A stretch of 64,000 nt of DNA from Simplicispira suum (GTDB lineage: Bacteria > Pseudomonadota > Gammaproteobacteria > Burkholderiales > Burkholderiaceae_C), in the NCBI RefSeq assembly GCF_003008595.1, contig NZ_CP027669.1, positions 434,001-498,000 of the forward strand, in the 5' to 3' direction. Positions 1 through 64,000 of this stretch are shown here, piece by piece. The position numbers and the translations under genes were made by a program. The notes below the pieces were generated by a model. The model had not been told where the DNA came from and ran no database searches. It saw nothing but the letters and a program-made list of their open reading frames with translations. Within the stretch, counting starts at the first letter, position 1, and each line of letters begins with the position of its first letter.

Positions 1-73
1 GGGACGGACGGTGAGGCGATGCGGGCGTGCGCTATCGTAGGCGCCCTGCCCGCCATCAACCATATGAAACGCC

Positions 74-1183
74 GTGCATAGGATTCAGCTCCACTACACG
101 CTCTCGCGCGATGCCGGCAATCGCCTGATCCGCAATCCGCTGCCCGAAATGCTTGCCGCCGTGGCGCAAGAGGGCTCCATCTCGGGCGCGGCGCGCGCGC
201 TGGGTTTGTCGTACCGACACGTGTGGGGCGCCCTCAAGCGCTGGGAGGAACAGTTGGACGCCCCGCTCATCGTGTGGGGCAAGGGCCAGGCAGCGCAACT
301 GAGCGAATTTGGCGAAAAACTTCTGTGGGCCGAGCGCCAGGCCCAGGCGCGTCTGGCGCCGCAGATTGCTGCATTGCACGCCGACCTGGAACGCGCCTTT
401 GCCGTGGCCTTCGACGCCAACGCCCATGTGCTGACGCTGTATGCCAGCCACGACGACGCACTGGGCTTGCTGCGCGAGCATGCGGCGGCGGACAGCCTGC
501 ACCTTGATATCCGCTTCACCGGCAGCGTGGACGCCATTCGGGCACTCAACGAAGGGCGCTGCACCTTGGCAGGCTTTCATACGCTCGAAGGTGCCGCGCC
601 GCTCTCGCAGACGGCGCGCACGTACAAGCCGCTGCTCAAGCCCGGCTTGCACAAGCTCATAGGCTTTGCGCGGCGAACGCAGGGCCTTATCGTGGCGCGA
701 GGCAATCCGCTCGGCCTGCAGCGCCTGTCCGACGTAGCGGCGCACGGCGCGCGCTTCGTTCACCGCCCGCTGGGCACTGGAACACGGGTTTTGCTGGGTG
801 ACTTGCTGGATCGCGAGGGACTCAGCCCGGACGCGCTCGGCAGCTTCGCCCACACCGAAACCTCGCACGCTGCGGTGGCGCAGGCGGTGGCCTCTGGCGC
901 GGCCGATGCCGGCCTGGGCATCGAGATGGCGGCGCACGCGCGCCATCTCGATTTCGTCCCGCTGGTGCATGAGCGCTACCACCTCGCCTGCCTCAAGTCC
1001 AGCCTGGACCAGGCGTCTACCCTGGCTCTGCGCACCGTGCTGCAATCGTCTGCCTGGCAGGCATGCATGGCGGAGCTTCCAGGCTACGCGCCAGCGCTCT
1101 GCGGCCAGGTGCTGGCCATGAGCGCGGTGCTGCCATGGTGGAACTTTTCGGCGCAAAAGCACGTTTTGCGCGCTACGCGTTAA
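74..1183 (+). CDS. ModE-like HTH regulator with periplasmic-binding-protein-like effector domain
   Basis: 369 aa, GTG start. Residues about 22-95 form a winged HTH of the ModE N-terminal type (EGSISGAARALGLSYRHVWG), which in ModE binds DNA. From about residue 115 to 340 the protein resembles a substrate-binding domain (PBP-like, as in molybdate/tungstate-responsive one-component regulators) with the typical LIVARGNP segment near 210. Such fusions sense an oxyanion or small ligand and regulate transporters or molybdoenzymes; the ligand here is inferred only from family. No modABC genes adjoin it. The next gene is a TRAP permease 180 bp downstream on the same strand. The start is the only one that keeps the whole HTH; an upstream ATG at 64 stops after five codons. 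Confidence 0.8.
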   Translation: MHRIQLHYTLSRDAGNRLIRNPLPEMLAAVAQEGSISGAARALGLSYRHVWGALKRWEEQLDAPLIVWGKGQAAQLSEFGEKLLWAERQAQARLAPQIAALHADLERAFAVAFDANAHVLTLYASHDDALGLLREHAAADSLHLDIRFTGSVDAIRALNEGRCTLAGFHTLEGAAPLSQTARTYKPLLKPGLHKLIGFARRTQGLIVARGNPLGLQRLSDVAAHGARFVHRPLGTGTRVLLGDLLDREGLSPDALGSFAHTETSHAAVAQAVASGAADAGLGIEMAAHARHLDFVPLVHERYHLACLKSSLDQASTLALRTVLQSSAWQACMAELPGYAPALCGQVLAMSAVLPWWNFSAQKHVLRATR

Positions 1184-1190
1184 CCCTGAT

Positions 1191-1227
1191 AGCTATGCTT
1201 TCAGTAGCAATGCGGGCTCACCAGGCC
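1191..1227 (+). repeat. Degenerate copy of the 35-bp-core palindromic repeat
   Basis: The segment starts TGATAGCT and ends CCAGGCC like the full copies elsewhere in the window, but the inner AGCGCTT/AAGCGCT arms are eroded and the core is 37 rather than 35 bp. It lies 8 bp after the stop of the upstream regulator, a position typical of this repeat family. Confidence 0.35.
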
Positions 1228-1365
1228 TAGGGAATACACCGTCACGCTGCTGTCAGCCTGCGCCTACAGTGCTTCGTAGAATCGCAACCGTTCAAAAAGT
1301 TACAGCGCGGCGTCGCGTCTGTCCGTTGCAAACCGCCAGCCCATCCCAGCATTCTTGGAGACTTC

Positions 1366-1986
1366 ATGCAGGCATTACTCAAACTATCCAGAGGCATCGA
1401 CTGGCTCAATGAGCGCGTCGGACTGGCCGTCATCTGGCTGATCCTGGCGTCCACGGTGATCAGCGGACTGAACGCCGTCGTGCGCAAAATTTTCAACTAC
1501 AGCTCCAACGGCTTTCTGGAAATCCAGTGGTATCTGTTTGCTGCCGCCTTCCTGCTCGCTGCGGGCTACACGCTGCTGCACCGGGAGCATGTGCGGGTGG
1601 ACGTGGTCTCCAGCCGTTTTTCGAAACGCACACAAATCTGGCTCGACGTGGTGGGCTTCGTGGTGTTTCTCACGCCCGTGTGCGCGGCCATCCTGTGGTT
1701 CGGCACGCCTTTCTTCCTGCAGGCCCTCGAGTCTGGAGAAATGTCCAGCAACGCCGGCGGCCTGATTCGCTGGCCGGTGTACCTGATGATGCCGCTCGGC
1801 TTTGCCCTGCTGCTGCTGCAGGGCTGGTCGGAGCTTATCAAGCGCGTCGCGTTTCTCAAGGGTCTGATTCCTGATCCAACCATCAAATCTGGCGAAAAAA
1901 CGGCTGAGGAAGAACTGGCCGAATCCATCCGTCGCCTGGCCGAAGCCGCCAAAGGCAATGGCAAGCAAGCCACCCAAGCCGACTGA
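1366..1986 (+). CDS. TRAP transporter small permease subunit (DctQ type)
   Basis: 206 aa inner-membrane protein with four hydrophobic helices (about residues 18-40, 52-70, 92-113 and 133-155), the DctQ topology. It includes the conserved WYLFAAAFLLAAGYTL segment and a charged hydrophilic C-terminal tail. DctQ pairs with DctM to form the membrane part of a sodium-driven TRAP transporter. The start at 1366 has a GGAGA ribosome site 8 bp upstream. The large-permease gene begins 14 bp after its stop, so the two are an operon. The binding-protein genes are on the opposite strand downstream. Confidence 0.9.
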   Translation: MQALLKLSRGIDWLNERVGLAVIWLILASTVISGLNAVVRKIFNYSSNGFLEIQWYLFAAAFLLAAGYTLLHREHVRVDVVSSRFSKRTQIWLDVVGFVVFLTPVCAAILWFGTPFFLQALESGEMSSNAGGLIRWPVYLMMPLGFALLLLQGWSELIKRVAFLKGLIPDPTIKSGEKTAEEELAESIRRLAEAAKGNGKQATQAD

Positions 1987-2000
1987 GCGGAGACACATTC

Positions 2001-3772
2001 ATGGAATTCATCACTTCCAATATGGCCCCGATCATGTTCGCGGGCTTGATCGTATTTTTGCTGATGGGCTTTCCCGTGGCCTTCAGCCTCGGCGCCTGCG
2101 GCCTGTTCTTTGGCTTCATCGGCATTGAACTGGGCATGCTGCCGGAGGCGCTCCTGCAGGCTCTGCCGCTGCGGATCTACGGCATCATGCAGAACGACAC
2201 GCTGCTGGCCATTCCCTTCTTCACGCTCATGGGCCTGATCCTTGAGCGCAGCGGCATGGCAGAAGATTTGCTGGAAACCATTGGCCAGCTCTTTGGCCCG
2301 GTGCGCGGGGGCTGGCACTCGCCGTGGTGTTTGTCGGCGCGCTGCTCGCAGCCACCACCGGCGTGGTCGCGGCTTCGGTCATTTCCATGGGCCTGATCTC
2401 GCTGCCCATCATGATGCGCTACGGCTATGACCGCCGCATAGCGACCGGCGTCATTGCCGCCTCAGGCACCCTGGCACAGATCATTCCGCCGTCGCTGGTG
2501 CTCATCATTCTGGCCGACCAGCTCGGACGCAGCGTGGGAGACATGTACAAGGGCGCATTCATCCCCGGCTTCATGCTCATGGGCATGTACACCGGCTACG
2601 TAGTGCTTATCGCTATTTTCAAGCCCAAGTGGGTCCCCGCGCTGCCTGCCGAAGCCCGGACCATTCGGGAAGACAACGGCAACAGCGGCCTGCCCTCGCT
2701 GCTCTTGCTGACCCTCGTGTCTGTGGGCGCTTCGCTCTACTTTGCACACCACATTGCAGACGTGCATACCTGGTGGACAGGCGAAGAGGTGACCAAGGTC
2801 GCCAAGGACGAAACCATCGTGGTGTCCATGTGCGTGGGGGTCGGGCTGGCATTCGTGCTGTCCATGCTCAACAAAATCACCGGTCTGGGGCTGCTCTCAC
2901 GCATGGCCGAGCGGGTCACGTTTGTGCTGATCCCGCCGCTTTTGCTGATTTTCCTGGTGCTTGGCACGATTTTTCTCGGAGTCGCGACGCCCACCGAAGG
3001 CGGAGCGATGGGTGCACTGGGCGCCATCACCATGGCCACCGTGCGCGGGCGCCTGAACTTCAAACTGCTCAAGCAGGCACTGATAGCGACCACCCGGCTC
3101 TCCACCTTCGTGGTGTTCATCCTGATCGGATCCACCATCTTCAGCCTGGTGTTCCAGGGTGTGGACGGTCAGCGCTGGGTGGAGCATCTGCTTACCGGTC
3201 TGCCCGGTGGGCAGATTGGCTTCCTCATCCTCGTGAACATCATGATCTTCTTCCTGGCGTTCTTCCTGGATTTCTTTGAACTCTCGTTCATCGTGGTGCC
3301 GCTGCTGGCTCCCGTGGCAGACAAACTGGGCATCGACCTGATCTGGTTCGGCATTTTGCTGGCCGTGAACATGCAGACCTCGTTCATGCACCCGCCGTTT
3401 GGCTTCGCGCTGTTCTATCTGCGCAGCGTGGCGCCCGCAGTGGCTTACACCGACCGAGTGACCAAGAAGCTGATTCAGCCCATCACCACCATGCAGATCT
3501 ACTGGGGAGCCGTGCCCTTCGTGCTGATTCAGGTGATCATGGTGGGTCTCATCATTTTCTTCCCCGGCATCGTCTCCAGTGGCCTGGACGAAAAGGAGGT
3601 GTATGACCTGGACAAGATTCGCCTGCAAATGGAGTCGCAGATGCGCAAACTCGACGCCCTGGACGCTGCGGCCCCAGAGCCTGCGCCTGGAGAACCTGCA
3701 GCCGCAGAGCCCGACGTGCCAGAAGACCCGATGAAGGCAGCGCTGGAGGCCATTCAGGAAGAGAAGAAATAA
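2001..3772 (+). pseudogene. TRAP transporter large permease (DctM type), broken by a one-base frameshift
   Basis: Residues 1-103 are read in one frame from the ATG at 2001. After the G run at 2307-2311 the homology jumps to the frame ending at 3772. Inserting one G restores PVRGGLALAVVFVGA and a continuous protein of about 590 aa. That is longer than the 425-450 aa of common DctM proteins; it has extra residues around 195-230 and an Ala/Pro/Glu-rich tail, as in the long DctM class that pairs with TakP-like binding proteins. It forms the 12-helix sodium/substrate channel with DctQ. The break is at a homopolymer, so it may be a sequencing error and the gene intact. If real, the N-terminal 100 residues are separated from the rest. 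Confidence 0.85.
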
Positions 3773-3797
3773 GACTGGCGACCATTTGCCAACGACA

Positions 3798-3823
3798 AGC
3801 CCCGCCTCGGCGGGGCTTTTTTG
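3798..3823 (+). terminator. Rho-independent terminator after the DctQM genes
   Basis: AGCCCCGCC and GGCGGGGCT form a stem with a very short loop, followed by a run of T. It lies 26 bp after the DctM stop. Confidence 0.85.
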
Positions 3824-4297
3824 CGTCTGGCTGTCTCGACATCGTGGCTGCCTGCCGTCCGGCGGCGACCATGATGCCTAGGCAACGTTCCAACTGAAGC
3901 TAGAAAAGGCAGTTGGATGCTGCGCCCACCGGGTGGGCCAGGCAAGGCGCAAGGACCCGCAACGCCGCGGAGCGCGGCCAGTGTGGTGCTGGCGGGTGCA
4001 TGGCGCTGTCACACCCTACAGGTAAGCGTCTACGAAGCCAACAAGGCCAATCACCATGCGGCGTGCCAGACGTTAACAAGCGATCAGCTGCTCAGCGTGA
4101 ATGCACTGCGCAGGCGACACAGCACAAATGCCACGAGTGCGTCACGTCGACTCCCTCTCGAAATGGTGGGGCCAACAGAAGGCTGTCGACCCAGGCAGAG
4201 CGGGCGCATCCATGCTGGAGTGGCGAGGAGGCCCCGCAAGACAAGGTACAGCCCACTCCCACGGGCTTGCGCTTGGAGCGTTTCCAGCAAGCCCATA
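3824..4297. other. Gene-free interval between convergent TRAP genes
   Basis: About 470 bp with no open frame that looks like a protein: all frames are short, lack ribosome sites and have no recognisable composition. It is bounded by two terminators facing each other. I see no RNA gene or repeat in it. Confidence 0.6.
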
Positions 4298-4328
4298 AAA
4301 AAATCCCGCACCAGGCGGGATTTTTCTT
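4298..4328 (-). terminator. Terminator for the first TRAP binding-protein gene
   Basis: On the minus strand AATCCCGCC, a short loop, then GGCGGGATT is followed by T7. It starts 13 bp past the stop of the binding-protein gene. The A/T tracts on both sides would let it also stop transcription from the other side. Confidence 0.85.
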
Positions 4329-4340
4329 GAACGATTGCGT

Positions 4341-5420
4341 TTAGAGCTTCTGGCGCTGCATGAAGTTGTCGAAGGTGCCTTCTGCAAAGCGGAACCACAG
4401 CACTTGGTCGCGCTGGAAGTTCACGTAATCGGCGTGGATTTTCTTCCAGTCCGGGTTCTTGGCATCCAGTTCGGCAAACACTTCCTGCGACGCCTTGAAG
4501 GACGCATCCATGACCGACTGCGGGAATGGGAGTACCTTGGTCTTTGCGCCCACCAGTTGCTTGAGCGCGCCTGGGTTGCGAGAGTCGTAGCGCGCCTGCG
4601 TGGTGACGTGCGCTTCGTGAGAGGCGGCCTTGATGATGGCCTTGTTCTCGGCCGAGAGCCCGTTGAAAGCCTTGTCGTTGACGTAGAAAGAGAGATTCAG
4701 GCTCCCTTCCCACCAGCCGGGATAGTAGTAGAAGGGCGCCACCTTGTTGATGCCCAGCTTCTGGTCGTCGTAGGGGCCAATCCACTCCGCCGCGTCGATC
4801 GTGCCCTTTTCCAGTGCTTGGTAAATTTCGCCGCCGGGAATGTTCTGCGGTACACCACCCATGCGCTCGATGACCTTGCCGGCAAAACCGCCGACACGGA
4901 ATTTCAGGCCCTTGATGTCGTCGGGCGACTTGATTTCCTTGCGGAACCAGCCACCCATCTGGGCGCCAGTGTTGCCACCGATGAAATCGATGATGTTGTA
5001 CTGCGCGTAAAACTCACGCATGAGCTTCTGGCCGTTGCCGTCCACCATCCAGGCCGTGAGCTGGCGCGAGTTCATGCCGAAGGGAATGGCGCCACCGATG
5101 GCGAAGGCCTCGTTCTTGCCAAAGAAATAGTAAGGCGCTGTGTGCGCCATCTCGACGGTGCCGTTCTGCACACCATCGACCACGCCGAACGCGGGCATCA
5201 GCTCGCCGGCGGCGTGCACCGAGACTTCAAACTTGCCGCCAGACATGTCCTTGACGGCTTTGGAAAATACTTCTGCGGATCCGAAGATGGTGTCAAGCGA
5301 TTTGGGAAAGCTCGACGCCAGGCGCCAACGCACTGCTGCCTGCGCATGCACTGCCGGTGCGACACCTGCCGCGAGCACCCCGGCGATGCCGGCATTTTTG
5401 ATAAGGGAACGACGATCCAT
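4341..5420 (-). CDS. TRAP transporter substrate-binding protein, TakP-like (copy 1)
   Basis: 359 aa. The N-terminus MDRRSLIKNAGIAG is a twin-arginine signal followed by a hydrophobic stretch and a VHAQ cleavage region. So it is exported folded to the periplasm, where it would deliver an organic acid to DctQM. TakP-family hallmarks are present: the FPKSLDTIFG opening, GGWFRKEI with its ligand-contacting Arg, and EWIGPYDD. TakP binds 2-oxo acids such as pyruvate; the ligand here is inferred. The start is fixed by an AGGAGA ribosome site 6 bp upstream. It has its own terminator and another sits between it and copy 2, so it is probably transcribed alone. A close paralogue follows at 5574. Confidence 0.9.
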   Translation of the reverse strand: MDRRSLIKNAGIAGVLAAGVAPAVHAQAAVRWRLASSFPKSLDTIFGSAEVFSKAVKDMSGGKFEVSVHAAGELMPAFGVVDGVQNGTVEMAHTAPYYFFGKNEAFAIGGAIPFGMNSRQLTAWMVDGNGQKLMREFYAQYNIIDFIGGNTGAQMGGWFRKEIKSPDDIKGLKFRVGGFAGKVIERMGGVPQNIPGGEIYQALEKGTIDAAEWIGPYDDQKLGINKVAPFYYYPGWWEGSLNLSFYVNDKAFNGLSAENKAIIKAASHEAHVTTQARYDSRNPGALKQLVGAKTKVLPFPQSVMDASFKASQEVFAELDAKNPDWKKIHADYVNFQRDQVLWFRFAEGTFDNFMQRQKL

Positions 5421-5469
5421 TGCTAGTCTCCTGTGATGAAAAAAGGTGCTGGCGGTGCTGCTGCGATGC

Positions 5470-5520
5470 CAAAAAAAAGCCGGCGTCAGGCCCGCACAGC
5501 TGCGGGCCCGAGACTCCGGC
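5470..5520 (-). terminator. Long-stem terminator between the two binding-protein genes
   Basis: On the minus strand a GCCGCCGGAGTC...GGCCTGACGCCGGC hairpin, containing an inner GGGCCCGCA/TGCGGGCC stem, is followed by T8. It ends transcription of copy 2 before the start of copy 1. Confidence 0.75.
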
Positions 5521-5573
5521 GGCTTGGAGCGATCAATGCAGTCATGGCCTGATCGCGACAAGAACTATGCTGG

Positions 5574-6656
5574 CTACAGCTTGACCGAAGTCATGTAGCT
5601 GTCGTAACGGAATTCCGAGAAACGGCCCCACAGGATCTGGTCGCGCTGGAACGCACGCATATCCTGGTGGATTTTCTTGAACTCGGGCGACTTGGCTTCG
5701 TGCTCGGCAAACACTTCCATCGAAGCCTTGAAGCCGGCATCCATGAGCTCTTTGGAAAACGCCTTGAGCTGGGTCTTGGCGCCGACGAGCTTTTTCAATG
5801 CAATGGGATTGAAGGCGTCGTACTTGGCGGTCATGTCGCGGGCGGCAACCGCCGTGGCGGCATCGACCATGGCCTGGAATTCGGGTGTCAGGGCCGCGTA
5901 GGCCTTGGCGTTGATGAAGAATTCCAGCTCGGCGCCACCTTCCCACCAGCCGGGGTAGTAGTAGTACGGGGCCACCTTGTTGAAGCCCAGCTTTTCGTCG
6001 TCATAGGGGCCGACGAATTCACAAGCGTCCAAGGTGCCTTTTTCCAGTGCCTGGTAGACCTCGCCTGCAGGCATGTTTTGCGACACAACACCGAGCTTTT
6101 GCATGGCTTCGCCGAACAGGCCTCCGCCCATACGCATCTTCAGACCTTTGAGGTCTTCAACGGTGTTGATCTCCTTGCGGTACCAGCCACCCATCTGCGT
6201 GCCGGTGTTGCCTGCGCTGCGGCTCTTGATGTTGTATTCGGCGTAGAACGCATCCATGAGCTTGCGGCCGTTGCCGTGCTCCATCCACGCGTCCATCTGG
6301 CGTGCGGTCAGACCAAAAGGCACGGCGCAGCCAAAAGCAAAAATGGAGTTCTTGCCAGTGAAGTAATACGGCGCGGTCTGCGCCATTTCCACTGTGCTGT
6401 TTTGAATGGCGTCGACCACACCAAAGGGAGGCATCAGCTCGCCAGCTGCGTGCACCGAGCATTCAAACTTGCCACCCGACAAGGCCTTGAGTGTTTTGGA
6501 AAATGTTTCGCCACTGCCAAAAATGGTGTCGAGCGACTTGGGAAAGCTCGAGGCCATGCGCCAGCGAACAGCCGTCTGGGCGTGCACGGCAGGAGCAACC
6601 CCTGCGGCCAGTACGCCGGCAATGCCGGCATGTTTGATGAGTGAACGACGATCCAT
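5574..6656 (-). CDS. TRAP transporter substrate-binding protein, TakP-like (copy 2)
   Basis: 360 aa. Its signal peptide is almost identical to copy 1 (MDRRSLIKHAGIAG, twin-arginine type), while the mature part has diverged (GGWYRKEI, EFVGPYDD, CAVPFGL). Periplasmic ligand-binding component of a TRAP system, probably for an organic or 2-oxo acid. The near-identical export signals with a diverged binding region point to a tandem duplication followed by change of ligand preference. The membrane subunits convergent with it are the only permease genes in the window. A strong terminator follows, so it is probably monocistronic. Confidence 0.9.
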   Translation of the reverse strand: MDRRSLIKHAGIAGVLAAGVAPAVHAQTAVRWRMASSFPKSLDTIFGSGETFSKTLKALSGGKFECSVHAAGELMPPFGVVDAIQNSTVEMAQTAPYYFTGKNSIFAFGCAVPFGLTARQMDAWMEHGNGRKLMDAFYAEYNIKSRSAGNTGTQMGGWYRKEINTVEDLKGLKMRMGGGLFGEAMQKLGVVSQNMPAGEVYQALEKGTLDACEFVGPYDDEKLGFNKVAPYYYYPGWWEGGAELEFFINAKAYAALTPEFQAMVDAATAVAARDMTAKYDAFNPIALKKLVGAKTQLKAFSKELMDAGFKASMEVFAEHEAKSPEFKKIHQDMRAFQRDQILWGRFSEFRYDSYMTSVKL

Positions 6657-6876
6657 AAAAACCTCTTGGTAAACGGGGTTGCAAAGTGCCGATCACGTGG
6701 CAAGTCTGCCGCGCGGCCCAGCCACTTTAGCAGCCATGGCGGAATTGTAAAAAGACGCTTTCCAGAGCCTTTGCGGGTTTTCCCGCGAAATCCCGCCGCA
6801 AGGCGCATGCCTTCAGGGTTTTGCAAGCTACGCAAAAAGTCCCTGGCAACCCGCCCCCACCGGGCGAGTGGGAATC

Positions 6877-8793
6877 TCAGGCGGCGCGCTCGCTGACTGA
6901 GAGCGCCACAGCGCCAAACCGTGTGCGCACCGACGCAGCAATGCCCCGCGCGTCGAGCCCCTGCAAGGACAGGAGTTTGGCCGGATCTCCATGCTCGATG
7001 AACACGTCGGGCAGGCCGAGCTGGAGCACCGGGCACTGCACCTCGGCGGCCGCCAGGGCTTCGAGCACCGCACTGCCTGCACCGCCCTGAATGCAGCCCT
7101 CTTCCAGCGTAACGAGCGCGTCGTGCTCGGTGGCAAGTTGCAACAGCAATGCCGTGTCCAGCGGCTTGACCCAACGCATATTGGCCACCGTGGCGTCGAG
7201 CTGTTCGGCGGCTTCGAGGGCCGGGTAGAGCAAGGTGCCAAACGCCAGGATGGCGATGCGCGGCAGACCCGCCGGGCGCAATGCGCCGCTGCGCGTGCGG
7301 CGGATTTCGCCCTTGCCATACGGCAGGGCGTCCAGTCCAGGTAGCGGCGCCACCCCGGCGCCGCTGCCGCGCGGGTAGCGTACGGCCACGGGGTTGTCTT
7401 GCGCGAAGGCGGTGGAGAGCAGTTGGCGGCACTCGCGCTCGTCGGCCGGGCAGGCCATGGCCAGATTGGGAACGCAGCGCACAAAGGCGATGTCGTAGGC
7501 GCCGGCATGCGTGGCGCCATCCGCGCCCACCAGGCCGGCGCGGTCGAGCGCAAAAACCACTGGCAGGTTTTGCAAGGCCACGTCGTGAATGAGCTGGTCG
7601 TAGGCGCGCTGCAGGAAGGTGGAATAGATAGCCACCACGGGCTTGACGCCCTCGCAGGCCATGCCCGCAGCAAACGTCACGGCATGCTGCTCGGCAATGC
7701 CAACGTCGTAGTAACGCTCAGGAAAGCGCCGTTCGAATTCCACCATGCCCGAGCCTTCGCGCATGGCCGGCGTGATGCCCACCAGGCGCTCGTCGTGCGC
7801 CGCCATGTCGCACAGCCATTGGCCAAACACCTGCGTAAATGTCTGGCGCGGCGGCGTGGCGGGCTTGACGAGGCCGATCTTGGGGTCGAACCGGGACGGT
7901 CCGTGGTAGGCCACCGGGTCGGCCTCGGCCAGCTTGTAGCCCTGGCCCTTCTTGGTGACCACATGCAGAAATTGCGGTCCTTTGAGCTCCTTGATGTTCT
8001 CCAGCGTGGGAATCAAGGAATCCAGGTCGTGCCCATCAATGGGACCGATGTAGTTGAAGCCGAATTTTTCAAACAACGTGGCCGGCACCACCATGCCCTT
8101 GGCTTGCTGCTCAAGGCGTTTGGCCAGTTCGAGCAAGGGCGGCACCGGGCGCAGCACCGTCTTGCCAACGTTCTTGGCGGCGGCATAGAACTGCCCGCTC
8201 ATGAGCTGCGCAAGATAGCGGTTGAGCGCGCCCACCGGCGGGCTGATGCTCATGTCGTTGTCGTTCAGGATGACCAGCAGCTTGCAATCTGCCACGCCGG
8301 CGTTGTTCAGCGCCTCAAACGCCATGCCTGCCGTCATGGCGCCGTCGCCAATGATGGCGACCGAATAGCGCTCGTCGCCACGCCGCTTGGCGGCCAGCGC
8401 CATGCCCAGAGCAGCAGAGATGCTAGTGCTGGAATGCGCCGTGCCAAAGGTGTCGTATTCGCTCTCGGCGCGCTGCGGAAAGCCCGAAACACCCCCCAGC
8501 TGGCGCAGCGTTCCCATGCGCTCGCGCCGCCCGGTCAATATTTTGTGCGGATACGTCTGGTGGCCCACGTCCCACACCAGGCGATCGCGCGGGGTGTCAA
8601 ATACGGAATGCAGTGCCACGGTAAGCTCCACGGTCCCCAGGTTGGAGCTCAAGTGACCGCCCGTCTTGGAGACGCTGTCGAGCACGAAGGCACGCAGTTC
8701 GTCGGCCAGGCGCTTGAGCTCGGGGCGCGAGAGGCGGCGCAGATCGGCCGGATCGTTCACGGTCTCAAGCAAGGGGTAGGCAGTCGTGGACAT
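6877..8793 (-). CDS. dxs: 1-deoxy-D-xylulose-5-phosphate synthase
   Basis: 638 aa, full length for Dxs. It condenses pyruvate with glyceraldehyde 3-phosphate, the first step of the MEP isoprenoid pathway, using thiamine diphosphate. Visible hallmarks: [13 protein letters not shown] near residue 80, the ThDP motif GDGAMTAG...NNAG...NDN at about 150-180, [11 protein letters not shown] near 255, the catalytic-glutamate region [16 protein letters not shown] near 370, and the transketolase C-terminal domain. It is the last gene of the xseB-ispA-dxs operon, separated from ispA by 64 bp that hold a palindromic repeat. ispA makes the prenyl diphosphates downstream of its product. Confidence 0.97.
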
Positions 8794-8802
8794 TCAATAC
8801 TA

Positions 8803-8856
8803 TATATTTAATAGCTTATAGCGCTTATCCAATAAGCGCTGGAGGCCATTTTTACT
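8803..8856 (+). repeat. Palindromic repeat, copy R1 (core 8813-8847)
   Basis: 35-bp core AGCT-TAT-AGCGCTT-7 nt-AAGCGCT-GG-AGGCC, with an AT-rich arm on each side. The inner arms AGCGCTT/AAGCGCT form a 7-bp hairpin. It fills the ispA-dxs gap with its AGGCC/AAATT end touching the ispA stop codon. Confidence 0.85.
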
Positions 8857-8857
8857 T

Positions 8858-9811
8858 CTAATTTGAGCGCAGCAGCACCATGTCTGCCAGCGCCGCGAGC
8901 CGTTCGGTATTGCGCAGGCCGGAGGCGGCCAAGCCAGCCAGCGCTTCGCCGTGGAGATTCTGCGCGCACTGCCGTGCAGCCTCGATCCCGAGCAAAGAAA
9001 CGTAGGTGGGCTTGGAATGAAAAGCGTCCTTGCCAGCGGTCTTGCCCAGTGTGGCGGAATCTTGCGTCACATCCAGAATATCGTCCACCACCTGGAAAGC
9101 CAGCCCCAGCGCGTTGCCGTAGCAGGCCAGCCCGGCAAGCGCCGCTGCCCCAGGTGTGCCACAGGCGGCGCCCATCATGACGCTGGCGCGCAGAAGCACT
9201 CCTGTCTTGAGCTGGTGCATGTGGCGCAGCTGCGCTTCGTCCAATTGTTCGCCGACGCTGGCCAGGTCAATCGCCTGCCCGCCCGCCATGCCTGCGGCGC
9301 CAGCGGCGCGTGCCAGCAGCCGGCACAGCTGGGCCTGCACTGCGACGGGAATGTCGCTGCGTTCCGGCGTGAGCAGCTCGAAGGCCAATGCCTGCAAAGC
9401 GTCACCCGCCAGCAAGGCGCCGGCCTCGCCAAACTGCACATGAACCGTGGGTTTGCCACGGCGCAGCACGTCGTTGTCCATGCAGGGCATGTCGTCGTGA
9501 ACCAGGGAATAGGCGTGGATCAGTTCCACGGCGCACGCGGCGCGCAAAGCCGCTTCGTCCAGCGCGGCACGCAAAGCCGCTTCGTCGCGTGCGGCATCGA
9601 CGCCGGAGTGGCCCTCCCCCGCCACGGCCTCGCGCGCCGCCAGCACCAGCAGCGGGCGCAGGCGTTTGCCCCCGCCCTGCACGGCGTAGCGCATGGCCTG
9701 GCCCAGGTCGGAGGGCGCGCCTACGCCGACCCAATCCGAGAGCGCGGCCTCGGTGCGGGCAAGCTGCGCGGCGCTCCAGTCGGTCAGCGCTTGTCCAGGC
9801 ATGCCGCTCAT
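8858..9811 (-). CDS. ispA: (2E,6E)-farnesyl diphosphate synthase (polyprenyl synthetase family)
   Basis: 317 aa, cytoplasmic. It makes geranyl and farnesyl diphosphate from IPP and DMAPP. The first aspartate-rich motif DDMPCMDND (about residue 105) and the second, VVDDILD (about 235), are intact, as are GGGKRLRP and KTAGKD. The ATG at 9811 overlaps the xseB stop as ATGA, which indicates translational coupling. Just before the first motif the sequence DEAALRAAL is doubled: a 27-bp tandem duplication at about 9544-9597 adds nine residues to a loop of the usual protein. The stop codon lies at the edge of palindromic repeat R1. Confidence 0.95.
9544..9597. repeat. 27-bp tandem duplication inside ispA
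   Basis: Two in-phase 27-bp units sharing GCAAAGCCGCTTCGTC and differing at about four positions. They encode DEAALRAAL followed by a near-copy, immediately ahead of the conserved [10 protein letters not shown] helix. Confidence 0.7.
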
Positions 9812-10035
9812 TCGGCCGTCCAAGGCTGGACCTTGCCGGCGTCCAGCAGCTTGATCTGGTCCTGCACCGCCTCCAGGCGCTCGCGGCAAAAAGCCAGCAG
9901 GGTGGCACCGCGCTGGTAGCCAGAGAGCAATTGCTCCAGGGGCATTTGCCCCGATTCGATGCGCGCAACCAGTTGCTCCAGCTCTTCCAAGGCGGCTTCA
10001 TAGCTGGCGGGTTCGGCAATTTTGATTTTGGCCAT
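9808..10035 (-). CDS. xseB: Exodeoxyribonuclease VII small subunit
   Basis: 75 aa from ATG 10035 (an in-frame TTG at 10041 would add two residues). It has the single-domain XseB pattern: [37 protein letters not shown], then a coiled region. XseB assembles on XseA to form the single-strand DNA exonuclease; xseA is not in the window. It is the first gene of xseB-ispA-dxs, the usual betaproteobacterial order, and overlaps ispA by 4 bp. Confidence 0.93.
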
Positions 10036-10171
10036 GGGCAAGAAAAGGCAATCGGGCAGGCGAAGCCATTGATTTTAGGGCGAGTGCGCCATGTCAGCGC
10101 TCGGCTCGCCGCGTCGGAATACACGCAGCGCACCTGCGGACATTGGCATGCCGACCAATAACCCCACCATC

Positions 10172-10217
10172 TATAATCCCATTCATTCCCCAACCGGCAC
10201 CCTGCCGGTTTATTTTT
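10172..10217 (+). promoter_or_regulatory. Leader with TATAAT box and terminator-like hairpin ahead of the Rieske gene
   Basis: A perfect TATAAT at 10172-10177 is followed, at 10192-10206, by the hairpin ACCGGCA/TGCCGGT and then TTATTTTTTT. Transcripts starting near 10184 would meet this hairpin within about 25 nt, about 60 bp before the start codon. It could be an attenuator or the end of a very short RNA. No good -35 box is present at normal spacing (TTGGCA lies 23 bp upstream of the -10). Confidence 0.4.
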
Positions 10218-10276
10218 TTGCCCGGCCTTCGCATTGAATTGCCGTTTTCTGTTTCTCCCTGTGGGGAGTTGCGAAC

Positions 10277-11406
10277 ATGTCTGATTTAAGTCTTCGACTG
10301 CAGCAGGCTGGCAGCCAACTACCAGTTTCAAGCTACTTCGACGCAGCGCTGTTCGAGCGCGAGATGGCCACGCTGTTCCAGCGCGGACCGCGTTACGTGG
10401 GGCACCAGCTCAGCGTTCCGCAAGCGGGCGACTACCACGCCCTGCCGCAAGAGGCCGAAGGCCGGGCGCTGGTGCGCGCGCCCGGTGGCCAGGTGGAACT
10501 CATCTCCAATGTTTGCCGCCACCGCCAGGCCATCATGCTGGGCGGGCGCGGCAGCTTGCAGGAACACGCCAAAGGCAGCGCTGGCGGCAACATCGTCTGC
10601 CCGGTGCACCGCTGGACCTACAGCCCCAGGGCGAACTGCTGGGCGCACCGCATTTCAAGCACGACCCCTGCCTCAACCTCAAGAACTACCCGCTGCGCGA
10701 GTGGAACGGGCTTTTGTTTGAAGACAACGGCTACGACGTGGCGGCCGACCTGACAGAGCTTGGCCCGCGTGCCGACCTCGACTTCACCGGCTTCAGCCTC
10801 GACCGCGTCGAGCTGCACGAGTGCAACTACAACTGGAAGACCTTTATCGAGGTCTATCTGGAGGACTACCACGTCGGCCCCTTCCATCCGGGCCTGGGCA
10901 GCTTCGTCACCTGCGAGGACCTGCGCTGGGAGTTCGGCCGCAACCATTCGGTGCAGACCGTGGGCGTGGCCGACGGTCTGGCGCGCGCCGGCAGCCCGGT
11001 CTACGAGCGCTGGCACAAGGCACTGCTGGACTACCGCAGCGGCCAGGCGCCAACGCACGGCGCCATCTGGCTGACGCTGTACCCACACATCATGGTGGAG
11101 TGGTACCCACATGTGCTCACGGTTTCGACGCTGCACCCCATCGGGCCCGAGAAGACGCTGAACATGGTGGAATTCTTCTACCCCGAAGAAATCACTGCCT
11201 TCGAGCGCGAGTTCGTCGAGGCCCAGCAGGCCGCTTACATGGAAACCTGCCTCGAGGACGACGAGATCGGCGAGCGCATGGACGCCGGCCGCAAGGCCCT
11301 GTACCTGCGCGGCGACAACGAAGTCGGCCCTTACCAGAGCCCCATGGAAGACGGCATGCAGCATTTCCACGAGTGGTACCGCAAAGCCATGGGAGCCACC
11401 CCTTAA
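10277..11406 (+). pseudogene. Rieske-type aromatic ring-hydroxylating oxygenase alpha subunit, one-base frameshift
   Basis: Restoring one C in the run at 10624-10627 joins two frames into a 376-aa oxygenase. The Rieske [2Fe-2S] ligands are C-R-H (NVCRHRQ) and C-P-V-H (IVCPVHRWTY). The catalytic mononuclear iron ligands are in EDYHVGPFHPG (two His), with the third, acidic ligand expected further on. Such enzymes hydroxylate or demethylate aromatic or quaternary-amine substrates using a separate reductase; no reductase gene adjoins. The break lies just after the second Rieske ligand pair. The ATG at 10277 is preceded by GGGGAG. The homopolymer position makes a sequencing error as likely as a real mutation; if real, the catalytic domain is lost. 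Confidence 0.85.
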
Positions 11407-11445
11407 GCGGCTTGGCCGCTTAGGCGAACGGACCCAGTTTGCTCA

Positions 11446-11490
11446 TTTTTAAATAGCTATCAACGCCCGTTGAATAGGCGCTGAAACAAT
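11446..11490 (+). repeat. Palindromic repeat, divergent copy R2
   Basis: AATAGCTATCAACGCCCGTTGAATAGGCGCTG keeps the AGCT start, the 7-nt-loop hairpin layout (GCCCGTT...AGGCGCT partly paired) and the AT-rich left arm, but has lost AGGCC. It lies between the Rieske and EamA genes. Confidence 0.5.
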
Positions 11491-11513
11491 ACTTCACCTA
11501 TATATTTGGCACC

Positions 11514-12431
11514 ATGAAAGCTCTTTGGATGGTGCTTGCCGCCTTGCTGTTTGCCAGCATGAGCGTGTGTGTGAAGTACGCCTCAGCGTATTTCACCTCG
11601 GCCGAGCTGGTGTTTTATCGCGGCCTGATTGGCATGGGGCTGATGGCGTGGCTTGCGCGCTCGCGCGGCGTGACGTTGGCCACCCGTTACCCGCGCATGC
11701 ACGCCTGGCGCTCGCTGGTGGGCGTCACTTCTTTGGGTGGCTGGTTCTTTGCCATTGCCCACCTGCCGCTCGCCACCGCCATCACGCTCAACTACATGAG
11801 CAGCGTCTGGATCGCCGCCTTCCTGGTGGGCGGATCGCTCATGGCCTGGCGCCCCTCGCCCGACACACCGCGACCACAGATGCACACCTCGCTGCTGCTG
11901 ACCGTGTCGGCCGGATTCATCGGCGTGGTGCTGCTGCTGCGCCCCAGCATCGGCCAGGGGCCGGAGCAGGCGCTGGGGGGCATCGTCGGATTGCTGTCGG
12001 GCATGTGCGCGGCGCTGGCCTACATGCAGGTGGTGGCACTCTCGCGCCTGGGCGAGCCCGAATCGCGCACGGTGTTCTACTTTGCCGTGGGCTCGGTGGT
12101 GGCGGGCGGCGCGGTGGTGCTGGCCACCGGCTACTCGCCCTGGCCCGGCTGGCCGGCGCTGTGGCTGCTGCCGCTGGGCGTGCTGGCGGCCGGCGGACAG
12201 TTGTGTATGACGCTGGCCTACGCCAGCGCCCACAACCCCCGCGCCACGCTGGTGGTGGCCAACCTGCAGTATTCTGGAATCGTGTTTGGCGCGCTCTACG
12301 GCATGCTGCTTTTTGGCGACATGATCCCGCCGCTGGGCTGGCTGGGCATGGGGCTCATCATTGCCAGCGGCATTCTCGCCACCGTGCTGCGCGCACGCAC
12401 CGTGGCGGCGCCGCCTGCCGAAGAACTCTGA
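11514..12431 (+). CDS. EamA/DMT-family transporter
   Basis: 305 aa with about ten hydrophobic helices in two homologous EamA halves (about residues 3-140 and 160-295). This is the drug/metabolite transporter fold, used for export of amino acids, metabolites or drugs across the inner membrane. The conserved elements FYRGLIGMGLM and the second-half CMTLAYASAHNP...Y are visible. The substrate cannot be read from sequence. It sits on the same strand as the sulfurtransferase gene that begins 60 bp later. Confidence 0.88.
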   Translation: MKALWMVLAALLFASMSVCVKYASAYFTSAELVFYRGLIGMGLMAWLARSRGVTLATRYPRMHAWRSLVGVTSLGGWFFAIAHLPLATAITLNYMSSVWIAAFLVGGSLMAWRPSPDTPRPQMHTSLLLTVSAGFIGVVLLLRPSIGQGPEQALGGIVGLLSGMCAALAYMQVVALSRLGEPESRTVFYFAVGSVVAGGAVVLATGYSPWPGWPALWLLPLGVLAAGGQLCMTLAYASAHNPRATLVVANLQYSGIVFGALYGMLLFGDMIPPLGWLGMGLIIASGILATVLRARTVAAPPAEEL

Positions 12432-12491
12432 CGCACACGCTTTGCTTCCTATGGCCAAAATAGGGGCAAACCGAAATTTCTGCCTCCCGAC

Positions 12492-13394
12492 ATGCCCTAC
12501 ACCCACCTTATTTCCGCCAATCAACTGCAGGCCCTGCGCGCCAGCGGCACCGCCTGCATGGTGTTCGACTGCAGTTTTGACCTGGCCCAGCCCTCGGCTG
12601 GCCGCGCCGCATTCCTGGACGCCCACATCCCCGGCGCCGTCTACGCCCACCTGGACGAAGACCTGAGCGCTCCGCACGGCGCACCAGGCGCCGACGGCAG
12701 CGTCATCACAGCGCATGCGGCCGACCGGCCAATGTCAGGGGGGCGCCACCCGTTGCCCACACGCGAACGCTTTGCAGTGTGGCTCTCGAGCGTGGGTTTT
12801 TCCAACACCATGCAAGCCGTGGTTTACGACCGCAACGCGAGCGCCTACTGCGGCCGCCTGTGGTGGATGCTCAAGTGGGCGGGCCACGACGCTGTGGCCG
12901 TGCTCGACGGCGGCCTGCCGGCCTGGCGCGCTGCGGGCGGCGAGCTGGCCAGCGGCGAAGAACCGGCCCACTTTCAGGCCAGTTTTTATCTGGGTAAGCC
13001 GCTGCGCGAGCTGCGCACGGTGGACCAGGTGCAAGCGCGGCTGGGCCAGCCCGGCCAGACGCTGATCGACGCGCGCGCCGCCGAACGCTACCGCGGTGAA
13101 GTCGAGCCACTGGACCCTGTTGCGGGCCACATTCCAGGCGCCCTGAACCGGCCGTTTTCGCAAAACTTCCTGCCCGATGGCACCTTCAAAAGCGCCGAGC
13201 AACTGCGCAGCGAATTCTCCGCCGTGCTGGGCGACCGCTTGCCGCAAGGCGTGGTGCACCACTGCGGCAGCGGCGTCACCGCCAACCCCAACCTGCTGGC
13301 CATGGAGCTGGCGGGTTACGCACCCACCGCACTTTTTGCCGGAAGCTGGAGCGAATGGTGCCGCGACCCATCGCGGCCCGTGGAACGCGGCTGA
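12492..13394 (+). CDS. sseA: 3-mercaptopyruvate/thiosulfate sulfurtransferase (SseA type)
   Basis: 300 aa, two rhodanese domains. The N-terminal, inactive one covers about 1-145 and contains GRHPLPT and VVYDRNASAYCGRLWWML. The C-terminal catalytic one covers about 165-300 with the active-site loop CGSGVT (cysteine near residue 257), the motif typical of mercaptopyruvate sulfurtransferases. The preceding IDARAAERYRGEVEPLDPVAGHIPGA is the usual substrate-domain signature. It transfers sulfur from 3-mercaptopyruvate to an acceptor such as cyanide or thiols. Probably cytoplasmic: no signal peptide. Confidence 0.93.
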   Translation: MPYTHLISANQLQALRASGTACMVFDCSFDLAQPSAGRAAFLDAHIPGAVYAHLDEDLSAPHGAPGADGSVITAHAADRPMSGGRHPLPTRERFAVWLSSVGFSNTMQAVVYDRNASAYCGRLWWMLKWAGHDAVAVLDGGLPAWRAAGGELASGEEPAHFQASFYLGKPLRELRTVDQVQARLGQPGQTLIDARAAERYRGEVEPLDPVAGHIPGALNRPFSQNFLPDGTFKSAEQLRSEFSAVLGDRLPQGVVHHCGSGVTANPNLLAMELAGYAPTALFAGSWSEWCRDPSRPVERG

Positions 13395-13516
13395 TTGCCT
13401 TGCCTGGCGCCAAGACAAAGCTCAGCGCAGCGGCCCTGCCAAGGTGTTCGCTTGCAGGCAGCCTGGCAGCACGCCAAGAGAGCGCAGCGAAGACCAGGGG
13501 AGTTTGATCGGCCGCT

Positions 13517-14374
13517 TTAGCGGCAGCAGCGGTACGCCAGTCCCACCGTGACACCGTAGTCGTTGGGTTTTTGCACGATGGGGCTGAGGCGCGCGTCGCC
13601 GCGCAGCTGGCTGAAACGAACGCCGCCAAAGACCACCCAGCGGTCAGTGACAGCGCTTTTGATCTCAATGCCCAAGTCGGTGCTTTTGACGCCGCCGCCA
13701 GGCGCGTAGGCCGCAAACGGCGTGCGCACCAGCGCGACGTCGGCCGGCACGCCAAAGAAACTGCGCAAATGGGTGGAATCAGCCACGGTAAAACCCGCAG
13801 CCAAGCCGATTTCGGTGCTCGGCGTAATTTGCCATTCGTACTGCAGCGTAGTCTGCAAGGTGGTGCCGCCCTTGCGGCCCAGCAGATCCTGGTTCAGTGA
13901 GCTGCGCAGGCTCAGTTCAGGCGAAAACATCCAGGCGGCAGACAGGCGCGCGCGCAGTGTTTTGCGCACATCGGGCAGGCCGTACAGCGGCGAATCGGCA
14001 TCATGGGTCCGCCCGCCGCCAATGCGCAGTCCAGCGCTCAGTTTCAAGCGCTCGGCGTCCAGCAGGCGGGCACTGACGCCCGTGTAGCGTGGCTCCAGGT
14101 CAAAGTCGAGCAACGAGCCGCCCCCGCCGCTGCTGAGTGTGTAGCGGCCGATATCGAGCCCGATCACCGGGCGCAGATTGCTGCCACGCTTGTCACTGCC
14201 AGCGTAGTCCGGACCGTTGGATGCCGACAGACCCAGTGCCCAGGTAAAGCCCGACTCCCCTGCCGGCAGCGGCGCGGTGGGAGCTTGCTGAGCTGCCGCA
14301 GATACGGGGAGAAAGAGCGCCCAAAACAGCGCCGCAGCGGTTGGCAGAAAGAGGATTTTCATGGCCGCTATCAT
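13517..14374 (-). CDS. MipA/OmpV-family outer-membrane protein
   Basis: 285 aa from ATG 14374, which overlaps the uppP stop as ATGA (an alternative ATG at 14362 gives [10 protein letters not shown]). A signal peptide ends near PVSAAAQQ. The rest is alternating beta-strand sequence typical of MipA/OmpV barrels ([38 protein letters not shown], and a C-terminal aromatic strand [12 protein letters not shown]). MipA scaffolds murein enzymes in E. coli; many relatives are simple porin-like barrels, and the role here is not defined. Coupling to uppP links it to cell-envelope genes. Confidence 0.8.
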
Positions 14375-15198
14375 GCCCCGTCCCAGCGCACCCAGCCCAT
14401 CAGCCACGTTGCAATGACGACACAGCCAAACGCGATGCGGTACCAGGCAAAAGGCACGAAGCTGTGGCTGCTGATATAGCGCAGCAGCCAGCGCACACAA
14501 ACCCAGGCGCTCAAGAACGAAAAAACCAGGCCCACGGCAAACACCGGCAGGTCGTGCATCGACAGCAGCGCACGCTCCTTGTAGAGGCTGTAGACACCGG
14601 CACCGATCAGCGTGGGCATGGCCAGAAAAAACGAATAGTCGGTGGCCGCCTTGCGCGACAAGCCCAACAACATGCCGCCAATGATGGTGGCGCCGCTGCG
14701 GCTGGTGCCCGGCACCATGGCCAGACACTGCGCCAGGCCCACTTTGAGCGCGTCAAGCGGCTGCATGTCGTCCACCGAGTTCACGCGGGTGGCAATCGGT
14801 GCCCGCCGCTCTGCCCAAAGAATGACAAAACCACCCAGAATAAAGGTGCTTGCCACCACCAGCGGGGTGAACAAGTGCGATTTGATGGCCGCGCCCAGCA
14901 GCAAGCCGAGCACCACCGCCGGAAGAAAACCGATCAACACATTGAGGGCAAAGCGCCGCGCCTGCGGCTGGGTGGGCAGCGCTATCAGCGTCTGCCGGAT
15001 CTTCTGCCAATAGACCAGGATCACCGCAAAAATCGCGCCGGTCTGAATCGCAATGTCAAAGACCTTCGCCTTGTCGTCGTCCATGCCCAGCAGCGCGCCG
15101 GCCAGAATCAGATGCCCGGTAGAGGAAATGGGCAAAAACTCGGTCAGCCCCTCGACCACACCCATGATGGCTGCCTTGAGCAGCAAAACTGTGTCCAC
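14371..15198 (-). CDS. uppP: Undecaprenyl-diphosphate phosphatase
   Basis: 275 aa integral membrane protein. It dephosphorylates undecaprenyl diphosphate to recycle the lipid carrier of peptidoglycan synthesis; extra copies give bacitracin resistance. The family signatures are present: [20 protein letters not shown] near the N-terminus and the second motif [11 protein letters not shown] near residue 170, which carry the catalytic Glu, Ser and Arg. I place the start at GTG 15198 because AAGGAAG lies 6 bp upstream; the longer GTG at 15219 lacks such a site. Confidence 0.95.
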
Positions 15199-15373
15199 GC
15201 GCACTTCCTTTGGCCACACGGACCCGATTTGAATGGCGAATTATCCCTTGGGATATCCCTTGCCGTCGGCAGCCGAAAATCAATGCCGCAGCGCGCAAGG
15301 TGCCTGGTCTCCAGTGCGCAGCGAGGCTGGACATGCAAACTTCAGGAACAGGCGCAAGACAACCCCGCAGCGC

Positions 15374-18037
15374 TCATGCTTCGATGCCTCCGGTGCGCTG
15401 CGCCAACAGGGCGTACAAGGCTTCGACCGGCATCGGCCGCGCAAGCAGGTAGCCCTGGAAATAACCACAACCATATTCAAGCAACAGGGCCCGCTGTTCG
15501 CTGGTTTCCACGCCTTCGGCAATGACCTCAAGCTCCAGATTGCCCGCCATGCCGATGATGGTCTGCACGATGACGTCGTCCGTCGGGCGCACCCCCAGAT
15601 TGCGCACAAACGACTGGTCGATCTTGAGCTGGTGCAAAGGCAGTTTGGTGAGGTAGGCCAGAGACGAATAGCCAGTACCAAAATCGTCCACCGAAAAACG
15701 GATTCCGCGTGCACGCAACTGGTGCATGCGAGCCACGGCTTCCTCCACGTTGTCCAGCACCAGCGACTCGGTCAACTCCAGGGTGAGCAGATGGGCGCGG
15801 GAGCCCAGGCAGGCAACGGTCTCCAGAACGAGGTCAACAAAGCCCGGATGGCGAAACTGGCGCGCGCTCACGTTGACCGACAACTGCAGCCTCTCGCAAA
15901 GCGGATCGCTCTGCCACAGCAACAGTTGGGCGCAGGCCGTCTGCAGCACCCAGGTGCCGATGTGCACGATCAGATCGCTCTCTTCCGCCGCAGCAATAAA
16001 AGCCCCAGGGGGCACCAGGCCGCGCTCGGGGTGCTGCCAGCGCAGCAGCGCCTCGGCGCCCACCATGGTGCTGTCTTGGGCAAACTGCGGTTGGTAGTAC
16101 AGCACCAGCTCGCTTTGCCGCAAGGCATTTTTCAGGTCCACTTCCAGTTGGGCACGGTCGCTGATGGCGGTTTGCATCTGCGGGTCAAAGAAGCACAAGC
16201 CATTGCCGCGCCGCGCCTTCACCTGGTACATGGCAATGTCGGCCTGACGCAGAAGCTCGGCGGCCGAGCATGCCACTTCGCCAAACAAGGTGGCCCCGAC
16301 ACTGCCGGTAATCTGGTGTTTGTGGCCCTGCAAGGAATAGGGCTGCTCCAGCGCCCGCAGCAGCTTCTCGGCCACCCGCTGGGCCTGCGCGGCGGCCTCT
16401 ACTGCACCGCTGGAGAGGTCGCAGAGCATGATCACGAATTCGTCCCCGCCCAGGCGGGCCACGGTGTCGGCGCTGCGCACGCTGGCGCTCAGGCGCTGCG
16501 CCACCTGCAGCAACAGCTCGTCGCCGATCTCGTGGCCGCGCGTGTCGTTGAGCGTTTTGAAATGGTCCAGGTCCAGAAACAGCAGCGCCCCCAGCTGGCT
16601 CGAACGCTGCGCCCGTTCCGTGGCCTGGCCCAGGCGATCAAGCAACAGACGCCGGTTGGGCAACCCGGTCAGCGGATCATAAAAAGCCAGCGTCTCGATC
16701 TCGGCCCGTGCGCGGCGCATGTCGGTCACGTCGCTGTAGGTGATCACCATGCCGCCGTCGGGCGTGCGGTGTTCCATGATCTGCAGGGTGCGGCCATTGG
16801 GCAGCTGCTGCTCGTGCGGTCCATCCGAGTTCTGTTGCGCCAGAAGCCGGCGCTCGACCCAGGCGGCGCGTTCGGACGCAGTCGCCTGCGGCAGATGGTG
16901 GGCCACGGTGGCTTCAAGAATTTTGCGAAATGGCAACTGGGGGGCCATCACGCCGGCGATCCAGGGAAAGATCTCGTCGAAGCGCTGATTCCAATGCTGC
17001 ACACGGTGCTGGTTGTCGAGCAGCACAAAGCCGCTGATCATTGACTCCAGCGCCTGGTCAAGCTGTATTTTGGACTGCGCCAGCGCCTGGCGCGCGTCGG
17101 TCATGCGCTGCACGTAGCGCGTAAACAAGGCGCCAGCAAGCAGTAGCAGCAGGGCAAACACGGCTGATACCGATGCCACCGCAATCGCCTCATTGCGCCA
17201 CCCCGCCAGCGCTGCCTGGCGCGGGAGGCTGGCGGAAATCCACAGGTCGTCGTAAATGATGGAGCGCGCCAGCACCCGGCCGGGCAAGGCGCGCAGCCGC
17301 GTCGGCGTGTCCCAGCCGCCGCTCTCGCGCAAGACTTCTCGCAAGGGGGCCACGGGCTGCCGGCGTGTGCCGTCGGCAGTGTCCGGCACCGCCAGCAAAA
17401 GCGCACCGCTGCCGGTCTCCAGCGCCACTTCAAGCTGCGGAATCTGCGCGCCCTGCGTCAGCACCGACGCGAGCATGGAAACCGACACCTCGGCGACGGC
17501 CACCAACCGGGCGCCGCTGGCCGCGCGCAGGTGGCGGCCCATGTACACGACGTTCTCCGAGCTGGCAAAGCTGCGTACGGGTCCGCTGAAGACCAGCTCA
17601 GAGACGGCGGGCGCGAGCGCCTTCTCGATAAAACCGTCAGGCAGATGCAGCTCCAGCGCGGCCGCACGCGGGGTGGACGATGCCAAGACATGGCCTTGCG
17701 CATCCAGCAGCGCCACCATCCGCACCGCAAGGTTCTGGCGCGCCGTGCGTTGCAGCACAGCGCTCGCGGTGTCGGGCCGTCCCCAGTCCATGGCATCACC
17801 CGCAAAATCGAGCAAGACATCCGAGCTGGCGAGCAGCACGTCGACGCTCAGAAAAGCGCGATTGAGCGCAGCTTCGGCACCGGAAACATAGCGGGCCAGC
17901 TGCGTCTCGCTCTCGCTCAGTGCGATGTTGCGTGTCGTCTCAATCAGGGCAGAGGCAGCCACAGCCAAGGCGCAGACGAAAAATGCCGCCACACCCCATA
18001 CGATGGAACGTATGCGCAAAGGCTGCACTGCCTTCAT
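15374..18037 (-). CDS. Membrane-anchored PAS-GGDEF-EAL cyclic-di-GMP protein
   Basis: 887 aa. A helix at about 10-32, a periplasmic sensor region at about 33-285 (Cache-like), and a second helix near 285-308 anchor it in the inner membrane. A PAS region (about 325-440) precedes GGDEF (LARLGGDEF-type motif, VARLGGDEFVIML) and EAL (GAEALLRWQHPE, with DDFGTGYSSL and LKIDQSFV further on). Both active-site motifs look intact, so it could make and degrade c-di-GMP, though many tandem proteins do only one. Its ATG overlaps the stop of a periplasmic binding protein by 4 bp, which suggests that the binding protein feeds the sensor region. Confidence 0.93.
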   Translation of the reverse strand: MKAVQPLRIRSIVWGVAAFFVCALAVAASALIETTRNIALSESETQLARYVSGAEAALNRAFLSVDVLLASSDVLLDFAGDAMDWGRPDTASAVLQRTARQNLAVRMVALLDAQGHVLASSTPRAAALELHLPDGFIEKALAPAVSELVFSGPVRSFASSENVVYMGRHLRAASGARLVAVAEVSVSMLASVLTQGAQIPQLEVALETGSGALLLAVPDTADGTRRQPVAPLREVLRESGGWDTPTRLRALPGRVLARSIIYDDLWISASLPRQAALAGWRNEAIAVASVSAVFALLLLLAGALFTRYVQRMTDARQALAQSKIQLDQALESMISGFVLLDNQHRVQHWNQRFDEIFPWIAGVMAPQLPFRKILEATVAHHLPQATASERAAWVERRLLAQQNSDGPHEQQLPNGRTLQIMEHRTPDGGMVITYSDVTDMRRARAEIETLAFYDPLTGLPNRRLLLDRLGQATERAQRSSQLGALLFLDLDHFKTLNDTRGHEIGDELLLQVAQRLSASVRSADTVARLGGDEFVIMLCDLSSGAVEAAAQAQRVAEKLLRALEQPYSLQGHKHQITGSVGATLFGEVACSAAELLRQADIAMYQVKARRGNGLCFFDPQMQTAISDRAQLEVDLKNALRQSELVLYYQPQFAQDSTMVGAEALLRWQHPERGLVPPGAFIAAAEESDLIVHIGTWVLQTACAQLLLWQSDPLCERLQLSVNVSARQFRHPGFVDLVLETVACLGSRAHLLTLELTESLVLDNVEEAVARMHQLRARGIRFSVDDFGTGYSSLAYLTKLPLHQLKIDQSFVRNLGVRPTDDVIVQTIIGMAGNLELEVIAEGVETSEQRALLLEYGCGYFQGYLLARPMPVEALYALLAQRTGGIEA

Positions 18038-19176
18038 GGGCGCGTGACCGCCAGGCCGCGTGCCGGGCCGATCGTCTGCTGCCAGATCTCAGCGCAGCGC
18101 GGGCCACAGCGCTGCAACCACTGCGGCAGCACGGCCTTGACAAAAATCTCCTGGGTGCGCCGACGGTCTTCTGCCGTCGCAGGCACGATGACCATCTTGC
18201 CGGGCGTTCCGTCCTTGCAACCGGATGCACCGCTGTTGCAGGCCAGGCCCTGCGCGGTATCGCGCTCGGACTCCGCCCAGATCGCGCTCTCAAGCCGGGG
18301 AAGCTCGCGTCGCAGCATGCTGCGCAAATCCTCCGGCAAAGCCTCCCACGCAGTCCGATTGGCACCAAAAACGGCCATGCCCCAATTCAGTGGCAGTGCA
18401 TACAAATGCGTGGTCAGCCTGGGCAGGCCCAGGGTATTGCCGGACATCGTGCCGGTGATTGCGCAGTCAATGGTGCCGGCTTCGAAACGGGCAACAATCT
18501 GGGAAAACGCCGTATGCACCGGTGTAGCGTCCAAGGCAGCGACAAAATCGGCCTGCCCGGCCGAGGACACGCGCACCCGCCGCGCCCTCAGATCGGCCAG
18601 ATGCTTGATCGGCTGCTTGCAAAACAACATTTGCGCGGGATACACATAAATCGCCAGCGCCTCAATGCCATGTTCTTCGCGCAACGCACGCTCCAGGTAC
18701 GGGCGAAAGACTGCCACGCTAGAGCGCAAACTGGCCATGTCGGGGTTGAGCCCCACCAGATCGGCCGCGCCATATTGGGGAACCTGGCCGCTGAGCGAGA
18801 GCAGAAAGGTGCCAAAAGGCACGACGCCCAACTCCAGCAGACGCAGCATGTCCGCCCCAGGCACGCCTGCGCGATCAAAAGGCACGATGGTGGCGCTGTA
18901 ACGGCCGCCACTCAGGCGGGCCAGTTCGTGGTTCCAAAAAGGCTCCTCAAACCGCGTGAACTGAGCGACTCCTGCGAGGCCTCCGACGACGCGCAGCGTA
19001 TACACAGGTGCGGACTGCGGCGCAGGCGCCGAAGCTCCAGCGGATTGTGCCCAGACGGGCCCCACCGACAGCGCAGTGAACACCAACAGGGCGGCGAACC
19101 GTCCAAGCCATGAGGCCATTGATCCGGGCTGGAGCAAAAAGCCCCAAAAGGCAGCAAGCATGGAGCCATTCTGCAT
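18034..19176 (-). CDS. DctP-like periplasmic binding protein paired with the GGDEF-EAL sensor
   Basis: 380 aa. The start at 19176 is fixed by an AAAGGAGG ribosome site. A long N-region precedes a hydrophobic signal segment ending near GPVWAQSAG. The mature protein has the TRAP DctP fold pattern: PFWNHELARLSGGRYSATIVPFD, GVVPFGTFLLS, DLRARRVRVSSAGQADFVAALDATPVHTAF, and CAITGTMSG. No TRAP permease gene lies beside it. Its 4-bp overlap with the membrane c-di-GMP gene makes a sensory, not transport, role the more economical reading. Two Cys pairs near the C-terminus (CNSGASGC and CGPRC) may form disulfides. Confidence 0.8.
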   Translation of the reverse strand: MQNGSMLAAFWGFLLQPGSMASWLGRFAALLVFTALSVGPVWAQSAGASAPAPQSAPVYTLRVVGGLAGVAQFTRFEEPFWNHELARLSGGRYSATIVPFDRAGVPGADMLRLLELGVVPFGTFLLSLSGQVPQYGAADLVGLNPDMASLRSSVAVFRPYLERALREEHGIEALAIYVYPAQMLFCKQPIKHLADLRARRVRVSSAGQADFVAALDATPVHTAFSQIVARFEAGTIDCAITGTMSGNTLGLPRLTTHLYALPLNWGMAVFGANRTAWEALPEDLRSMLRRELPRLESAIWAESERDTAQGLACNSGASGCKDGTPGKMVIVPATAEDRRRTQEIFVKAVLPQWLQRCGPRCAEIWQQTIGPARGLAVTRP

Positions 19177-19232
19177 GAAGGAGCCTCCTTTAGAAACAAG
19201 AACAGGACGTACGGCAACGCCCTGAACTGCGC

Positions 19233-20063
19233 TTAGAAAGCGCCTGGGTAGGCCCCGCCATCGGCCAGCAGGTTCTGCCCATTGATGTAGCCGGCATGCA
19301 CGCTGCACAGAAAGGCACAGATGGCACCAAACTCGCCCGCTTCGCCAAAGCGACCGGCGGGAATGCTGGCACGCTGGGCCTGGCGGACGTCTTCCAGCGT
19401 CTTGCCACTGCGCGCTGCAGTGCCGGCAAAGGTGGCCGCCAGGCGGTCGGTATTGAACTTGCCCGGCAGCAGATTGTTGATGGTGACCCCGCGCCCGGCC
19501 ACTGCGCTGCGCGCCGCACCGGCGACAAAACCCGTCAGCCCGCTGCGCGCCCCATTCGACAAGCCCAGGATATCGATGGGCGCCTTGACCGCGCTCGACG
19601 TGATGTTGACGATGCGGCCAAAGCCGCGCGCCGCCATGCCATCGACGGTGGCGCGAATCAGGGCGATAGGCGTCAGCATGTTGGCGTCCAGCGCGGCGAT
19701 CCATGCGTCCCGGTCCCAATCGCGAAAGTCGCCGGGCGGTGGACCACCGGCGTTGGTCACGACCATATCGAAATCGTGCCCCGGCCCGCCGGGCACCGAA
19801 AAAGCCGCCTCGCGCCCGGCTTCGGTGGTGATGTCTGCAGCCACGGTCAGCACCCGGATTTTTGGCCGATTTAGGCCTCTAGCGCTTGCTGCTCCATCGT
19901 TTACAGCTATCAGTTCAGAAGCAGCTGCAGCCAGAGCGGCTTCACCGCGTGCGTTGATGACCAGGTTCACGCCCTCGCGCGCCAGAGCCTGCGCGCAACC
20001 CAGCCCCAGCCCCTTGCTGGCACCGCATACCAACGCCCATTTGCCCGCAATACCCAAATCCAT
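19233..20063 (-). CDS. SDR-family oxidoreductase lacking the YxxxK motif, with an in-frame repeat insertion
   Basis: 276 aa Rossmann-fold protein. The cofactor motif is CGASKGLGLG near residue 13, NAGG near 105 and NITSSAVK near 150. Where classical SDRs have YxxxK this one reads LSNGARSG, so the catalytic Tyr and Lys are absent. A subgroup of FabG-like SDRs shares this pattern, so it may be a genuine family with altered chemistry. Residues about 66-80 (VNDGAASARGLNRPK) are encoded by a copy of the dispersed palindromic repeat and extend the loop before TVAADIT. The start MDLGIAGKWALV fits the family. The ligand is unknown. Confidence 0.82.
   Translation of the reverse strand: MDLGIAGKWALVCGASKGLGLGCAQALAREGVNLVINARGEAALAAAASELIAVNDGAASARGLNRPKIRVLTVAADITTEAGREAAFSVPGGPGHDFDMVVTNAGGPPPGDFRDWDRDAWIAALDANMLTPIALIRATVDGMAARGFGRIVNITSSAVKAPIDILGLSNGARSGLTGFVAGAARSAVAGRGVTINNLLPGKFNTDRLAATFAGTAARSGKTLEDVRQAQRASIPAGRFGEAGEFGAICAFLCSVHAGYINGQNLLADGGAYPGAF
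19860..19915 (-). repeat. Palindromic repeat, copy R3, inside the SDR gene (core 19874-19908)
   Basis: On the minus strand AGCTGTA...AAGCGCTAGAGGCC, exactly 35 bp, flanked by TGAT on one side and an AT-rich arm on the other. The first hairpin arm is mutated. It is read in-frame by the SDR gene and adds about 15-18 residues. Unlike most copies it runs in the same direction as its gene. Confidence 0.8.
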
Positions 20064-20121
20064 AACAATCGCCTCGCTTCGCCATGTTTGGCATCCAATG
20101 ATCATACGGGGGGTCCACTTG

Positions 20122-20727
20122 ATGAAACCAGGCCTTATTTCGCGCGCAGGGCTCGCCGCACTGCTGGCAGGCGCCGCTTGGGCGCTGCCCGCCCTTGCGC
20201 AGCAAGACGGCTCGGTCATTCAGCGCGCCACCGAGCTGCGCGATGCGCCCGGTACCAGCGGGACCAGTCTGGGCGCCCTGGCCGAGGGCAGTGCCGTCGA
20301 GCGCACAGGCGAGCGCAAGGGCTCGTGGATCAAGGTGCGTACGCCGCAGGCAGGCAGTGGCTGGGTGCACATGTTTGACGTGGGCACGCGCGCCAGCGCG
20401 GCACCAGCGGCCGGCAACGCCGCCACCAGCGGCCTGCGCAGCCTGGGCGGTCTGCTCAGCGGCGGCTCGGGCACCACCACCGCCACGTCTACCGTGGGTA
20501 TCCGCGGCCTGGAGGCCGAGGACATCGCCAATGCCCAACCCAACCTCGCAGCGGTAAGCCAGGCGGAGCAGCTGCGCGTCAGCGCCGACCAGGCGCAGCG
20601 TTTTGCCAGCCGCGCCTCGCTGCGCACGCACCACGTGGCGGCACTGCCTGAGCCCGCACGCCCCGCTTCGCCCGGCGCGCCGGCGGGGGGCTTCAGCCCG
20701 ATGAACGAAAACATCAGCCCCAATTGA
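20122..20727 (+). CDS. Exported SH3-domain protein
   Basis: 201 aa. A Sec signal (LISRAGLAALLAGAAWALPALAQQ) is followed by a bacterial SH3 (SH3b) domain, about residues 30-85: IQRATELRDAPGTSGTSLGALAEGSAVERTGERKGSWIKVR and GWVHMF. SH3b domains usually bind cell-wall peptides. The C-terminal half is Ala/Gly-rich with no recognised domain, apart from a conserved-looking GIRGLEAEDIANAQPN segment that recurs in such proteins beside M48 peptidases. Its stop lies 12 bp before the M48 protease gene, so the two form an operon. Confidence 0.85.
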   Translation: MKPGLISRAGLAALLAGAAWALPALAQQDGSVIQRATELRDAPGTSGTSLGALAEGSAVERTGERKGSWIKVRTPQAGSGWVHMFDVGTRASAAPAAGNAATSGLRSLGGLLSGGSGTTTATSTVGIRGLEAEDIANAQPNLAAVSQAEQLRVSADQAQRFASRASLRTHHVAALPEPARPASPGAPAGGFSPMNENISPN

Positions 20728-20738
20728 AGGTGATCACC

Positions 20739-21791
20739 ATGTTTGTGCTTTTGCCTTCCCGCGCCTTGCGCGGCGCTCGCCTTGTCACCGCCTGCACCGT
20801 TCTGGCGCTGGCACCGAACCTGGCCCCCGCCCAGAACGTCATGAACCTGCTCAACTCCCTGGGCAGCAGCGTCGGCGGCGGATCGTCGCCAGGCGGTTTG
20901 CTTGGCACGCTTTCGGGGAACACCGCCGCGCCTGCAGCCCAGGGCGACGATCTCATCAGCTTGCTCACGCGCTCGACCGAGATCATTGACGAAGCCAGCG
21001 AAATCAAAATTGGCCGCCAGCTCGCCGCCGTGCTGCTGGGCAGCAAACCGCTGCATCCCGATGCCCGGCTGCAGGCCTACGTCAACCGGCTGGGGCGCTG
21101 GATCAGCCTGCAATCCGAGCGCCCCAACCTGCCCTGGACTTTCGTGGTGCTGGACGACAACGGCTACAACGCCTTTGCCGCCCCAGGCGGCTATGTGTTC
21201 GTGACCAAGGGATTGATCGACCGCTGCGCCGACGAGTCCGAGCTGGCGGGCATCCTGGCGCACGAAATCACCCATGTCACGCAGCGCCACCACCTGCAGG
21301 CCATGCGCAAAACGGCGCAGTCGGGGCTGCTGACACAACTGGTGGCTTCGCAAATCAAGACCAATGCCGTGGGCAACCTGGTGGCGTCGCAGGTGCTGGC
21401 GCTGGGGCGCAATCTGTACGCGCGCGGTCTGGACCAGGGCGACGAGTTTGAAGCCGACCGCCGCGGTGTGGCGCTGGCAGCGAGCAGCGGCTTCGATCCG
21501 TTTGGCTTGCCTGCCGCGCTTCAGGTGCTGCGTGCGGCCGCACCGGGCAATCCCATGTTCACCTTGTCGCTGGCCACCCATCCACCGGCCGAACAGCGCC
21601 TGGACCAATTGCAACTGGCCATGGGCAACCGGCTCGATGGGCTCACGGGCACGGCTCCGGTGACGGTGGCGCAGCGCCTGCAAGGCTCGGGCGGCGCGGC
21701 CCCAGCTGCGGCTGCGGCGGCGGGTGCAGCGGCGGTGGCCGCACCTGCCGCTACCGCAGAAAAGACCAAGCGCAACCGCAAGAAGAAATAG
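20739..21791 (+). CDS. Exported M48-family zinc metalloprotease
   Basis: 350 aa from ATG 20739 with a GAAGG ribosome site (a TTG at 20724 overlapping the upstream stop is less likely). Signal peptide ends near LAPAQN. The zinc site is HEITH in LAHEITHVTQRHH (about residue 172), with the third ligand in FEADRRGVALAASSG. The preceding AFAAPGGYVFVTKGLID is the usual M48 substrate-strand motif. Members act as periplasmic proteases or chaperones in outer-membrane quality control. It lacks the C-terminal TPRs of BepA and ends in an Ala-rich, Lys-rich tail. Confidence 0.92.
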   Translation: MFVLLPSRALRGARLVTACTVLALAPNLAPAQNVMNLLNSLGSSVGGGSSPGGLLGTLSGNTAAPAAQGDDLISLLTRSTEIIDEASEIKIGRQLAAVLLGSKPLHPDARLQAYVNRLGRWISLQSERPNLPWTFVVLDDNGYNAFAAPGGYVFVTKGLIDRCADESELAGILAHEITHVTQRHHLQAMRKTAQSGLLTQLVASQIKTNAVGNLVASQVLALGRNLYARGLDQGDEFEADRRGVALAASSGFDPFGLPAALQVLRAAAPGNPMFTLSLATHPPAEQRLDQLQLAMGNRLDGLTGTAPVTVAQRLQGSGGAAPAAAAAAGAAAVAAPAATAEKTKRNRKKK

Positions 21792-21797
21792 CGCCGG

Positions 21798-22757
21798 TCA
21801 GCGGCGCCCGGCGGGCGCGGCGCGCGCCGGGCCCGAGGCGCGCGAAAACACAAAAATTCCCGCAATCACCAGGGCAGAGCCCAGCGCCACACCCGCAGTG
21901 AACGGCTCACCCAGCAGCCAGACGCCCATCAGAATGGTAGCCATCGGCCCGACCATGCCGGCTTGGGAGGCCGCGCTGGCACCGATGCGCTCAATGGCCA
22001 TCATCACCATCAACACCGGCACGGCGGTGCACAGGGTGGCGTTGAGCACCGAGAGCCAGATCACTTCGGGCGCCACCAGCGCCGCGCTCCAGGGCCGCAG
22101 CAAGGCAAACTGGAGCAGGCACAGCACACAGGCCACGGAAGTGGCCAGGCCCACCAGACGCAGCGAACCCAGGCGCTGGACCATCTCGCCGCTGTAGACC
22201 AGATACGCGGCGTAGCTCGCGGCGCTGCCCAGCACCAGCAGCGCGCCCCAGGCGGCGTCCGGGCCTTGGTGCAGGGCCTCCTGACCAAAGACCAGCGCCA
22301 CGCCGCAATAGCTCACCAGCATGCCGAGCATCTGGCCGCGCCGAACGCCCCGGCCATACACGGCCCAGCCCAGCAACAGCACCAGCGTCGGGCTGAGGTA
22401 CTGAATCAGGCGCTCCAGGCTCGCCGTGATGTAGGCCAAGCCGGCGAAGTCGAGAAAACTTGCCAGGTAGTAGCCCGAAAACCCCAGGCCGAGCACCCCC
22501 AACCAGTCGCTGCGGGTCAGCGCTGCCTTGCCCCGGCTGGCCCACCACGCCATGGCGGCAAACAGAGGCAGAGCAAACAGCATGCGGTACATGATGAGCG
22601 TGACCGCATCGACGCCGTAGCGATACGCCAGCTTGACGATGATCGCCTTGCCACTGAAGGCCACCGCGCCCAGCAGCGCCAAGCTGAGGCCAATTGCTCT
22701 GTTTTTTGTAGCTGCTTGCGCAGCATCATCAAGCGCTGGAGGCACTTTTTTATTCAA
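21798..22757 (-). CDS. EamA/DMT-family transporter with repeat-derived N-terminus
   Basis: 319 aa with ten predicted helices in two EamA halves and the usual ILVYRMLF-like segment (LIMYRMLFALPLF). The conserved part begins near residue 19 (NRAIGLSLALLGAVAFSGKA). The residues before it are encoded by palindromic repeat R4. No ATG is available there: the frame opens with TTG at 22757, overlapping the thioesterase stop, or GTG at 22745. Translation is therefore probably coupled to the thioesterase. An inner-membrane exporter of unknown substrate. Confidence 0.85.
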   Translation of the reverse strand: MNKKVPPALDDAAQAATKNRAIGLSLALLGAVAFSGKAIIVKLAYRYGVDAVTLIMYRMLFALPLFAAMAWWASRGKAALTRSDWLGVLGLGFSGYYLASFLDFAGLAYITASLERLIQYLSPTLVLLLGWAVYGRGVRRGQMLGMLVSYCGVALVFGQEALHQGPDAAWGALLVLGSAASYAAYLVYSGEMVQRLGSLRLVGLATSVACVLCLLQFALLRPWSAALVAPEVIWLSVLNATLCTAVPVLMVMMAIERIGASAASQAGMVGPMATILMGVWLLGEPFTAGVALGSALVIAGIFVFSRASGPARAAPAGRR

Positions 22758-22765
22758 TTTTTCAA
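22695..22765 (+). repeat. Palindromic repeat, copy R4 (core 22710-22744)
   Basis: 35-bp core AGCTGCT...AAGCGCTGGAGGCA followed by the AT-rich arm with AATTTTT. It spans the junction of the thioesterase stop and the EamA start, coding for the last residues of one and the first residues of the other. Confidence 0.85.
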
Positions 22766-23179
22766 ACGAGCCAGAAAGGCGGGGGGAATGCCAGCGACCG
22801 TGCGGCTGGCAGCGTCGACAAACACCACGCCCACCTTGCTGCGCGCCACCTCACGGCCGCTGCTGCGCTCGGTCATGCAAAAGACAAGATCAAAGCCGTA
22901 TTTGTTGAAATCGCTGGGGAGCATTTGCACCCGCAGGGTCTCTCCGTGAAAACCCTCGGACTTGTATTGCGCCACGATATCGCCCACTACGATCGCCAGG
23001 CCTTCCACGCTCGACTCGCGGTAGCCGAGTGATTGGAAGAATCGCACCCGCGCTTCGGACACCAAGGTCAGCAGCTGGGCGTTGTCCAGGTGGCCGCCCT
23101 GGTTGACGTGGCTGATATAAATCTGCATGTCAGTTTCAAAGCTGAAACGCTCGGGAAGCTCAAAAACGATGCGTGGCAT
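22754..23179 (-). CDS. Acyl-CoA thioesterase-like hotdog protein
   Basis: 141 aa with a 4HBT hotdog fold: YISHVNQGGHLDNAQLLTLVSEARVRFFQSLG resembles the catalytic helix region of the YbgC/FcbB group, where an Asp or equivalent acid serves in hydrolysis; here Asp occurs at HLDN. The later strands VVGDIVAQYKSEGFHGETL and KVGVVFVDAASR fit. The start at MPRIVFELPE removes 21 residues that have no family support. It ends inside palindromic repeat R4 and overlaps the EamA start. Substrate unknown. Confidence 0.82.
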   Translation of the reverse strand: MPRIVFELPERFSFETDMQIYISHVNQGGHLDNAQLLTLVSEARVRFFQSLGYRESSVEGLAIVVGDIVAQYKSEGFHGETLRVQMLPSDFNKYGFDLVFCMTERSSGREVARSKVGVVFVDAASRTVAGIPPAFLARLKN

Positions 23180-23190
23180 GTGAATAAAAA

Positions 23191-24507
23191 TCAGAGCTTG
23201 GGGTGGAATACGCGTTGGTGCAGCTGGCGCAGCGACCACCACACCGACAGCGCCACCACCGGAATCGCCAGCGCCGCCGTGGTTTCGGGCGCCAGCGGCC
23301 AGCCAAGCTTTTGCCCGCCCTTGGCGAGGTAGCTCACCAGACCGACGATGTAGTAGGTAATGGCGGCCACCGACAGGCCCTCCACCGTCGATTGCATTTG
23401 CAACTGCAGGTCCTGGCGCCGGTTCATGCTGGCCAGGAGCTGCTGACTGCTTTGCTGCTGCTCGATCTCGACGCGGGTGCGCAGCAGGTTGCTGATGCGC
23501 GAGACGCGCTGGGAAAGCGCCTCCTGCCGCCGCGAGGCCCAGGCGCAGGTGCTGCGCGCCGGACTCAGGCGCCGCTCCATGAATTCGGCGATGGTCTGCA
23601 TGCCCGCCAGGCGCGACTCGTGCAGGTCGGCAATGCGCCGGTCCACCAGCTCGAAGTAGGCGCTGCTGGCGGAAAAACGCGAGTGCGTGGCGGCAAACTG
23701 GCTCTCCACCTTGCCCGCCAGCCGGGTCAGGCGGTCCAGCAGTTCGGCTTCGGCGTTGTGGTCTGCCGTCCGTATGGCGTCGGCCAGTGAGGCCAGTTCG
23801 CGCTCGGCGCTGGCCAGAACGGTGGAGGCATCGCGCGCCGCCGGCAGACCCAGCAGTGCGGCCATGCGGTAGGTTTCAATCTCCAGGAGCTGCTGCACCA
23901 GCCGGCCCAGGCGCCGGGGCGTCATACCGCCGACGAGCAACACCATGCGGGCGCAGCCATCGGCGTGCAGCGCAAAGTCGGTATAGACCTCGCCGTGGCC
24001 GTGGGCGACGGTGGAGGCCACCAGCGTGTCTTCGTTGAGCACATGGCCCACCAGGCTGGTGTCGCCGAAATCGCTGTTTTCAAGCACCCACAGGTTCAGG
24101 CTGCACAGGCATTGGCCCGGCAGTGCGGCCAGCCAGTCGAGCGGAATGACGTTGGCCACACCCGTGGGCTCGCGCTCGCCAAAACCCTCGGTGCGCAGCG
24201 CCGTGGTGAAGGTCCAGGCGACAAATTCGGTGTGCAGTTCCCAGCGCACGCGAAACGCGCCCAGATCCATGCGCAGATGGGTGGTTTGCGCGTCGGGCAG
24301 GGGTGCATGGTGGTCGCGCAAGAGGCTGGCGAGGTGGGCCCGGCTGGCCTCGCGCATGTCTGCGTCGGCCAGCATCACGATGTGCAGGCAGGCCAGCGGC
24401 GCCTTGACGGCCTCGGGCGGGCGGGCATGCACTTCGTTGTGCAGCGCGGCGCGCTGAGGATGGTTGACAAGCTGCCTCACGGGTGCGGTGCGGGTGGAGA
24501 GATTCAT
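23191..24507 (-). CDS. DUF3422-family membrane protein
   Basis: 438 aa. It opens with the family signature ALHNEVHARPPEAVKAP and HLRMDLGAFRVRWELHTEFVAWTF, and has a central coiled-coil stretch (ASLADAIRT...LDRLTRLAGKVESQFAATHS). Two C-terminal transmembrane helices lie near 385-405 and 412-430. The family is widespread in proteobacteria but has no assigned function. The thioesterase start lies 11 bp after its stop, so the genes are probably co-transcribed. Confidence 0.88.
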   Translation of the reverse strand: MNLSTRTAPVRQLVNHPQRAALHNEVHARPPEAVKAPLACLHIVMLADADMREASRAHLASLLRDHHAPLPDAQTTHLRMDLGAFRVRWELHTEFVAWTFTTALRTEGFGEREPTGVANVIPLDWLAALPGQCLCSLNLWVLENSDFGDTSLVGHVLNEDTLVASTVAHGHGEVYTDFALHADGCARMVLLVGGMTPRRLGRLVQQLLEIETYRMAALLGLPAARDASTVLASAERELASLADAIRTADHNAEAELLDRLTRLAGKVESQFAATHSRFSASSAYFELVDRRIADLHESRLAGMQTIAEFMERRLSPARSTCAWASRRQEALSQRVSRISNLLRTRVEIEQQQSSQQLLASMNRRQDLQLQMQSTVEGLSVAAITYYIVGLVSYLAKGGQKLGWPLAPETTAALAIPVVALSVWWSLRQLHQRVFHPKL

Positions 24508-24596
24508 GGGCTGCGAAAAGCGGGTGGTGTGGGCCGGTCACAGACCACGGTTGCGCTGACGATGGCGCAAGCGCGCGCTGCGCATTGTGCCGGTAC

Positions 24597-26303
24597 TTAG
24601 TCAGGCGCCGTGTGGGCGCAGGCGCTGTGCGCCGCGTGGTCCAGGTGTTCGGCCAGCAGCGCGCGGGTGACGCCATTGGTCCAGCCAAAGCCGTCCTGCA
24701 ACGGGTACTCGCCGCCGCCACCACCGTGCGAAGCGTCCGCATGGAGTTCGCGCAGGGCGTACTTTTCCACCAGCTTGCCCTCGGCCTGATAGACCTCGGC
24801 CACGGTGCTGAGCCAGCGGTGGGCGATGTCACGGGCCAGCTCGGCGTGGCCGTAATTTTGCAGGCCGCGAATGCCCATCCACTGCAGCGGCGCCCAGCCG
24901 TTGGGGCGGTCCCACTGCTGGTCGCTGCCACATTCGGTGGTGGCCAGGCCGCCAGGCGCCAGCAGGCGCGCGCGCACCGTGGCTGCCATGGCTGCGGCTT
25001 GGTCGGGTTCGGCCAGGCCGACAAAAAGCGGTGTCAGGCTGGCGGCGGTCAGGCAGCTGCGGCGCGCGCCCTTGCGCCAGTCGTAGTCGAAAAAGGCGCC
25101 CTGCCCGGCGTCCCAGCACAGCGCCAGCAAGGCTTGTCGGCGCGCTTCCGCCTGGGCGGCGTACTCGCTCGCCGCTGCGGCGTCGCCGGCGTCCTGGCAC
25201 AGCCGGGCGAGCGTGGTTTCAAGCTTGTAGAGAAAGGCATTCAGATCGACCGGCAAAATCTCGGTGGTGCAGATGGCGGTCAACGAACGCGCCGAAGCCG
25301 CGCGCTGCGGTTGCTGCGCTGGGGCTTCGGGCGCAGGCGCGGGCGCGGCTATCTGGCTGAGCCAGCGGCTGCTGAAGTCCCAGCCCGACTCGGCGGCGGC
25401 GCGCAGGTTGCGGTAAACCTCCTGCGGCTCGCGCTGGCAGGCGCGCGCGGTGGCCACGTCTTCCAGCCAGGACTCTTCTCGCGGCGTATCCCGGTCGTCC
25501 CAGTAGCGGTTGAGCAGCGCGCCGCCGGGCAGGCGCACCACACGGCGTGAGGCTTGGGCCCTGGGGCGTTCATTCGCGTCCGACAGCTCGTGGGCACCGG
25601 CCATCCACCACGCGTACTCCTGCTGCAACTGGCTGCGGTGGTCTGCGGCCTGGGCCGCGCCGTGTTGCTCGGCGAGTTCCAACATCAGCACAAACAGCGG
25701 CGGCTGCGAGCGTCCCAGGTAGTAGCTGCGCGTACCGTTGGGCACATGGCCGTAGGTGTCGATCAGGTAGGCGAAATTGCACACCATGTCGGCCAGCAGA
25801 TCGGTGCGGCCGCTTTCGGCAAGCCCCAGCATGGTGAAGTAGGAATCCCAGTAATACAGTTCACCAAAGCGCCCGCCCGGCACCACATAGGGCCGGGGCA
25901 ATGGCAGGATCGATGCATTGGCTGGGTGCGTACTTGGGTGGCGCGTGAGCACCGGCCACAGCGCGTCGATGTGGGTGCACAGCGGCTGGCCGGGGACCGA
26001 TTCGTACTCGGATTTGGGCGGCCGGGTGGCGCGAAAATGCGCGTGTACAAAGCCCGTCAGATCGAAGTTCGGCCGATGGTGCGCCTGGCGGTAGGCTTCC
26101 AGAATCGCGGCTGGATCCGAAAGCGGAACGCAATCGACAAAGGTCTTGCTGTCGTCAAACACGCCGCCGCTTTGCACCGCGACGAACAACTCCTGGTAGC
26201 GGTCTGCGGGAGAGAGAGCGTCGGGGCGCGCCGCAAGCGCCGCCTGTTGTTCGCGCTGCGTGCGCGAGCTGGTGCAATGCGGTGGCTGAGTGCCCATCAC
26301 CAT
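24597..26303 (-). CDS. Alpha,alpha-trehalase (glycoside hydrolase family 37)
   Basis: 568 aa from ATG 26303. It hydrolyses trehalose to two glucose molecules. Both trehalase signatures are present: PGGRFGELYYWDSYF near residue 165 and QQWDRPNGWAPLQW near 460; the catalytic Asp and Glu regions are in place. No signal peptide, so probably the cytoplasmic type. The segment AAPAPAPEAPAQQPQRAAS (about 330-348) is a non-conserved linker insertion. The gene starts 11 bp after the stop of the GspE-type ATPase gene on the same strand, although the functions seem unrelated. Confidence 0.93.
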   Translation of the reverse strand: MVMGTQPPHCTSSRTQREQQAALAARPDALSPADRYQELFVAVQSGGVFDDSKTFVDCVPLSDPAAILEAYRQAHHRPNFDLTGFVHAHFRATRPPKSEYESVPGQPLCTHIDALWPVLTRHPSTHPANASILPLPRPYVVPGGRFGELYYWDSYFTMLGLAESGRTDLLADMVCNFAYLIDTYGHVPNGTRSYYLGRSQPPLFVLMLELAEQHGAAQAADHRSQLQQEYAWWMAGAHELSDANERPRAQASRRVVRLPGGALLNRYWDDRDTPREESWLEDVATARACQREPQEVYRNLRAAAESGWDFSSRWLSQIAAPAPAPEAPAQQPQRAASARSLTAICTTEILPVDLNAFLYKLETTLARLCQDAGDAAAASEYAAQAEARRQALLALCWDAGQGAFFDYDWRKGARRSCLTAASLTPLFVGLAEPDQAAAMAATVRARLLAPGGLATTECGSDQQWDRPNGWAPLQWMGIRGLQNYGHAELARDIAHRWLSTVAEVYQAEGKLVEKYALRELHADASHGGGGGEYPLQDGFGWTNGVTRALLAEHLDHAAHSACAHTAPD

Positions 26304-26313
26304 GCCCGGCGCC

Positions 26314-28137
26314 TCATCGCAGCTCCAGCGGCGGGGTGGCACTCAGCACTTCTTCCAGCGTGGTCAGGCCCTCGGCCACACGCAGCGCGCCGGCCAGGCG
26401 CAAGGGGCGCATGCCGTCCACCACGGCCTGTCGGCGCATCCCGGACAGCGAGGGCTCCTTGGTCAATTCGCGTTTGAACTTCTCGCTCACCGTGAGCAGT
26501 TCGTACAAGCCCATGCGGCCGCGAAAGCCGGTCATGCGGCAATCCACGCAGCCCACCGGTTTGAAGGGCCGGTAGTCGCCCGAGAGCTTCCAGGGCTTGA
26601 CGGCCTCGGCCAGCGCCTCCTGCGAGGCGGCCTCGTCGGGCTCTTTGCACTGCTTGCACAGCGTTCGCACCAGGCGCTGGGCGAGCACGCCCAGCAGCGT
26701 GGCGTGAATCAGGTAGCTGGGAATGCCCAGCTCGACCAAGCGCGTGATGGCGCTGGGCGCATCGTTGGTGTGCAGCGTGGAAAACACCAGATGCCCGGTG
26801 AGCGCCGCCTGCACCGCCATGTCGGCGGTGGGCAAATCGCGGATTTCGCCCACCATGATGATGTCCGGGTCCTGGCGCATCAGGGCGCGCACGCCCTCGG
26901 CAAAGCTGAAATCGAGCTGGGGCTGGGCCTGCGTCTGGTTGAAGCTGGGCTCGATCATTTCGATCGGGTCTTCCACCGTGCTGACGTTGACCGCCTCGGT
27001 GGCCACGCGCTTGAGCGTGGAATACAGCGTGGTCGTCTTGCCCGAACCGGTGGGGCCGGTGACCAGTATGACGCCGTGCGGACGTTTGATGAGTTCTTCC
27101 CAGCGCTTGGCGTCGTGGGGCGTAAAGCCCAGGGCGTCCAGGTCTTTCACCGCCGTGTCGGGGTCGAAGATGCGCATCACCATCTTCTCGCCAAAGGCCG
27201 TGGGCAGCGTGGCCAGACGCATTTCGACTTCGTCGCCGCGCTGGTTGCGCGTCTTGATGCGGCCGTCCTGCGGCCGGCGCTTTTCCACCACGTCCATGCG
27301 ACCCAGGAGCTTGACGCGCGCCACCATGGCGCTCATCACACCCAGCGGCATCTGGTAGACCGGGTGCAGCACGCCGTCGATGCGAAAACGGATCACGCCC
27401 TGCTCGCGCCGGGGCTCCAGGTGAATGTCGCTGGCGCGCTGATCAAAGGCGTACTGCCAGAGCCAGTCGACCACCCTGACGACGCCCTGGTCGTTGGCAT
27501 CGAGCTGCTTGTTGCTCTTGCCCAGCTCGACCAGCTGCTCAAAGTTGCTGGTGGCCGATTGCCCGCCCGACTTTTGCGCCGCGCGCACCGATTTGGCCAG
27601 CGCAAAGAACTCGGCGGTGTAGCGGTGGATGTCCAGCGGATTGGCCAGCACGCGGCGCACCGACCGGCGCGCCTGGCGCTCGACCTCGCCCACCCAGTCG
27701 GTGATGAAGGGCTCGGCCGTGGCCACAACCACTTCCTTGAGACTCACTTGCACCGGCAGCACCTTGTGCCGCTCGGCGTAGGTGGCGCTCATGGTGTCTG
27801 CCACCTTGCCCACGTCCACCTTGAGCGGATCGATGCGCAGATAGTCGAGCCCAACGCGCTTGGCCAGATACTCGGTCAGCATTTCGATGTCGAGCGGCTT
27901 GCCGTCACTGGCGCGCGACATGGCCACGCTGTCGAGCCGCACCAACGGGTGCTGGCTGCTCTCAGCCTGCGAGCAGCGTGCGATGGTTCGCGCGGCTTCC
28001 TCTTCGCTGATGACGCCGTCCGTGCGCAGCCACTCGACAATGCGCAACCATTGCAGCGGGCCGATGGGGCGATCTGTCCTCGCGACGAGGGTGGCTGCGT
28101 GGACAGATGCGTGCGTGGATGCGTGCGTGGAGGTCAT
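26314..28137 (-). CDS. GspE/PilB-family secretion or pilus assembly ATPase
   Basis: 607 aa. The N-terminal MshEN/GspE_N domain (about 70-170) is followed by the ATPase: Walker A GPTGSGKTTT near 350, Asp box VSTVEDPIEM, Walker B DIIMVGEIRD, His box GHLVFSTLHTND, and a four-Cys zinc site CKQC...CVDC typical of GspE and PilB. It hexamerises at the inner membrane to power a type II secretion or type IV pilus machine; no other parts lie nearby, so which one is undecided. The N-terminus THASTHASVHAAT comes from a short tandem repeat of CACGCATC. Confidence 0.92.
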   Translation of the reverse strand: MTSTHASTHASVHAATLVARTDRPIGPLQWLRIVEWLRTDGVISEEEAARTIARCSQAESSQHPLVRLDSVAMSRASDGKPLDIEMLTEYLAKRVGLDYLRIDPLKVDVGKVADTMSATYAERHKVLPVQVSLKEVVVATAEPFITDWVGEVERQARRSVRRVLANPLDIHRYTAEFFALAKSVRAAQKSGGQSATSNFEQLVELGKSNKQLDANDQGVVRVVDWLWQYAFDQRASDIHLEPRREQGVIRFRIDGVLHPVYQMPLGVMSAMVARVKLLGRMDVVEKRRPQDGRIKTRNQRGDEVEMRLATLPTAFGEKMVMRIFDPDTAVKDLDALGFTPHDAKRWEELIKRPHGVILVTGPTGSGKTTTLYSTLKRVATEAVNVSTVEDPIEMIEPSFNQTQAQPQLDFSFAEGVRALMRQDPDIIMVGEIRDLPTADMAVQAALTGHLVFSTLHTNDAPSAITRLVELGIPSYLIHATLLGVLAQRLVRTLCKQCKEPDEAASQEALAEAVKPWKLSGDYRPFKPVGCVDCRMTGFRGRMGLYELLTVSEKFKRELTKEPSLSGMRRQAVVDGMRPLRLAGALRVAEGLTTLEEVLSATPPLELR

Positions 28138-28173
28138 GGGCGTATTTTGCGGCAGGCTGGACGGGGCGTCTGG

Positions 28174-28947
28174 TTACAGCCGCACCGGCCGCAGCCCGCG
28201 CACCCAGCGCGCCGTGGGCAGGCCCCAGCGTGCCTGTACGTCGGCGCAGCGCTCGGCCTGCTCGCCGCGCTTGAAGCGCGTGGGCGTGCGCTGGGCCAGC
28301 ACCACGGTGTTGCCTTCGCGCGTGGGCTTGAACGCCCAGAGCGCATCTTCGCCAAAGACCGAGGCCATCTTCTCCAGACTCTGCACGAAACTCGATGTGC
28401 GACCGAACAGATTGACCGTCATGATGCCGTCTTCGGTCAGCAGCGCGCGGCAGTCGGCGTACGCGGCTTCGCTATCGAGTACCGGGGCGGAGGCGTCGTC
28501 GTCGTACAAATCAACCGCCAGTGCGTCCACCGTGCCCTGCCACATCGCGTTTTTGATTTCCTCGCCCGCATCGGCGAGCACCACGCGCAGCTTGGGTCCG
28601 TCGGGCGGCAGCTTGAACCAGGCACGGCAGACCGCCAGCACCTGCGGGTTCAGCTCGATGGCCGTGGTGCACAGGCGCAGCTTCTTGTGGCAGAACTTGG
28701 TGATGGCGCCGGCGCCCAGGCCAAGCTGCATGGCATGGCGTTCGCGCACGCTGGCGGGGTCCACAAACAGCAGCCAGGCCATCATGCGCTGGATGTATTC
28801 CAGCTCCAGATCAAATGGCGCGGCGATGCGCATGGAGCCCTGAATCCAGGGCGTTCCCAGGTGCAGGTGGCGCACCTCGCCATCGTCGGAGACGCTGACT
28901 TCGGGGAGTTCGGCAGGGGCGGTAGAGCGGGATTTGGTGGAAACCAT
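28174..28947 (-). CDS. Spermidine synthase-like methyltransferase-fold protein
   Basis: 257 aa. The Rossmann motif I is LGLGAGAITKFCHKKL, with acidic AIELNP at the end of the next strand, as in spermidine synthases. The segment ALAVDLYDDDASAPVLDSEAAYADCRALLTEDGIMTVNLFG follows, where SpeE has its catalytic Asp (DLYD). Aminopropyl transfer is not proven: many such stand-alone proteins have unknown activity. Cytoplasmic. The start MVSTKSRS has no clear ribosome site. Confidence 0.8.
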   Translation of the reverse strand: MVSTKSRSTAPAELPEVSVSDDGEVRHLHLGTPWIQGSMRIAAPFDLELEYIQRMMAWLLFVDPASVRERHAMQLGLGAGAITKFCHKKLRLCTTAIELNPQVLAVCRAWFKLPPDGPKLRVVLADAGEEIKNAMWQGTVDALAVDLYDDDASAPVLDSEAAYADCRALLTEDGIMTVNLFGRTSSFVQSLEKMASVFGEDALWAFKPTREGNTVVLAQRTPTRFKRGEQAERCADVQARWGLPTARWVRGLRPVRL

Positions 28948-28963
28948 CAGCGAAAATAATAAA

Positions 28964-29524
28964 TCAGATCAGGTCATAAGCAGCAAAGACAGCGTGCCAG
29001 GCCGCGCATTTGCGCTCAAAGCTCCAGGCGGCATGGGCCGGGCTGGTGGAAGGAAGGCGGTGGCTGGCAATCGGCGGGGCCTTGCCGCCCGCAAGCGCCA
29101 CTTGCACCGCCGGCGCATGCCGCGCACTCTCGCCGCCATTGTGGGCGATGGCCGCCAGGTGCGGGCACTGCGCCGTGATGCTGGAAAAATCGTTGCGCTC
29201 ACCGTGGCGGATGGCGGCGTCGAGACTGCCGCTGCGCTCGCAGGCGGCGTACACATCCCACAAACCCAGGCCGTGCGCCAGCAGCCAGGCGCAGCGCCCG
29301 ACATAGTCGTGCGCGCCGGGCTGCGGGTGCTGGGGCCACAGGGCAGCCAGCAGCGGCCAGAACTGGTTGCGCGGGTAGGCGTAGTACTGCCGGGCGCGCA
29401 GCGACGCGGCGCTGGGGAAGCTGCCCAGCACCAGGAGCACGGTGTTTGGCCCCACCACCGGAGCCAGTCCGGTGTGTACCGCAGGCAGCGCGTAGGGGGG
29501 AAAATTTTTTGCTACAACATTCAT
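28964..29524 (-). CDS. DNA-deoxyinosine glycosylase (uracil-DNA glycosylase superfamily)
   Basis: 186 aa. Motif LVLGSFPSAASLRARQYYAYPRNQFWPLL and the later LPSTSPAHA are the hallmark of the family-6 hypoxanthine/deoxyinosine glycosylases, which excise deaminated adenine from DNA. The His in SPAHA and Asn in PRNQFW are in place. The ATG is 1 bp beyond the core of palindromic repeat R5, and the first residues MNVVAK derive from the repeat's arm. The real conserved start of the protein is near residue 18 (LAPVVGPNT). Confidence 0.87.
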   Translation of the reverse strand: MNVVAKNFPPYALPAVHTGLAPVVGPNTVLLVLGSFPSAASLRARQYYAYPRNQFWPLLAALWPQHPQPGAHDYVGRCAWLLAHGLGLWDVYAACERSGSLDAAIRHGERNDFSSITAQCPHLAAIAHNGGESARHAPAVQVALAGGKAPPIASHRLPSTSPAHAAWSFERKCAAWHAVFAAYDLI

Positions 29525-29580
29525 AGCTTATTGCGCTTTATTCATAAGCGTTACAGGCCATTTTTTATCAAATTTTCGAG
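29510..29580 (+). repeat. Palindromic repeat, copy R5 (core 29525-29559)
   Basis: 35-bp core AGCTTATTGCGCTT...AAGCGTTACAGGCC; the left arm TTGCTACAACATTCAT codes on the minus strand for the glycosylase N-terminus, and the right arm with AAATTTT codes for the last residues of TatD. It bridges two genes with almost no free DNA left. Confidence 0.88.
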
Positions 29581-30396
29581 CTTCGGCAAGGCGGCTTGTG
29601 CATTGCGGCAGGTTTGCTGCGCCAAGGCCTCGGGCGTCTCGCCACGCAGCCCAGCCAGCAGTTCGGCGATACGCGGCAGTTCGCCCGGCTCGTTGCGCGC
29701 CTGGGCCTGGCCATCGGCCCGCTCGGCGGCGGTGCGGTAGAGCCAGTGCGGCGCAATATCGGGGGCATCGGTCTCCATCACGATGGCCTCGGGTGGCAGC
29801 GCCTGCGCCAAGCGGCGCACCTGCAGCGCGCGGTCAAAGGTGAGCGTTCCGCCAAAACCCAATTTGAATCCCATCGCAATGAACTGGCGCGCCTGCTGCT
29901 CGCTGCCATTGAAAGCGTGCGCAATGCCGCCCGGCACCGGCAGCTCGCGCAAGGCCTTGAGCACCCGGTCCACCGAGCGGCGCACATGCAGCAGCACCGG
30001 CAAATCAAAGCGCCGCGCCAGGCGCAGTTGCGCGCGCAGCAGCGCCTCCTGGTGCTCGGCGTCGAGTTCGGGAACGAAGTGGTCGAGGCCGATTTCGCCC
30101 ACTGCCACCAGGGCTGGATCGCTCCGGCCCGCCTCCAGGGCGAATTCGAGCGCCTGCAGATCGGCCTCGCCCGCACCGGGCGAACACAGGGGGTGGATGC
30201 CCAGCGCATAGCTGTCGCCATAGCGGTGCGCCAGCGCGCGCACCGCGTCGAAGTTGTGCACGTCCACGGCCGGAATGACGATGTGGCCGACACCGCGCTC
30301 GTGGGCGCGCTGGCGCACGGCGTCTACATCGTGCGCGAACTCGCGCGCGTCCAGGTGGCAGTGGGTATCGATCCAGCGGGGCATCGCAAACATCAT
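29551..30396 (-). CDS. TatD-family metal-dependent hydrolase/DNase
   Basis: 281 aa. TIM-barrel amidohydrolase fold: metal ligands in IDTHCHLDAREF, catalytic-site acids in AVGEIGLDH (Glu near 100), LHVRRS (His), GIAHAFNGS (His) and VMETDAPDI (Asp). TatD proteins act as 3'-5' exonucleases or D-aminoacyl-related hydrolases. Starts at 30396 or 30384 (MPRWID) are both possible. The C-terminus LIKNGL and the stop codon are encoded by repeat R5. Confidence 0.92.
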   Translation of the reverse strand: MMFAMPRWIDTHCHLDAREFAHDVDAVRQRAHERGVGHIVIPAVDVHNFDAVRALAHRYGDSYALGIHPLCSPGAGEADLQALEFALEAGRSDPALVAVGEIGLDHFVPELDAEHQEALLRAQLRLARRFDLPVLLHVRRSVDRVLKALRELPVPGGIAHAFNGSEQQARQFIAMGFKLGFGGTLTFDRALQVRRLAQALPPEAIVMETDAPDIAPHWLYRTAAERADGQAQARNEPGELPRIAELLAGLRGETPEALAQQTCRNAQAALPKLENLIKNGL

Positions 30397-30471
30397 GCCG
30401 CAAGCGGCTGCGTGGGCGCCCTGAACGTGCTACCTTGGCGCATCCCCCGTGCGCCGGCTCTGGCAATCACC

Positions 30472-31299
30472 ATGTTTCACGGCCTTCTTCATTCCCTTGG
30501 GCAGGCGCTGGCACGCTACCTGTCGCAGCCGCACAGCAGCATTCAGACCGGCATGCCCACCGATCGCAGAGCGCTCGCGCAGCAGCTGCGGCCGGGCGAT
30601 GTGCTGCTAGTGGAAGGCAACAGCCGTGTCTCCACCGTCATCAAGTATTTCACGCAGTCCACCTGGTCGCATGCGGCGTTCTTTGTCGGTCCACAGCTGG
30701 GCGGATGCAACGCACTTGGCGAGCCGTATCTGCTGATCGAGGCCGACATGATCGACGGCGTCTGCAAGCGCCCTTTGTCGCACTACGCCACGTACCCGAC
30801 GCGCATTTGCCGTCCCGTCGGCTTGAGCGCCACCGACCTGCAGCAAGTGCTGCTTGAGATCACCAGCAAGCTCGGTGCCCAATACGATCTGCGCAACGTG
30901 TTCGACCTGGCGCGCTACTTTTTGCCAGCCCTGCCAGTGCATGGGCATTGGCGACGGCGCCTGCTCGCGCTGGGCAGTGGCGACCCCACACGGGCGATTT
31001 GCTCCTCATTGATCGCCGAGGCCTTCCAGAGCGTCAACTACCCGGTGCTGCCGGCCATCACGGCGGAGTGCCATCAGGATGCGCAGCGCCTGCACGCAGT
31101 GATGGAGACGATCTACCACATCCGCAACAGACGCTTGTTTGTACCGCGCGACTTTGATGTCTCGCCCTATTTCGACATTGTCAAACCGGCACTGGCCGAA
31201 GGTTTCGACTTCCATCGCATGCACTGGGAGGCCGAGGACGTTTCGGTTTCTGTTCAGGCCTCGTCGCCTGCGGAAAGCGCAAGCAAGCGTTCGACCTGA
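30472..31299 (+). CDS. YiiX/YebB-like NlpC/P60 (papain-fold) protein
   Basis: 275 aa. LRPGDVLLVEGNSRVSTVIKYFTQSTWSHAAFFVG contains the His of the permuted papain-fold family, and AICSSLIAEAFQSV contains the Cys. These YiiX/LRAT-like NlpC/P60 proteins act on amide or acyl bonds; the substrate is unknown. No signal peptide is evident. Its 3' end overlaps the convergent thioredoxin-like gene by 46 bp. Confidence 0.8.
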   Translation: MFHGLLHSLGQALARYLSQPHSSIQTGMPTDRRALAQQLRPGDVLLVEGNSRVSTVIKYFTQSTWSHAAFFVGPQLGGCNALGEPYLLIEADMIDGVCKRPLSHYATYPTRICRPVGLSATDLQQVLLEITSKLGAQYDLRNVFDLARYFLPALPVHGHWRRRLLALGSGDPTRAICSSLIAEAFQSVNYPVLPAITAECHQDAQRLHAVMETIYHIRNRRLFVPRDFDVSPYFDIVKPALAEGFDFHRMHWEAEDVSVSVQASSPAESASKRST

Positions 31300-31589
31300 G
31301 CCAACCACTCCTGCACGCTGACATGCCGTCCCCGCTCCAGGACCAGTTTGCCGTCCAGATAGAAGCGCAGCACCGGCAGGCTGAACACGCCTTGCTGGGC
31401 ACAGACGCGGGGTGCCTCTGCGCAATCGACATAGGCCAACGCGACCTGCGGGAAATGCTGCGCCATCTCGCGCTCAAGGCGCGGACGCAGCACCTGGCAG
31501 ACGCCGCAGTGGGCGCCGCCAAACAGCAGCATCGCTGCCGCAGCGTGGACATGTTTCTGTAGCGCTTGCTCGCAGGAGATGGCGTCCAT
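31254..31589 (-). CDS. Thioredoxin-family protein
   Basis: 111 aa from ATG 31589 with AGGTG upstream. It has a thioredoxin fold with redox motif CGVC (LFGGAHCGVCQVLRPRLE) and the cis-proline segment VFSLPVLRFYLDG. A second Cys pair is possible (DCAEAPRVCAQ). CGVC differs from the CGPC of classical thioredoxin. Probably a cytoplasmic thiol-disulfide protein; the partner is unknown. It starts 11 bp after the SMR stop and its 3' end runs into the oppositely oriented YiiX-like gene. Confidence 0.85.
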   Translation of the reverse strand: MDAISCEQALQKHVHAAAAMLLFGGAHCGVCQVLRPRLEREMAQHFPQVALAYVDCAEAPRVCAQQGVFSLPVLRFYLDGKLVLERGRHVSVQEWLAQVERLLALSAGDEA

Positions 31590-31599
31590 CGCGCCCACC

Positions 31600-31932
31600 T
31601 CAGTGCGCAGCCGTCTTGGAAAACAGCTGAATGACCGCCACGCCCGCCACGATCAGCGCCATGCCGATACCGGCTGCCCAGTCGATGGACTGTTGGTACA
31701 GCACGTATCCCGCCAGGGTGATGAGCACGATGCCCAAGCCCGACCAGATGGCGTAGGCGACGCCGATGGGCATGGTCTTCAAGGTGAGCGACAGGCAATA
31801 GAACGCCGCGCCGTAGCCCAGCACCACGATGGTCGAGGGCAGCAGGCGCGTGAAGCCCGCGCTGGCCTTCAGCGCCGACGTGGCCACCACTTCGGCCACG
31901 ATGGCGGTGCTCAGAATCCAGTAAACGCTCAC
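31600..31932 (-). CDS. Small multidrug resistance (SMR) family efflux protein
   Basis: 110 aa, the length of EmrE. Four helices; the essential membrane-embedded Glu is in AIVAEVVATSALK of helix 1, and YAIWSGLGIV and Trp in helix 3 are conserved. SMR dimers exchange protons for cationic drugs or guanidinium. I place the start at GTG 31932 (MSVYWILS) because GAGG lies 8 bp upstream; the longer GTG at 31941 adds three residues. Confidence 0.9.
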   Translation of the reverse strand: MSVYWILSTAIVAEVVATSALKASAGFTRLLPSTIVVLGYGAAFYCLSLTLKTMPIGVAYAIWSGLGIVLITLAGYVLYQQSIDWAAGIGMALIVAGVAVIQLFSKTAAH

Positions 31933-31942
31933 GCCGCGCACC

Positions 31943-32650
31943 TCAAGCTGGGACGCCTGCGCCTTGCACCAGCCGCCCCGCCACCAGGCGCAGCACCCGG
32001 TCGCAGCGCGCGGCCAGGGTTTCGTCGTGCGTCACCATGACAAAGGCGGTGCCCTGCTCACGCGCCAGTTGCAGCATGTGCTGAAACACGCCTTCTGCCG
32101 TGCTGCGGTCGAGGTTGCCGGTGGGCTCGTCGGCCAGCACGCAGGCGGGCTTGGTGACCAGCGCGCGCGCAATTGCCACGCGCTGGCGCTCGCCGCCTGA
32201 GAGCTCGGCCGGGCGGTGCTGCACGCGCTCACGCAAACCCACCTGGGCCAGCATTTGCGCCGCCTGGTGCGTGCATTCCGCGTAGGGCAGGCGGCGGATG
32301 CGCAGCGGCATGGCGACGTTGTCGAGTGCGCTGAACTCGGGCAGCAGGTGGTGGAACTGGTAGACAAAGCCCAGGTGCTGGTTGCGCAATAGCCCCTGCT
32401 CAGCCGCGGAGCGCTGCGCCAGGTTCTGGCCCAGCAGTTGCACGCTGCCCGACGTGGGCGCATCGAGCGCGCCCATCAGGTGCAAGAGCGTGCTCTTGCC
32501 CGAGCCCGAGGCGCCAACGATGGCCAGGGTCTCGCCGGCATGCACGTCCAGATCAACACCTTGCAGCACGGTGACGTCCAGCCGTCCCTCGGTGAACCGC
32601 TTGGTCAGGCCGCGCACCTGCAAAACAACGTCATTTTTCACGGCACTCAT
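31943..32650 (-). CDS. lolD: Lipoprotein-releasing ABC transporter ATPase LolD
   Basis: 235 aa. ABC ATPase: Walker [13 protein letters not shown], signature [13 protein letters not shown], Walker [14 protein letters not shown]-loop VMVTHD. The LolD motif [27 protein letters not shown] is clear. With LolC/E it extracts outer-membrane lipoproteins from the inner membrane for LolA. The start [12 protein letters not shown] is chosen because the upstream open frame runs through a GC-rich repeat with no family support. Confidence 0.95.
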
Positions 32651-32683
32651 CTCAGTTATCCATAGCATGACAGTGGCGCTCGC

Positions 32684-32870
32684 CAGGCCAGGGCAGCCGC
32701 GCAAGGGCCGCCCCGCCGCGCTGGCTGCGTCCCCCTGCCCGCATTGGGCAGCAATGCGAGAGCGGGGGCTGAGGGCTGCGGCTCCAGACCTGCCTGCGCA
32801 GGCCTGGACGTGCCCGAAGGGTTGCCGCTTCTGGCGGCTGCGCCGAGACGGGCAGCGTCTCAGGGGGGTG
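32684..32870 (-). repeat. GC-rich dispersed repeat B, copy 1
   Basis: On the minus strand it begins AACACCCCCCTGAGACGC right after the lolC/E stop. It contains ATGCGGGCAGGGGGACGC and GGCGGCCCTTGCGCGG. These blocks, in the same order and orientation, recur at 41187-41327. The middle of the element differs between the copies. It fills the 225-bp gap between lolC/E and lolD. Confidence 0.65.
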
Positions 32871-32874
32871 TTGC

Positions 32875-34128
32875 TCACTCATAGCGCAGCGCCTCCGCCG
32901 GGTTGACGCGGCTGGCGCGCCAGCTCGGGTACAGCGTGGCGACAAAGGACAGCACCAGCGAGATCAGCGCAATCGGCAGGATGTCGGACTGCTGCGGTTC
33001 GCTGGGCATCTTGCTGATGAGGTAGATGTCTTTGGGCAAGAAACTTGCGTGCAGCAGCTGCTCGATGGCCGGCACGATCACGTCGATGTTGTAGGCAATG
33101 CCCAGGCCCAGCAGCAGACCCGCCAAAGTGCCGATCACCCCCACCATGGCGCCCTGCACGACGAAGATGCCCATGATGCTGCGCGGGCTGGCACCCAACG
33201 TGCGCAGGATGGCGATGTCGGCGCGCTTGTCCTGCACCGTCATCACCAGGGTAGAGACGAGATTGAACGCCGCCACCGCAACGATCAGCGTCAGGATGAT
33301 GAACATCATGCGTTTTTCCAGCTGCACCGCCGCAAACCAGGTGCGGTTTTGCTGCGTCCAGTCGCGAATCAAGAGGTTGCCGCTGAGCGTTGCGGCGAGC
33401 TGCTGCGCCACATCGCGCGCCTGGTGCAGGTCCGAGAGGCGCAGGCGCACACCGGTCGGACCTTCGAGGCGGAAGATGCGCTCGGCGTCCTCGATGTGCA
33501 GCAGCACCAGCGCCGAGTCGTATTCGTAATGGCCCGAGTTGAAGGTGCCGGCCACCGTCATCTGCTTGAGGCGCGGCACCACGCCGGCCGGCGTCACCTG
33601 GCCGGACGGCGCAATCAGCGTGACCAGGTCGCCCACCTCCACGCCCAGGGTGTGCGCCAGCTCCACGCCCAGCACCACCTTGAACGCGCCCGGCGCGAGC
33701 TGCGCCACGGCCGCCGCGTTGGCGCTGGCCAGGTCGGTCACCTCGGCCTCGTGCGCCGGGTCGATGCCGCGCACCAGCGCGCCTTTCATGTCTTCGCCAC
33801 GCGCCAGCAGCGCCTGGGCGGACACGTAGGGCGCCGCGCCAACCACCTGCGGATTGCGCCGCGCCTCCTGCATGGTCAACTGCGGGTCGGCCATGGCCGC
33901 GCCGCCGGGCGCAAAGATTTCAATGTGGGAGACCACGCTGAGCATGCGGTCGCGCACCTCTTTCTGAAACCCGTTCATCACCGAGAGCACGATGATCAGC
34001 GCCGCCACGCCAAGCGCAATGCCCAGCATGGAGACGCCCGAGATGAAGGAGATGAAGCCGTTGCGGCGCGTAGCACGACCGGCGCGCGTGTAGCGCCAGC
34101 CCAGCGCAAGTTCGTAAGGGATTTGCAT
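32875..34128 (-). CDS. Lipoprotein-releasing ABC transporter permease (LolC/E family)
   Basis: 417 aa from [15 protein letters not shown] helix near 25-48 ([28 protein letters not shown], the LolC/E signature), a large periplasmic domain, then three C-terminal helices (about 270-300, 325-350, 380-400) with the FtsX fold. Many betaproteobacteria have only this one LolC/E-type permease, which would work as a homodimer (often called LolF). It is followed by lolD after a 225-bp repeat-filled gap; both are on the same strand. Confidence 0.93.
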
Positions 34129-34164
34129 GAAGGCGCGATTGTGCCCCGGCGCACAATTGGGGGC

Positions 34165-35121
34165 ATGTCGGACACTACCCATTTGCTGGTGCCCTGGGCG
34201 GCCACCAGCTCCCCTGGCAGCGACCAGGCCTGGCAAGGCCTGGCGCTGCCGCAGCTCGAACGCCTGATCAGGCAACTCACCCCGCTGGCTCCCGATGTTC
34301 AGGAAGAAGCGTGCTTCTCACCCCCGCACGAGCGCGCGCTCGGCCGCGCGCTGGGCCTGGGCGACGCGGATGGCCGCATTGCCTTCGCCGCGCTGCACGC
34401 CGCACAGACCGGCCTGGCCAGTGCCGCCAAACCAGGTGACGGCTGGGCCTTTGTGACGCCCTGCCACTGGCAGGTGCGCACCGACCACGTCACGCTCTCG
34501 GACCCCCAAGCCCTGGACTTGGGCGAAGAAGAGTCGCGCGCACTGCTGGCGCTGATGGCGCCCTGGTTCGCCGAGGACGGCATGGCCCTGCACTACGAAC
34601 AGCCGGGGCGCTGGCTGGCGAGTGGCCCGCTGCTGGCCCAGGTGGCGACCGCCTCGCTCGACCGCGTGCTGCAGCGCGACGTCCGCGCCTGGCTGCCGCC
34701 GGAGGCCGCCGCCGCACCCCTGCGCCGCCTGCACAGCGAAATGCAGATGCTGCTCTACACCCACGCGCTGACCGACGCCCGCGAGGCACGCGGCCTGGCG
34801 CCCATCAACGCCTTCTGGGTGCATGGCTCGGGCGCCCTGCCCGCACCGCTGCCGGCCAGCCAGCCGCCGCAAGTGGTGGAGTCGCTGCGCGGCCCCGCCC
34901 TGCGCGAGGACTGGGCCACCTGGCGCAGCGCCTGGCAGGCGCTGGACGCCGGCCCCGTGGCAGAGCTGGCAGCGCGCGCCGCAAAGGGCCAGCCGGTGCA
35001 GATCACGCTCTGCGGCGAGCGCGGCGCGCTCTCGTGGCGCAGCGCGCCGCGCAGCCTGGCGCAGAAAATTTCAAGCTTTTTTGGCCGCCAGCGCTTATCC
35101 CAATTGCGCGAGCAGCTATGA
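34165..35121 (+). CDS. RpfE-like conserved protein upstream of recJ
   Basis: 318 aa, no signal peptide or membrane helix. I recognise it as the protein usually found next to recJ, annotated RpfE-type or, loosely, 2,3-bisphosphoglycerate-independent phosphoglycerate mutase-like. Conserved-looking blocks are RLIRQLTPLAPDVQEEACFSPPHERALGRALGL, GWAFVTPCHWQVRTDHVTLSDP, and LHSEMQMLLYTH...INAFWVHGSG. Biochemical function is unknown. Its last residues (GRQRLSQLREQL) and the 4-bp overlap with recJ come from palindromic repeat R6. Confidence 0.75.
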   Translation: MSDTTHLLVPWAATSSPGSDQAWQGLALPQLERLIRQLTPLAPDVQEEACFSPPHERALGRALGLGDADGRIAFAALHAAQTGLASAAKPGDGWAFVTPCHWQVRTDHVTLSDPQALDLGEEESRALLALMAPWFAEDGMALHYEQPGRWLASGPLLAQVATASLDRVLQRDVRAWLPPEAAAAPLRRLHSEMQMLLYTHALTDAREARGLAPINAFWVHGSGALPAPLPASQPPQVVESLRGPALREDWATWRSAWQALDAGPVAELAARAAKGQPVQITLCGERGALSWRSAPRSLAQKISSFFGRQRLSQLREQL

Positions 35122-35137
35122 ACATTGTAGCAAGGCA
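35065..35137 (-). repeat. Palindromic repeat, copy R6 (core 35083-35117)
   Basis: 35-bp core on the minus strand AGCTGCT...AAGCGCTGGCGGCC. Its left arm CTTGCTACAATGTTCAT (minus strand) codes on + for the RecJ N-terminus, and the ATG of recJ follows the core directly. The other arm is read as the C-terminus of the RpfE-like protein. Confidence 0.85.
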
Positions 35138-36827
35138 AGTGCCGCCACGCGCCGCCTGGGCGCTAGAGCAGGCGGGGGTGCACCCGCTGCTGGCCCGCCT
35201 GTACGCGGCGCGCGGCGTGCTCAGCCACGACGAGCTGGACGACGGCCTCTCGCGCCTGCTGCCGCCCGCCGGCCTCAAGGGCATCACCGACGCCGCCCGG
35301 CTGCTGGCCGACGCCATCGCCGCGCAGCAGCGCATCTGCATCGTCGCCGACTACGACTGCGACGGCGCCACCGCCTGCGCCGTGGCGCTGCGCGGCCTGC
35401 GCCTGCTGGGAGCACTGCACGTCGACTACCTGGTACCCGACCGCGTGGTGGACGGCTACGGCCTGACCGCGTCCATCGCCCGTCGCGTGAAAGAGCGCGG
35501 TACGGACCTGCTCGTCACCGTGGACAACGGCATTGCCAGCGTGGACGGCGTGGCCGAGGCCAAGGCGCTGGGGCTGGCGGTGCTGGTCACTGACCACCAC
35601 CTGCCGGGCGAGCAGTTGCCCACCGCCGACGCCATCGTCAACCCCAACCAGCCCGGCTGCAGCTTCGAGAGCAAGGCGATTGCGGGGGTCGGCGTGATGT
35701 TTTACGTACTGCTGGCGCTGCGCAGCGAATTGCGCGCACGCGGCGCGTTCGACAAGGCCACGCAGCCGAGGTTGGAGCCCCTGCTGCCGCTGGTCGCCCT
35801 GGGCACCGTGGCCGACGTGGTGCGGCTGGACGCCAACAACCGCCGTCTGGTCGCGCAAGGGCTCAAACGCATCCGCGCTGGCCACGCACCCGCAGGGATT
35901 GCCGCGCTGTTTTCCGCAGCCGGCCGCCGGATGGACGCGGCCACCAGCTTTGACTTTGGCTTTGCCCTGGGGCCGCGCATCAATGCGGCCGGGCGCCTGT
36001 CGGATATGTCGCTGGGCATCGAATGCCTGCTGACCGACGACGCGGGCCACGCCGCGCGGCTGGCCGCCCAGCTCGACGCCATCAACCGCGAGCGCCGCGA
36101 AATCGAGGGCGGCATGCGCGAGCAAGCGCTGCTGATGGCCGAAAACCTGTTTGCGGAAGGGGAGGAACCGCCACCCGCCGTCAGCGTGTTTGACCCCGAT
36201 TTCCACGAGGGCGTGGTCGGCATCGTCGCTTCACGCATCAAGGACAAGCTGCACCGCCCTACCTTTGTGTTCGCCAACAGTGGCGCGCCGGGTGCTGAGG
36301 GCCAGCTCAAGGGTTCGGGCCGCTCGATTGCCGGCTTCCACCTACGCGACGCGCTGGACCTGGTCGCCAAGCGCCACCCTGGCGTGCTGCTCAAGTTCGG
36401 AGGCCACGCCATGGCGGCGGGCTGCACGCTGGCGGCTGGCCGGTTCGCGGTGTTCGAGCAGGCGCTGGCGCAGGTGGCGCGCGAATGGCTGGACGCCGCC
36501 GCGCTCACGCGCCGCATCGACACCGACGGCACGCTGGCGAGCGAATACTGCCGCGCCGACCTGGTGGACACGCTGCACCGCGAGGTCTGGGGCCAGGGCT
36601 TTGCCCCGCCCACCTTCAGCGAAGAGGTCGAGGTGCTGAGCCAGCGCCTGGTGGGCGAAAAGCACCTGTCGCTCAAGCTGCGGCACCAGGGCCGGCCGGT
36701 GGACGGCATCTGGTTTGGCCACACCGACCCGCTGCCGGGCCGGGTGCTGCTGGCGTTTCGGCTCGACGTCAACGAGTGGAAAGGCGAGCGGCGCGTGCAG
36801 TTTCTGGTGGAGGGCGCCCAGCTTTAA
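35118..36827 (+). CDS. recJ: Single-stranded-DNA-specific exonuclease RecJ
   Basis: 569 aa, full length. DHH-superfamily 5'-3' single-strand DNA exonuclease in RecF-pathway recombination and mismatch repair. Motifs: VADYDCDGATA (about 73), VDNGIAS, VTDHHLPGE (about 158), the RINAAGR-type motif GPRINAAGRL, and DHHA1 GGHAMAAG near 435; an OB domain follows. The ATG overlaps the upstream stop as ATGA. The first residues MNIVAR derive from repeat R6 and match MNVVAK of the unrelated glycosylase at 29524. Confidence 0.97.
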   Translation: MNIVARQVPPRAAWALEQAGVHPLLARLYAARGVLSHDELDDGLSRLLPPAGLKGITDAARLLADAIAAQQRICIVADYDCDGATACAVALRGLRLLGALHVDYLVPDRVVDGYGLTASIARRVKERGTDLLVTVDNGIASVDGVAEAKALGLAVLVTDHHLPGEQLPTADAIVNPNQPGCSFESKAIAGVGVMFYVLLALRSELRARGAFDKATQPRLEPLLPLVALGTVADVVRLDANNRRLVAQGLKRIRAGHAPAGIAALFSAAGRRMDAATSFDFGFALGPRINAAGRLSDMSLGIECLLTDDAGHAARLAAQLDAINRERREIEGGMREQALLMAENLFAEGEEPPPAVSVFDPDFHEGVVGIVASRIKDKLHRPTFVFANSGAPGAEGQLKGSGRSIAGFHLRDALDLVAKRHPGVLLKFGGHAMAAGCTLAAGRFAVFEQALAQVAREWLDAAALTRRIDTDGTLASEYCRADLVDTLHREVWGQGFAPPTFSEEVEVLSQRLVGEKHLSLKLRHQGRPVDGIWFGHTDPLPGRVLLAFRLDVNEWKGERRVQFLVEGAQL

Positions 36828-36846
36828 AAAGCTGCTGGCGCGCCCA

Positions 36847-38679
36847 TCAGAAGCTTTCCCAGTCGTCTTCCGCCGGTGCTGCAGCGGGGCGCTTGGCGGG
36901 CGGCGCAGCGATGCGGGCTGGGGGTGCAGCGCGTGCGCCGGCTGCACTCGGCGCGCTGGTTGCCGGGCCCGTTTTGGCTTTTGCCGGGCCGGAAACTGCG
37001 GGCCGGGCGGCAGAGGCGGCTCCCAATTTTCCCGGAGCCGTGGCTGCCTTCAATGCCGCAGGGCGGGCGGGCGCTGGCGCGCTGCGGGGCAGTGGTGCAC
37101 GAGGCAGCGGCGCCTGGGCGGATGCCAGCGCCACAGCGCCCACGTTGAACACCGACACCACGCCAGTCAGGTGCTGGGCCTGATCGCGCAGCGCCGTCGC
37201 TGCCGCAGTGGACTGCTCGACCAAGGCCGCATTCTGTTGCGTCATCTGGTCGAGCTGCGTCACAGCCTGGTTGACCTGCGAGATACCGTCGCGCTGCTCG
37301 GTCGACGATGCCGTGATCTCACCAATCAAATCGCTTACCCGCTGCACGCTGGCAACGATCTCTTCCATGCTCTGGCCTGCTTCGGCCACCTGGCGGGAGC
37401 CGGTTTCCACGTTTTCCACCGAGGCGCCAATGAGCTGCTTGATCTCCTTGGCGGCATCGGCACTGCGCCCGGCCAGGCTGCGCACTTCGCTGGCCACCAC
37501 GGCAAAGCCGCGCCCCTGCTCACCCGCGCGTGCCGCTTCGACCGCCGCATTGAGCGCCAGAATGTTGGTCTGGAACGCAATGCCATCGATCACGCCGATG
37601 ATGTCGGCGATCTTGCGGGAACTGTGGGTGATTTCTTCCATGGTGCTCACCACCTGGCCCACCACCTGACCGCCGCGCGTCGCCGCCTGCGCGGCGTTGG
37701 CAGCCAGCTGGTTGGCCTGGCGCGCGGTGTCGGTCGATTGCGTGACGGTGGCGGTGAGCTGCTCCATGCTGGCCGCCGTTTGCTGCAAATTGGCGGCTGC
37801 CTGCTCGGTGCGCGACGACAAGTTCTGGTTGCCACTGGCGATTTCCGATGACGCAAGCGACACCGCATCCACCCCGGTGCGCACGTCGCCCACCACGCTG
37901 CGCAATTTCACTGCCATGCGCGAGAGCGCACGAAGCATGTGCCCAAATTCATCCTTGCGCGCAGGGTGCAGCTCGCGCGTAAGGTCGCCTGCGGCAATGG
38001 CGTCGATCAAGCCACCCGCCTGCTGCAGTGGAACGGTGATCGAACGCACCAGCTTCCAGACGAGGAAGAGAAATAGCAGGATCAACACAGCCGTTGCCAC
38101 CAGGCCTTCGATGGCGTGTTGCGTGCGACTCGTTTCGGCTTGCGCAAGCACGGCCTCGCCATGCTTTTCCAAGACGCTGACAAATTCATCCTGCGCCTTC
38201 AGGAGCTTTCCCACCAGCGGCGTCAATTGCTCGTCGGCGTAGTTCTGCGTCGCCACACCGTCGCCGGCGCCTTTGAGCTCCCAGGTCTTGGCGGTGGCAT
38301 CCGCCACCGCCTTGCGGGCTGCCAGCACCTTGTCCAGGGACGCTTTTTCCTCTGGGTCTTTGGCGCTGGCGGCAATGGAGTCCTTGAGGCTTTCGATGCC
38401 TCCGGCAATCTCTTTCAGCCGCGCGTCGTACTGCTGCGCCAACACCGAATCGGTGGTCACGGCGCCGCCCATCACCATGGTGACCGAAGTCTCGGTGCCG
38501 CCGCGCCAGCGCACCGCCTGGGAAATCCGGTGTTCGATATCCATCACCGACTCCACCGCCTGCGCCATGGCGCGGTTGGTGCGGTATTGCTGAAGACCGG
38601 AAATCGCCAGCATGACCAGCATCAGCACCAGAAACATGCCCCAGAGCTTGCGAGACACACGGATATTGTCGAAATGCAT
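36847..38679 (-). CDS. Methyl-accepting chemotaxis protein
   Basis: 610 aa inner-membrane receptor. A helix at about 11-30, a four-helix-bundle sensor (about 35-190), a second helix at about 193-215, HAMP (about 215-270), and a long cytoplasmic signalling region with the hairpin tip IADIIGVIDGIAFQTNILALNAAVEAARAGE. The C-terminus is an Ala/Pro/Lys linker ending DDWESF, a CheR/CheB-binding pentapeptide tail. The ligand is not predictable. It is divergent from the PHP gene; a GGGAGA site precedes the ATG. Confidence 0.95.
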   Translation of the reverse strand: MHFDNIRVSRKLWGMFLVLMLVMLAISGLQQYRTNRAMAQAVESVMDIEHRISQAVRWRGGTETSVTMVMGGAVTTDSVLAQQYDARLKEIAGGIESLKDSIAASAKDPEEKASLDKVLAARKAVADATAKTWELKGAGDGVATQNYADEQLTPLVGKLLKAQDEFVSVLEKHGEAVLAQAETSRTQHAIEGLVATAVLILLFLFLVWKLVRSITVPLQQAGGLIDAIAAGDLTRELHPARKDEFGHMLRALSRMAVKLRSVVGDVRTGVDAVSLASSEIASGNQNLSSRTEQAAANLQQTAASMEQLTATVTQSTDTARQANQLAANAAQAATRGGQVVGQVVSTMEEITHSSRKIADIIGVIDGIAFQTNILALNAAVEAARAGEQGRGFAVVASEVRSLAGRSADAAKEIKQLIGASVENVETGSRQVAEAGQSMEEIVASVQRVSDLIGEITASSTEQRDGISQVNQAVTQLDQMTQQNAALVEQSTAAATALRDQAQHLTGVVSVFNVGAVALASAQAPLPRAPLPRSAPAPARPAALKAATAPGKLGAASAARPAVSGPAKAKTGPATSAPSAAGARAAPPARIAAPPAKRPAAAPAEDDWESF

Positions 38680-38823
38680 GGGATTCTCCCGATCCAGTCA
38701 GCACAGTAGCCAAAGCAACCAGATGAATCACATCTGGAAACACATCGATAACGGCTTGAGCCTACTCCTCCCTGGAGCGCGCTCCGACAGGCGCAGCTCA
38801 GGACAAACCCGTAAGATGAGCGG

Positions 38824-39687
38824 GTGACTTCCTACAAAAACGCCGACCTGCACTGCCATTCTGTCGTCTCCGACGGCACCCTCACGCCCGAATTGCTGGC
38901 CGCACGCGCCCACGCCAACGGGGTGGACCTGTGGGCGCTGACCGACCACGACGAAGTAGGCGGCCAGGCACGCGCCCTCGCCGCCGCCCAGGCGCTGGGC
39001 ATGGCCTACCTGAGCGGGGTCGAGATATCCGTCACCTTCGCCGGCACCACGGTGCACATCGTCGGGCTGGGGTTCGATCCGACCAACCCGCAAATGGTGC
39101 AGGGCCTGGCGGCGACACGCGGCGGGCGCAACGAGCGTGCGCGCGACATGGCCGAGCAGCTCGCCGCCGTGGGCATTGCCGGCGCCTATGAGGGCGCGCT
39201 GCGCTATGTGGGCAACCCGGAGCTGGTCTCGCGGACCCACTTTGCGCGCTTTCTGGTGGAAACAGGCGTTTGCCGCGATACCTCTGAAGTCTTCCGCAAA
39301 TACCTGATTGAAGGCAGGCCCGGCTACGTGCCACACCGATGGGCGTCGCTCGGCGACGCCGTGCGCTGGATCACGCAAGCGGGTGGCGTGGCGGTCATTG
39401 CGCACCCGGCGCGCTACAAGTTCACGGCGAACGAAGAATTTGCACTGTTTTCTGAATTTCAACAGCACGGCGGGCGCGGTGTCGAAGTGGTCACCGGCAG
39501 CCATTCGGCGAGCGAGGCCGCACGCTACGCCGACCTGGCGCGCGAACTGGGCCTGGCAGCCTCGCGCGGCAGCGACTTTCACAGTCCCGACGAATCCCAT
39601 ACCGACCTGGGCAAACTGCCGCCCTTGCCAGCCGACCTGACGCCCGCCTGGGATCTGGTGGCAGCGCATATTCATCCGGGCCGCTGA
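38824..39687 (+). CDS. PHP-domain phosphoesterase (YciV/TrpH, RNase AM type)
   Basis: 287 aa, GTG start. PHP metal motifs: ADLHCHSVVSDG at 8, LTDHDEVGG near 39, GVEIS near 65, the conserved RTHFARFL near 138, IAHPARY near 192 and GSDFHSP near 257. Homologues dephosphorylate 3',5'-nucleoside bisphosphates and trim RNA 5' ends. Cytoplasmic. The YciO/TsaC gene starts 22 bp later, so the two are co-transcribed. Confidence 0.93.
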   Translation: MTSYKNADLHCHSVVSDGTLTPELLAARAHANGVDLWALTDHDEVGGQARALAAAQALGMAYLSGVEISVTFAGTTVHIVGLGFDPTNPQMVQGLAATRGGRNERARDMAEQLAAVGIAGAYEGALRYVGNPELVSRTHFARFLVETGVCRDTSEVFRKYLIEGRPGYVPHRWASLGDAVRWITQAGGVAVIAHPARYKFTANEEFALFSEFQQHGGRGVEVVTGSHSASEAARYADLARELGLAASRGSDFHSPDESHTDLGKLPPLPADLTPAWDLVAAHIHPGR

Positions 39688-39709
39688 AACCCCTTTCTCA
39701 CTTCCTCCC

Positions 39710-40345
39710 ATGGCCCTGTATTTCGAAGTCCACCCCGACAACCCGCAACCCCGTTTGATCCAACAGGCCGCCACGCTGCTCAAGCAAGGCGGCGTGCTGG
39801 CCGTGCCCACCGATTCGAGCTATGCCCTGGTCTGCCAATTGGACGACAAGGCGGCTGTGGACCGCCTGCGCCGCATTCGCGGTGTCGACGACAAGCACCA
39901 CCTGACGCTGCTGTGCCGCGACCTCTCGGAGCTGTCCAGCTACGCGCGCGTGGACAACCGCCAGTACCGGCTGCTCAAACTCGCCACACCCGGCGCCTAC
40001 ACCTTCATCCTCGACGCCACCAAGGAAGTGCCGCGCCGCGTGAGCCACCCGAGCCGCAAGACGATTGGTCTGCGCGTGCCCGAGGGCGCCGCGCTGCAGG
40101 CGCTGCTGGAACTGCACGGTGGACCGCTGCTGGGCACGACGCTCATCCCGCCCGGCGAGACCGAGTCCATGAACGACGCGGAGGAAATTCTGGAGCGCTT
40201 TGACAAGCTGATCGACGGCGTGATCGATGCCGGTGCCTGCCCGTCGCAGCCCACCACGGTGCTGGACCTGACGCCCATGGAAAAAGGCGGCGACCCCCAC
40301 GTGGTGCGCGAGGGGCGAGGCGATCTGGCAGCGCTTGGGCTCTAA
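39710..40345 (+). CDS. L-threonylcarbamoyladenylate synthase (YciO/TsaC family)
   Basis: 211 aa. The KQGGVLAVPTDSSYALVCQL nucleotide-binding region, KHHLTLLCRDLSELSSYA, PGAYTFILDATKEVPRR and TIGLRVPEG are the Sua5/YciO/YrdC hallmarks. TsaC makes the threonylcarbamoyl-AMP used for tRNA t6A37; YciO has a related but distinct activity. The sequence resembles the YciO branch more, so the t6A role is uncertain. The TAA stop lies in the AT arm of repeat R7. Confidence 0.88.
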   Translation: MALYFEVHPDNPQPRLIQQAATLLKQGGVLAVPTDSSYALVCQLDDKAAVDRLRRIRGVDDKHHLTLLCRDLSELSSYARVDNRQYRLLKLATPGAYTFILDATKEVPRRVSHPSRKTIGLRVPEGAALQALLELHGGPLLGTTLIPPGETESMNDAEEILERFDKLIDGVIDAGACPSQPTTVLDLTPMEKGGDPHVVREGRGDLAALGL

Positions 40346-40416
40346 AATTTTGTACCAAATTGGCCTCCAGCGCTTGCTGGTAAAGCGGTGTCAGCTATTT
40401 ATTGGATAGCATGATA
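40343..40416 (-). repeat. Palindromic repeat, copy R7 (core 40362-40396)
   Basis: 35-bp core; on + it reads GGCCTCCAGCGCTTGCTGG and then AAGCGGTGTCAGCT, with the arm TAAAATTTTG overlapping the stop codon of the YciO/TsaC gene. Confidence 0.85.
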
Positions 40417-40518
40417 GTGCCGCCTGACACCCCACAGAGATTGATTGCGCTCGTCAATTGGCAGGACCGCCGCGCCCCATTGCGGGTCAAAGTCGCGCCA
40501 TAAGGGACAATCAGGCGG

Positions 40519-41187
40519 GTGAACTTTTCCAACATCCTCCAGACCGTCCTTATCTACGCACTGCCGGTGCTTTTCGCCATCACCGTGCACGAGGCCGCGC
40601 ACGGCTACGTGGCGCGCCACTTCGGCGACCCCACGGCAGCGCGCCTGGGTCGCGTCACGCTCAACCCGTTCAAACACATTGATCCGGTCGGCACCATCCT
40701 GATGCCGTTGATCCTGTATTTCGCTACTTCGGGCGCGTTCCTGTTTGGCTACGCCAAGCCGGTGCCGGTCAATTTCGGCGCGTTGCGCAACCCCAAACGC
40801 GACATGGTCTGGGTGGCGCTTGCGGGGCCGGCGTCCAATTTTGTGCAGGCCATTGCCTGGGCCTTGCTGATGGTGGCACTGGTGGCGACCGGCGTCGAAG
40901 AACGCTTCTTTCTGGAGATGGCGCGCGCCGGGGTACTGGTCAACCTGGTGATGTGGGCCTTCAACCTGTTCCCCTTGCCGCCGCTCGATGGCGGGCGCGT
41001 GCTGGTGGGGCTGCTGCCCTGGAAGCAGGCGCAATTGGTCTCGCGCGTCGAACCTTGGGGCTTCTTCATCGTCATGGCGCTGGTGCTGGCGGGCGTGGTC
41101 GGCACCTGGTGGCTGCTGCCGCTGATGAAGCTGGGCTACGCTGCCATCAACCTGCTGCTCACGCCCTTCGTCGCGCTGCTGGCATGA
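40519..41187 (+). CDS. Site-2 protease family (M50) membrane protein
   Basis: 222 aa, GTG start. Zinc motif HEAAH at about 23-27 (ITVHEAAHGYVARHFGD) and the second motif NLFPLPPLDGGR near 152, the arrangement of S2P-like intramembrane metalloproteases. About six helices. Members cleave membrane-bound regulators or signal remnants; no partner is evident. Directly after its stop comes repeat B copy 2. Confidence 0.92.
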   Translation: MNFSNILQTVLIYALPVLFAITVHEAAHGYVARHFGDPTAARLGRVTLNPFKHIDPVGTILMPLILYFATSGAFLFGYAKPVPVNFGALRNPKRDMVWVALAGPASNFVQAIAWALLMVALVATGVEERFFLEMARAGVLVNLVMWAFNLFPLPPLDGGRVLVGLLPWKQAQLVSRVEPWGFFIVMALVLAGVVGTWWLLPLMKLGYAAINLLLTPFVALLA

Positions 41188-41327
41188 AACACCCCCTGCG
41201 TCGCCTTCGGCGCCTTCCCCCTCTCTCGCCTCGCTGCGCGATGCGGGAGGGGGACGCCCCCGGCGCCCGGAGTGCAGACGACAGTTGCATGTCGTGGCGG
41301 CCCTTGCGCGGGGGCGCTGGCAGGTGC
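41187..41327 (+). repeat. GC-rich dispersed repeat B, copy 2
   Basis: Begins AACACCCCCTGCGTCGCC right at the stop of the site-2 protease gene, contains CTCTCGCCTCGCTGCGCGATGCGGGAGGGGGACGC in pieces shared with copy 1, then GGCGGCCCTTGCGCGG. It contains short inverted repeats such as CGCCTTCGGCG. Confidence 0.65.
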
Positions 41328-41411
41328 AGCGCCGGTTTCAAAGGCTCTGCTCGGTAGACGTCATTGTGCAACAGCCCGTCTTTTATCTTTCTTTCTGCTG
41401 ATTTCGTTCCC

Positions 41412-42701
41412 ATGAGCACCACCCGCTACCTCACCGGCATCACCACCACCGGCACGCCGCACCTGGGCAATTTCGTCGGCTCGATCCGCCCCTCGGTCGC
41501 GGCCAGCCTGCGCCCCGGCGTGCAGAGCTTTTATTTTCTGGCCGACTACCACGCGCTCGTCAAATGCGAAGATCCGGCGCGCATCCAGCGTTCGACGCTG
41601 GAGATTTCAGCAAGCTGGCTGGCCGCAGGGCTTGATCCCGACAAGGTGGTCTTCTACCGCCAGTCGGACATCCCGGAAATCCCCGAACTCACCTGGCTGC
41701 TCACCTGCGTCACCGGCAAGGGCCTGCTCAACCGTGCCCACGCCTACAAGGCCAGCGTCGACAAGAACCAGGAAACCGGCCGCGAGAGCGACGACGGCGT
41801 CACCGCCGGCCTGTTCATGTACCCGGTGCTGATGGCCGCCGACATCCTGGCCTTCAAGGCGCACAAGGTGCCGGTGGGGCGCGACCAGGTGCAGCACATC
41901 GAGATGGCGCGCGACATGGGCGCGAGCTTCAACCACCTCTATGGCGAGCATTTCGTGCTGCCTGAGGCCGCTGTGGACGAGCATGTCGCCACCCTGCCCG
42001 GCCTGGACGGCCGCAAGATGAGCAAGAGTTACGACAACACGATTCCGCTCTTCTCCAGCCGTGCGCAGCTGCAAAAGCTGATTGGTGGCATCGTCACCGA
42101 CTCGCGCGCGCCGGGCGAGCCCAAGGATGTCGAGGGCTCGGCCCTGTTCCAGATCTACCAGGCCTTCGCCACGCCCGAGGAAACCGCTGCGCTGCGCCAG
42201 CAGTACGCGGACGGCATTGCCTGGGGCGCCGCCAAGGAGCTGCTTTTGGAGCATGTGGATGCCGTCATTGCGCCTATGCGCGCCCAGTACGAAGCACTGA
42301 TGGCCGACCCGGAGCGCATCGAAGCTACATTGCTCGCCGGCGCCGAACGCGCCCGCGCGCTGGCGACGCCGTTCCTGCGCGAACTGCGCAACGCGGTCGG
42401 CCTGCGCAGCCTGGCGCAAGGGCCAGCCAAGCAGACGGCCAAAGCCGCCAAGCTGGCCCTGCCCAGCTTCAAGCAGTACCGCGAGCAGGACGGCAAGTTC
42501 TATTTCAAGCTGTTGGATGCCGATGGGCGCTTGCTGCTGCAGAGTACCGGTTTCGACGCGCCCAAGGAGGCCGGCCAAGCGATTGCGGCGCTGAAACGCG
42601 ATGGACTGGCTGCGCTGGCCGGGCAACATCTACCTGTGGAAGGCGTGGCCGAGTCCGAAGTAGGTGCAGCGCTGACCGCATTGGCAGAAGCCGCTGCGTA
42701 A
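41412..42701 (+). CDS. trpS: Tryptophan--tRNA ligase with C-terminal extension
   Basis: 429 aa, against about 330 for standard TrpRS. Class I motifs: HLGN (TGTPHLGNFVGS, here in the HIGH position) at about 18 and KMSKS at about 202 (GLDGRKMSKSYDNT). Residues up to about 340 form the usual enzyme that charges tRNA-Trp. The last 75 residues (KQYREQDGKFYFKLLDADG, then LLQSTGFDAPKEAGQAIAALK) resemble a DUF1508/YegP unit, a small domain normally stand-alone; its purpose on TrpRS is unknown. Start at ATG 41412. Confidence 0.95.
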   Translation: MSTTRYLTGITTTGTPHLGNFVGSIRPSVAASLRPGVQSFYFLADYHALVKCEDPARIQRSTLEISASWLAAGLDPDKVVFYRQSDIPEIPELTWLLTCVTGKGLLNRAHAYKASVDKNQETGRESDDGVTAGLFMYPVLMAADILAFKAHKVPVGRDQVQHIEMARDMGASFNHLYGEHFVLPEAAVDEHVATLPGLDGRKMSKSYDNTIPLFSSRAQLQKLIGGIVTDSRAPGEPKDVEGSALFQIYQAFATPEETAALRQQYADGIAWGAAKELLLEHVDAVIAPMRAQYEALMADPERIEATLLAGAERARALATPFLRELRNAVGLRSLAQGPAKQTAKAAKLALPSFKQYREQDGKFYFKLLDADGRLLLQSTGFDAPKEAGQAIAALKRDGLAALAGQHLPVEGVAESEVGAALTALAEAAA

Positions 42702-42720
42702 ACCAGCAGCCGGCTTGAGA

Positions 42721-42790
42721 AGCTATATTTTTGATAGCTTACAAAGCTTACCGAATAAGCGCTAGACGGTCAAATAAGTCAAAATTCAGT
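42721..42790 (+). repeat. Palindromic repeat, copy R8 (core 42736-42770)
   Basis: 35-bp core AGCTTAC...AAGCGCTAGACGGT with arms ATATTTTTGAT and TCAAAATTC. The right arm overlaps the stop codon of the FecR-TPR gene on the minus strand. Confidence 0.8.
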
Positions 42791-45700
42791 TGCGATAGCG
42801 CACGCGCAACCACAGCGTAGGCTTCTCGCGGCCGTCCAGCGGCGTCTGTACCGTTCCAATGATCGACCATCGTCGGTCGGCAGTATCGAACGCATGCACC
42901 AAGGCGAAGTTCCAGCCCGGCTCTTCACGGCGCCCATTGAAAACGGTCACGTAACGCGCACTGCGATAGACCAAAGACGCATAGGTGTAGTCACGCCCGC
43001 CATGCCGCCAGACGCTGGTCAGTGCCAGGGAATGGCGCGGGAACCCGGGCAGCTCATTGCCTGTGACCCAATCGCCGGTACTGCGCGAACGGCTCCAGAT
43101 GTAGCCTGCCAGCAGGCTCCAGCGCGGCGTGAGAATGCGGTTGTAGCCCAGGCTGAGTTGATGCAGTCGCCCGCGGTCGAACACGGGATTGCCGTTGTAC
43201 GGGTCCACCGAAGTTTGCGCCATCTGGATGAGAGGTCCCAGGCCTTCGATTCGGTCGTCCAACAATACGCTCATGAGCGGCAGCAAATCCCCGTTGGAAT
43301 ATTGGATGCTGGATATGTCCTGCCGCGATGCCATGGCCACGCCAAAACTGCGCGCGTCGAACTCCCAGTCCAATTGCAGGGCCAGCTTGCGCGCCAGGCT
43401 GCCCGGTGTCTGGTAGTGGTAGTCGATGGGAATCGCACCAACTGCCACCGGTGCGAGGGTGTAGGTGGACGGCGTGTACAAGCTCTCTATGTAGGCTGCA
43501 TGCAGCGCTCGCCCAGGCGCAAAGCGGTACGACACCCCCAGGCGCGGCCGCAGGCGCCGGGCCTGGCCCGTATCCTCCAGCCTCGGCACGTTCAAGGCGG
43601 CGCCCGTCCGCCCCAGGTAGAGATAGCTGCGCTCATTGACCTCCATCTGCGGCCAGAAAGCCTGCGCCTGCCAGGCCCAGGGACCTTGTTGACCTTCCAG
43701 TCCGGCCCAAGGCAGGTCGTAAGCAATGCGTGTATCTGCCGCAGCAAACACCTCCGAATACTCCCGTGCGAACTTGTTGAGTACACGTCCGCGCTCCCAG
43801 CCCGCACTGAAACGCAGGTTGCCGCGCTGCAGTGTGTGGCGCAGCATCAGACCCTTGTCTGTATCCCGGCTGGCAAAGTTGTAGAGGCCAACGACAGGAT
43901 CAATCAGTGGCGTTTCTCTGACGAAACGAGCGCTGTGCAACGCCAGCCAGGTCTGCTCGTTACCCGACCAGCGCCAGGATCCGCCCAGGTCTGTCCGGTG
44001 CACTGGCGAACGTGTGACGCCTTCCATGCGCACGCCCTGACCATCCGCATCATCAACACCCCCCGGGTAGTGGTAGCGCGTTCGCTGCGCCGAATGGGTC
44101 AGCAACAGCCCCAGGCGATCCGTGGGGCGGGCGCCGATTCCCAGGCGCCAATCGAATGATTGCAGGCGATCGCTCAACACTCCCGCACGCGGGTCGAAAC
44201 TGTAGCCCTCGATGCCCACGCGCCAGGCGATGGGAAAGGGACTGGACGCAAGGCCATGGTGACCCAGGTCCGCCACAGCCTTGGTCTGCGTTCCATTGCG
44301 CTCCACACTGCCACCGCCCACCCATTCGCCCAAGTTCGATAGAAGCACCGGAGCCTGTTTTTCGCTGGCGCCAAAGGCCAGCGGGTCTGCCAGGTAGCCC
44401 TGATGAAATTCCGAGCGCCTGGCAAATGGACTCTCGTAGCGGTTCGCCATGAAGAAGTGGCTGCCCGCCCACAGCGGGTAATAGGACTGCTGCGCGTACG
44501 CCCGCGCCCAATGCTCCAGTCCAAAATCGCCCAGCGCCTTGCCCAGGTTCGCCGAGCCCTGGCTGTCCGACGCCAGTGGATTGAGCGACTTGAGGTACGG
44601 CAGCCGCACAAGCGCCTCGCGTGCGGCAGCGATCGCCGCTTCGGACTCGCCGCTGTCGTTGCGCAAAATGGATTCGATCTGCCACGGCAGTGGATCCTTG
44701 GGGTCGGCCTGGCGTGCCCGCTGCAAGGCGTCAAGCGCCGCACCCTCTGCGCCCAGGGTGTATTCGGCCACGGCCAGCCACATGTGCGCCCGCGCATAGC
44801 GCGGCTCAATCACCAGCGCTTTGAGCAACAGTTGGCGCGCCGCTTCGGGCTCGCCGCGGCGCAGGGCCAGATAGCCGGCACCCGCCAGGCTTTCGTAGTC
44901 GTCGGCCTGCAACGCCAGGGCGGCGTCAAACCCGGCGCCCGCCTCCTGCAGTCGCAATGCCTCGGTGGCGGCCGTGGCCTCAGCACCGAGCAAGTGGGCA
45001 CTGCGCGGGTCCAGCGCCACGGCTTGGGCCAGCGCTTGACGTGCCGCCGCGAGGTCGCCGCGCTCTTGCAGCGCGCGGCCCAAGCGGCCCAGGGCATCGG
45101 CCTTCTGTTTATCGCCTTGCGAACGCGCTACACCGGCACGGTAACGCGCGATGGATTCATCTCCCCGGCCGGCCAGGCGGTACCAATCGCCATCGGCCAG
45201 CAGCAGGTCGCTGCTGGCAGCGCTGCTGCTGCGCGCCAGGGCCTCATCGAGCACGCTTCGGGCATCTTCCGGGCGGTCCAGCGCGAGCAAGAATTCGGCG
45301 CGTCGCGCAGCAAGCCGGGTGTCACCGGTGCGCTGCCAGGCGCGCTCCAGCTCTTGTACGGCGGTCTCCAGCCGCGCATCGAAGGCCGCCAGATCGGCCA
45401 GCACCAGCGCCACGGCGGCTTCGTGCGCGCCGTTTTGTCGCAGCCCCATGAGTCGCTCGCGCGCCTGCGGCCAAGCGCCGGCGTCCAAATCGATCTGAAC
45501 AGCGGCCAGCTCAGGGGCCACTGCATCGCCTTGAAATTCGGCCCAGCGCCGCGCATCCACCGGGTTGGCCATGACCCACTGCACGCGCTCGCGCGGGTTC
45601 ACCAGCAGCCGCTTGGTGGGCGCCTGTCCAGGCACGGCAATGCCCTGCTCGGACGGCCCCAGATCGACACGCCCGTAGGCGTTGGAGAACTCGACCTGGC

Positions 45701-46187
45701 CGGAGAGCACGGTGAAGGTGGTACGCCCGCTGCCCTCCACCTCCACATCCCAGTCGGTGCCGCGCACGACGGCCAGCGCGGCAGGGGTTTGCAGCTGCAG
45801 GTTGGCAGGGCTGCGCTTGGTACGCGCCCACAGCCGCCCGGCAATCAGTTCGAGCAGGCTGCGTTCGGGTTGCGTGTCACACAAACGCAACTGCGCGTTG
45901 GCCGACATGCGAATCTGCGTGCGGTCGGCCAGCAGCAGCGCGGCAGACGAGAGGGCCAGCGTGCGCATGTCCGCCCCGCCCTTGAGCTTTTGCGCCTGCA
46001 CCGCTCGCTCCCAGGCAGCGTCGCCGCTGGGGCGCGTCTCGCCCCGGCCCACCAGACTGACCAGTTCGGCGGCGGCAGTCTGGTCCGCCTGCCCCGCTGG
46101 GACACCTGCGCATTGCGCCAGCGCGGCTGGAGCGACGAAGGCGGCACTGGCGCCCAAGAGTCCAACGCGAAGGAAGGTTGGGGTCAT
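42786..46187 (-). CDS. FecR-TPR-outer-membrane barrel protein
   Basis: 1133 aa with a signal peptide (GLLGASAAFVAPAALAQ). Residues about 65-210 are a FecR-like domain (QIRMSANAQLRL, LQTPAALAVVRGTDWDVEV, TFTVLSGQVEFSN). About 225-600 hold tetratricopeptide-like helices rich in Ala/Leu (YRAGVARSQGDKQKADALGRLG, AHMWLAVAEYTLGAEGAALDAL). From about 620 the sequence turns into amphipathic strands with many Trp/Tyr/Arg, as in an outer-membrane barrel. It is 15 bp behind the CHASE2 cyclase gene. Probably exposes or scaffolds a surface component; not otherwise recognised. AAAGGAAC precedes the ATG. Confidence 0.8.
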   Translation of the reverse strand: MTPTFLRVGLLGASAAFVAPAALAQCAGVPAGQADQTAAAELVSLVGRGETRPSGDAAWERAVQAQKLKGGADMRTLALSSAALLLADRTQIRMSANAQLRLCDTQPERSLLELIAGRLWARTKRSPANLQLQTPAALAVVRGTDWDVEVEGSGRTTFTVLSGQVEFSNAYGRVDLGPSEQGIAVPGQAPTKRLLVNPRERVQWVMANPVDARRWAEFQGDAVAPELAAVQIDLDAGAWPQARERLMGLRQNGAHEAAVALVLADLAAFDARLETAVQELERAWQRTGDTRLAARRAEFLLALDRPEDARSVLDEALARSSSAASSDLLLADGDWYRLAGRGDESIARYRAGVARSQGDKQKADALGRLGRALQERGDLAAARQALAQAVALDPRSAHLLGAEATAATEALRLQEAGAGFDAALALQADDYESLAGAGYLALRRGEPEAARQLLLKALVIEPRYARAHMWLAVAEYTLGAEGAALDALQRARQADPKDPLPWQIESILRNDSGESEAAIAAAREALVRLPYLKSLNPLASDSQGSANLGKALGDFGLEHWARAYAQQSYYPLWAGSHFFMANRYESPFARRSEFHQGYLADPLAFGASEKQAPVLLSNLGEWVGGGSVERNGTQTKAVADLGHHGLASSPFPIAWRVGIEGYSFDPRAGVLSDRLQSFDWRLGIGARPTDRLGLLLTHSAQRTRYHYPGGVDDADGQGVRMEGVTRSPVHRTDLGGSWRWSGNEQTWLALHSARFVRETPLIDPVVGLYNFASRDTDKGLMLRHTLQRGNLRFSAGWERGRVLNKFAREYSEVFAAADTRIAYDLPWAGLEGQQGPWAWQAQAFWPQMEVNERSYLYLGRTGAALNVPRLEDTGQARRLRPRLGVSYRFAPGRALHAAYIESLYTPSTYTLAPVAVGAIPIDYHYQTPGSLARKLALQLDWEFDARSFGVAMASRQDISSIQYSNGDLLPLMSVLLDDRIEGLGPLIQMAQTSVDPYNGNPVFDRGRLHQLSLGYNRILTPRWSLLAGYIWSRSRSTGDWVTGNELPGFPRHSLALTSVWRHGGRDYTYASLVYRSARYVTVFNGRREEPGWNFALVHAFDTADRRWSIIGTVQTPLDGREKPTLWLRVRYRN

Positions 46188-46202
46188 GGCAAGTTCCTTT
46201 CT

Positions 46203-48191
46203 CTATTTGCTCAGTTGTCTCGGAGGCAACGCAGAGCTTGCAGCGGACGCAGCGCCGTCTGGCAAGACATTCAACGCGGCACGCAATCGCTCGGCCAAAG
46301 CCATGGCGGCGGCGGCATGCGCAGGCGCCCCGCCGTTTTGCGCCAGCCACTCGTCGCACAAGGCCAGCGCAATCTGCAGCCGCCCGGCGTGGATATGCGC
46401 GCGCAGGGCCGCGCCTTGCGCGACCAGGGCCGCATCGCTGCATGGCGTGTACACATCGAGCCCGCTGCTGCGGCCGGCGAGCAGCACGCAGTCAAGCCAC
46501 AAAAGCGTGCCTTGCAGCTGCGCATCCAGGGTATCTACTGTGGCCCCCGAAACCAATATTTCGGTGCCCAGCGCCTTGTTCGCGCCCTCCAGGCGTGCAG
46601 CGGTGTTGACCGCATCACCCACAGCTGTGTATGTGAAGCGTTCGGTGGACCCCATGTGCCCCACCGCAGCTTCGCCGGTGTGCACGCCGACGCGCAGGCG
46701 CACTGCAGCGAAGGGCGTGCCACGCCAGTCGCTGCGCAGCAGTTCCATGTCGGCCTGCATGGCCTGGGCGCAAGCCAGCCCACGGGCTGCGTGGGCAGCA
46801 TCGGGCAGGGGCGCATTCCAGAAGGCCATGACCGCATCGCCAATGAATTTGTCCAAGGTGCCGCCATGGGACCGCACGCAGTGCGCCATGCGCGTGAAAT
46901 AGGCGTTGAGGGCACGTGCCACAGCCTCAGGCGCCAGCGTTTCGCTGGCTGCGGTAAAACCTGCAAGATCGCAAAACAGCAGAGTCAGCACGCGCCGCTC
47001 ACCATGCACATGGGCCATTGCACCGGACGCCATTAGCGCATCAACGACCGCTGGTGGGACATAGCGCGCGAAATCCGCACGCAAGCGCTGGCGGCGGCCG
47101 CGCTCGCGCAAATAGCTCTGGGCAGCACCCAGATTCCAGTGCACCGCCAGACCGGTAAGCAAGGGCAGTACGCTGAACCACCAACCAGCCACAAAGGCAA
47201 AAACACCGGCCACCACGGCCGCACCGCCCAAGGCAAGGCTGGCCGCCAACGCGCGCAAGGCACTAAAGCGGCGCGTGAACAGCGAAATGCCAACCATGGC
47301 CAGCAAGGCGGCCAACCAAGTGAGAGGCCAGGGCACCGGCCTGATCCAATCATTGGTCAAACCATTGAGCAAGGCCGTGGCATGCAAAAAAACGCCCGAC
47401 TGGGTCGCTCCGCCCAAGGCACTGAACGGTGTGCGGAATTGGTCGACCCCACCCACTGGCGTGTTTTGCCCCAGCAGCACCAACCGCCCCTGCACGGCGC
47501 GAGGTGCCAACGCATGCTGCGCATCCAGTGCTTGCGTGTAATGTGCGTAAGGAATGGGCAACTCGGGCGCGTAGTAGCGCAGCAGCGCCCCATCAGGAGG
47601 AGCGGACACCTGCCGGCCGGCCTGCTGTGCAAGCACCCTCCATAAAGCATCTGGTTGCATGGGTGCCCGCCGGGCAATGCCATCTTCATCCGGCACCATC
47701 CCGGCAGCACCGCGCGTCGCCTCAGGAAAAACAGTGGGCAGTTGCTGTACATACTGCGCCACTTGTGAGCTGTCGTTTTGCACCGCCGCCCCTGCCAACA
47801 CAATCGGCAATCCACCCTTCAACGCCTGGCCAAGCGCTTCGTCGTCCAGAACCGTCTGCGGCTCCGCGAACAGCATGTCTATCCCCAACGCCGCCGCGCC
47901 CGCATTGGTCAAGGCACGCACCAGTTGTGCATGCAGGCGGCGTGGCAGCGGCGGTGCGACGCCCAATTGCGCCAGGCTGGCCTCGTCCAATCCCACCACC
48001 AAAATCCCTGCATCGGGCGGCGCAGGGGCCGTCAGGCTGGAAAGAAAATCAAACTCATACAGCGCCAAGCGCTGGTAAAGAGGCATGGCCGCCATCACGG
48101 CCAACAAGGCAAAGGCCAGCACAATCCGACGCGTCAGCTCGCCTAGAGAGTCCTGTGTATCGGCCGGAGAAGAACTGTGTGCAGCAGCCAT
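46203..48191 (-). CDS. CHASE2-domain adenylate/guanylate cyclase
   Basis: 662 aa from MAAAHSSSPAD. A first helix near 25-45, an extracytoplasmic CHASE2 sensor (about 46-300: DAGILVVGLDEASLAQLG, LGIDMLFAEP, LVLLGQNTPVGGVDQF), three helices at about 315-400 and a class III cyclase domain at about 425-610. Metal-binding Asp residues sit in LFCDLAGFT and FIGDAVMAFW; TYTAVGDAVNTAARLEG holds the substrate-binding region and transition-state Asn/Arg. Likely cAMP producer. It is the first gene of a pair with the FecR-TPR outer-membrane protein. Confidence 0.93.
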   Translation of the reverse strand: MAAAHSSSPADTQDSLGELTRRIVLAFALLAVMAAMPLYQRLALYEFDFLSSLTAPAPPDAGILVVGLDEASLAQLGVAPPLPRRLHAQLVRALTNAGAAALGIDMLFAEPQTVLDDEALGQALKGGLPIVLAGAAVQNDSSQVAQYVQQLPTVFPEATRGAAGMVPDEDGIARRAPMQPDALWRVLAQQAGRQVSAPPDGALLRYYAPELPIPYAHYTQALDAQHALAPRAVQGRLVLLGQNTPVGGVDQFRTPFSALGGATQSGVFLHATALLNGLTNDWIRPVPWPLTWLAALLAMVGISLFTRRFSALRALAASLALGGAAVVAGVFAFVAGWWFSVLPLLTGLAVHWNLGAAQSYLRERGRRQRLRADFARYVPPAVVDALMASGAMAHVHGERRVLTLLFCDLAGFTAASETLAPEAVARALNAYFTRMAHCVRSHGGTLDKFIGDAVMAFWNAPLPDAAHAARGLACAQAMQADMELLRSDWRGTPFAAVRLRVGVHTGEAAVGHMGSTERFTYTAVGDAVNTAARLEGANKALGTEILVSGATVDTLDAQLQGTLLWLDCVLLAGRSSGLDVYTPCSDAALVAQGAALRAHIHAGRLQIALALCDEWLAQNGGAPAHAAAAMALAERLRAALNVLPDGAASAASSALPPRQLSK

Positions 48192-48344
48192 CGGTTTGCA
48201 TCCAAATATTCGACGCCGGGCCGCACATCGCCCAGAGCCGATCCGAGTGATCGGCACTCGAATGGCCCACTGTAGAGGCGTAACTTTAGGTAAGCAAAAG
48301 GGTTTACCTTGAGAACCTGCTTGAGAGTAGCCGCGAGCCAATTA

Positions 48345-48388
48345 AAAAATCACGGCCCGTGGGTCCAACATTTTTTAATATGGTGGCG
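48345..48388. repeat. Inverted repeat near the left edge of the island
   Basis: ATTAAAAAAT and ATTTTTTAAT are perfect 10-bp arms around a 19-22 nt GC-rich centre. Either a bidirectional terminator or a boundary relic; nothing else is visible in 48192-48470, which has no convincing gene. Confidence 0.5.
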
Positions 48389-48473
48389 GGTGCTTGACCA
48401 TGCGCCGACTGGCCTCCCGAACTTATGAGCATTGGCGCAGGTTGCTACGGGCAGATGACTACAAGCGGCTCCG

Positions 48474-48857
48474 CTACTTTACTGATGCCACGGCTTGGGT
48501 TGCGTGCTTCACGACCTCTACGATCTTCAGCCCACCGTCAGGCGACGATTCGTTTTCCAAGTAACCGGACGGCGTGATGGCGAAAATCGACTTGGTGGTT
48601 TCCATCAGTACCGCACTACGAGCGGTATCGTCGCTGGCCGCCTTGGTGAAGGCCTGGAATGTTCGCAGCGCATTTGCCCAATGCTTGTTGATCGCGCTTT
48701 GGTGCCGAGCCGCCTTGTAGAGTCGGCCGCACCAGATCGTTGCTGTGAAAAGCAAGCCCAGAATCACGACCTTCGAAGTAAAGAGCTGGATGACTTGCGG
48801 TGTCGTGGCATCTGGCTTGACCGGAACGAATACCATGAGCAAAGCCGCCAAGATCAC
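48474..48857 (-). pseudogene. Hypothetical membrane protein, N-terminus lost at a junction
   Basis: The frame is open from 48857 (a GTG exactly at the junction) to the stop at 48474, about 127 aa. It begins inside a hydrophobic helix (ILAALLMVFVPV), followed by a second helix (VVILGLLFTATIWCGRLY), then a soluble tail. At 48857 the opposite-strand serine recombinase homology also begins abruptly. So this is the C-terminal part of a gene cut by a rearrangement, although an internal start could still give a product. Not recognised. Confidence 0.5.
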
Positions 48858-49916
48858 GCTCGCTGGCCGATTTTGCGCGCATGGTCGATGTGTTTGACCG
48901 CCACCGGGTCAGCTTCAGCGCCGTAACGCAGCAGATCAATTCGGCCACGTCGATGGGCCGGCTGATGCTCAACCTTTTGCTGTCCTTCGCGCAGTTCGAA
49001 CGCGAGGTCACCGGTGAGCGCATCCGCGACAAGATCGCCGCCAGCAAGGCGAAGGGGATGTGGATGGGCGGGCCGCTGCCGCTGGGTTATGACGTGCGCG
49101 ACAGGCTGCTGGTGATCAATGAAACCGAGGCTGCCCTGGTCCGCCGCATCTTTGATGACTTCGTGACCGTGCGATCGGCCACGCTGATGGCCAAGGCCTA
49201 CGGCGCAGAAGGCGTGGTCACCAAGGGCGGCAAGCCCTTCACCAAGCAGACCCTCTACAAGATGCTGCACAACCGGATGTACCTGGGCGAGATCGTCCAC
49301 AAGGGGCAGAGCTTCCCCGGCCAGCATCCGGCCATCGTGACGCAGGCGCAGTGGGATGCCGTGCACGCACTGATCGCCACCGATGGCATCGAACGGCGGA
49401 GAGAGACCAACGACCGCCAGCGTGAGCCGGTGTTGTTGCACGGCCTGCTGTTCACGCCCGACGGTGAACGGCTGGTGCCCAGCTACACCGTTAAGAAGGG
49501 CAAGACCTACCGCTACTACACGCCGATCAAGCACCGGCGCTTTGGCGCGTGGGCCAGCCAGCATGGGCCACTACCGGCGGCGCCCATTGAGGAATTGGTG
49601 ACCCAGCAGATCGTAGCGGCGCTATCAGCACCGCACATCGTGCAGTCGGTGTGGGATCGGATTCGGGCAGTCCGCCCAGACCTGTCGGAGCCGGAGGTGG
49701 TCTTGCCGATGCGAAATCTGGCTTGCCTGTGGCAACAGTTGTTCCCCGCTGAACAGTGTCGACTGGCGCAGTTGTTGATCGAGCGCGTAGTGATTCGATG
49801 GTGGGCTGGAAATCATCTGACGCGATCAGGGCTGGCAGGAACTGGCGGGCGAGCTGATGCCCTGCACCATCGGTGCAGAGTTGCAGGAATGGGAGCAGAC
49901 GGAGGAAATGGCATGA
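48856..49916 (+). pseudogene. Large serine recombinase, truncated and frameshifted
   Basis: Homology starts at SRSLADFARMVDVFD, which is about residue 85 of such recombinases, so the catalytic Ser region is gone. The remainder keeps TSMGRLMLNLLLSFAQFEREVTGERI, the recombinase domain (MWMGGPLPLGYD...LYKMLHNRMYLGEIVHKG) and the zinc-ribbon region. Near 49800-49835 the frame breaks: the normal ending (QELAGELMP...EWEQTEEMA) is in another frame and preceded by a TGA where Trp is expected. The open frame therefore runs on artificially into the next gene. Not functional as written. Confidence 0.8.
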
Positions 49917-50365
49917 AGCCGAAAGTGCAGGCCTTGGGTGGCCCCGTTGCGCGCGAGCGCCGGGACGGCGGCCAGGTGAAACTGTCCACCTTCATCCCGC
50001 TGAAGATCCGGAAGCGCGGCGCCAGCAAGGTGGTGGTGCGGCCCGATGGCCAGGTCGAGTCACCAGGCGAGATCGCCACTCAGATCGACCAGCCCTTGCT
50101 GGTGGCGCTGACACGGGCCTTCTACTGGCAGCAGTTGCTCGACGATGGGGTGGTCGGCAGCGGCAGCGAAATCGCCCAGCACGAAGGCCTACACCACTCG
50201 ACGGTCAACGAACTGCTGCGCCTGACGCTGCTCGAGCCTGCCATCATCCAGAGCATCCTGGCCGGGCAGCAGCCCCGGTGCATGAGCCTGCTGTGGTTTC
50301 AGCGGAACCCGCTGCCGACGGACTGGGTGGCGCAGCGGGAGGTGGTGGCGGGGTTTGATGCCTGA
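49913..50365 (+). CDS. Small HTH-like protein downstream of the recombinase
   Basis: 150 aa from ATG 49913, which has GGAGG upstream and overlapped the original recombinase stop as ATGA. A basic N-terminal part (LSTFIPLKIRKRGASKVVVRPDGQ) precedes a probable helix-turn-helix (GSGSEIAQHEGLHHSTVNELLRLTLL). It is regularly found as a companion of this recombinase class; role unknown, perhaps a recombination directionality or regulatory factor. It remains open although its partner is broken. Confidence 0.65.
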   Translation: MKPKVQALGGPVARERRDGGQVKLSTFIPLKIRKRGASKVVVRPDGQVESPGEIATQIDQPLLVALTRAFYWQQLLDDGVVGSGSEIAQHEGLHHSTVNELLRLTLLEPAIIQSILAGQQPRCMSLLWFQRNPLPTDWVAQREVVAGFDA

Positions 50366-50369
50366 CGGG

Positions 50370-50597
50370 TTAAGAGCCCTCGATCACCCGTGCCACATCA
50401 CTGCGGCATTCGGCGCATTTGCCCACCAGCAGCAAGTCGCCACCCTTGATGGTGCCGCTGAAATTGGTGATCGTGGTTTCGTGACGGCACTGGCCGCACC
50501 AGACGTTGGACAGCAGCCGCTGGCGGATGTCGGCGGGAATCGACTCCCAGCGCTGACTGGCTGGCTTGGTGAAAGTGGGCAGTGATTCCATCACCAC
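50370..50597 (-). CDS. Small zinc-ribbon protein after the YafQ toxin gene
   Basis: 75 aa. Two CxxC pairs (WCGQCRHE and GKCAECRSD) should bind one zinc. The start GTG at 50597 has GAGGAG 6 bp upstream, inside the end of the toxin gene (stop at 50601), so translation is probably coupled. It may be a third gene of the toxin-antitoxin operon. I do not recognise a function. Confidence 0.65.
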   Translation of the reverse strand: MVMESLPTFTKPASQRWESIPADIRQRLLSNVWCGQCRHETTITNFSGTIKGGDLLLVGKCAECRSDVARVIEGS

Positions 50598-50600
50598 GGA

Positions 50601-50921
50601 TCACTCCTCGAACAATTCAGAGTGCGTGCCCGCCCGCACAAAGATGATGGCGTTGCCATCCAGGCGGTAAATGAGCAGGAAGTCACCACCGATATGACAT
50701 TCGCGGTGGTCGGCCCAATCACCCTTCAGCGGGTGATCCAGCCATTCAGGCCCCAGCGGGGCATCGTTGCCAATGAGCAGCAACATCGCCTCCTTCAGCC
50801 GCTTCAGGTCGTAGCGGCCCGAACGCGACAGGCGTTCCCAGTCTCTGAGGAAAGTCTTGGTGTAATCGCTCGCCCTGGGCAGCGGCGCCCGCTTACTGCT
50901 GGCGAGCTTTTTCGAGGTCAT
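50601..50921 (-). CDS. YafQ-family mRNA interferase toxin
   Basis: 106 aa, RelE superfamily. The C-terminal DHPLKGDWADHRECHIGGDFLLIYRLD...RAGTHSELFEE matches YafQ, with the catalytic-type His residues (DHPL, HREC, GTHSELF) in place. YafQ cleaves mRNA on the ribosome. The N-terminus is longer than usual by about 15 basic residues. It overlaps the antitoxin gene by 29 bp. Confidence 0.88.
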   Translation of the reverse strand: MTSKKLASSKRAPLPRASDYTKTFLRDWERLSRSGRYDLKRLKEAMLLLIGNDAPLGPEWLDHPLKGDWADHRECHIGGDFLLIYRLDGNAIIFVRAGTHSELFEE

Positions 50922-51171
50922 TGATCAGAGCGTCTGCAGACTCAAAACGGGCGGTGCGCGCCTTGGCCATGGCGCGGGCTTCTTCCATCGCCGCGCGGGT
51001 CTGGGCGTTAGGCACCTTCAACTCCAGCGGGAAAGCCTGGTCGTTGACCACGCGCTTGAGCAGGATGCGTACGGCATCAGACACCGACAGCCCCATGGCT
51101 GCCAGAGCCTCGCTGGCTTGCGTCTTGATTTCGTCGTCCACCCGGACGTGCAGCATCGTGGAATGAGCCAT
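50893..51171 (-). CDS. RelB/DinJ-family antitoxin
   Basis: 92 aa from ATG 51171, with GGAGGA 8 bp upstream. Ribbon-helix-helix N-terminus (STMLHVRVDDEIKTQASEALAAMGLSVSDAVRILLKRV) is the DinJ signature; the C-terminal half should wrap the toxin. It binds YafQ and represses its own promoter in the family. Translational overlap with the toxin keeps both in balance. Confidence 0.9.
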   Translation of the reverse strand: MAHSTMLHVRVDDEIKTQASEALAAMGLSVSDAVRILLKRVVNDQAFPLELKVPNAQTRAAMEEARAMAKARTARFESADALINDLEKARQQ

Positions 51172-51688
51172 GATCGAATCCTCCGTTTCCGCAATTATGT
51201 ATCTCGATTGCGATACAGTCAAGTAACCGCTGGCGATGCTCTGGCGGCATTCGATGCCTGACCGGCGGCCATGGTTGACAACGAACCTGCGTGCGTAAGT
51301 TGTTGATTTTGCTGAACAGCCATCTGCACCTACCCGCAGGCCAAACGGAGAACAGAGACGGCTCTGGCCAAGAAAGTGGCCGATTTCGGGCGTTTCGGCT
51401 GATGGCCACCCGCAGCACAGGCGGGCAGAACCCCGCGTGGTGCGGGGATTTCAGGCAAGAAAAAGGGCCCGGAGATTGTCCGAGCGCTGGCGTCTACTGA
51501 ATGAACGCTGCAAGTGATTGATTTTCAATGAATTTTCCAATGCAGTTTTGAGATTTGTTCCCCGATTTGTTCCCCGGTGCCGGTCGTGATACCCCGATTT
51601 CTGGGGCCAATCTGTGCCCTCAAAATCTGCTCATCCTGCGTTGCATATTTTCTACTCTCTGTTGCATTTTGCCGATTCTGTGTCCCGA
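51172..51688. other. Gene-free interval with integrase-type repeats
   Basis: About 500 bp between the antitoxin promoter side and the next minus-strand gene. Short open frames here lack ribosome sites and protein-like composition. At 51554-51576 lies a pair of TTTGTTCCCCG units; the rest shows nothing I can name. Confidence 0.55.
51554..51576. repeat. Paired TTTGTTCCCCG motif, left copy
   Basis: Two TTTGTTCCCCG units 12 bp apart. The same 23-bp arrangement occurs at 60702-60724 with one mismatch. It may be an integrase arm site or an att-flanking sequence. Confidence 0.65.
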
Positions 51689-51913
51689 TCAGCCCCGCGC
51701 CATGTTGTTGATCCTGCGCATCTCTGCCAGCTCGGCATTCAGGGCCTGGGTCAGCTCCCGCAGTTGCGCCCGGTGCCCGCCCTGCCAGGCGTTACGTGAC
51801 GCCGTCGCCTTACCCTCGGGTGTTCGTGGGCCGGTGCTTTGCTTCCAGGGTTGCCATTGCCGGATCAGCTCGGCCTGACGTTGCCTGCGCTCCAATGTCC
51901 AAGGTGTTGCCAT
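51689..51913 (-). CDS. Small phage-associated protein
   Basis: 74 aa from MATPWTLERR. The core WKQSTGPRTPEGKATASRNAWQGGHR is a recurring pattern in small prophage/island proteins of unknown function. It lies in a different frame and overlaps the preceding gene (ending 51810) by 104 bp on the same strand. Confidence 0.65.
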   Translation of the reverse strand: MATPWTLERRQRQAELIRQWQPWKQSTGPRTPEGKATASRNAWQGGHRAQLRELTQALNAELAEMRRINNMARG

Positions 51914-52448
51914 GCTGGTGCTCCAATAGTTCGTTTGGTGGACTTTGATTTTTCCCCGCGCTCGCGGGAGTGCCGTTGTTGACCTGCTGGGGGCCGTTGG
52001 CAATGTTGGCCTGCTTGATGTACGGCATCGGGTTCTTCATCAATGCCAGAGTCTCCGCCGTTGCGCGTGCCTGGGACTGCGCCTTCAGGGCCAGCCGCAT
52101 CAGCACCTCGATGCCCTTGAAAGATTCCTGCCGCCCTGAGCGTTGCGCCAGGTTGTTGAACAGTGCGTCCAAGGTCAGAAACTGGTGGGTCAGTACGCGC
52201 TCAAACCGGCCCATGTCTCCGACCACAGTTTCGTCCCCGGCCTTGCGCATCGCGGCCAGCAGTTCGGTGACTCCAAGTTCTGGGCCACCGCCTGCAAAAG
52301 CTTGCAGCGTGATTGCCGTGAGTGCGCCGTCGGTTGCCAGCTCGGCCAGCCTTTCCGACTGGTTGTCGTCAGGCTGTATTTCAACCCGCAATGCATGCGG
52401 ATCAGCCTGGGCATTGTTCTTGCCCTTGGTGCTTTTGCCGGTTGCCAT
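51810..52448 (-). CDS. Conserved island protein, unknown function
   Basis: 212 aa, soluble, no signal. Sequence blocks AELATDGALTAITLQAFAG, LTHQFLTLDALFNNLAQRSG and ALKAQSQARATAETLALMKNPMPYIKQANIANGPQQVNNG resemble a protein family seen in integrative elements; I cannot assign a function. C-terminal 35 residues overlap the small downstream gene in another frame. The ATG at 52448 is followed by a Lys-rich start (MATGKSTKGK). Confidence 0.7.
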   Translation of the reverse strand: MATGKSTKGKNNAQADPHALRVEIQPDDNQSERLAELATDGALTAITLQAFAGGGPELGVTELLAAMRKAGDETVVGDMGRFERVLTHQFLTLDALFNNLAQRSGRQESFKGIEVLMRLALKAQSQARATAETLALMKNPMPYIKQANIANGPQQVNNGTPASAGKNQSPPNELLEHQHGNTLDIGAQATSGRADPAMATLEAKHRPTNTRG

Positions 52449-52565
52449 GGTCTATCCCTTCCAGTCTGAATTCATGCTGCTGTAGGCTGTCCAAAGTTCA
52501 AAGCCCGTCCCCGTATCGGCATTCTGCCGCCCTGGATAGACTCCGAGAGCTAGGAGGGCAAGTTC

Positions 52566-53345
52566 ATGAGCCACAACACCATCCAAGTCCCCAGCGACGA
52601 CTAAGATCGTTTCGTAGATGCTGCACGGGCAGCAGCCAAGCCCGAACTCGGAAAATTGGTGTAAGCCACCATCGCCGCGCTACGTGAGATGGATGCCGTG
52701 GGTATGTTTTGCGACGTTGCCGCCCGCCATCTGTGGGACGAATACTGTTGGCAGTTGCAGGAAGGCCCGTATGACGACGATGACATGGGCTTTGGCTCCA
52801 CCAGCAGTAACTTTGAACAAGTACTGGACACAGTGATTGCGGAGGCATTGGATGCGCTGCCCCGGCACGCCCTGCTGTTCCTGAGCATCTACACGCGAGA
52901 CGACATAGGCAATGACCCCGACAGCATTGGCAGCATCAGCCGCGACGCCATTGCCTCTGCCGTACTTGAGCGGGTCAACCAAACCGCTTCGCGGCGCAAT
53001 CTAGACTTTATAGGGCCTGATCGTGGCGATGTCATTCCCATGGAAATCAGCCTGGCCGGCCTAGCAGGCGAAGCCCTCTCTGATGCGGGTGAAAGCAGTG
53101 ACTTCCTGTCGGAATATGTGGATCAATTGCTGGCGGGCGATGCCGACGACATTGCCCATGTCAGCCATGCACTGCTGGAGCGCTACATGGAATTGCTGCG
53201 CGAAGATCAAGACGGCTTGCTACTGTCCGCCCTGCACAACCGATTCGAGAAAGATATAAGAGCGTTGGTGCTGGAAAAGGACGTTCGCCCAGCAGTGGAG
53301 GACGCGGTGGGGCAGTTGCAGTGGACATTGGATAAGGAATCCTGA
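52566..53345 (+). pseudogene. Unknown acidic protein gene with two in-frame TAA codons
   Basis: AGGAGG stands 9 bp before ATG 52566 and the frame reads MSHNTIQVPSDD, TAA (52602), then DRFVDAARAAAKPELGKLV, TAA (52662), then ATIAALREM and on to 53345. The frame is protein-like throughout, so the two stops look like mutations. The later ATG at 52689 could still yield 218 aa (MDAVGMFCDVAARHLWDEY...), an acidic soluble protein I do not recognise. No ribosome site is evident before 52689. Confidence 0.6.
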
Positions 53346-53512
53346 TACCCGACAGTGCACGCCCACCATCAAGTCTTACGACAGCCGCATGTCGCTGACG
53401 GCTATAGTCCAATTAGGAATGGAATGACCTTGCTTCTCGACTCTTCGGCTACCCCACACAAATAGTCCTGACAAGCCCCATCAGGTTAGCGAGCAGTTTT
53501 TTTCTATCTCCT

Positions 53513-54691
53513 ATGCCTACTTGCCGCATTTGTCAGCACACCTTCAAGTCCCTCAAGTTCCAGACCGAACATATCGATATCTGTACTCGATGTGTCGGTA
53601 GCCTCAATCGCTCACCTGTACCAGCGAAGAATGCAGAGGCTGAATTGGCCGAAATGCTGGCACGGGGCATGCAGCGCAATGCTGAGCGCGACTTGTTATC
53701 CGATGAGGAATGGAAACGCCGGAAGGCTCAGCGGATTCTGGCGGACTTGGACTCGGCAGTGGAAGATGCACTGCATGACTGGATCACAAATTTACTGAAG
53801 AAGCCTGAGAACAGCACGCGCAACTTTAAGATCATGCGCGCCCATAGGCGCGGCCTGCTGCGCATGGATGGATCAGCCGATTACCCAGGAGACTGGATCG
53901 ATGTAGCCCGCCGCATTCGTCGCCGCGATGGCTATAAATGCGTGACATGCGGTGCGGCTGACACCATATTGGATGTGCATCACATCATCTACTTGTCGCA
54001 CCACGGTACCAATCAGCAAAGCAATTTAGTCACGCTGTGCAGAAAATGCCACGAGGCCGAACACGAGCGTGAGTTCGATTGGATGGAGGCGACAGACCCG
54101 GAGTCAGCCTCTCCGATACGCCCCCCGCCAGGCTCTTGCGCTCCTGTATCGCCCCCCGCCCCAACACCGGTAACTCCGCCTGAACCTGCTACGCCCACCT
54201 GGACACAACCCGGCACCCAGAACCCTTCTTCAATCCTGCGAGAAACACCCCCCCTTGACCTAGCCTGCCCCAGGTGTAGTACCCAACTGACGGCCAAGCT
54301 CACGACGGCCGTTCTTGAAAGCCAAAGGGTGCGCTGCCCTTCTTGCACTCTGGTATTCAACGCATCAGACGGACTTGACTTCTGGGTCACCCGGCATGAT
54401 TCCAGAAAAAGAGCGTCTGAAGAGCAATGGGTGGCGGCTCGGGAAGAACTATCGCAAGTTCAGTCAATCGTTACACCAGCACCAGCACCAGCACCAGCAC
54501 CAGCACCAGCACCAGCACCAGCACCAGCACCGCCGCCTACTTCTACCACAGCAATTCCCAGAGAATCCACCAAACCGCAACAACAGAAAAACCGTACGCC
54601 TGCTCACCTATGGAAGACAGACCTGCTGGTGTTTGCGGTAATTCTGGCCCTCGTCATCTTCAGCGGCATCAGGAATTGGTTTGGGCCGTGA
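53513..54691 (+). CDS. Membrane-anchored HNH nuclease with zinc ribbons
   Basis: 392 aa. Residues 1-30 hold CRIC...C..C (zinc-ribbon-like). Residues about 128-190 form an HNH domain: CVTCGAADTILDVHHIIYLSHHG, then NLVTLCRKCHEAEH, with the catalytic His pair, Asn and four zinc Cys. A Pro-rich linker leads to a second ribbon (LACPRCSTQL...VRCPSC, about 248-285). A (Pro-Ala)n stretch about 325-343 comes from a 6-bp VNTR, and a single C-terminal helix (LLVFAVILALVIFSGI) anchors it. The inferred topology puts the nuclease in the cytoplasm at the membrane. Possibly phage defence or DNA processing; not a family I can name. Lower GC than the core genes. Confidence 0.75.
   Translation: MPTCRICQHTFKSLKFQTEHIDICTRCVGSLNRSPVPAKNAEAELAEMLARGMQRNAERDLLSDEEWKRRKAQRILADLDSAVEDALHDWITNLLKKPENSTRNFKIMRAHRRGLLRMDGSADYPGDWIDVARRIRRRDGYKCVTCGAADTILDVHHIIYLSHHGTNQQSNLVTLCRKCHEAEHEREFDWMEATDPESASPIRPPPGSCAPVSPPAPTPVTPPEPATPTWTQPGTQNPSSILRETPPLDLACPRCSTQLTAKLTTAVLESQRVRCPSCTLVFNASDGLDFWVTRHDSRKRASEEQWVAAREELSQVQSIVTPAPAPAPAPAPAPAPAPAPPPTSTTAIPRESTKPQQQKNRTPAHLWKTDLLVFAVILALVIFSGIRNWFGP
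54475..54528. repeat. 6-bp VNTR (ACCAGC x 9) in the HNH gene
   Basis: Nine perfect ACCAGC units, in phase with the codons, so copy-number changes add or remove Pro-Ala pairs without breaking the frame. Confidence 0.95.
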
Positions 54692-54780
54692 GAGATATTT
54701 GTGTCAGGCCTGCGCCAACGATAAAGACCAACTTGAAGCCCTTTGAAATTTTGATCTAACCGGTACCGGGAGACACGTCT

Positions 54781-55149
54781 ATGAGCAATACGAGCAACTA
54801 CTGGATTCCAGCGGGCGACCTGTCAGAAGGGCAGGCGTTGCTGCTGGCTGTCCCGTCGAAGGCCAAGCCAGACCCGAAGGTGTATCCGATGCTTCTAGCG
54901 GAGAAGCTGCAAGACCTGATCGACCAGGACGAAAAGGCGGCGCAATCAGCACTGGAAATGTCGCAGGAGCATCTGCCGGCGCTGTATCAGATCGCGCAGG
55001 ATCAACCGCCGAAGTGGTGGGGCACGAGCCTGACGAACAGCGACTCAATGCACAGTCTTTTGTCCCACCTCGATTGGTCGAAGCCGGGCAAGGTGCAACC
55101 TCTCCCGCAGCAAGACAGCCTGCGAAGCCTGCTGGAACAACTGCCGTAG
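54781..55149 (+). CDS. Hypothetical soluble protein
   Basis: 122 aa, GGGAGA upstream of the ATG. The sequence is well behaved (WIPAGDLSEGQALLLAVPSKAKPDPKVYPMLLAEKLQDLIDQDEKAAQ in part), mildly acidic, with no membrane segment and no motif I recognise. It sits between the HNH gene and the convergent replication block. Confidence 0.55.
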   Translation: MSNTSNYWIPAGDLSEGQALLLAVPSKAKPDPKVYPMLLAEKLQDLIDQDEKAAQSALEMSQEHLPALYQIAQDQPPKWWGTSLTNSDSMHSLLSHLDWSKPGKVQPLPQQDSLRSLLEQLP

Positions 55150-55216
55150 CAGATCAGCCAGCAACGGCGGGCAATGAGTTTCAGGCGATCTACGACTCGC
55201 GCATTTCGCGCAAGGA

Positions 55217-55684
55217 TCACAGTGGTATCGAATGCGCTCCCGGGCAGCGCTGCAACAGCATAACCATGTCACGAGCCAGGCCCGCATCGCCGGAACGAAC
55301 AGCAACGCCAGCCATGCACCAGTTGCCACAGCGCCAGGGGGTAGCGCCTTGCAAGTGGCGGCACTCCAAGCACAGCCGACGGTCGTCGTCCTCACGGTCA
55401 CGGGTCACCAGCCTATCGGCCAGCTTCTCAGCTTGGGCTTCGTCGGCACCACGCCGCACGAACAGCGCCGCGCGCCGGTTGAACAACGCTATCTCGCTGG
55501 TGTTCCAGGCGCTGCTGTGCGGCCAGCAATAGCTGTCGGGGTCGAGGGCTGCATCGTTCGCGGCAGGCTGCGACTTTTGCGACTCTGCGACTTTTGTCCC
55601 TACCTGCACCTCGAAAGTCGCAGAAGTCGCAGAAGTCGCAGGGGGGTAAGAGCGCGCCAGCAGGGTTTGAGGGTCAAACCACAT
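55217..55684 (-). CDS. Zinc-finger protein after the primase gene
   Basis: 155 aa. The C-terminal half ALFVRRGADEAQAEKLADRLVTRDREDDDRRLCLECRHLQG, WRCGNW and LLQRCPG is a conserved pattern with several Cys (CLEC...CGNWC...RC) of proteins that follow phage/plasmid primases. The ATG lies in the primase C-terminus (11-bp overlap), so they are co-translated. The N-terminal part spans a hairpin of CGACTT repeats and is low-complexity (TSATSATF). Confidence 0.7.
   Translation of the reverse strand: MWFDPQTLLARSYPPATSATSATFEVQVGTKVAESQKSQPAANDAALDPDSYCWPHSSAWNTSEIALFNRRAALFVRRGADEAQAEKLADRLVTRDREDDDRRLCLECRHLQGATPWRCGNWCMAGVAVRSGDAGLARDMVMLLQRCPGAHSIPL
55569..55640. repeat. Hairpin of three TGCGACTT and three AAGTCGCA units
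   Basis: Left arm 55569-55594 and right arm 55614-55640 are near-perfect inverted copies separated by about 19 bp. Both are tandem arrays with a 9-bp-like period. It lies within the coding region of the zinc-finger gene. Confidence 0.85.
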
Positions 55685-58130
55685 GGTGATGCACCTCCCA
55701 CGCCTTGCGCGCCTTCACGCCGTCAATCTCCGTCCCTGCCGGGCATGCGGTGATGTACCCGGCCTCGACAAGCTGCTCTATCGCCGCCATCAGTCGCGCC
55801 TTGTTGCGCAGTTGCGCAGGGCCAGCGTTGAGAACATCGCGGGTTCGGAATTTGCGCATGCCTCGCGCGTGTAGCCAGTGCGACAGCGCCTCGGCATCCT
55901 GCACAGACTGCGGTACAGCAGCTGCGCCACGAATGCGCAGCGCCTCGGCCAGATACCACTGGATCAGCACGAGGCCGCGCGCCAGGTGGTCAGCAGTAAT
56001 TTCGCTGGTGCCCATGCCGCCCTCAATTGCAGCCAGTACGCCAGCAATGCGGCAGGCGTTTTCTACCGCCTTTGCGGTGCGGTCGCGCAGCTCGCTCAGG
56101 TCGTTCCCGGTCGCCATCAATGTTTCGAACTGGTTGCCCGCTTGCAGCGCCAATTGACCGGCCTCAGCCGACAGCGGCAGTTCCAGGGGATCAAGTTCTT
56201 GCGGGTTTTTCTCCGACGTGCGCGGCTCACTCTCCAGCAGGCCAGACAGCACGGCAAACATCCGTTTGAGCTCGGGTCGTGCCCCTGCCCACTCGAATGC
56301 ATCAGCGTGCCGCGTGCCGATAGTGGACGCGGGCCACGCCACCAGACAGCGCGCCAGCAGCCCCTGTCCATTGGCCAGCCGGTCGGACAAGAGTTTGACC
56401 ATCACGTTCCCTTGCGCCAGCTGGTGCAAGGCCATGCGCCGCCCGTACAGGATGCCCACGCCATCGCCAGCACGCACGCGGTCAAAAGGTGCGCCGTCCC
56501 ACATCTTTGACCAGCGCGTGATGGTCTTGAGGAAGTTGTCGCCGTTCAGCGCATGCCCACCAATGAGTAGCCCGCCTTCGTCGCTGAAAAGCGCCACGCT
56601 CGGCTGCGCCATTGCCAGCAGCTTGTAGAGCCCTTCAGCCGTCGGGTCGGTCACAAACCGCAATGGCGCAATGGGTGCAACAGGCTTGTCTCCGACGGCT
56701 GCAACCGCATCGCGTATCTGCTCGGCGGTGGCCGTGCCTTTCTTGCCCTGGGTGGCAGCGGTGCGCGCCGCCTCGGTGGCCTTGCCCCATGCAGCCATAT
56801 CGGCCTCATGACGATCCATATCCTCCTGATAGGCGGCCATGGCGGTTTTTTCATGGGCTTTTGCCGCTCCGAGAACTACATCGTCAACCGCGCTCTTGCG
56901 CTCGCCAGACTCGCCCACGGTCAGCAGGAAGAGCGATAGCGGCTTGCGCTGGCCCCATGGCAGTTGCACATCAAAATGCGCTTGCGCGGCCAGACTGGCA
57001 GCGGCCAGCACAGACTGGCAGCACAGCGCCATTGGTGCTTTGACCACTTCGTGAAGAGCTCGCGCAGCGCCACCCAGCACGTCGCCCAGCGCGTCAACAG
57101 GGTATGCCTCGCCAGGTGGCAGCGGCGCGCGCAGCGGCTCGGGTGCAGTGGTGGCCGGGTCTATGTCGATACCGTGGGCCACGTCCTCCAATGGCGGAAA
57201 AACGGGATCAGCCACCACGGCCACAGCCGCATCAAAGCACGCCTGCATAGCCCCCAGGCCGGCCCGCTGGTGCAAGTCGTTGAAGTCGGTTTCTGCCTCG
57301 TTGCGCTGCTCGCCAAAGTTAGGTTTTGTCAGGTAGCCACCTACGGCCCTTGCCGCCTCAGTGGCCTTGGTGATGCCCGGATTTCCGTCGGTAAATGCAT
57401 CATCGTCAGCCGCCAGGATCAGGCGCAGCTTGGGGTACTTGCTGTGCAGTGCCTGGGCCACTTCCCGTAGATTGCCAGCGTTGAAAGCCACGGCAACGGC
57501 ATCGCCGGTAGCCTCATGGATAGATGCGCCCGTAGCGAAACCCTCGCATACGATCAGCACGCCCTTGGGCTTGCCAATCGAGTAATACAGGCCGGTGCGC
57601 CGTCCTCCAAGCAATCCCTTCTTGTCCTTGAAGTTCGCTGGGTTGATGCGCTCGATGTTCCACAGCTTGCCGTTTGTGTCGCGCATGGGGACGATCAGAA
57701 AACCATCCGGCTCAACCCTTGTTCCGTGGGCATGCACGCCCTTTTTTGCCAGATACGGATGATCCGCCGGGGCAGGTAGCGCAGCCTCCCAGCGCTGCGC
57801 CGCCGCCGTCGCTGCATCGTGCTGGCGCTGGGTCTTGTCGGCTTCGCGCTGCTGTGCAATGGCCTGCATGCGTTGCAGGTGGGCGCTGCGCTCGGCTGGT
57901 GTCATTGACTTGGTGTCTTTGCTGCACCAGGTTTTTGATATCCCACTGCGCCAGCAACCATATGCGCCCGCCGGAACGTCGCCATCGTCGTGCAGTACGT
58001 ACCAGCCCGATTGATCCATGCGCTTGCCGTTGGTGCTGAATCGGTACAGCGTGCCGTCGCCGTGGATCACCTCGGGTACTGGCAAGCGATCGCCTGCAAT
58101 GGCTTGTTGGAATTGTTCGGATGCGATCAC
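55674..58130 (-). CDS. Toprim/DUF3987 primase-helicase of island type
   Basis: 818 aa from GTG 58130, overlapping the preceding gene by 4 bp. N-terminal part resembles the zinc/primase region of plasmid primases (GWYVLHDDGDVPAGAYGCW). A Toprim-like segment follows: VLIVCEGFATGASIHEATGDAVAVAFNAGNL and LILAADDDAFTDGNPG (about 190-270), with catalytic Glu and Asp. The C-terminal 450 residues are DUF3987 (PVDALGDVLGGAARALHEVVKAPMALCCQSVLAAASLAAQ, SLFLLTVGESGERKSA). Probably primes and unwinds DNA for island replication. Confidence 0.85.
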   Translation of the reverse strand: MIASEQFQQAIAGDRLPVPEVIHGDGTLYRFSTNGKRMDQSGWYVLHDDGDVPAGAYGCWRSGISKTWCSKDTKSMTPAERSAHLQRMQAIAQQREADKTQRQHDAATAAAQRWEAALPAPADHPYLAKKGVHAHGTRVEPDGFLIVPMRDTNGKLWNIERINPANFKDKKGLLGGRRTGLYYSIGKPKGVLIVCEGFATGASIHEATGDAVAVAFNAGNLREVAQALHSKYPKLRLILAADDDAFTDGNPGITKATEAARAVGGYLTKPNFGEQRNEAETDFNDLHQRAGLGAMQACFDAAVAVVADPVFPPLEDVAHGIDIDPATTAPEPLRAPLPPGEAYPVDALGDVLGGAARALHEVVKAPMALCCQSVLAAASLAAQAHFDVQLPWGQRKPLSLFLLTVGESGERKSAVDDVVLGAAKAHEKTAMAAYQEDMDRHEADMAAWGKATEAARTAATQGKKGTATAEQIRDAVAAVGDKPVAPIAPLRFVTDPTAEGLYKLLAMAQPSVALFSDEGGLLIGGHALNGDNFLKTITRWSKMWDGAPFDRVRAGDGVGILYGRRMALHQLAQGNVMVKLLSDRLANGQGLLARCLVAWPASTIGTRHADAFEWAGARPELKRMFAVLSGLLESEPRTSEKNPQELDPLELPLSAEAGQLALQAGNQFETLMATGNDLSELRDRTAKAVENACRIAGVLAAIEGGMGTSEITADHLARGLVLIQWYLAEALRIRGAAAVPQSVQDAEALSHWLHARGMRKFRTRDVLNAGPAQLRNKARLMAAIEQLVEAGYITACPAGTEIDGVKARKAWEVHHHVV

Positions 58131-58372
58131 AGCCGCCCCCCGATCTGCGCCAGAAACAGCGCGGCATCGTGCAAGTTGGGCAGGTAGCGCACCAGCCCCC
58201 AGCGCTCGGCCCAATAGGTGGTTGTGCCGTCCGGGGAAGTGACGTGGTTCAGGTGATGCCCGCGCTGTGCGAATGCAGCTTGCAGGGCGGTAAAATCAGC
58301 GCCGTCCGATTTCTGAATAGCGCCCTTGGAGCCTGCCAGCTCCGGGGCGTTTTTGTTTGGGGGCTGCTTCAT
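58127..58372 (-). CDS. Small protein upstream of the primase
   Basis: 81 aa, translation-coupled to the primase (GTGA overlap). TALQAAFAQRGHHLNHVTSPDGTTTYWAERWGLVRYLPNLHDAALFLAQIGG is a compact fold commonly beside such primases; function unknown. Confidence 0.65.
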   Translation of the reverse strand: MKQPPNKNAPELAGSKGAIQKSDGADFTALQAAFAQRGHHLNHVTSPDGTTTYWAERWGLVRYLPNLHDAALFLAQIGGRL

Positions 58373-58382
58373 ATTCGCCCCC

Positions 58383-58631
58383 TCAAACCGTCGCCAGTTG
58401 GTCTATCCGCTTGGCATGCAGGCGGTTCACCAGCTCGCGGATTTCACCATCGGACTGCCCCGCGATGCGGGCGCGAACAATGGCTTTCACCTCATAGTCA
58501 GGCCAGGCTTTTGCACGCTGCCCGATGGCTACGGGCCGGGTGAAAAGCCCCGCCCGGATGGCGTTGTAAATGCTGGTGTTGCTGCGGTCGCCTGTTTCAG
58601 CCTTGCAGGCGTCGATTCTCCAAAGTGCCAT
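58383..58631 (-). CDS. AlpA-like excisionase/transcription regulator
   Basis: 82 aa from MALWRIDACK. The pattern RSNTSIYNAIRAGLFTRPVAIGQRAKAWPDYEVKAIVRARIAG is an AlpA-type winged HTH (like SxSxIYxxIxxGxFPxPVxLGxRAVAW). In P4-type elements AlpA activates int or helps excision. An AGGA site precedes the ATG. First gene of the primase operon. Confidence 0.82.
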   Translation of the reverse strand: MALWRIDACKAETGDRSNTSIYNAIRAGLFTRPVAIGQRAKAWPDYEVKAIVRARIAGQSDGEIRELVNRLHAKRIDQLATV

Positions 58632-58732
58632 TGCTGCCCATCCTTTCACGGCATTGGTTGCCGGTGTTGCGATGGGTAGCAGTTTGGTTTTTGGGGCTTG
58701 CTATTTGAAGCCTGTCAGCCCGTGGGCCGAAA

Positions 58733-58792
58733 GGTGTGCCGGTAGGGCCAACAGTTTGCCGGTAGCGCCTACGGTGTGCCGGCAGAGCGTAG
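58733..58792. repeat. Three 20-bp direct repeats (iteron-like)
   Basis: TGCCGGTAG, TGCCGGTAG and TGCCGGCAG start at 58737, 58757 and 58777, exactly 20 bp apart, within longer units of the form rGTkTGCCGGyAGnGC. They lie between the AlpA gene and the next upstream gene, at the position expected for a replication origin or operator. Confidence 0.85.
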
Positions 58793-59293
58793 TTTTTTCC
58801 ACTGGCCTACCCAGTCGCGCACGGTGCGGAACCTGCAGGGAACAAGTTTTCCGGCCATTTTCTCCGCAGCATCATCCATGCTAGTGCAGGTGCTGAAATT
58901 GGCATCAAGCCAGGCGAAAACTTCCTGCTTCATGGCGCGGTTTTCATTGTGACGTGCATTAACTCCACGCTTGGAAAGGCTTTTTTCCCCTGCCTTGAAC
59001 ACCTTGGGAAGCAGGTTAATCAGCTTGCTTTGCTGCTCTTTCAGAGTTTCATTTAGCTGCCGCTCAGCTTCCAAGAGCGTCACGCTTTCTCGGGCAGTTT
59101 GGATTGACTGTTCAAGCGCCGAAAATGCCTCGCTTCGGTATGCCGCTGTGGTCTCGGCGTACCGCAAAAGCAGCTTCGTCACCGCGAGTTCGCGTACAAG
59201 ATCTTCATGATTTGGCTTGCCCGCGTTGATCGCTGCAATTTCTGCCGCCACTTCTTTTCTTACCGCATCAAAGTCTTCGTCTTTCTGAGCCAT
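58769..59293 (-). CDS. Coiled-coil island protein
   Basis: 174 aa, highly charged. A long helix (SALEQSIQTARESVTLLEAERQLNETLKEQQSKLINLL) should form a coiled coil; the C-terminal part VFAWLDANFSTCTSMDDAAEKMAGKLVPCRFRTVRDWVGQW looks like an HTH. Perhaps a replication or regulatory factor. The stop lies inside the iteron-like repeats. Unknown. Confidence 0.65.
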   Translation of the reverse strand: MAQKDEDFDAVRKEVAAEIAAINAGKPNHEDLVRELAVTKLLLRYAETTAAYRSEAFSALEQSIQTARESVTLLEAERQLNETLKEQQSKLINLLPKVFKAGEKSLSKRGVNARHNENRAMKQEVFAWLDANFSTCTSMDDAAEKMAGKLVPCRFRTVRDWVGQWKKLRSAGTP

Positions 59294-59393
59294 CGCGCTC
59301 CCTGTCTCTCACGCCCCAAAAAGAAGCCAGCGCCGCCGGGTCAGGGTGTCCCGGTTGTTCCCCGTCGGGTAAGGCGTGGCGTCAAACTGTTGT

Positions 59394-60632
59394 CTATGCC
59401 CGCTTGAGTTGCACCACGTCAGCACCAGCGGCCAGCTTGTCCAGATAGTCCGCCCAGCGCTGCATCATGGTCTGGCGCTGCTTCAGGTAGGTGGTGCGGT
59501 TGTAGGCGCGCCCGTTCGCATCGCGCACGGAATGGGCCAATTGCGCCTCGATCACCAGCGGATCACATTCCAGCCGTTCAGCCAGCATGGTGCGTGCCGT
59601 TGCCCGGAACCCGTGCCAGGTCTGAATGTCGGGCGTGTAGCCCATGGATATCAGCGCCGTGCGTACTGAGTTTTCGGATATGGGCTTGCTGCGCTGGCGC
59701 TCGCCGGGGAACACCAGCCCGGTTGATTCGGTGTAGGGCTTCAAGACTTCGAGAATCTGCACGGCCTGGGTGGGCAGGGGGACAAGGTGGGGCTGCCCGT
59801 TTTCCTTGCCGTCCTTGGTGCGCTTCATCCGCGCAGAGGGGAGCGTCCACAGCGCCGCCTCCAGGTCGATTTCTGCCCAGCTCGCGCCGCGTAGTTCGCC
59901 GGGGCGCTGGAACAACAGGGGGGCCAACCGCAGCGCTGCCCGCACCACGGGGCCACCCTTGTAGCCTTTGATGGCGCGCAGCAACTCGCCCAGCCGCTCG
60001 GGATCGGTGATAGCAGCGAAGTGCGTTCCCCGGTAGGGGGCCAATGCGCCTTTCAGGTCGCCGGTAATGTCCCGGTTCACTCTGCCCGTCGCCACCCCGT
60101 AGCGCCATACTTGCCGCGCCAGCATCAGGCCCCGGTCGGCAGTCTCTACAGCGCCGCGTTCCTCGATCTTGCGCAGCGTCGCCAGCAGTTCCACGGGCTC
60201 GATATCGGCCAGCCGCCGATCCCCCAGCCAGGGGAACAGGTCACGCTCAAACTGGCGCTTTGCCCGCACTGCATGGGCTTCGCTCCAATGGGGTTCCTGC
60301 TTTTCGTACCACTCCAGGGCCACTACTTTGAAGCTGTCGCCTGCCGGGTTCATCGCCTTGAGCTTTTCCACCTTGCGGGCCTGTATGGGGTCGGTGCCCT
60401 CTGCCTTTTGCAGCTTTGCCGCATCCCGCGCCCGCCTTGCCGCCGTCAAGCCTACGGCTGGATAGCTGCCCAGCGCCAGCCGGGTTTCCTTGCCGTCACG
60501 GTAGATTTTCTGGAACCAGCGCTTGGAACCCGCAGGACTAATTTCCAGGTACAGCCCCGCGCTATCGGTCAGGCGCTCCCGCTTCTTGTCTGGTGGGCAG
60601 GTGGCATTGCGGCATTGGGCGTCTGTCAGCAT
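59394..60632 (-). CDS. P4-type tyrosine integrase
   Basis: 412 aa. N-terminal DUF4102 arm-binding domain (SAGLYLEISPAGSKRWFQKIYRDGKETRLALGSYPAVGL), core-binding domain (about 100-190), catalytic domain with Arg in LFQRPGELRGASW, HGFRAT (His-xx-Arg), LAHSV and the Tyr nucleophile in TTYLKQRQ. It recombines the element into the 3' end of ssrA, 206 bp away. TGTTCCCCG repeats flank its start. The open frame is intact, so it may be active. Confidence 0.95.
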   Translation of the reverse strand: MLTDAQCRNATCPPDKKRERLTDSAGLYLEISPAGSKRWFQKIYRDGKETRLALGSYPAVGLTAARRARDAAKLQKAEGTDPIQARKVEKLKAMNPAGDSFKVVALEWYEKQEPHWSEAHAVRAKRQFERDLFPWLGDRRLADIEPVELLATLRKIEERGAVETADRGLMLARQVWRYGVATGRVNRDITGDLKGALAPYRGTHFAAITDPERLGELLRAIKGYKGGPVVRAALRLAPLLFQRPGELRGASWAEIDLEAALWTLPSARMKRTKDGKENGQPHLVPLPTQAVQILEVLKPYTESTGLVFPGERQRSKPISENSVRTALISMGYTPDIQTWHGFRATARTMLAERLECDPLVIEAQLAHSVRDANGRAYNRTTYLKQRQTMMQRWADYLDKLAAGADVVQLKRA

Positions 60633-60647
60633 CGGGGTTCCCTGGGG

Positions 60648-60724
60648 TGTTCCCCGGCCTTGGCGGGGCAGTTGTTCCCCGCCTACCGGGGTAAATTGGG
60701 TTTTGTTCCCCGATATGTTCCCCG
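60648..60724. repeat. TGTTCCCCG cluster between the integrase and ssrA
   Basis: Copies at 60648, 60673 and the pair at 60702-60724 (one mismatch from the pair at 51554). A further copy lies at 59356 just after the integrase stop side. Spacing suits integrase arm sites or an operator of int. Confidence 0.65.
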
Positions 60725-60792
60725 CTCACGGTTTGGCTGTCAATGGTTGCCCTTGTCTGTTCCTGCTGCGTAAGTGCCTGATTTACCAATGA

Positions 60793-60829
60793 AAAAGGCC
60801 GCCAGGTGGTGTTCCTTGGCGGCCTTTGT
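60793..60829 (-). terminator. Terminator of ssrA
   Basis: AAAGGCCGCCA and TGGCGGCCTTT form a stem that follows the tmRNA 3' end by about 10 bp; T tracts on both sides. It is on the island side of the attachment site. Confidence 0.8.
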
Positions 60830-60838
60830 TTTGATGGA

Positions 60839-61226
60839 TGGTGGAGCTGGCGGGAATTGAACCCGCGTCCGCAAGCCTTTACCGGGCAGATCTACATGTT
60901 TAGCGGTCTGATTTAAGTCTCGCCACCGGTATCGCGCAGTCGCACGCTATACCGGCCGCCAGTACCCTATTGTCTCGTCCCAACCCAAGGTACCCGGATC
61001 AGAACCAGCCCATGTAATTATCCTTGCAGCCGGGAGGCACCGATTGCTCGATACCCCCTTGCCCAGCCCATCGGCCAACTGTTGCAAGGCTCACTGGCAA
61101 TTAAGCAGCGAGTGCGAAACGTTCGTCGTTTGCAGTTAGTTTTTTTGAATGCAGATTTACGAGCGCCAATCAAGCTCGACATGCACCACGCCGATTCCGA
61201 ACCCACGTCGAAACCAGGGCAGCCCC
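60839..61226 (-). ncRNA. ssrA: tmRNA (transfer-messenger RNA)
   Basis: 388 nt with CCA encoded. The 5' end GGGGCUG pairs with CAGCUCC ahead of ACCA at the 3' end, making the acceptor stem; the T-arm reads GCGGGTTCAATTCCCGC. The 5' part GGTTTCGACGTGGG is the conserved tmRNA opening. The tag frame on the minus strand (61133-61101) codes ANDERFALAA then TAA, the betaproteobacterial tag. It rescues stalled ribosomes with SmpB. The 3' half is the integration site of the island; the tRNA-like part remains complete. ssrA lies head to tail 8 bp after gph. Confidence 0.97.
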
Positions 61227-61233
61227 AAGCACC

Positions 61234-61905
61234 CTATATTAAGCGTGAAGACAAAAATTGCAAGAGCTGCATGGGCGAATTAATTTCTGCGTCGGCACGC
61301 CAGGCTTTGACCGAGGCTTCGGAGCCCAGATAGCCGTAGTTGGCAGCTACAGTGGCCATGCCTGCTGCACGACCCGCCACGATATCGCGCTCGTCGTCAC
61401 CCACATAAATGCATTTTTCAGGGGCAATACCTAAGCGCCGCGCAGCCTCGAACAAGGGCTCAGGATGCGGCTTTGCATGTGGTGTTGTGTCACCGCTGAT
61501 AGCTACTGCACATTTGGCGAAGACCGGCAGGGCGCGCAGGAGAGGCTCCGTGAAACGCGCCGCCTTGTTGGTCACGATACCCCAAGGAAGGCCGCGCGTC
61601 TCGAGGGCGGCCAACAGGTCCGCTACTTCGTCAAATGCAGCCGCGTGGTCAAACATGCAGGCTGCGTAGTTTGCAAAAAACTCTTCGCGCAGCGGATCGA
61701 AGCCGGGATCGCCGGGCGCAATGCCAAAAGCGACGCCCAACATGCCGCGCGCGCCGGCACCCGCCATCGCGCGGTAATCGGTCAGCGGACGGGGCGGCAG
61801 CCCGCGGTCGGTCCGCATTTTGTCGGCGGCACGGCCCAGATCGGTCGCACTATCCACAAGGGTCCCGTCCAGATCAAACAGGACGGCGCGGCTGCCTTCA
61901 AACAT
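61234..61905 (-). CDS. gph: Phosphoglycolate phosphatase
   Basis: 223 aa. HAD phosphatase: nucleophile Asp in [16 protein letters not shown], Ser/Thr motif IVTNKAA, Lys in HAKPHPEPL, acidic motif [12 protein letters not shown]. Dephosphorylates 2-phosphoglycolate from DNA repair or oxygenation. It overlaps ubiG by 8 bp, the usual ubiG-gph pair of betaproteobacteria. Confidence 0.93.
61236..61263 (-). promoter_or_regulatory. Likely ssrA promoter inside the gph 3' end
   Basis: On the minus strand TTGCAA at 61263-61258, then 16 bp, then TAATAT at 61241-61236, 9 bp before the tmRNA 5' end at 61226 (an alternative -10, TATAGG, is 3 bp nearer). Confidence 0.45.
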
Positions 61906-62617
61906 TCGAGGGCAGTCGCTGCGCCGCCACCAGGTAGTTCACGCTGGTGTTCTGGCTGAGCCAATAGCGTCCGGTGAGCGGGTTGTGCTCCAAGCCCCTC
62001 GTATGGGCAATTTCCAGTCCGGCGCCGCGGCAGCTTTGCGCCAGTTCGCTGGGGCGGATGAGTCGCGCGTATTCATGGGTACCGCGGGGCAATAGCCTCA
62101 ACACGTATTCGGCCCCCAGAATGGCAAATGCAAACGCCTTGGCATTGCGGTTGATGGTGGAGAAAAACACCCAACCACCTGGACGCACCAATTCGGCGCA
62201 CGCGCGCACGATGGAGTCCGGGTTGGGGACATGCTCCAGCATTTCCATACAGGTGACGGTATCGAAGCCTGCCGGTTGCTCCTGCGCCAGGGCCTCAGCA
62301 CTGATCTCGCGGTAACTCACTTGCGGGGTCTGGGCTTCGAGAGCGTGCAACTGGGCAACCTTGAGTGACTTGGTGGCCAGGTCAATGCCCAGCACCTGGG
62401 CACCCTTGCGCGCCATGGCGTCCGCAAGAATGCCACCGCCGCATCCCACGTCAAGCACCTGCTTGCCCGCCAAGGGGGCGATGGAATCGATCCAGGCCAA
62501 GCGCAAGGGGTTGATTTCATGCAGCGGGCGAAATTCGCTCTCTTTGTCCCACCAGCGATGAGCCAGGTCGGAAAACTTGGCCAGTTCGGCAGGATCCACG
62601 TTGGCGGTAGTCGTCAT
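61898..62617 (-). CDS. ubiG: Ubiquinone biosynthesis O-methyltransferase UbiG
   Basis: 239 aa from [14 protein letters not shown] motif [16 protein letters not shown], UbiG hallmarks [26 protein letters not shown] and [17 protein letters not shown]. It methylates two hydroxyls in ubiquinone synthesis. First gene of ubiG-gph. The longer upstream frame runs through the ompA terminator and is rejected. Confidence 0.96.
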
Positions 62618-62656
62618 TTTTCGTCGCTCGATGGCAAAGTCACAAAGGCAAAGCGC

Positions 62657-62687
62657 CATGAAAAAAGCCCCGTCGCCGGGGCTTTTT
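62657..62687 (-). terminator. Terminator after the OmpA-family gene
   Basis: AAAGCCCCG and CGGGGCTTT stem with T runs on both sides, 17 bp past the ompA-like stop and ahead of ubiG. Confidence 0.88.
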
Positions 62688-62703
62688 AGCAAGCAATCAG
62701 GGA

Positions 62704-63345
62704 TTACTTGGAAGAGCGGGTACCCACTACTTCGATTTCCACGCGGCGGTTCTTGGCACGGCCTTCGCGGGTCTTGTTGTCGGCGACAGGCTGCTTCTCG
62801 CCCTTGCCTTCGGTGTAGACGCGGTTCTTTTCGATGCCCTTGGCGACCAAGTAGGCCTTCACAGCTTCAGCGCGACGAATCGACAGCTTCTGGTTGTAGG
62901 CGTCGGTACCAATGGAGTCGGTGTGGCCGACGGCAATGATCACTTCAAGGTTGATACCCTGGACCTTGGAGACCAGATCGTCGAGCTTGGCCTTGCCGGC
63001 GGGCTTGAGAACCGACTTGTCAAAGTCGAAGAACGCGTCGGCGGCGTAGGTCACCTTGCTCGAAGCTGCTACTGCGGGAGCGGGCTTGGGAGCCGGTGCG
63101 GGAGCAGCTGCAGGAGCAGGTGCCGGTGCGGGAGCTGCAGCTACAGGAGCTGCCAAAGCGCCGTCGCAACCAGGAGCTGCGGTAGCAGGGGTCCAGGCGG
63201 CATCGCGCCAGCACAATTCGTTGGTACCGTTCTTCCAGACGAGTTCGTTGGTACCGTTCTTCCAGTTGTCAACAGTCTGGGCACCAGCGGCGGTAGCAAG
63301 CGCTGCAGAGGCCAACAACATCGCCACTTTGTTCAGTTTATTCAT
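62704..63345 (-). CDS. OmpA-family outer-membrane protein
   Basis: 213 aa from MNKLNKVAM with AGGAG 6 bp upstream. Signal peptide ends [10 protein letters not shown] short tandem [20 protein letters not shown] unit is followed by an Ala/Pro linker and the peptidoglycan-binding OmpA C-domain: [24 protein letters not shown] and [27 protein letters not shown]. No N-terminal barrel, so it tethers the envelope as a Pal/OmpA-like anchor. Typical gene ahead of gyrA, transcribed divergently. Confidence 0.93.
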
Positions 63346-63539
63346 GGTTCTCCTCTTGGGGGCAAAGGCCGCAGCAGCGCTGCGAATCAAGGACGTCATT
63401 CGGTGACCATCACCAAAAACGTTGATCAGATTGTGCCATACGTAACAGCGCCAAGCGATCCAGGCGAAGGGTCAGATCGTAGGACAAAAGCGCTTGAACC
63501 CCCAAATGTTGCTCTGCAGCTACAAAGCCTTGCGCCTAA

Positions 63540-64000
<461 letters not shown>

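Follow-up and report, generated by a model that had tools for sequence, protein, structure and literature searches.

The closest described systems to the sequence studied here are the uptake sequences DUS of the Neisseriaceae and USS of the Pasteurellaceae, and the repeats that are read in frame within genes. DUS are described as part of the core genome, as absent from acquired genes and as having a spacing that matches conversion fragments; many recent DUS are reported to have arisen by recombination rather than by point mutation, which bears on the analogy drawn below (PMC2397512). Of DUS and USS, 35–65% are located in reading frames, their spacing is significantly even, and an origin in pre-existing sequence has been described for them; the report also states that uptake sequences are less evenly distributed than compaction sites would be, a further point that bears on the analogy (PMC1939737). 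Rickettsia palindromic elements (RPEs) are described as insertions of ~150 bp (PMC10969869). In-frame intragenic repeats as such are already known, since REP sequences have been reported in this arrangement in other bacteria (PMC3733652). An initial annotation of a gene for an SDR-family oxidoreductase of Simplicispira suum (genome G000) interpreted a segment of the gene as a repeat inserted in the manner of RPEs. The repeat is real and the SDR frame reads through it: the core of the copy fits the family pattern exactly, copies of the whole family occur elsewhere, and the frame is open across the element. The more interesting fact is, however, a chromosome-wide DNA motif written through genes rather than an insertion. 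The segment is possibly, at a little less than an even chance, one copy of a 71-bp DNA recognition site that is maintained throughout the chromosomes of Acidovorax-like Comamonadaceae in the way of an uptake sequence. The features of the window, which is the whole stretch of 64,000 nucleotides that was analysed, are listed in Table 1.

Table 1 Positions of the SDR gene and of the copies of the 71-nt element in the window.
Feature	Position	Strand	Score (bits)	Description	Site in relatives
SDR-family oxidoreductase gene	19233..20063	-		276 aa; host of an element copy; identified from ORF, Pfam, solved relatives and AlphaFold2	
Element copy within the SDR gene	19856..19926	-	53	71 nt; codes SDR residues 46–70, AAASELIAVNDGAASARGLNRPKIR	
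Core of the SDR copy	19875..19909	-		35 nt, TAGCTG...AAGCGCTAGAGGC; exact fit to family core pattern	
Element copy	8795..8865	+	96	Intergenic	Occupied in G017
Element copy	11437..11507	+	45		Occupied in G017
Element copy	22692..22762	+	70	Just upstream of or across the predicted start of an EamA transporter gene	
Element copy	29507..29577	+	72	3' edge of called gene	Occupied in G017, G007, G004, G029, G035; not in G028
Element copy	35065..35135	-	64	Over C-terminal codons of a 318-aa gene	Occupied in G017, G018, G007, G004, G029, G035, G028
Element copy	40344..40414	-	77		Occupied in G017, G018, G007; none found at G029 site
Element copy	42718..42788	+	66	Last ahead of an element-free stretch	Occupied in G017, G018

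The core of the family is described by the pattern TAGCTGN17AGCGCTRGAGGC, which has 72 exact matches in the 4.15-Mb genome and none in a backwards control. With up to two mismatches there are 349 matches (180 forward and 169 reverse), compared to a single match in the control (0 and 1 by strand). A 14-nt piece of the core with one mismatch allowed is found five times in the window, where 0.12 matches are expected. When 149 copies differing from the pattern at no more than two positions were aligned, conservation was seen to span ~71 nt, comprising 17 nt ahead of the core, the core itself and the 19 nt that follow. A position matrix was derived from 114 intergenic copies, and sequences scoring above 15 bits were counted as copies. 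The matrix identifies 246 copies in positions 1–1,658,000 (1.66 Mb) of the chromosome and none in the reversed sequence, so that, as for DUS and USS, the motif is over-represented on both strands. The scores are bimodal, and the 71-nt motif contains 65.5 bits. Scaled from the 1.66 Mb, the complete chromosome would carry ~580 copies.

The cores of 49 of the 246 copies lie inside called genes, and 47 copies are positioned wholly inside; these counts are approximate, because gene boundaries were taken from our own simple caller (coding fraction 0.82). Two mostly open frames account for 33 of the 47 coding copies. Within positions 1–1,658,000 of contig C1, the host genes include those that we take, from their sequences, to be IleS, ornithine carbamoyltransferase (OTC), PriA, RecC, PepN, AceE and a UvrD-type helicase, and presumably also a RarA-like and an RsmB-like gene. 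Intergenic copies are distributed among convergent (53), co-directional (129) and divergent (15) regions, of which 95, 503 and 160, respectively, are at least 71 nt long.

The product of the SDR gene contains the Pfam domains adh_short and adh_short_C2, and the nearest relatives of known structure are 5idx, 5vps and 5va8. In the AlphaFold2 model, the segment coded by the element forms the end of a helix (residues 41–61) and the loop that precedes a strand (residues 71–75), which agrees with the placement between two Rossmann elements in the initial annotation. The loop is longer than in the solved relatives, as had been proposed; however, the addition is nearer to 12 residues, the size of the gap at this position in the alignments with 5idx and 5vps, than to the 15–18 residues first given. 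The core had also been described as a hairpin with one mutated arm. Its left half indeed departs from the consensus of the family; however, covariation between the two halves, as expected of a hairpin, is not observed. Four stems were tried for the family, and their pairing was within 0.06 of expectation without covariation; an RNA or hairpin function was therefore rejected. The strongest couplings within the element are those of neighbouring AA/TT steps and not of base pairs. The single-strand fold of the SDR copy is no better than those of shuffled sequences (z 0.08), so that a palindrome kept as a hairpin, as in RPEs, was not found. Only tmRNA and int-alpA reach the Rfam gathering score in the window, and no Rfam family does so at the element.

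The SDR orthologues were collected in 116 rows, which are not independent, because several represent the same genome fetched twice or near relatives. The loop has 31–33 residues in 31 of the 38 rows with a positive element score and 25 residues in the other seven, and it has 20–28 residues in 69 of the 78 rows without element-like DNA. Orthologues L052 and L169 have loops of 33 residues without element DNA, and their genomes contain three pattern matches each. The SDR gene of G028 is 18 nt shorter at the position of the element, which is absent. In a tree of 110 SDR proteins calculated with the loop excluded and drawn with a midpoint root, the long loop together with the element falls within one group of 33 rows, the support of which (85/92) is not strong; rows without the long loop and element are scattered inside this group. 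The SDR genes of Rhodoferax, Polaromonas and Curvibacter carry, at the same codon, the element's left half together with a shorter loop. Four genomes of this type contain 90–234 copies of the left-half pattern (control 0–1), and their version of the right half was not observed. The extended surface loop accompanies the element in the SDR, and it is shorter again in some relatives that do not have the motif.

It could be argued that the loop is conserved for the SDR protein itself and that its DNA resembles the family incidentally, since the loop is present in the best 120 listed database homologues. This explanation is highly improbable, because it is already contradicted by re-encoding and by comparison of copy numbers. 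For each of 36 SDR orthologues, 200 synonymous re-encodings were generated from the codon use of the gene with a G000 prior. Real DNA of 20 of the 21 long-loop orthologues scores better than all 200 re-encodings (real score 11 to 72; z 5.0–9.1); the single exception is L052, the DNA of which is not element-like. The initial annotation had considered that all orthologues might share the loop without repeat-like DNA, whereas these 20 retain such DNA. Third-position GC content is 0.24–0.48 in the element segment and 0.72–0.93 elsewhere in the SDR orthologues. The SDR copy retains the rare codons ATA and AGA, which constitute 2.0% of Ile codons and 0.6% of Arg codons in G000, respectively, and which fit the DNA motif. 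This is the opposite of the codon-level adaptation that had been suggested for the segment.

The state of the SDR DNA agrees with the abundance of the element in the rest of the genome. In the SDR group, all 11 genomes that have 147 or more pattern matches carry element DNA (score above 0) in this gene, whereas none of the eight with 65 or fewer does, and the Spearman correlation with copy number is 0.89 for the 19 genomes with both values. The score of the SDR gene of A. delafieldii is barely positive (3 bits). Genomes without the family have no element-like DNA in the SDR gene, although the loop may remain, as in L052 and L169. Conserved positions of the element change slowly. In the 29 pairs shared with G017, the identity at high-information positions is 0.898 for intergenic and 0.950 for coding copies, compared to 0.821 in the intergenic flanks and to 0.618 (intergenic) and 0.743 (coding) at low-information positions. 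The corresponding values for the 12 pairs shared with G007 are 0.866 and 0.844 at high-information positions, 0.810 in the intergenic flanks, and 0.667 and 0.636 at low-information positions.

The positions of the copies are conserved among relatives. The flanks of each copy were aligned to the related genomes, and a site was counted only if both flanks could be aligned. Seen from G000, all 48 sites comparable in three congeners are occupied (G017 30/30, out of 34 elements in the region that G017 covers; G007 13/13; G018 5/5). The congener G004 has five of five sites occupied, and the further relatives G029 and G035 have six of seven, one of them in the opposite orientation, and seven of eight, respectively. 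In G028, a genome with fewer copies, three of ten sites are occupied. In the reverse direction, 45 of the 48 sites of the three congeners are occupied in G000 (G017 29/30, G018 5/6, G007 11/12), as are those of G004 (6/7), G029 (5/7), G035 (7/8) and G028 (3/3). The element is of fixed length, and the 71-nt matrix, which allows no gaps, fits each of the 30 pairs with G017. Of 14 loci of the same genus, G000 counted, 13 have the copy at the EamA gene at an identical base offset, with G019 as the exception. This copy is found at none of three more distant loci, and the sole match at the L249 locus is the neighbouring SDR copy. The start codon of the longest EamA frame lies within the copy at 22692–22762, and the caller starts the gene downstream, so that the true start is unsure.

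Sites unoccupied in G000 include that of a weak 18-bit copy of G017, one site each in comparison with G029 and with G035, and a site near chromosome position 466631 that is unoccupied as seen from four genomes (G018, G007, G004 and G029). At the last of these, ~250 nt of other GC-rich intergenic DNA (window ~32640–32870) is present instead of the element. Pieces of this filler match elsewhere in the relatives, and it may be a second repeat family. No clean 71-nt empty site was found among the unoccupied sites inspected in the congener comparisons.

The length of host genes could be compared with an element-lacking relative in six cases: four genes are equal in length, one is longer without the element, and the SDR gene is shorter. 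The proteins of genes 683250, 690888, 695110 and 701796, the last of which we take to be IleS, align with those of G028 across the element without an indel. The 621-residue product of the gene at 569452 has an element-less counterpart in G035 that is ~7 residues longer around the site. Gene 567784, in which G035 has the element, has indels in the same region, and length thus varies in some hosts. The motif therefore lies, in four of the six genes, inside sequence that relatives hold without it at equal length, as is the case for DUS and USS.

These comparisons bear on the possibility that the family is an old mobile element of the MITE, REP or RPE type, copies of which once entered the SDR gene and further genes in frame and have remained inactive from then on. 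The occurrence of a repeat family in both orientations, the SDR loop ~12 residues longer than in solved relatives, the 33 of 47 coding copies in two mostly open frames, and the precedent of in-frame intragenic REPs elsewhere (PMC3733652) are consistent with such an origin. So is a weak match of 11.5 bits located ~0.3 kb beyond the domain of the only Y1 transposase (Y1_Tnp) gene of the genome; however, copies above 15 bits occur only ~6 kb off on either side of this gene. Furthermore, no clean empty site is found in congeners, homologues that lack the element are equal or longer in five of the six genes, conserved positions change slowly and the SDR DNA is kept, and the copies are evenly spaced. 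A MITE would insert as a complete element and duplicate its target; no such insertion was found in these comparisons, given the equal-length homologues and the lack of a clean empty site. In-frame insertion with empty sites in relatives, as in RPEs, was likewise not found, and only the SDR loop is compatible with it. The four genes of equal length already indicate gains that are neutral in length. A mobile origin of the family is therefore unlikely. Copies appear to be gained and lost mostly in ways that do not involve insertion of a complete unit, and the RPE-like selfish insertion that had been put forward does not hold as a general mechanism: insertion is possible for the SDR loop alone and fails for the element family.

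The element occurs at a density of ~1 copy per 6.7 kb, and it recurs every few thousand nucleotides along the chromosome in many relatives of Acidovorax. Copies are spaced more evenly than at random: the coefficient of variation (CV) of the spacing is 0.71, compared to 0.99±0.06 for uniform and 1.24±0.08 for intergenic placement, and only 3.7% of the spacings are shorter than 1 kb, compared to 14% and 27%, respectively. Intragenic copies have a median distance of 5279 nt from intergenic copies, whereas that of random coding positions is 2405 nt (P 4e-8). The examined 148 of the 237 kb of contigs C2 and C3 contain no copies, and ~22 would be expected at the density of the chromosome. The element thus shares with DUS and USS a location in the core chromosome, even spacing and rarity in acquired DNA. 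The window is free of the element from 42789 to 64000 (chromosome gap 476717–500267, 61.5% GC). This stretch, which is possibly an integrated island, includes a tmRNA gene (60839–61226, minus strand), an int-alpA RNA (59314–59380) and a direct repeat of 37 nt (identity 84%) at 51548 and 60696. Elsewhere in the window, positions 4359–6526 contain two adjacent paralogous stretches, which are 72–79% identical in blocks and 1233–1236 nt apart.

The main rival to an uptake sequence is a site for chromosome organisation or for a nucleoid protein, which would be selected for regular placement, with coding copies tolerated where no intergenic slot is near. Even spacing with few close neighbours, the distance of intragenic copies from intergenic ones, the absence from 148 kb of other contigs, the fixed length, the coupling of AA/TT neighbour steps rather than base pairing, and the fact that convergent intergenic regions are the most used are all consistent with this role. 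However, its reader is only putative, and helical phasing of AT was rejected, because the 10-bp power is below the 95% level of permutations. The test for gap filling by intragenic copies based on the CV is not significant (P 0.10), the congeners G005 and G002 manage nearly without the element (three and four matches, respectively), and even spacing with core restriction is equally expected from uptake drive. A role in chromosome organisation is therefore conceivable but rather doubtful.

Among 150 genomes of the family, 24, including G000, have at least 40 pattern matches, and most others are near the control. Ottowia GY511, which is outside the SDR group, has 213 matches and an SDR gene without the element, and Verminephrobacter aporrectodeae has no pattern matches. 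Variant cores were observed in Acidovorax Leaf191 (the L168 genome; AAGCGGTAGAGGC), G068 (CGCGTTTCCAGGC), G163 (GGGCTNGAGGC) and G080 (GGCTANAGGC), and there are hints that they, such as AAGCGGTAGAGGC in Acidovorax Leaf191, are dialects of the element. The competence protein ComEC was considered as a tracker of the element and rejected, because it fails to separate element-rich from element-poor genomes: it is present in 24 of 24 high-copy and 23 of 24 low-copy genomes, and in a second comparison in seven of eight element-poor and five of six element-rich genomes. G028, with ComEC in three frames, and G216, with no ComEC match, fit such tracking; by contrast, A. delafieldii has 168 matches and no ComEC match. 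The ComEC domain of G028 is split among three different frames (C1 1836740–1837544), which may reflect a disrupted gene or an error in the assembly.

The combination of fixed length, even spacing, site retention and restriction to the core chromosome suggests that a putative sequence-specific DNA-binding reader acts on the element. Copies are located at conserved orthologous sites, mainly intergenic and otherwise in stretches of coding sequence that tolerate them, where they would dictate codons and hence amino acids. The most likely reading of the element is a self-DNA uptake or recognition sequence comparable to DUS and USS, which would have been spread and kept by biased uptake together with recombination, a form of molecular drive. 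Uptake is slightly favoured over chromosome organisation because DUS and USS show the same combination of properties, and because competence has been reported in Acidovorax and in Verminephrobacter eiseniae. A. temperans, A. facilis and Verminephrobacter eiseniae are described as naturally competent, and the DNA uptake of V. eiseniae is called sequence-specific in the same report (PMC4212676). A. temperans was reported not to be transformed by other Acidovorax DNA, and no transformants are given there for A. delafieldii and A. defluvii (PMC4212676).

Several observations count against uptake. At 71 nt and 65 bits, the motif greatly exceeds the known uptake sequences in length, copy number is not reflected in the presence of ComEC, V. 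aporrectodeae has no matches although its relative V. eiseniae is reportedly selective, and the species barrier within Acidovorax is not explained by a genus-wide motif. Against a maintained recognition site more generally, the SDR element comes with an extension of the loop, and Ottowia GY511 has 213 matches and an SDR gene without one. A bolder form of the proposal, held only tentatively, is that the Acidovorax, Comamonas and Rhodoferax group recognises its own DNA by the 71-bp element. As an uptake-type signal, the element would be far larger than those known, and it would be strong enough to rewrite loops of essential enzymes and would be lost genome-wide in some cases, the loops then shrinking back or ameliorating.

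If the recognition-site reading were correct, a DNA-level signal would be shaping the proteome in a third, unrelated lineage, here by means of an unusually long motif. One group includes genomes that have the element and others that do not (for example G005, G217 and Verminephrobacter), and relatives are reportedly competent in the laboratory; tests can therefore be designed to distinguish between selfish drive, self-recognition and chromosome architecture. The results also give a warning that what looks like an in-frame repeat insertion in a single genome may be a site overlaid on sequence that was already there.

Among the papers listed by searches of the open-licence PMC literature, none was seen to describe the 71-nt element. 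The Betaproteobacterial repeat element BRE also occurs in Comamonadaceae including Acidovorax, with some copies in coding sequence; judging by its description, it would differ from the element in having a length of ~90 bp and at most 29 copies, with four in A. avenae subsp. citrulli (PMC3110155). REP/BIME and the GTAG/CGTC palindromic repeats that are associated with RAYTs resemble the element in having many copies, a preference for convergent intergenic regions and some genic copies, as described in PMC3733652. Unlike them, the element has no covarying hairpin and no transposase gene flanked by strong copies, and its positions are common to several genera. With RPEs the element shares that the DNA of a repeat family is read in frame inside unrelated genes; however, its sites are conserved and mostly involve no change in length. 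The motif is not a short core like DUS and USS, which have 9–12 nt (~30 nt with AT tracts), but extends over 71 nt with ~65 bits; its density is one per 6.7 kb rather than about one per 1 kb, and its occurrence is not tracked by the presence of ComEC. Nevertheless, the element resembles DUS and USS in that it occurs hundreds of times, on either strand and within as well as between genes, prefers the core chromosome, is fairly evenly spaced and lies in sequence that relatives hold without the motif. It has the look of a recognition tag rather than of a jumping element.
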